Assembly: GCF_037893015.1 (NCBI RefSeq)
Contig: NC_133658.1
Coordinates: forward strand, 61,857,636-61,921,635
Length of the DNA: 64,000 nt
Source of the DNA: Macrotis lagotis
Taxonomy: Eukaryota; Chordata; Mammalia; Peramelemorphia; Peramelidae
Direction of reading: 5' to 3'
The position numbers and the translations under genes are program-made. The notes beneath the pieces were generated by a model. That model searched no databases, was not told the DNA's origin, and saw only the letters and a list, made by a program, of their open reading frames with translations. Every line of letters begins with the position of its first letter. Position 1 is the first letter of the stretch. Below, piece after piece: positions 1 through 64,000 of the stretch.

Positions 1-2456
1 TCATTTGTTCTCCCTTTCACTATATTCTTTAATTAACAGTCTCAGCAATCAAATTCACTAGACCTTTCAGTCCCCAAGTATGAAGTTCCCTTGGGCTGGA
101 GGACCTGAAGTCATCAAGGATATCCAAGCATCTCTTCTTAAGGCCTTAATGGAGAATGGGCGTCAATCCCTTATGAGTAATGTTTGTTCTGTCCTTTCCA
201 GTACAATCCCTAAGGAAATCTTCCTCAAATAATCCACTGTATTGAGTGCACTAGACTGAGCCTCCTCTCTTCCCCAAACACAGAGTCCTCCCCCCCATCC
301 CTTTTGGCTGTCCTCAACTCATTCTCACTCCCAACACCAAGCTTAAAAAGGTGGTGCCAGTCCTTTGTATTAGTCCTTTATTCCCTGCCCTTGCTTCCAT
401 AATCAGTTCCTATCTTTGGAAAATCTAAATTGGTGGGTAAACTCTCCATGTACCATATTGTTCTCTTCAGACAATTCCCAATTTCTTCTTACTGGAACTG
501 TTTTTCCTATGTGATTTCAAAATTAAATTCTTGAGAGTTCCATATCCCTTCTGGGCTGCTCCCCTTGTTAGAATTTTAGTTATTCTTTCCTGAAACATAT
601 ACACTCTCAAATGTACAGTGAATATCAGACTATACATAGGTTTCCTTTTCTGTCACAAATTCCAAAGAGGAGCTAATACTGTCCCCTACAGTGTTCCTAT
701 CATTTTCTCTTTAGTAATCAATTCTTCCATTTAGTGAGAATCAGATCCAGACTAGAATTTTTTTTTTGATGCTTCTTCCACCTTTTGAAGGGTGAAATAA
801 AATAATTAAAGCAATTCAAGTTGTTAGCTGCTCTGCCTTTATAGATGTCTGGCTAACTGAAGTCACCCTCACTGGAAGAGCATGCCTCTAGATCAGGCTC
901 CTATTTTCTTTCCTGAGCTTATTCATTTCCTTTTTTTTTTTGTTTAGGTGATATATTAACTATCAATAAAAAAAAACACTTTTGTTTCTGTGTCCATTGA
1001 TTACCCATGTGCTCCTCATATACTTCCCCACTGGTTCCTGGATCTCCTGATAGGAGTATACTTTCTTAGTACAATGCTATACCACAAGCTTTTCACGTTT
1101 CTAAAGCAGTTGGTGGTGAAGCAGACAGAGCCATGGCCTCAGACATATATTAGTTGCCTGACTGTGAGCAAGTCACTTAACCTGTGTGCCTCAGTTTTCT
1201 CATTGATAAAATGGGGTAATAACAGCATCTATATCCCATGATTATAGGAAGGATCCAATGAGAAAGTATATGTGAGATACTTGGCAAACCTTAAAACACT
1301 AGATCAATGCTACTGTTATCATGGTCCAATCCTGGGTCTTATTTTACTAAGCATGGATCACCTGTGCTGTCACATCACTTCTGCACTTCACCTTGCTTTT
1401 TCAGCTTTTCTTCAGGTAGCATGGAATCCAGTCTTCCTATGGATGGGCTACCCTTTGGCTTGCTAATAATGTTCTTACTACAGTGGGGCACCACCCAATC
1501 TGGTCTATCTAGGGAAGAACTGCTTACCCTCTCATGTCGTGGGTAGTGGGCCTCTCCCTAGACAGCCCCAGAATGTGGTAATATTTCTGGTTGTGCTCTC
1601 CCACTGATGAATCATTCTGATCTTGCTATCTACTATAATTCCCAGAACTTTCTTACACAGATGGCAACTTTGCTCCACCTCCTCCTTTTCTGTGCAGCTG
1701 ATTTCCTGAAGCCAAGTCCATGACGTTTATCCCTACTAATCTTGTCTTATTTGATTTGGTCTACTGCTTTTATCTTATCTTAGAAAGATCTTTTTGACCC
1801 AACTCTTTTAGCAACAGTGTTGGCCTCCTTCCTGGCTTTGTCATCTGTAGACTTCTTCATTTATGTCTGTAACCTTGCAAGTCATTGATATAAAATGTTA
1901 AATGGCCCAGAAAAGATCCAGGAGTCACTTCACCTTCTAAGGTGACCTATAAATTCTTTAGGTTTGATAAACCAGGTCAGAATTCACCTCACTATATCAT
2001 CACCAAGGAAATGATTAGGATAGTGGCTTATGCCAGATACTGATACCAGTTTCCAATTCCATAATTAACTTATTTCCCATAATTAACTTTTAATTGAATC
2101 AGGATTCGAAAACTGGGCAACATCACTGTCCTGGCCCTGGGACAGGGTGAGATCTCTGTAGGTTCCTGTTCAGTTTTACACTTAATGAACTGGGTCACTC
2201 AGATGATTTGGTGTGAGTTGACTCAAAGCTCATGTTAGTGCCAAATCTGCTCTGGTCTGCCTCTGGACCAAGACATGGACTAGCCTGCTTTTTACTGACT
2301 CCCAACTAGCCACACATGGGGGGACTGTTCTGACCTAAGTTAGGAGATGCTGCCCCTGAGGCTCACTGAAGCAGATAGGGAATGGATTTTTCCCTGCAGG
2401 CCTGCCAGATCGATCAGTAGGCATAGCAGAGTGGACTTCTACCATCACCAACTCAC
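1..2456 (-). other. DUS2 intron 14 (part), no exon found
   Basis: This is intronic sequence 3' of the last visible DUS2 exon. I looked for the expected next exon (VQRPLDRLFSSVV...YQSTLWDKSKKL) on the minus strand and did not find it. One MIR lies at 1120-1330. The rest is unremarkable AT-rich sequence with short T and A runs. Confidence 0.6.
1120..1330 (+). repeat. MIR/CORE-SINE
   Basis: It has the order AGTCACTTAACCTGTG, CCTCAGTTTTCTCATTGATA, AAATGGGGTAATAACAGCAT and TTGGCAAACCTTAAAACACT, which is the MIR core and 3' tail. It is diverged and old. Confidence 0.7.
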
Positions 2457-40668
<38,212 letters not shown>

Positions 40669-41529
40669 TCATTTCTGACATGTGAAATGATAGTTCTTAT
40701 TTTTATCTTTGGTCTGGCTCGCTCAGGGTACTTTGTCCCTGATTCACCTTGTTTATTTTGACCTGACTGATTAGTTCTATAAAAAATTATCAAGGCAAGA
40801 ATGCTGTATCAGAATTATCAATACCTGAATAGTTACCCCCGCAAAACCACAGAAAACCTCAGAGGAATTAAAATGTAAACACACACATGTGTGCATACTT
40901 GACAGCCACATAAACACATACTGTACACAGTTGGTCCACTGGATCTTTCCCTTATAAAATATGGTCTGGTTGCAGGACATGAGAACAAACTGATTGGGTA
41001 TAGCCCGATTTCTTAACTAGGAACTGCACTGTAAGAAATAATGAAGAGGCTGGTTTCAGAGAAACTCGGGAAGACTTGTAGAAACTGGTACAGAAGGAAG
41101 GTGGAGACAAGTAAGTGATTTATATAATAACTACATAATTAAAAAGATAAACAGCTTTGAGGGACTCAGGAACTCATCAACACAATGATCAACAATGATG
41201 ACAGAGGACTCACATGAAATATTCTATCTACCTCAAGATCCAGGGCAGACTGAGAAATTCTTTTTTTTTGGGGGGTGGGAACATGGCCAATGAAGAATTG
41301 ATTTTGCTTGACTATGTTTAGAGTAGGGGTTCTGTTATTTCTTTCTCACTGGGGGATGAGGATGGGGAGGAGGTGGGAGGGAGAGGGTAGATTTTTGCCA
41401 ATTGAGAAAGTAATAATTTTTAAAAGCCTATGGAGTGTGGGGGGGAAACTTCTGTATGAATTATTTGGGTTTAATGATCTGAATTTTACAAGAGTACAAA
41501 TCCTGTGAAGAGACTACACTGCTACTGCC

Positions 41530-41682
41530 CTAAGGGCTTTTTAAATTTTATTTATTTAAAGCAATGGAGTTAAGAAACTTGCCTAAGGTCACATAGCTAG
41601 GCAATTATTAAGTGTCTGAGGCCAGATTTGAACTCCTGACTCCAGGGCCGCTGTTCTATCCACTGGACCACCTAGCTGCCCC
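41530..41682 (-). repeat. Mar1/WSINE1-type SINE
   Basis: TTTAAAGCAATGGAGTTAAG to ACCACCTAGCTGCCCC; somewhat diverged. Confidence 0.88.
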
Positions 41683-44221
41683 ATGGACTACAATGTTACC
41701 AAGAAATTTACTTCACAGACATAAACAACATCTGGCAGGTTCTGTACTAAATGCTGGGGTTACCCTCAGGGAGCTCACCATCTAATGGGGACAACAATTC
41801 ACAAAAGGAAGCTGAAAATGGAGAGAGAGGCTCAGGGACAGGTACTGGTGCTAAAGGGTCTCAGCCACATAGCTATGATGAAACCAAGTGGCACAACTGG
41901 CACAGTAGAGTGGTAAAGCTGAATTAATCTCCATGACAATGAGATTTCAGGTAAAAAGCTTATCTTGGGGAAGCAAGATGTTCTCCCAACCTAAACCAAA
42001 CAAATCAGTTGGAACATCTGGAGCATCCTGAGCCAAGCCACCCCCATGCAAACAGCAAACTCTATAACTTTGGTCTCCCTGAAAAGTTGCCTTGGCAGAG
42101 AAATTTGTCATCCTGAAAAAAACAGTGAAAAGTCTCTTGAAATGAAGCTTGATTGGTCTTTGGCTAACATCCATAGTCTATTGTAGGCCCCATAATAAAT
42201 TGCTGAAAAAATGTCACAAAAATATCCTTAGACAACCCTTCCTTGGTGAAGAATATCCACTAGAACATCCTCCACAAATGGTGGTCCAGCCTTTTCAGGG
42301 AGCAGGAGGCTCACTACCTCATTAAAGAGCCCATTCCACTGTTGGGCAGCTCTAATGCTACACTCTCACCTTTAGGTCACTATTCTCCTTGGTGGAGTCA
42401 TACAGCTTATCCTTCCTCCATGGAATAGCCTTCAAATATTTGAAAACAGACACTCGTTCTCGGATAAACATTCCCTGATCCTTTAAATTCCCTCTGTGAC
42501 TTTGGCTTTGGGACTCTTCACCATTATGCTTGTTCTCTAAGCTTGCTCTAGTTACTGATGATGAAAGTGATGAAAATTTTTAAAACTGATTTATTTCACA
42601 TTTTTACAATAATCTTGATTGGAAGTAAACATAACACCCTCGCCGCCCACAAAAGAGAGAGAAACCTTAAGAGAAATGACATGAGAGGAAAAAAAAAAGG
42701 TGTACTCCAGTCTATGTTCTGATACCATCAATCTGTCCCTGGGATGGGTTGCATTCTTTATCTTAAGTCCATCAGAGACGTTGCTTCAATATTTTTTCCC
42801 ATAGTTGCTGCTATTAACTATACTAAACTCCATTTTATTCTTCCCCACTCTCATTTATCCTATTTTCTCTCTCTCCTTTCACTCTGTCCCTCATCAGAAG
42901 TGTTATATCTGACTATCCACTTCCATAATCTTCTCTCTCTTCTATCAACTACTCCGTTCCATCCCTTTCCTCTCATTTTCCCTCTAGGATAGGATAGATT
43001 TCTATACCCTATTTAATGTGTAGGTTATTACCTCTGAGTCATTTCTAATGAGAATAAAGGCTCACTCATATCCCTTGCCTTCTCTCCCCTCCACTCCACT
43101 GCAAAAGCTTTTTGTTGACTCTTTTATGTGAACTATCTTAGCTCATTCTACCTCCCTTTTCCTTTTCTCACAGTACATTCGTTTTTCATCCATTAACTCC
43201 ATATATATATATCTCATACCCACATATTCAGCTCTCTCCTGTGTATAAACGAGAATGTTTGTATGATTTATCAGTACCTTCTTCCCAGGCAGAAATACAT
43301 GCAGTTCAACATCATTCAGTCCCTCAAAATTTTCCCTTCCCATTCACCCTCTCTATGCTTCACCTAAATCTAATACTTGAAGATCAACCTTTCTGTTCAG
43401 CCTCTGGTGGTTTCATTCAATAGGAAAATCTGAAAGTCCTCTGTTTCATTGAATGTCCATCTTTCCCCTGAAAGAGGATGTTCAGTTTTGCTGGGTAGTT
43501 GATTTTCAGTTGTAATCCAAGCTCTTTTGCCTTTCAGAATATCATATTCCAAACCATATGAGACCTTAATGTAGATGCTGCCAATCCTGTACAATCCTGA
43601 CTGTAGCAACAGGGTAATTGAATTGCTTCTTTCTGATTGTTTGTTTGACTTGTTAGTTTTGGAATTTGGCTGTAATATTCCTGGAAGATTTGGGGGGGGG
43701 ATCTCTTTCAGGAGGTGATCAATGGATTCCTCAATTTCTATTTTACTCTCTGCTTCTAGGATCTCAGGACAATTTTCCTAGATTATTTCTTGAAAAAAAT
43801 GAAGCCTAGGCTCTTTTGCTGGTTATGACTTTCAGGTAGCCCAATAATTTTTAAATTGTATCTTCTGGATCTCTTTTCTAAGTCAGTTATTTTTCCAAAG
43901 AGATATTTCACATTTTCTTCTTTTTCATTCTTTTGGTTTTGTTTTATTGATTCTTGATTTCTCATAAAATCATCAGCTTCCCTTACCTCTATTCAACATT
44001 TGAAGGAGTTATTTTTTTCAGAGTTTTTTATCTCCCTTTTCAACTGGCCAATTCTGCTTTTTTAAAGTATTCTTCTCCTCCTTTGCCTTTCAGACTGCTT
44101 TTTCCATTTGACCTATTGTATCTCCCCATGTATAAGATACACCTTAACTTTAGGGCCGAAAATTTGAAAAAAAATATCACATAAGGTTATTGAATTCAAG
44201 TTTTATTAAAATAAATTCATA

Positions 44222-44372
44222 TGGGGGGTGACTAGGTGGCGTAGTGGATAAAGCACTGGCCTTGCAGTCAAGAGTACCTGGGTTCAAATCCAGGCTCAGA
44301 CACTTAATAATTACCTAGCTGTGTGGCCTTGGGCAAGCCACTTAACCCCATTTGCCTTGCAAAAAATAAAAT
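44222..44372 (+). repeat. Mar1/WSINE1-type SINE A with 14-bp target duplication
   Basis: GGGGGGTGACTAGGTGGCGT head. AAAATAAATTCATA flanks it at 44208-44221 and 44373-44386, without mismatch. Confidence 0.92.
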
Positions 44373-44542
44373 AAAATAAATTCATACAGTTCCTTATCAC
44401 TGTCTCAGGAGAGGCTCTGACCACTCTCCTGCCAGTGCTCTGGTCTGGGATTGACCACAAGTACTCCCCTAGCAAGTCTGGTGCATGGAAGCATGCTTAG
44501 TCCATTCCGTTTCATGGAGGACCCGAGTTCAAATACGACCTT

Positions 44543-44865
44543 CCTTTTTTTTTAAGGTTTTTTTTTTTTGTTTTTGCAAGGCAAATTGGGGTTAAGTGGC
44601 CAGGGCCACACAGCCTAAAAGTTTGCGGCATAATCACTGATTAAGATCCAAGGAGGGGCGGCTAGGTGACCCAGTGGAGAGAGTACTGGCCTTGGGAGTC
44701 AGGAATACCTGAGTTCAAATCTGGCCTCAGACACTTAATAATTACCTAGCTATGTGGCCTTGGGCAAGCCACTTAACCCCGTTTGCCTTGCAAAAATCTA
44801 AAAAAAAAAAAAAAAAAGATCCAAGGAGCCCGGTGCTCTCTCCACTATGCCACCTAGCCACCCTC
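44543..44865 (-). repeat. SINE C (middle), split by SINE D
   Basis: T-rich start, TTTGCAAGGCAAATTGGGGT, later CCCGGTGCTCTCTCCACTAT and GCCACCTAGCCACCC. AAATA(C/T)GACCT flanks it in SINE B. Confidence 0.75.
44656..44815 (+). repeat. SINE D (inner) with 13-bp target duplication
   Basis: GGGCGGCTAGGTGACCCAGT head and long A tail. AAGATCCAAGGAG flanks it at 44643-44655 and 44816-44828, without mismatch. Confidence 0.93.
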
Positions 44866-46020
44866 AAAATATGACCTCAAACAATAATTGCCTAGCTGTG
44901 TGACCTTGGGCAAATCACTTAACCCCACTGCCTTTAAACAAATAAATAATAATAATAAATAAAAAGGATGTGCTTTATTAATGGGGAAATATGGTAAACT
45001 GGTTTTTAACATTGTATTTTTCTTTAGTATTTTTTGAATCTCTTTCATCAAGTTTCATACTTTGTTTTCATGATTTTCCTGTATAACTCTCATTTCTCTT
45101 CCCAATTTTTTCTCTACTTCTCTTATTTGCTTGTCAAAGTCTTTTCTTGCCTCTTCCATAGCCTAGCCTGAGACCAATTCCTATTTTTCTTGGAGGCTTT
45201 TGATACAGAAGTTTTGACTTCATCATCTTCTGAGTGTGTATTTTGATCCTCCATGGGACCAAAGTAATTTTCTATAATCAGATTTTTTTTCTGTTGTTTG
45301 CTCATTTCCTTAGTCTATGACCTGATTTTATTGTGCTTCCAAAGCTTTTGGGGGTTTTGGGGATACCTCCCCCACCTTAATTCCTTCAAGGTCTTAAGAG
45401 AGGCTCTGACTGCTCTCCTGCCTATGCTCTGGTCTGTGGATGACCCCAAGCACTTCCCTCTGCCCTGAGCCATGAGAAGGGGCCTTGCTCCATTACGATC
45501 ATATGGTGACTCAGATTGCGACTTCAATCTGTGTATGGGCAAAGCAGCAAAATCCTGTCCCAGGGATAGCAGAGAGACCTCTGAAGTCTCTACCCAACCC
45601 CTTACCGCCAGTGATCTGAGCACTCGGGGAGCAGCTGCTGGGGAGCTCCACAGGTTCCTTGCTCACTCTGGTGCAGCAGAGTTCTCTTGCTGACCCTCCA
45701 AGCCATCCCCAGTGATCCCTAGGCTAAGAGGTCCAGAAATAGCTCTTGCTGCCACAGACCCAGGTGCCCCATGGGCTATTCCTGGAAGGCTGGATCTGGT
45801 TTGCTCTGTTATAGCATAATGCAGTTGCAGCCTGTCTTCCCTGGGGCTTTTGTCCAATCCCCCATCCCAGACCTTTCCTACAGATCCACCAAGTTGTTTT
45901 GGACTGGGAAATTGCTTCACTCAGGCTTTCTGTGGGTTCTTCCCATCCAAAATATGGTTAGAGCCATAATTCTACAGCTTTTGGAGCTTTTTGGGAAAGA
46001 GTTTCTGGGAGGGGCAAAGC

Positions 46021-46032
46021 CAAGATGGCGGC
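46021..46032 (+). promoter_or_regulatory. YY1-type motif at the 5' end of the plus-strand HAL1
   Basis: CAAGATGGCGGC lies ten bases into the element. The same motif near the 5' end of human L1 binds YY1 and sets the start site. Its presence at this position supports a full-length 5' end. Confidence 0.6.
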
Positions 46033-47277
46033 AAGAGAGGATCCTCTCTTAGGTGCTCTCTCATAAAACTTCGAAACTAAGGACTCTAAATTTTCAAGAG
46101 ACAGAACCCACAGAGGGACCCAGTGAGACAGTTCTCTTACTCAAGGTAACCTGGAAAAGAGCAGAAAGGCTCTGCTCCCCAGGGTTGGAGGGGCAACCGC
46201 CACGGGGTGGCCTGCCAGAGTGAAAGAACTTCAGCCTCCCGGAGGCAGTCCCAGGACACTAGGAGCTGCGGCTCACAGCAGTGGGGGAGTTTCCTGACCT
46301 ACACACCCAGGAACGTGGGGCAAAATTGGGGGAACAGTGGGGGGACCTCTGCCAGAGTGGGCACATGAAGCCCAGCCCTCAGGGCACACAGTCTAGATCC
46401 AGGAAACAGAAGCAGGCAGAGCTGGTAAGCAGGAGCCCCCAGAGCATGAGCCCATTGAGCTGAGCGAGGGGAGTGAAGAGAGACTGCCGAGCTCTGTCCT
46501 CCATCCCTGGAACAGGACTCTGGGGTTCTGAACACATTCAGATCCTGATCACAGTCTAGGCCCCCTACATCAGCCCTGTGGCAGAGGGGAGTGCTTATGG
46601 TCATTAACAGACCAGGAGGGAGGACAGAGCCCCACATACTGAGACCCTTGTGGGAGTGTCCCAAAAGCTCAAGAAGCACCCCAAAAACAGGCTAAGGCTG
46701 GGAAAATGAGCAAGCAGAGAAATATTTTGCAAATGAGCCCAAGAAGGATGAAAACACTCAGTCTGAAGATGAGGAAGCACAAGCTCCTGCATCTAAATAC
46801 TCCAAGAAAAACAGAAATTGGGCTCAGGCTATGACAGAGCTCAAAAAAGAATTTGAAAATCAAATGAAGGAGTTAGGAAAAAAACTGGGAAAAGAAAGGA
46901 GAGAGATGCAGGAAAACCCATGAAAACAAAGTCAGCAGCTTAGTCAAGGAAATCCAAAAAGTACTGAAGAAAATAACATGCTAAAAACCAGCTTAGGTCA
47001 AATGGATAAAATAGTTCAAAAAGTTATTGAGGAGAAGAATGCTTTAAAAAGCAGAATTGGCCAGATGGAAAAAGAGATAAGAAAGCTCTCTGAGGAAAAC
47101 AAATCCTTCAGACAAAGAATAGAACTCAGGGAGATTGCTGAATTTATGAGAAATCAGTAAGCAATACTTCAAAATCAAAAGAATGAAAAATTAGAAGAAA
47201 ATGTGAAACATCTCATTGAAAAAACACCTGATATGGAAAACAGATTTAGGAAAGATAATTTAAAAATTATTGGAATA

Positions 47278-47438
47278 GGGGCAGCTAGGTGGCGTAGTGG
47301 ATAAAGCTCTGGCCCTGGAGTCAGGAGTACCTGGGTTCAAATCCAGTCTCAGATACTTAATAATTGCCTGGCTGTGTGGCCTTGGGCAAGCCACTTAACC
47401 CCATTTGCCTTGCAAAAAAAGAAAAAAAAGAAAAAAAG
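47278..47438 (+). repeat. Mar1/WSINE1-type SINE inside HAL1 ORF1, 16-bp target duplication
   Basis: GGGGCAGCTAGGTGGCGTAG head. AAAAATTATTGGAATA flanks it exactly at 47262-47277 and 47439-47454, so it postdates the HAL1 insertion. Confidence 0.95.
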
Positions 47439-48439
47439 AAAAATTATTGGAATACCTGAAAGTCATGATCAAGGAAAAGAGCCTTGACATCATTTTCAAA
47501 GAATTACTACAGGAAAATTGCCCTGCTATCCTAGAAGCAGAGGGCAAAATAGAAATGGAGAAAATCCACAGATCCCACCAAGAAAGAGATCCTAAAAAAA
47601 CAACCCCCAGGAATATTATACCAAGTTCCAGAACTCCCAAGTCAAAGAGAAAATATTACAAGCAGCCAGAAGGACACAATTCAAATACTGTGGAGCTGCA
47701 ATCAGGATCTCACAGGACTTAGCAGCAACTACATTGGAAGCTCATAGAGCTTGGAATATAATATACCGGAAGGCAAAAGAGCTTAGAATGCAGACAAGAA
47801 TCAACTACCCAGCAAAAATGAATGTCCTCTTCTAGGGAAAAAGATGGACTTTCAATGAACCAGGGGAATTTCAAATGTTCCTGTTGGAATGGCCAGAGCT
47901 GAACAGAAGGTTTGATCTTCAGATACAGGACTCAGGTGAAGCATAGATTGGAGGAGAAGGGGAAAATATAAGGGACTTAATTGATGATGAACTGCATGTA
48001 TTCCTGCATAGAAAAATGACACTGATAAAACTCATATGAACTTTCTCAGTTAATAGAGCAGGTAGAAGGAGCTTTTATAGATGAAGCACAGGAGAAAGCT
48101 GAATTTGAAGATAAAATATGGTGTAAAAATGGAGTCAATAGAAAAAAAAGGGAAATATAATGGGAGAAAGAAAAAAGAGAGGGGGAATAGGCCAAGATAT
48201 TTCATATAAGATTTTTCTTTATTACAATGAGCTATTGCAATGATATGGAAGGGGGAAGGAAAGGGGGAATGAGGGAATCTTCGCTCTCATCAGAGGTGGC
48301 TAGGAGAGGAAACAGCATATATATTCAATGGGGTATAGACATCTGGAGTAAGAAGGAGCGGGGAGCAGGGGAAGGGGTGGGGATGTGAATGAAGGAGGAG
48401 AGGATGGACCATGGGGGGAGAGTGGTTAGATATAACACA

Positions 48440-48595
48440 TTTTCTTTTTTACTTCTTGCAAGGGGCTGGGATTGGATGGTCTGTCCGGGACCATAGGGCC
48501 AGGTGGATGCTGGGCCTAAGGGGTGGTATGGGGGCTCGGGGCCTCTTGGCCCCAAAGCCGGGGATCTGTCTGCTGCACTACTCAGCTACCCTACA
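48440..48595 (-). repeat. strongly diverged antisense SINE-like unit 1
   Basis: TTCTTGCAAGGGGCTGGGAT with later GATCTGTCTGCTGCACTACT and CAGCTACCC keeps the order of the reverse SINE, but many AT positions are G or C. Confidence 0.5.
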
Positions 48596-48780
48596 GCAGA
48601 GTCAAAGTGAAAAGAGAGAGAAAACATAGTACATGGTAGTGGAGAAATAAGAAAGGAGGTAGTTGTGATCAGCATTGGCAATGGTGGAACAAAATGGAAG
48701 TAACTTTTGGGATGGACTTAGCATAAAAATGTGATCCACCTGCGACAGAGTTGGTGGTGTTGGAACACAGACTGAAGCAC

Positions 48781-48782
<2 letters not shown>

Positions 48783-48834
<52 letters not shown>
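48783..48834. repeat. (TTA)n trinucleotide array
   Basis: A pure TTA/ATT run of about 17 units, at the tail of the second antisense SINE-like unit. Confidence 0.95.
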
Positions 48835-48835
<1 letters not shown>

Positions 48836-48839
48836 TGGA

Positions 48840-48975
48840 GGGGGGTGCGGGGCAAATGGGGCTGGGTGGCCTGCCTGGGGCTGCATAGCAGTAATCGTTG
48901 GCTGTCTGAGGCCGGATTTGGACCCAGGTCTTCCTGGCTCAAGGGTCAGTGCTCTGTCTGCCACCCAGCTGCCCC
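48840..48975 (-). repeat. diverged antisense SINE unit 2, AT-to-GC shifted
   Basis: GGGGCAAATGGGGCTGGGTG, GCTGTCTGAGGCCGGATTTG and CTGCCACCCAGCTGCCCC follow the reverse SINE; AA of the consensus is often GG. Confidence 0.75.
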
Positions 48976-49007
48976 TACTATTATTACTATTTTATATCTT
49001 TTTTTTT

Positions 49008-49155
49008 CTTCTTTTTCGTTTTTGCAGGGCAGTGGGGTTGGGGTGGCTTGCATGTCACACAGCTGGGTGATTGTTGGGTGTACGGGGCCAGATGTGGGCT
49101 CGGGTACTCCTGGCTCCAGGGCTGGTGCTCCGTCCACTGTGCCACCTGGCCATAC
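49008..49155 (-). repeat. diverged antisense SINE unit 3, A-to-G shifted
   Basis: GTTTTTGCAGGGCAGTGGGG, CACACAGCTGGGTGATTGTT and GATGTGGGCTCGGGTACTCC. Compared with nearby copies I count about 15 A-to-G changes against few others. Confidence 0.8.
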
Positions 49156-51968
49156 CTACAATTATCCTATTATTTTTTAAATTTTAATTTTTTTCTTTCC
49201 CCTTTATTGCTCAAGCAAGTCTATATTTGGGGGGAGGGGGTATTTTGTTTACTCTTAAACAAGAATATTTTATTAATGCATAAAAAAACATTTGTACAAA
49301 ATGAGAATAAATAATGAATAAATAAGAGTTTCTGGGAGCTATGAAATTTTTAATCAACTAAATTGACCTACATGACACAAAGAGGAAGTCTGATCATACT
49401 ACATTCAATTTCAAAGGGAAAAAAAGGGATATGTCTATTGAGGGAGAAATATAAATATAAGGGCAAAGTTCTGACCATTTCTGTTCCAATTGTCAATTTA
49501 AACATTCATTTTCTTTTCAAGTTTTATTATAATGTAAAAACATTAATAAAAATAAGATACAATTAAAAAACAAATTCCAAAATACTCAATTTGATCCCTC
49601 CCTCACTGAAAAGTATATATATTTGCAGAACCCAACAATAGTGTCTTATTTGCCCTTGTATCCCTCTCCTCTCTTTCTTCTTCTATTAACATTTATTTTA
49701 TAATGATACATTGCCTCCTTTACTGGTGATGTAGGCACCAAAAATTGCTTCAAGGTCCACTTTATAAGTCTCAGACTTTGAAATATGTTCCCTAAGGCAT
49801 CTTTCAATAGAAAATAATTTTGTCTTTGAGAAAGTCAGTCTAGCAAGTACACAGTGGCAGACAGAGGTGATACAGACCTATTAACACAGACACCTCTGGG
49901 ACACAAAATTTTTGTTTCACTCACAAGATAACCCTAAAAGGCCTGGACAAATCTCTCAGTAGAAAGAAAACTTCTGGGCTTTCAAGCTAACTACAAATCC
50001 CAGGCTTTGTAACAGCTGTCCAGGGAAAGCAACAAATGAAAATACATGGATAGCACAGTACGGAAAAGATTTGGACTTGAGAGCCTTGAATTCAAATTCT
50101 GACTCAGATACCAGCTGTGTGACCATTTATCTTGGAGGCTTAGTTTCCTTATCTGTAAAATGGAGACAATAATAGATGCAGCTCTCACTTCAGAAGGTTT
50201 TCTTGAGAAATGCATTTTTAAAATCTTCAAGCACTATATAAGCTATGATTTATCATCCCACTGGAATTCTTACTCTCCCTGCCCTCTGACTGATACTGAA
50301 CTGTGAGTCTTCCCAGACTGTGGTATTCCATGATGTATTTTTTTCTGTTTAGTGATCACACATCACACAATTGACATCATTGTTAAAATAAAGGAATAAA
50401 GCCCAGGATCTCCAAAGTTTGAGCACCCCTAAGGGAGCCAACTATAGTCCATTCACTCTTTTTCTATCCTTATTCTCCAAAGGCCTTCCTCTAGGTCTCT
50501 TGACCCTGGTGGATTCCAATATAGCCCATGGGCTGGCTGCTAAATAGCCATTTCAATACCTGCCCAGTTCACCTCATACTGGTCAGATCTCTCAAATGAC
50601 ACCTTTTATGCCACTCTACTGAGTAATTTTTCTTGGCAAAGTGTTGAAGGCTTGCTCATGTTTACCAAATACCTCTCCTTTGCCCTTTGAATAACCTGAA
50701 ACCTTAGTTCCTTAGTTCTTCAGAGACAATGGTTTTCAATGACTCAGTCATATAGAATCAGGAATGCTGCAAGAATCCACTATTGACGGCAATAGTCTAT
50801 GTATATGGTAAATGGAAAGGAAGGGGAGATATCACAGACAGGCTGCCCTGGCACCTCAGTTACTCTGAGCCCTCTTCTCTGCTAATCTCACTGAAAACAG
50901 TCCTGGAGGGAGCTCAGGGCCACAGTGTCTGAAATGTTACTGAAAGGAAATCTGATCTAATCTTTCAGCCTTTCATCAAGGCTCACTGGCATCCTCATAA
51001 CTCATGGCCATTATCTAGAAGGATGGGGGGTGGGGAGAGGGTGGAGCCCACCAGCAATTAGTTCACACTTTGGTTCCACTAAAGCACTTCAATCCCTGGC
51101 AAACACTCCCCACTCCCTCCTGGGGCCCATACTCACTGTCCTAATTTCATCTGAACACACCAGCCCCACACACCACTCAACTAACTCTGTATTATCCTGG
51201 CTCACAACCTACATGGTCATCTCTCTCTGTCTCTGTCTCTCTCTCCAGTATCCATCAGATGTTCTGATTATGTCATGATAGTTCTAAATCCTCCCAGACC
51301 AAATAAGGACCAGAATAAGAGAAACAGGGAGGATATTTTATTGTTAAAAAAAATTTTTTTCAAAAATTCTCAACTTGTCACCAGAGAAAACTAGCATTTC
51401 CAACAAAGGCAGAGGAGAAAAAGGGGGCTACCTTCCCAGCTGTGAACCTGCCCTTGCCTCTCCTTCCAAGTATACAACAAATTGAACATATTTTCAACAC
51501 AGCCCTGTTTGTGTTTCCCACAGAAAGAAGGCTATCTTCTATAATGAGCTATGACTGGATTTCTTTCCTTCTCAGTCACAGAGCAATGGTAGGACTTCAG
51601 TGACTTTACAACCCTATGATAGAGTTAGTGCAGGTACTATCACTTCCATTTTGAGGACAAGAAACTGAGGCTGAGGGACTTATCTGTGGTGACACAGACA
51701 CCAATTTGCTTCTATGGGAGGAGTCTCATTGTAATCGTAAACACATATACCTTGTACAGTACAATTGATTGCTGGTTATCATTTAAGATATACCTGAGTT
51801 ATAACTCCACTGTTAGATGCTGCAAAAAACCACAAAACTTCAAAATGTTGTCCCCTACCTAAGGAAATAATCACAGTTATTACTACTAAAGATGGATGAA
51901 AATTGGTAATAGAGAATATAGGAACAATCAGATTGTTATCCAGTATTCTTGTGAAGATACACTAGTTA

Positions 51969-52291
51969 CATATGGGGGAAGCTAGGTGATGCAATGGGTA
52001 GAGCAGCAGGCCCAGAGTCAGGAAGACCTGAGTTCAAATGTGGCCTCAGACACTTAACCTTTACTAGCTATGTGACCTTGGGCAAGTCACTTATCCCTGA
52101 CTGCTTCACATCCAGAGCCATCTTCAGTCATCCTGACTCATTTCTGGCCACTGGATCCAGATGGCACTGGAAGAGAAAGTGAGGTTGGTGACTTAGCACA
52201 GTTCCCCCTTCACTTAAATTGTTTCATGTTGTCATCTCCCTGATCAGGGTCATCTTTGAGAAAGGACAAACATCATCATCCTCATCACCAT
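51969..52291 (+). repeat. long-form marsupial SINE, 9-bp target duplication
   Basis: GGGGAAGCTAGGTGATGCAA head, GGCCACTGGATCCAGATGGC, AGTGAGGTTGGTGACTTAGC and TTTGAGAAAGGACAAACATC with a CATCATC tail. CACTAGTTA flanks it at 51960-51968 and 52292-52300. Confidence 0.85.
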
Positions 52292-52386
52292 CACTAGTTA
52301 TGTAAACATGAACCTCAGGAATCTTCTTAAGATGTTTTGAAATATTTGTTAATTCATTTAAAAATAACAGTAACAAATGTTATTTT

Positions 52387-52549
52387 TTTATTTTTTTTTT
52401 TTTTTAGGTTTTTGCAAGGCAAATGGGGTTAAGTGGCTTGCCCAAGGCCACACAGCTAGGTAATTATTAAGTGTCTGAGACCGGATTTGAACCCAGGTAC
52501 TCCTGACTCCAAGGCCGGTGCTTTATCCACTAAGCCACCTAGCCACCCC
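52387..52549 (-). repeat. Mar1/WSINE1-type SINE with 15-bp target duplication
   Basis: Long T run, GGTTTTTGCAAGGCAAATGG to GCCACCTAGCCACCCC. AACAAATGTTATTTT flanks it at 52372-52386 and 52550-52564; it is among the best-preserved copies. Confidence 0.94.
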
Positions 52550-53689
52550 AACAAATGTTATTTTAACAAAATATAAATATAAATGATATTTTTATGAAAA
52601 AATTACTGTATTTTCTAAAACAAGATTTAGTAAGAAGAGCAGAGTTTCACATTTTTGCAAATCTCTTTCATGTCTGATTTAATAGAAGAAAGTTGGATTC
52701 TAAAATCTGCTTCTGCATTCAATAGTTGCAATATATTATTTTGGATAAAGAAAATTCAACCTCATACTGCTAAGGCAGCTGTAAAAGAGAGAAGGATTTT
52801 TATAGGCAAATAATATCTTATTCTCATTAAAATAGTTTTGACCTCAAAGTTCCTCTCTAAAGGTCTTGGGGACTTCTAGAGGCCATAGATCACACTTTGA
52901 GAAGCCCTATGCTAGACATTCAATCAGAATAAGGGGATGTTTATTTCACTGAGATAGGGAACTCTTAAGACAAGCCAATTCCCTCTAGCAATTCAGGTTG
53001 GTATATTTTCCACAATTTATAAAGGATGTCTAAGAAATTGAGTGGTGCTTTAAGCTTTAATAACTTACTTTTCAGGAGACCCATTTCAGAAGAAATGTTA
53101 GAGCACAAAAGCCTGGATAAGGTGCCAAGGCCAACAGGGTCAGAGCTGGCATGACAGTTCAGGCCCTGCTAACTCCTTCCTTGGTCCCAACACTACTAGG
53201 CCCCCTAGACATCAATGTGGAGAGAGTATATTGGAGAAGGTACAGAAGAACAGTGCTCTGGCTTAGCACCCAGATTTCCTATCATTTGGATGGTTGTTAA
53301 TCACACAGCTTTTCATGAAGTAAGGAAATACTGTGGCTTCACTTGTTTTTTTTTTTAATCCTTTGTCTAGAACTTCAAAGAACTGAGATTTCACAAGTGA
53401 GGTGGGGTCTCCACTCCACTTACAGACCATGATCTGCCTAAAGATGTACTAGAATGAATTTGAGGGCTTTATTGCTGAAAAATTCAACATCTTGCAGTAA
53501 ATCTGGCCAAACTTAACTAGGCTGGTCCCTGGATATCAGACACACATGCTCTGTGTCTCTTCCCCAAATTTTTCTGACATGGTTGAAGCTTACAAAGCTT
53601 TTCGATCCTCTGGCATGGTTTTGCAAACCAAGGGTCATGTCCAAGCCATCATGAGGTACCAGAAGAACATAAATGAAGGAAGAATTGTC

Positions 53690-53800
53690 AGGTAACAGAG
53701 ATGATAGAGCACTGGGCCTGGCCTCAGGAAGACCAGAGTTCAAATCCAACCTCAGGCACATGCTAGCTGTGTGACCCGGGCAAGTCACTTATCTACCTTT
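53690..53800 (+). repeat. marsupial SINE, 5' part
   Basis: ATAGAGCACTGGGCCTGGCC, CAGAGTTCAAATCCAACCTC and AGCTGTGTGACCCGGGCAAG; short, subtype unclear. Confidence 0.7.
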
Positions 53801-54220
53801 ATATGATGTCAAATTACTAAGATATGATCATCTAACACTGAAACCAAACTTATAACACTAGTAACAGACTGTAAATTCTTTGACAGAAAACTGTTTTCCT
53901 CATTTTTATAGCTCCTGCAATTTTTAATAGTGCCTTGGAACACAGTAGTAAATGCTCAATGAAGTATCTTTAAGTAGTTGCACAATTAAGCCATCTTCAT
54001 TGGCTCTCTTTTCTATCAAGTAAAATATAAATACTCCTTAGTCTGGCATTTAAAGCACAATCTGGCTCTCTTTTCCTCTATTATTTCACACTATAGGTTG
54101 TAGTGCCTACCTCACATTACAGCAGTTTGCATTCTTTCAGGCCATCACTCTAATTGAAATATACACCCTGCTAATACTTTCCCATTCAATAATCTTCCTT
54201 CAAAGCTCGACTCAAAACAT

Positions 54221-54651
54221 TCTGTGAGGGATAAAGTTTTGAGATTTCTTCAGTAAAATATTACAGACTGAATCTGGTTAGCTATGTGCCCCTCGTCCCT
54301 TGACAAAGCAAACTTATGGAATATTGTTGAAGAGTCAACTGACTTCATGTTATCTGTTGAAGTTTGGAAAATCATTCAATTCCTGGGACTAAAGAATTTT
54401 ATGTTCTTTTCCCTAGATTAGTTTGCTTTATTTGAATTCTATGCCCCTTTCCCCTAGGGTAGTTTTAGTGTTCAGATTGTAAGACCAAATTCCTTATAAA
54501 CGAGGGTGGGTCAGTTGAAGGGGGGGGGGGAAATCATGTTAGGATAAATGTGATTCTTGAACCTTTCACTTTTGCCTCAATTTCTCTAATTGGTTATGGC
54601 CCATTTCTCAAGAAACAAATAAAGTCTTCTCTTCATACCTTGAGAGATACA
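54221..54651 (+). repeat. possible solo LTR (fossil), unassigned family
   Basis: It begins TGTGAGGGATAAAG, has TTATAAACGAGGG and later AAATAAAGTCTTCTC, and could end in ATACA. This order fits an LTR, but no internal sequence, partner LTR or clear target duplication is seen. Old, low confidence. Confidence 0.3.
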
Positions 54652-55604
54652 CTATTATACATTATACTAATATACATTATTTAAGTGACATTTGTCCCAC
54701 ACAATTCAAAACAGGCCCCCTCAGTCCAAAATAGTTTCTCCTTTCTCAGATCTTCCCAGAGCACTCTCCCAAGGGTCTCATTTGCCACACCCTCCCCCCA
54801 AAACTCTATACCTTACATTATGACTGCATGAGGGATTACATAGGCTTTTCTCTTCATAATCCTCAAACTAAGCAGGGTGTTTTGTACATAACAGGTGCCC
54901 AATAAACGTGCTGAATATTGAATTGCTGAACATAGTTTCTTCCAATTTAGGACACTGAGAATAGGAAAGCTGAAAGTGATCAGAGAACCAGTTCCCAGCC
55001 GGGTGTAACCAGAACAGGCCCTGCTGCTTGTCCTCATTTCTACATCCCTTTAGGTCCTATTCAAATCTTGCAGGCTTTGCAGGAAATCTAAGAAGCAAGT
55101 CTGTAAACAGCCAAGCTCTTCTATATGAAGTGCAGCCACAAGTTAGCCCCAAAGGTAGGTAGAGAGGCACACCTACCCTTCTGTGAATTTAGTGACACGC
55201 CACAGCTTTTCTTGGTCTGGCCCAACCTGTTTTATATTCAATGCTCCTAAGTTATGTATATGTTTGTATTCAACCTGCCAACATGGATGGGTAAATCTAC
55301 AGAATCTACTCATTTATACACATTCCCAAATTAAGAGAAGTAGTAAACAACAATGAATATTTGTATCTTCAATTTACTCAAAACTACATCACTGTTGTTA
55401 CAACATTGAATAAAATCCAGATATTAGGCTATCCCACACTGAAATCAATATTTATCAATGTCACTTGAGATCAGACAGACAACGCTTATTATTTAAAAAC
55501 CATTGTTGTTTTACTATCAATCACTTTAATCATAGATGAGTGACTGAGAAATTATAGTGCAACTATAAACTGGCAAAAGTAAAAGATGAGAATAATCAAT
55601 GTTT

Positions 55605-55990
55605 AAGGGGGCCAGGCACACCAGTGCATTGCTGGTGGAGTTGTGAAAAAATATAGCCATTTTGGAAAACAATTTGAAATAATGCAAATTAAATTATTAA
55701 AATGCTCTTCGACCAAGAGCATTCCATTGGGTTTATACCCCAAAGAGGCCACTGACAAGAATAAAGTCCCCATACACATCAAAATATTTATAGCAACATT
55801 TTTTGTTTGAACATTTGAAACATCCCATCGATTAAAAAAATGGCTAAATAAATTGTGACACATGAATATAATAGAATATTATTGTGCTACAAGAAAGGAC
55901 AAATATGATGAAGGATCTGTATGAACTAATGCAAAATGAAGTAAACAGAGCCAAGAAATACATTACTACAAAAGGTAGAATGAAAAATCA
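55605..55990 (+). mobile_element. L1 ORF2 3' fragment
   Basis: GCATTGCTGGTGGAGTTGTG, CCATTTTGGAAAACAATTTG, TTGGGTTTATACCCCAAAGA and ATTTATAGCAACATTTTTTG follow the 3' end of mammalian L1 ORF2 in order. It has no intact ORF. Confidence 0.75.
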
Positions 55991-56034
55991 CGCATACAAA
56001 AAAATCATAAGTAAAATGTAAAATTACACTTTTG

Positions 56035-56200
56035 TACATGTGGATTTTTACCTTTTTAGTGCTCTTTGGGATCAAACCCAGTAGTGGTATTGTTAGAGCA
56101 AAGATATGCACAATTTGATTGCCTTTTGGGTATGATTCCAAACTGCTCTCCAGAAAAGTTGGAGCAATTCACAACTCCACCAACAATTCATCTAATCTCA
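56035..56200 (-). mobile_element. L1 3' fragment
   Basis: TTTGGGTATGATTCCAAACT, GCTCTCCAGAAAAGTTGGAG and AATTCACAACTCCACCAACA are the reverse of the L1 ORF2 end, opposite to the fragment on its left. Confidence 0.6.
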
Positions 56201-56379
56201 TTTTTCAACTGAACTTTCTCCAAAAATCTCTTATGTGCAAATTCAATGGTCTTATCCAAATCTCAACCTTCTCAACTTACTACAGTTGATTCTGCCCATG
56301 ACTCTCTTCTCTTGGATTCTCTCTCCTGGTTCTCCTACTTCGCTTCCTACTTCTCAGTCTATATCTGTGGCTGTGTGTG

Positions 56380-56382
<3 letters not shown>

Positions 56383-56413
<31 letters not shown>
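56383..56413. repeat. (CA)n microsatellite
   Basis: CA run of about 15 units. Confidence 0.93.
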
Positions 56414-56418
<5 letters not shown>

Positions 56419-57879
56419 ACACCCCTCTCAAGGTTCTCTCCTAGAGCATCTTCTCTTCTCTCTCTCTTGAAAACCTCACCAATTTCCATGGTTTAATTAG
56501 TTCTATATAATCTTCTCCAGTCATCCTTGAGCTTTTACCACTTCCCTATTGGATATTTCAAACTATTTTTGTCTTAGGAATGCCTCAAACCCAACAAAAC
56601 TAAATCAAGCTCCTTCCCCAATCCTCTCCCTCTTTTAAACTTCCCTATTTTCTTGAAAGGTACCATCATCCTTCCTGGCTCCCAGATTTATAATGTCCAG
56701 GTGATTCTGAACTTCTCTCCTTCACCCTCACATATGCAATTGGTTGTCAAATCTTCCTATTCTTACCTTCATAATATTTCTCACTACTAACTCAATCTCT
56801 CTTTTAACATGGTTACTACTTTAGTACACATCTTCATTACCTCACTACTTAATTACTGAAACAGCCTTCTAATTAAGTCACTTTGCCTCAAGACTCCCTC
56901 ACTCTCCATTCCATCTTCCCATCTGACAAAGTAATCTTCCATAAATCTATCCCTGAGTGTGACTTCCTTACTTATCAACTCCGGTGATTTCTATGAATCC
57001 TCCATGGTCAACTATAAACTCCTGTTTAGCATTTAAAGCTCTTCACAACACAACCCTAGTCTGTCTGTCCAGCCTTTTTGGACATTACTATCCCTCCTGC
57101 ATTTTGAAATCCAACAAAACTGATCATCTCTTCACTGGCTTATATACAATACTAAAACTTCCTCTCTGATGGCTTATACCCTCTTTTCCAAACTATTTGT
57201 GGTTATTCATTTTGAATTTATGCTGCATACAGTTTTGGGTCCTTATTATCTCCTTCATCAGAAATTAAGATTTTTGAGTTGGCATGCCTCAATCTTTGTT
57301 CTTATATTTGCATCTCCTAGTACACAATGTCTGGCATAAAATTTGCTGATTGACTGTTAAATGACCCACTTTACAGATGAGGCCATTACCTGTAGTAATT
57401 ACCTCACAGGGCTGCAGGGAGGTGTAAATGAGGTAAAATATATAAAATGTTTTGTAAACCTGTAAGTATTACATGAATATTAGCTATGACTATTCCCTTT
57501 GCCAATACAGATTACAATCATTCTGTGTCTTCATAGATGATTCAATTTGTTAATGTCATCATGAATCCCAAAGATTCAAACCCTTTGATAATTGTTTTCT
57601 AACTTAGCTGAGATCATTGAGGATGAAGATGACTGACAGTTCCAAAAAAAAGCATATATATTACATGTCCACCACTCGCCAACCACTGTGCTAAGCACTG
57701 GGGAAACAAAGTAAAACAGAAAGAGATCTTCCCCTCAAGAAGTTCACAATCTAATGAGGAGACAAAGTGACTGAAACAAACCCATTGAAGAGGAACTAGG
57801 AGAGGCTTCCTGGTGAAGGTGGGATTTTAACTGGGACTTCAAAGAAGCTTGAAGGCAAGGGTGAGGAGGAAGAATTCTT

Positions 57880-58120
57880 TTTTTAAAGAGTATTTATTTT
57901 TTCCAGCTTCACAGAAAAATAATTTTTAACATTCATTTTTGCAAAATTCAAATTCCAAATTTTCTCCCTAAGAATGTAAGCAATTTGATATAGGCTACTT
58001 ATGTGCAATCATGTAAACCATTTCCGTATTAGTCATATTGTGAAAGAAACAGAACAAAGGAAGAAACCACACTAACACACAAAGGGAAAATAGCATGTTT
58101 TGGTGTGCATTCAGACTTTA
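57880..58120 (-). mobile_element. L1-type 3'UTR fragment
   Basis: CATTCATTTTTGCAAAATTC, CAAATTTTCTCCCTAAG and CGTATTAGTCATATTGTGAA match the fragment at 38745-38990. Confidence 0.45.
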
Positions 58121-58462
58121 TCAGCGCAGTCTATATCCATAGAAAGAGCTGATCATAAGGAGACAATTTCAGGCATGGAGAAGAGTTAGTGAAAATGGAA
58201 TAAGTAGGGAGAGGGGCAGCAAAAAAAAAAAGAAAAAAGCTTATCACTATATAGTAGACTTTGTGGCAAGGAGTGAAGGGCAATAAGACTGGAAAACCGG
58301 GGAGGGACACAATGAATAGCTATCAAAGCCAAACAGGATGTTTGATTTGATCCTGGACGTAATAGACAAGGTGTATAATTTTTTTACTCAAAGCCTTTCC
58401 TGTTACATCAGATCTATTAGAATTTGTGTTCTAGTAGATTCAAGCATCAAGAATCCAGGATC

Positions 58463-58608
58463 GGGGTGGCTAGGTGGCACAGTGGATAAAGCACTGACCC
58501 TGGAGTCAGGAGGACCTGAGTTCAAATCCAGCCTCAGACACTTAATAATTACCTAGCTGTGTAGCCTTGGGCAAGCCACTTAACCCCACTGCCTTGCAAA
58601 AACCTAAA
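58463..58608 (+). repeat. Mar1/WSINE1-type SINE with 14-bp target duplication
   Basis: GGGGTGGCTAGGTGGCACAG head. AAGA(A/G)TCCAGGATC flanks it at 58449-58462 and 58609-58622. Confidence 0.93.
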
Positions 58609-58629
58609 AAGAGTCCAGGATCATCTTGA

Positions 58630-59045
58630 TATCATAATAACAATAACATCTAAACATTTATATAGCACCTCCTCTGGACCAACTACTGAGCAGAATGTTT
58701 TTTTTTATTTTTGCAAGGCAGTGCCCAAGGTCACACAGCTAGGTAATTATTAAGTGTCTGAGGTCACATTTGAACTCAGGTCCTCCTGACTCTAGGGCTA
58801 GTGCTCTATCCACTGTGTCACCTAGCTGCCCCCTGAATGTTTTCACAAATATTACCTCATTTGATCCTCACAACAATCCTGCAAGGTAGGTCATTATCCC
58901 TATTTTACAGTTAAGGAAACTGAGACAGGGGTGAAGTGATTTGCCTAAGATGACACAGCTAAGACACATCCAGGCTGGATGTTAACACAGGTCTTCCTGA
59001 TTCTAGCTCTTTTGATCTAACCACTATGCCACCTAGCTATCTTCT
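58630..59045 (-). repeat. MIR/CORE-SINE, split by a SINE
   Basis: ATTTATATAGCACCTCCTCT, then after the insertion TTACCTCATTTGATCCTCAC, TTTTACAGTTAAGGAAACTG and AGCACAGCTAAG-like text to ACCACTATGCCACCTAGC. Confidence 0.78.
58702..58834 (-). repeat. Mar1/WSINE1-type SINE inside a MIR
   Basis: TTTTGCAAGGCAGTGCCCAA (a short internal deletion) to CACCTAGCTGCCCCC. GAATGTTTT flanks it at 58693 and 58835. Confidence 0.9.
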
Positions 59046-59181
59046 GGGTAATTTACTGGAAGAAGACTAATGAAGGTTAAAATGTATGGATTAACTCAGA
59101 ATGTATTTTTAGCAACACTGAGGAAAAATTAGACAGCAAAATTACTTCTTATAGTGTTTAAAACAATTTCCATGGGTGATT

Positions 59182-59356
59182 ATCCATTCATTCATTCATT
59201 TATTTATTTTTTGGGTTTTTTGAAAAGCAGTGGGGTTAAGTGGTTTGCCCAAGGTCACACAGCTGTCCAATTATTAAACATCTGAGGCTGGATTTGAACT
59301 CAGGTACTCCTGACTCCAGGGCCATTGCTCTATCCACTATGCCACCTAGCTGCCCC
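59182..59356 (-). repeat. Mar1/WSINE1-type SINE with 12-bp target duplication
   Basis: AAAAGCAGTGGGGTTAAGTG to GCCACCTAGCTGCCCC, with an ATTCATTC tail. CCATGGGTGATT flanks it at 59170-59181 and 59357-59368. Confidence 0.92.
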
Positions 59357-59984
59357 CCATGGGTGATTTTTTAAAAAAGTTTTTCTGCAAAGCATCATAC
59401 AAACATTTTAAGATTCACAGTTGCTAGCAAGTATTAACTCAATTACTACTCTATGTGGGTGGAAAACAAAGCAGCCTCAAATTGTGACTGATAAAGTGAC
59501 AGAAAGGGAAGTGGCATGCTGAGTGGCAACACCAAGAAAACAAGGGTACCTTTTGACCCCATATTTTCCCAGAACTTCATACATAGCTTGACACACCCAT
59601 CCCTCCCTTTCCTGTCTGTAGTCTGCTCCCTCTAAAGGAAAGAAGGGTCCCAGCTCCAAATGGTACTGGATCCAGAAGCCTGGATTATTTCCCCTTCCCT
59701 CTTTCCTTTTCCTCTTTTTTCCTCCCTAGCACACTGGGATAGATGGACATGCATTTGTATCCTTGAGCTCCTTGAGAAAAGAAACCAAGTTTTATTCTAA
59801 TGCAAACTTATACTTGGTCATTTTTCTGTTCCTCTCTCCTCCAAGTAGGGTGTAGGCACTTAATAATAAATAATAAACATTTGCTTAACTGAACTGAACC
59901 TTTGTGACTTCCTAATCTAGATACCTGAATCTGTTAGTCCCAACTCCAGAGACTTTATGTGGATGGGCAAACCTCAGTCACAAA

Positions 59985-60170
59985 AGTCCCAGATTTAGAA
60001 GCAGAAGGGACTGAGTTCCTCTAGCTCAATCTTTTCAGTTTATACAGGAAGAGATTAACCCTGGCATGGAGAAATTCAGTGACTTGTTCAAAATTATATA
60101 GCTAGGATTCAAATCCAACTCTTCCTGATTCAAAATGCAGCGCTCTTACAACTACCAGCTACCCCCAGCT
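59985..60170 (-). repeat. MIR/CORE-SINE fragment
   Basis: AGTGACTTGTTCAAAATTAT, AGCTAGGATTCAAATCCAAC and CTTCCTGATTC lie in reverse MIR order. Confidence 0.6.
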
Positions 60171-60431
60171 GTCAGCCAATTGGCTCTTCTAGGTAGGCAC
60201 ATCGAATGAGCTGAAGTACCAAGATATCTAAAAGAGAGGCAGCATGTATGTGCTACATGAATCAGACATTTTTTCCTTTAGAAAAGTGGAAAGAACAAAG
60301 GGCTTCCTTTAAAATGGAAGAAGGATAAATTCAACTAGATGGTATGACTGAAATTTAAGGTGAAGATACTGATTACAGAAAGATCTCTTTAAGGAGAAAT
60401 AATTCAGAAAGAAATCGAGGGGGGGGGGGAG

Positions 60432-60590
60432 TAGGGGTGGCTAGGTGGCGGGGTGGTTAGATTACCGACCCTGGAGTTAGGAGTACCTGGGTTCAAATAA
60501 GGCCTCAGACACTTCATAATTGTGTAGCTGTGTGGCCTTGGGCAAGCCACTTAACCCCATTGTATTGCAAAAAAACTAAAAAAAAAAAAA
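60432..60590 (+). repeat. Mar1/WSINE1-type SINE
   Basis: GGGGTGGCTAGGTGGCGGGG head, GGTTCAAATAAGGCCTCAGA and a long A tail, just after a G run. Confidence 0.88.
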
Positions 60591-60884
60591 ACCAAGCAAG
60601 ACCATGACTATTCTGGGATATGAATCCCAAACTGTATTTTATTATAATCTTTTTCTTGTTCAAGATTCCTACAAATGTTACCTGAAATCTTCTTGGGGCA
60701 GAGAGATATATTATAACACATGCCATTTTAGATATGTCTTTCTACAAACTATAAATGGCTTGGATATATATTAAAATTGTTTCTGACAGATTTGGGCTTA
60801 AATTTCAGAGTATATAGTATGTTTTTCTTCAACTCACTAACTGTAGGTATTCCTAAGGGCTTCGTCCTGAGGCATTTTTTAAAA

Positions 60885-61033
60885 ATTTTTTTTTTAGGTT
60901 TTTTTTGCAAGGCGATGGGGTGAAAGTGTCTTGCCCAAGGCCACAGGGCTAGGTCATTATGAAGTGTCTGAGGCCGCATTTGAACTCAGGTCCTCCTGAC
61001 TCCAGGGCCGGTGCTCTCCCCACTGCGCCCCCA
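60885..61033 (-). repeat. Mar1/WSINE1-type SINE abutting the CpG island
   Basis: TTTTTTGCAAGGCGATGGGG, GAGGCCGCATTTGAACTC and GGTGCTCTCCCCACTGCGCC. Its last third is unusually rich in CG. It ends where the island begins. Confidence 0.85.
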
Positions 61034-61568
61034 GCCTCCTTTCGTACAGGACTGATCCAAACTCCCGGATGACCCGGGTCCAGGGGCCCCTCCAGGGCCC
61101 CCCACTTAGCCTCTTCCTGTCCGGGTAAGCCTGGGACAGAGCGGTAACGATGTTGCTTTCCCGGGGCCGCTGGCTCGGCCCCCCCAGGCCCGGCCTTGTG
61201 GCCCCCCACGCGCCCCCCACGCGCCCCCCACGCCCCGCAGGCCCACGAGGCGCCCCGGCCGGGCGGGCTCGGAGGAATCTCCTTCTCGGCCAGGAAAGGC
61301 CGGGTCGGGGAGCGGTTGGGCGCGCCCCGGTCCTTGGGGGGCTGCGGGCACGGCGGCCGTGGGGAGGGTCGCCCTCCCCTGCCCGCCGGGGAGCCCTCCC
61401 CGCGACTCCACCGCGCCTTCCCGCCCGTCCTGAGGAGAAGGGACCCGGGGCGGGGGGCGGCGGCGGGGACGAGCCCGGGGGCCTACGAACCTCCGGGGCT
61501 CCGCGATCCGGGGCGGCGGCGGCGCCTGGTCCGCGGGGGCTTCCGTAGCGCGGCGGCGCCGGCCGGCG

Positions 61569-61576
61569 TGACGTCA
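61569..61576. promoter_or_regulatory. perfect CRE (TGACGTCA) in shared DDX28/DUS2 promoter region
   Basis: TGACGTCA is a full palindromic CREB/ATF site 64 bp upstream of the DDX28 ATG, inside the CpG island. Such sites cluster near start sites of CpG-island and bidirectional promoters. Being palindromic it could serve DDX28 (+) and DUS2 (-) alike. No TATA box is evident. Confidence 0.6.
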
Positions 61577-61639
61577 CTGCCGCGCGCCCGGCCCGTCGCG
61601 CGTCGCCGGGGCCCGTGGCGGCGCGGGGGAGGCGCGGGG

Positions 61640-63514
61640 ATGGCGCCGGGGGCCGGGCCGCGCCTGCTGCTGCTGCTGCTCCGGCGGGGCCTGGCCTCGG
61701 GGGCGCCCCGGGAGCCGCTGCCCGTCATCCGCGTCCCGCAGCCCCTGCAGCTGCGGCGCCAGGCGCGGGCCCGGGGCGAGGCCGCCCCGCCGGCCGCCGT
61801 GCCCCGGCCCGGGCCGCTGCTGATCGCGGCGCGGCGGCCCGAGCTGAGCCAGCCCGCCCGGCTCACGCTGGGCCGCTGGGAGAGGGCGCCGCTGGCCTCG
61901 CGCGGCTGGAAGCACCGGCGCTCGCGCGGTGACCGCTTCTCCATCGAGCGCACGCGGCGGCAGGCGCCGGCCCTGGAGGCTCGGGTCCGGGCGGAGGCCG
62001 CGGCGGGGCGGCAGGAGCAGGCCGCGGCGGGGCCGGGGGAGCAGGCCGAGGCTGGGCCGGAGGAGCAGGCCGCGGCGGGGCCGGGGGAGCAGGCCGAGGC
62101 CGGGCGGCAGGAGCAGGCCGCGGCGGGGCCGGGGGAGCAGGCCGCGGCCGGGCCGGAGGAGCAGGCCGCGGCGGGGCGGCGGGAGCAGGCCGCGGCCGGG
62201 CCGGAGGAGGCCAAGGCTGGGCCGGAGGAGCAGGCCGCGGCCGGGCCGGAGGGGGAGGCCTTGGCCGGCTTCGCGGCCCTGGGCCTGCAGCCCCTCGTGC
62301 TGGAGGCCCTGCGGCGGGCCGCGCTGGCCGTGGTGCGGCCCACGTGGGTGCAGGCCCGGGCCGCGCCGCCGCTGCTGGCCGGTCGCCACCTGCTGTGCGC
62401 CGCCGAGACGGGCAGCGGCAAGACCCTGAGCTACCTGCTGCCCCTGCTGCAGCGCCTGCTGCGCCGGCCCAGGCTGCCGGCCGCCCGGCCCGCGCCGCGG
62501 GGCCTGGTGCTGGTGCCCTCCCGGGAGCTGGCGGAGCAGGTGCGGGCCGTGGCGGGGCCCCTGTGCCGCCACCTGCAGCTGCGGGCGCGCGACATCGGCG
62601 GCGGCCGCGGCCTGGGGCTCGTGCGGCGGCAGCTCGCCCTGCGGCCCCCCGCCGACCTGCTGGTGGCCACGCCGGGCGCCCTGTGGAAGGCGCTGCGGGC
62701 CGGCCTGCTGAGCCTGGAGCGCCTCTGCTTCCTCGTGCTGGACGAGGCCGACACCCTGCTGGACCCCAGCTTCCTGGAGCTGGTGGAGGCCATCCTGGGC
62801 CGGAGCCCCATAGCCCGAGACCCGGCCGAGCTGGAGGACCCCTTCGACCCCCGCGCCCAGCTGGTGCTGGTGGGGGCCACCTTCCCCGAGGGAGTGGGCC
62901 AGCTGCTGGGCAGACTCACCGACTTGGCCGCTCTCACCACGCTCTCCAGCCCCAGGCTGCACTGCCTCATGCCCCACGTCCGGCAGGAGTTCCTGAGGCT
63001 GAAGGGAAGCGACAAGGTGACCGAACTCATCCAGCTCCTCAAGCTGCGCGGAGAAGACGGCCCTGGCTCCCCCGGGGCTGTTCTGGTGTTTTGTAACAGC
63101 TCCAGTACGGTCAACTGGCTGGGCTACATCCTGGATGACCACAGAATCCGACACTTGAGGCTTCAGGGACAGATGCCCGCGGCCATGAGAGCGGGCATCT
63201 TCCAGTCCTTCCAGAATGGCTCCAGGAACGTTCTCCTCTGTACAGATATAGCTTCTCGGGGCCTGGACAGTACTCGGGTGGATCTGGTGATCAATTATGA
63301 CTTTCCACCCACGTTGCAGGACTACATCCACAGAGCTGGCAGGGTGGGCCGAGTGGGGAGTGAGATGCTGGGATCTGTGATTAGTTTTGTCACTCATCCT
63401 TGGGATGTGGAACTGGTTCAGAAGATTGAGTTGGCAGCCCGAAGAAGGAGAAGCCTACCAGGGATAAAGACACGTGTTAAAGAACCTTTGCCCCCAATAG
63501 AATTGACATCTTAG
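61640..63514 (+). CDS. DDX28: DDX28, mitochondrial DEAD-box RNA helicase (intronless)
   Basis: The product is a 624-residue ATP-dependent RNA helicase of mitochondrial RNA granules, known in human to be needed for assembly of the mitoribosome large subunit. The N-terminus [16 protein letters not shown] is Leu/Arg-rich and lacks acidic residues, as expected of a mitochondrial presequence. Next comes [20 protein letters not shown] and [10 protein letters not shown], shared with human. Helicase motifs: a Q-motif-like F211 to RPTWVQ238; motif I AETGSGKT (255-262); DEAD (368-371); GAT (412-414); [18 protein letters not shown] (534-543); and HRAGRVGR (564-571). Human DDX28 is 540 aa; the excess is a tandem repeat at residues 120-206 (separate entry). 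The start chosen is the first in-frame ATG (GCGGGGATGG). The frame is open upstream to 61196 but has no ATG there. There is no intron, as in other mammals. GC content is extreme up to about 63080 and near average after it. Confidence 0.97.
61997..62257 (+). repeat. DDX28: coding minisatellite in DDX28, 11 units of about 8 residues
   Basis: Ten 24-nt units and one 21-nt unit run in frame and encode [79 protein letters not shown] and AAAGPEGE. The array sits between the N-terminal extension and the Q-motif region, where human DDX28 has only about 8 residues (RKLSSKGS, from memory). The sequence is almost pure G and C. Because units are multiples of three, length changes would keep the frame. 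Confidence 0.93.
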
Positions 63515-63745
63515 CTAGCCAGTGACTCTATGGGTATTTACAACTACTCACAAAGGACGCTTCTCTTTGTCCATGGATTCGAAGAGCCTCCTGCAGAGCA
63601 AGAGGAGCATTAAATTGGGAAAAGTCTTAGGGCTTTGAAGTACCAGTTTATTCCTGTAAGAGGACTGCCAAACATCATTGTTGAATTTTATGCATCTCTA
63701 CATGAGTGTGAACTTTTGTGTAATAAAATCTAATTTAATTGTTAA
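63515..63745 (+). other. DDX28: DDX28 3'UTR with poly(A) signal AATAAA at 63722-63727
   Basis: It follows the TAG stop at 63512-63514. A canonical AATAAA lies 208 nt after the stop, with the T-rich, GT-containing sequence TTTAATTGTTAAACATTTAG behind it. The cleavage site would be near 63740-63750; that end is inferred. The flank from 63746 to 64000 is AT-rich and shows no gene. Confidence 0.75.
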
Positions 63746-64000
63746 ACATTTAGTATAAACTATCTCAGAAGTAATATCACCTGTTCCTTTTGCATAGGGT
63801 AGTGGTGTCCAAAGTTTTTTAATATGGTATACATGATCAACAAATATGTAAGGCCATATGAATTTTTTATATGGTGAGGTATAGCCTATTTTTTTCATTT
63901 TTTATTAGTGTCCTTTTTTCACATCTTAATCATTTCTTCATATGCTCTTCACTCTCATAACAAAAAATAAGCTTAGCCAATAGAGTATATGAGTCATTCC

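Follow-up and report, generated by a model that had tools for sequence, protein, structure and literature searches.

What is an 11-unit tandem repeat doing inside the coding sequence of a mitochondrial helicase, and how did it come to be there? In a window of 64,000 nucleotides from the bilby Macrotis lagotis (the whole stretch of DNA that we analyzed, on contig NC_133658.1), a first-pass annotation had placed such a repeat within DDX28, between the N-terminal region and the helicase core. We consider it very likely that this is an ordinary coding minisatellite, which grew in frame at a linker that tolerates changes in length, and that its product is probably a flexible acidic spacer that leaves catalysis as it was. 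We describe the gene and its protein, then the array itself and its possible origins, and then what the repeats encode.

The gene and its protein

Three features define the locus:

61640 to 63514, plus strand: DDX28 coding sequence, a single open frame of 624 aa plus the stop, from matches to DDX28 in the PDB and from Pfam
2454 to 40623, minus strand: coding pieces of DUS2, from 12 tblastn matches (12/12 on the minus strand)
61040 to 61639, no strand assigned: GC-rich sequence upstream of DDX28 (CpG island), toward DUS2, from GC content and the orientation of DUS2

The listing of open reading frames gives 624 codons without interruption, from an ATG at 61640 up to a stop that ends at 63514. 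When we compared the protein to the PDB and considered the best 60 of 179 matches, chains of DDX28 ranked at the top (E = 1.3e-219, 7.2e-218, and 8.4e-88), and the next match had E = 8.4e-42. (The third-best DDX28 chain is a 232-aa helicase fragment, and the linker lies outside of its coverage.) Two Pfam domains, PF00270 (DEAD, E = 9.6e-29) and PF00271 (Helicase_C, E = 6.3e-27), pass their curated cut-offs, and all 21 of the 21 helicase-type matches in NCBIfam fall under theirs.

The DUS2 pieces cover residues 1-391 of 493, with small gaps; the query was the human DUS2 protein. The two genes, DDX28 and DUS2, are head to head and are separated by a GC-rich region, as in the human genome. Judging by its sequence and by this neighbor, the gene is DDX28. 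Given the gene order, the upstream region, whose GC content is 0.77-0.85 in overlapping 500-nt windows, may be a promoter that is common to both genes. The same GC-rich region also contains a perfect small tandem array of 3 x 11 nt (GCCCCCCACGC) at 61201-61233, which is 764 nt upstream of the minisatellite.

Other observations concern the composition of the locus and of the window. There is a steep GC gradient along the DDX28 coding sequence (61640-63514), whose third-position GC is 0.98 ahead of the array and declines to 0.56 in the final part. An antisense frame of 607 aa (61574-63397, minus strand) crosses nearly the entire coding sequence. We do not consider it meaningful: 38 of 300 synonymous shuffles reach a stop-free stretch that is as long or longer, which is compatible with composition alone. 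The window also holds 22 copies (12 on the plus strand and 10 on the minus strand) of a 56-nt SINE core, counted at 75% identity or above, with 45-55 of the 56 bases matching. We take this core to be a putative WSINE1-type CORE-SINE, which fits with marsupial DNA. In the Tasmanian devil, WSINE1 has about 200,000 copies, according to an excerpt of PMC3403934.

Alignments to the PDB chains divide the protein into these parts:

61640 to 61807, plus strand: N-terminal leader, residues 1-56, rich in Leu and Arg and less conserved
61808 to 61978, plus strand: conserved basic N-terminal block, residues 57-113
61997 to 62257, plus strand: minisatellite of 11 units with the consensus AAAGPEEQ, codons 120-206, from Tandem Repeats Finder and unit parsing
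62258 to 62263, plus strand: two codons, GCC TTG, that lead from the array to the helicase core; the alignment resumes at residue 209
62264 to 63496, plus strand: DEAD-box helicase core, residues 209-619, from Pfam and from the alignment with the PDB chains of DDX28

The best match in the PDB, 7oi6 chain x (540 aa), aligns over its residues 16-120 and 126-538, and 9hcc chain z, which ranks second and is also 540 aa long, aligns over its residues 16-120 and 126-537. We take 7oi6 chain x to be human DDX28. In the leader, residues 10-56 are identical to the two chains at 21/47 and 19/47 positions, and from the identity of the gene, the leader would be a mitochondrial targeting sequence. The N-terminal block has a net charge of +9 and is identical to them at 43/57 and 47/57 positions (75% and 82%). 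9hcc chain z is probably mouse DDX28, on the basis of PMC12198368, whose visible part describes assembly states of the mouse mitoribosome and does not show the accession.

These placental chains share the gene, the N-terminal block, and the core with the bilby protein, and the alignment is near full-length except for the linker. There the proteins differ: the linker is 5 residues (121-125) in both of the full-length chains and 95 residues (114-208) in the bilby, and the net excess of the 624-aa protein over the 540-aa chains is 84 residues. These comparisons bear out most of what the first-pass annotation had said about the gene. It had named the gene as DDX28, as the PDB matches and the neighboring DUS2 also indicate; its protein length of 624 aa matches the open frame; and the length of 540 aa that it gave for the human protein agrees with one of the PDB chains. 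Its placement of the array, in frame and between the N-terminal region and the helicase core, fits with the alignable blocks on either side. The array is absent from that chain and from the second 540-aa chain as well. The figure of about 8 residues at the human site was off, since the PDB chains show 5.

By analogy to human DDX28, the bilby protein would be imported into mitochondria and would take part in assembling the mitoribosome. Excerpts of PMC8316566 report that human mitochondrial DDX28 binds domain V of the 16S rRNA and that it prevents the central protuberance of the 39S precursor from maturing.

The array and how it arose

Parsing the array gives ten 24-nt units and one 21-nt unit, arranged head to tail and in frame, which encode 87 residues. 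The shorter unit, and the variant at the end, are:

62189 to 62209, plus strand: unit 9, 21 nt, which lacks the last codon (CAG)
The final unit of the array encodes AAAGPEGE

Between 61995 and 62260, Tandem Repeats Finder reports a period of 24 (11.2 copies, score 357) and, with a higher score, a period of 48 (5.6 copies, score 399). Self-identity over the same interval is 0.802 at a lag of 24 and 0.821 at a lag of 48. As a control, we shuffled the codons of the DDX28 coding sequence 300 times, and the maximum over lags of 9-60 was 0.498. The array is real and is far outside of what chance would produce. With units of tens of nucleotides that lie within a coding sequence, and with unit lengths (24 and 21) that preserve the frame, it is a coding minisatellite. 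Its coordinates, its strand, and its division into ten longer units and one shorter unit are as the first-pass annotation described them, but the stretch is not "GC-only": the 261 nt comprise 152 G, 76 C, 31 A, and 2 T (87.4% GC), so 33/261 bases are A or T.

Pairwise distances between units range from 0 to 6 per 24 nt. Units 2, 4, and 6 have one and the same sequence, and units 7 and 9 agree across the 21 nt that they have in common. There are also exact repeats of 43 nt (offset 96), 40 nt (offset 48), and 36 nt (offset 48). These patterns suggest that both double units and single units were duplicated. The accepted account of arrays of this kind is replication slippage or unequal exchange. 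Here, a 24-nt stretch of the linker, between the N-terminal block and the RecA1 domain, would have been duplicated repeatedly by one of these mechanisms, partly as 48-nt double units, in DNA that is very GC-rich and G-skewed. The array would have stayed in frame because the unit length of 24 is divisible by three and the linker tolerates changes in length. (All of the units are in frame, but just one of them deviates in length, so the retention of the frame adds little.) The change was presumably a gain in this lineage.

Could the array be an artefact of assembly, either as a whole or in its number of units? The region is 84-87% GC (0.84-0.86 in the surroundings of the array), and such sequences tend to lose coverage. 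Against this, the units vary in sequence, no stop codon interrupts the frame, and exact repeats within the array reach 43 nt at most, so that every unit should be placeable with reads of ordinary length. An artefact is very unlikely to explain the array. In particular, it is unlikely that the array was invented; the number of units might be wrong, if coverage is low at such GC content.

Another explanation is that the array matters as DNA or RNA, as a G-quadruplex, a hairpin, or a regulatory repeat, and that the protein product is incidental. The skew is strong (152 G vs. 76 C), a loose pattern for two-G quadruplexes has 75 overlapping matches within the array, and 31% of its 25-nt windows have a G4Hunter score of at least 1.2. 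Such windows make up 0.3% of the preceding part of the coding sequence, 11% of the GC-rich sequence upstream of the gene, and, for the two parts of the core, 0.2% and 1.9%. However, the array's mean G4Hunter score of 1.00 is lower than for shuffles of its own bases (n = 500; mean 1.16, standard deviation 0.06), and 61601-63514 has no plus-strand match to the canonical quadruplex pattern, with runs of at least three G. RNA folding gives z = -1.55, and 15 of 200 shuffles fold equally well. A search of 61985-62270 for inverted repeats of at least 12 nt was negative. As an account of the array, this is highly improbable. As for a quadruplex or a hairpin that drove the growth of the array, the support is mixed.

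If the array is a coding minisatellite that grew by duplication, then where did its first unit come from? It might have been seeded from the segment of DDX28 that encodes motif Ia (62536-62559), which matches a rotated form of the 24-nt unit at 20/24 positions and in the same frame. When the codons of 62258-62900 were shuffled 300 times, just 2 shuffles had a match that good, and everything that precedes the array on the plus strand yields 18 at best. But this match was found post hoc, the minus strand of the window has a match of 19/24, and it could be due to chance. We also searched for remnants of the unit near the array. In the 124-nt flanks, the best match is 17/24 on each side, which 33% and 24% of 200 base shuffles equal, and in 61640-61996 the best is again 17/24, which 261 of 300 codon shuffles equal. 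A scan of viral contigs for the array gave 10 pattern matches, and tblastn found no relative among them. We rejected an intron with its donor site inside the array, as the array has zero GT dinucleotides and the frame is continuous through it.

A probable acidic spacer and selection on the units

The 87 residues of the array include 30 Ala, 18 Glu, 15 Gly, 11 Gln, and 8 Pro. Their entropy is 2.41 bits, compared to 3.86 for the core, and their mean TOP-IDP score is 0.348, compared to 0.087 for the core. By its charge and hydropathy, the array would be classed as disordered, as would residues 57-113. Based on its composition, the array is likely to be disordered. When AlphaFold2 was run on the single sequence, it assigned most of the array to coil, but the model failed for the whole protein, even for the core (mean pLDDT 36.4, with 596 of the 624 residues below 50), so we count it neither for nor against disorder.

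The insert is acidic and the protein is otherwise basic, as the first-pass annotation had noted: the net charge is -13 for the array, +33 for the remaining protein, and +18 for residues 1-119. The calculated isoelectric point falls from 11.4 without the array to 10.5 with it. Most likely, the array is a passive and flexible acidic spacer of Ala, Gly, and Glu, with a nearly neutral effect, which would give the N-terminal block a longer connection to the helicase and leave catalysis unaltered.

Selection might instead have favored the array as a functional acidic tether, which would partly neutralize the basic N-terminus and tune RNA binding or the protein's reach on the large subunit of the mitoribosome. 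The opposite charges of the array and residues 1-119 are consistent with this idea, as is the array's position closely downstream of a block that is conserved in both PDB chains. Also in its favor are human DDX28's action on the central protuberance of the 39S precursor (PMC8316566, in part) and the case of yeast Dbp7, another helicase for ribosome assembly, in which the terminal extensions matter, according to the abstract of PMC9960301. On the other hand, the array is missing from the two other DDX28 chains, and silent changes are not overrepresented among the variants of the units (2, vs. 8 that change the amino acid). We think that a selected tether is unlikely. A more specific form, in which a tether that was selected in the marsupial lineage extends the reach between the block and the helicase, and in which its variable length tunes the assembly of the large subunit of the mitoribosome, is quite unlikely.

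The variants deserve a closer look. Relative to the consensus, the 11 units have 10 distinct variant codons, and a tally of all departures in all units gives 14 that change the amino acid and 6 that are silent. Among random single changes to the consensus, 75% would change the amino acid. The ratio of 8:2 is near this expectation without selection, so the sequence of the repeat does not itself give evidence of a function. (This is a weak test for purifying selection on the unit, of which we see no sign, as the variants are few and the units may have been copied from each other.) Codons 1 (GCC) and 4 (GGG) are invariant across the array (11/11 units) and codon 7 nearly so (10/11), which could reflect some constraint or recent homogenization.

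The length of the array might also vary between individuals. In a survey of human coding repeats, mostly with short units, all of the variant repeats had identical units, according to the visible part of PMC1273636. Many of the DDX28 units differ, so variation in copy number is a weaker bet than the first-pass annotation had implied. If relatives do differ in their number of units, then the array would be a convenient marker.

The bilby's DDX28 is a natural experiment on length in an assembly factor for the mitoribosome: the linker is about 19 times as long as in two other mammalian chains, and the frame is intact. It bears on how tightly the N-terminal block needs to be coupled to the helicase. 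Otherwise, it is one more case of the growth of a minisatellite, in a GC-rich exon that is close to a promoter.

Comparison with known repeats

With a 100-aa query that includes the array, the sole match that phmmer found in the PDB, up to E = 1, was HeliScrew4 (9zem, E = 1e-5), which from its name would be a designed repetitive protein. Like the array, its repeats are composed of Ala, Glu, Gln, and Pro, but they also contain leucines, isoleucines, and other residues that are missing from the DDX28 units. We read this match as common composition and not as descent.

Among natural proteins, the PRNP octarepeat is a mammalian coding repeat whose unit has the same length as in the DDX28 array. 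This kind of feature is ordinary. The instance in DDX28 appears to be unreported in the open-access literature that we searched, where, judging by titles and the beginnings of abstracts among the matches listed, no repeat in DDX28 is described. According to excerpts of the survey (PMC1273636), a coding repeat of variable length is likely in about 1 in 20 human proteins. The coding minisatellites and in-frame tandem repeats of mammalian genes in that survey likewise have units of 3n nucleotides, expand in frame, and encode products of low complexity. The array in DDX28 differs from them in that its units are heterogeneous, in its pattern of 48-nt double units, and in its host, which is a mitochondrial DEAD-box helicase.
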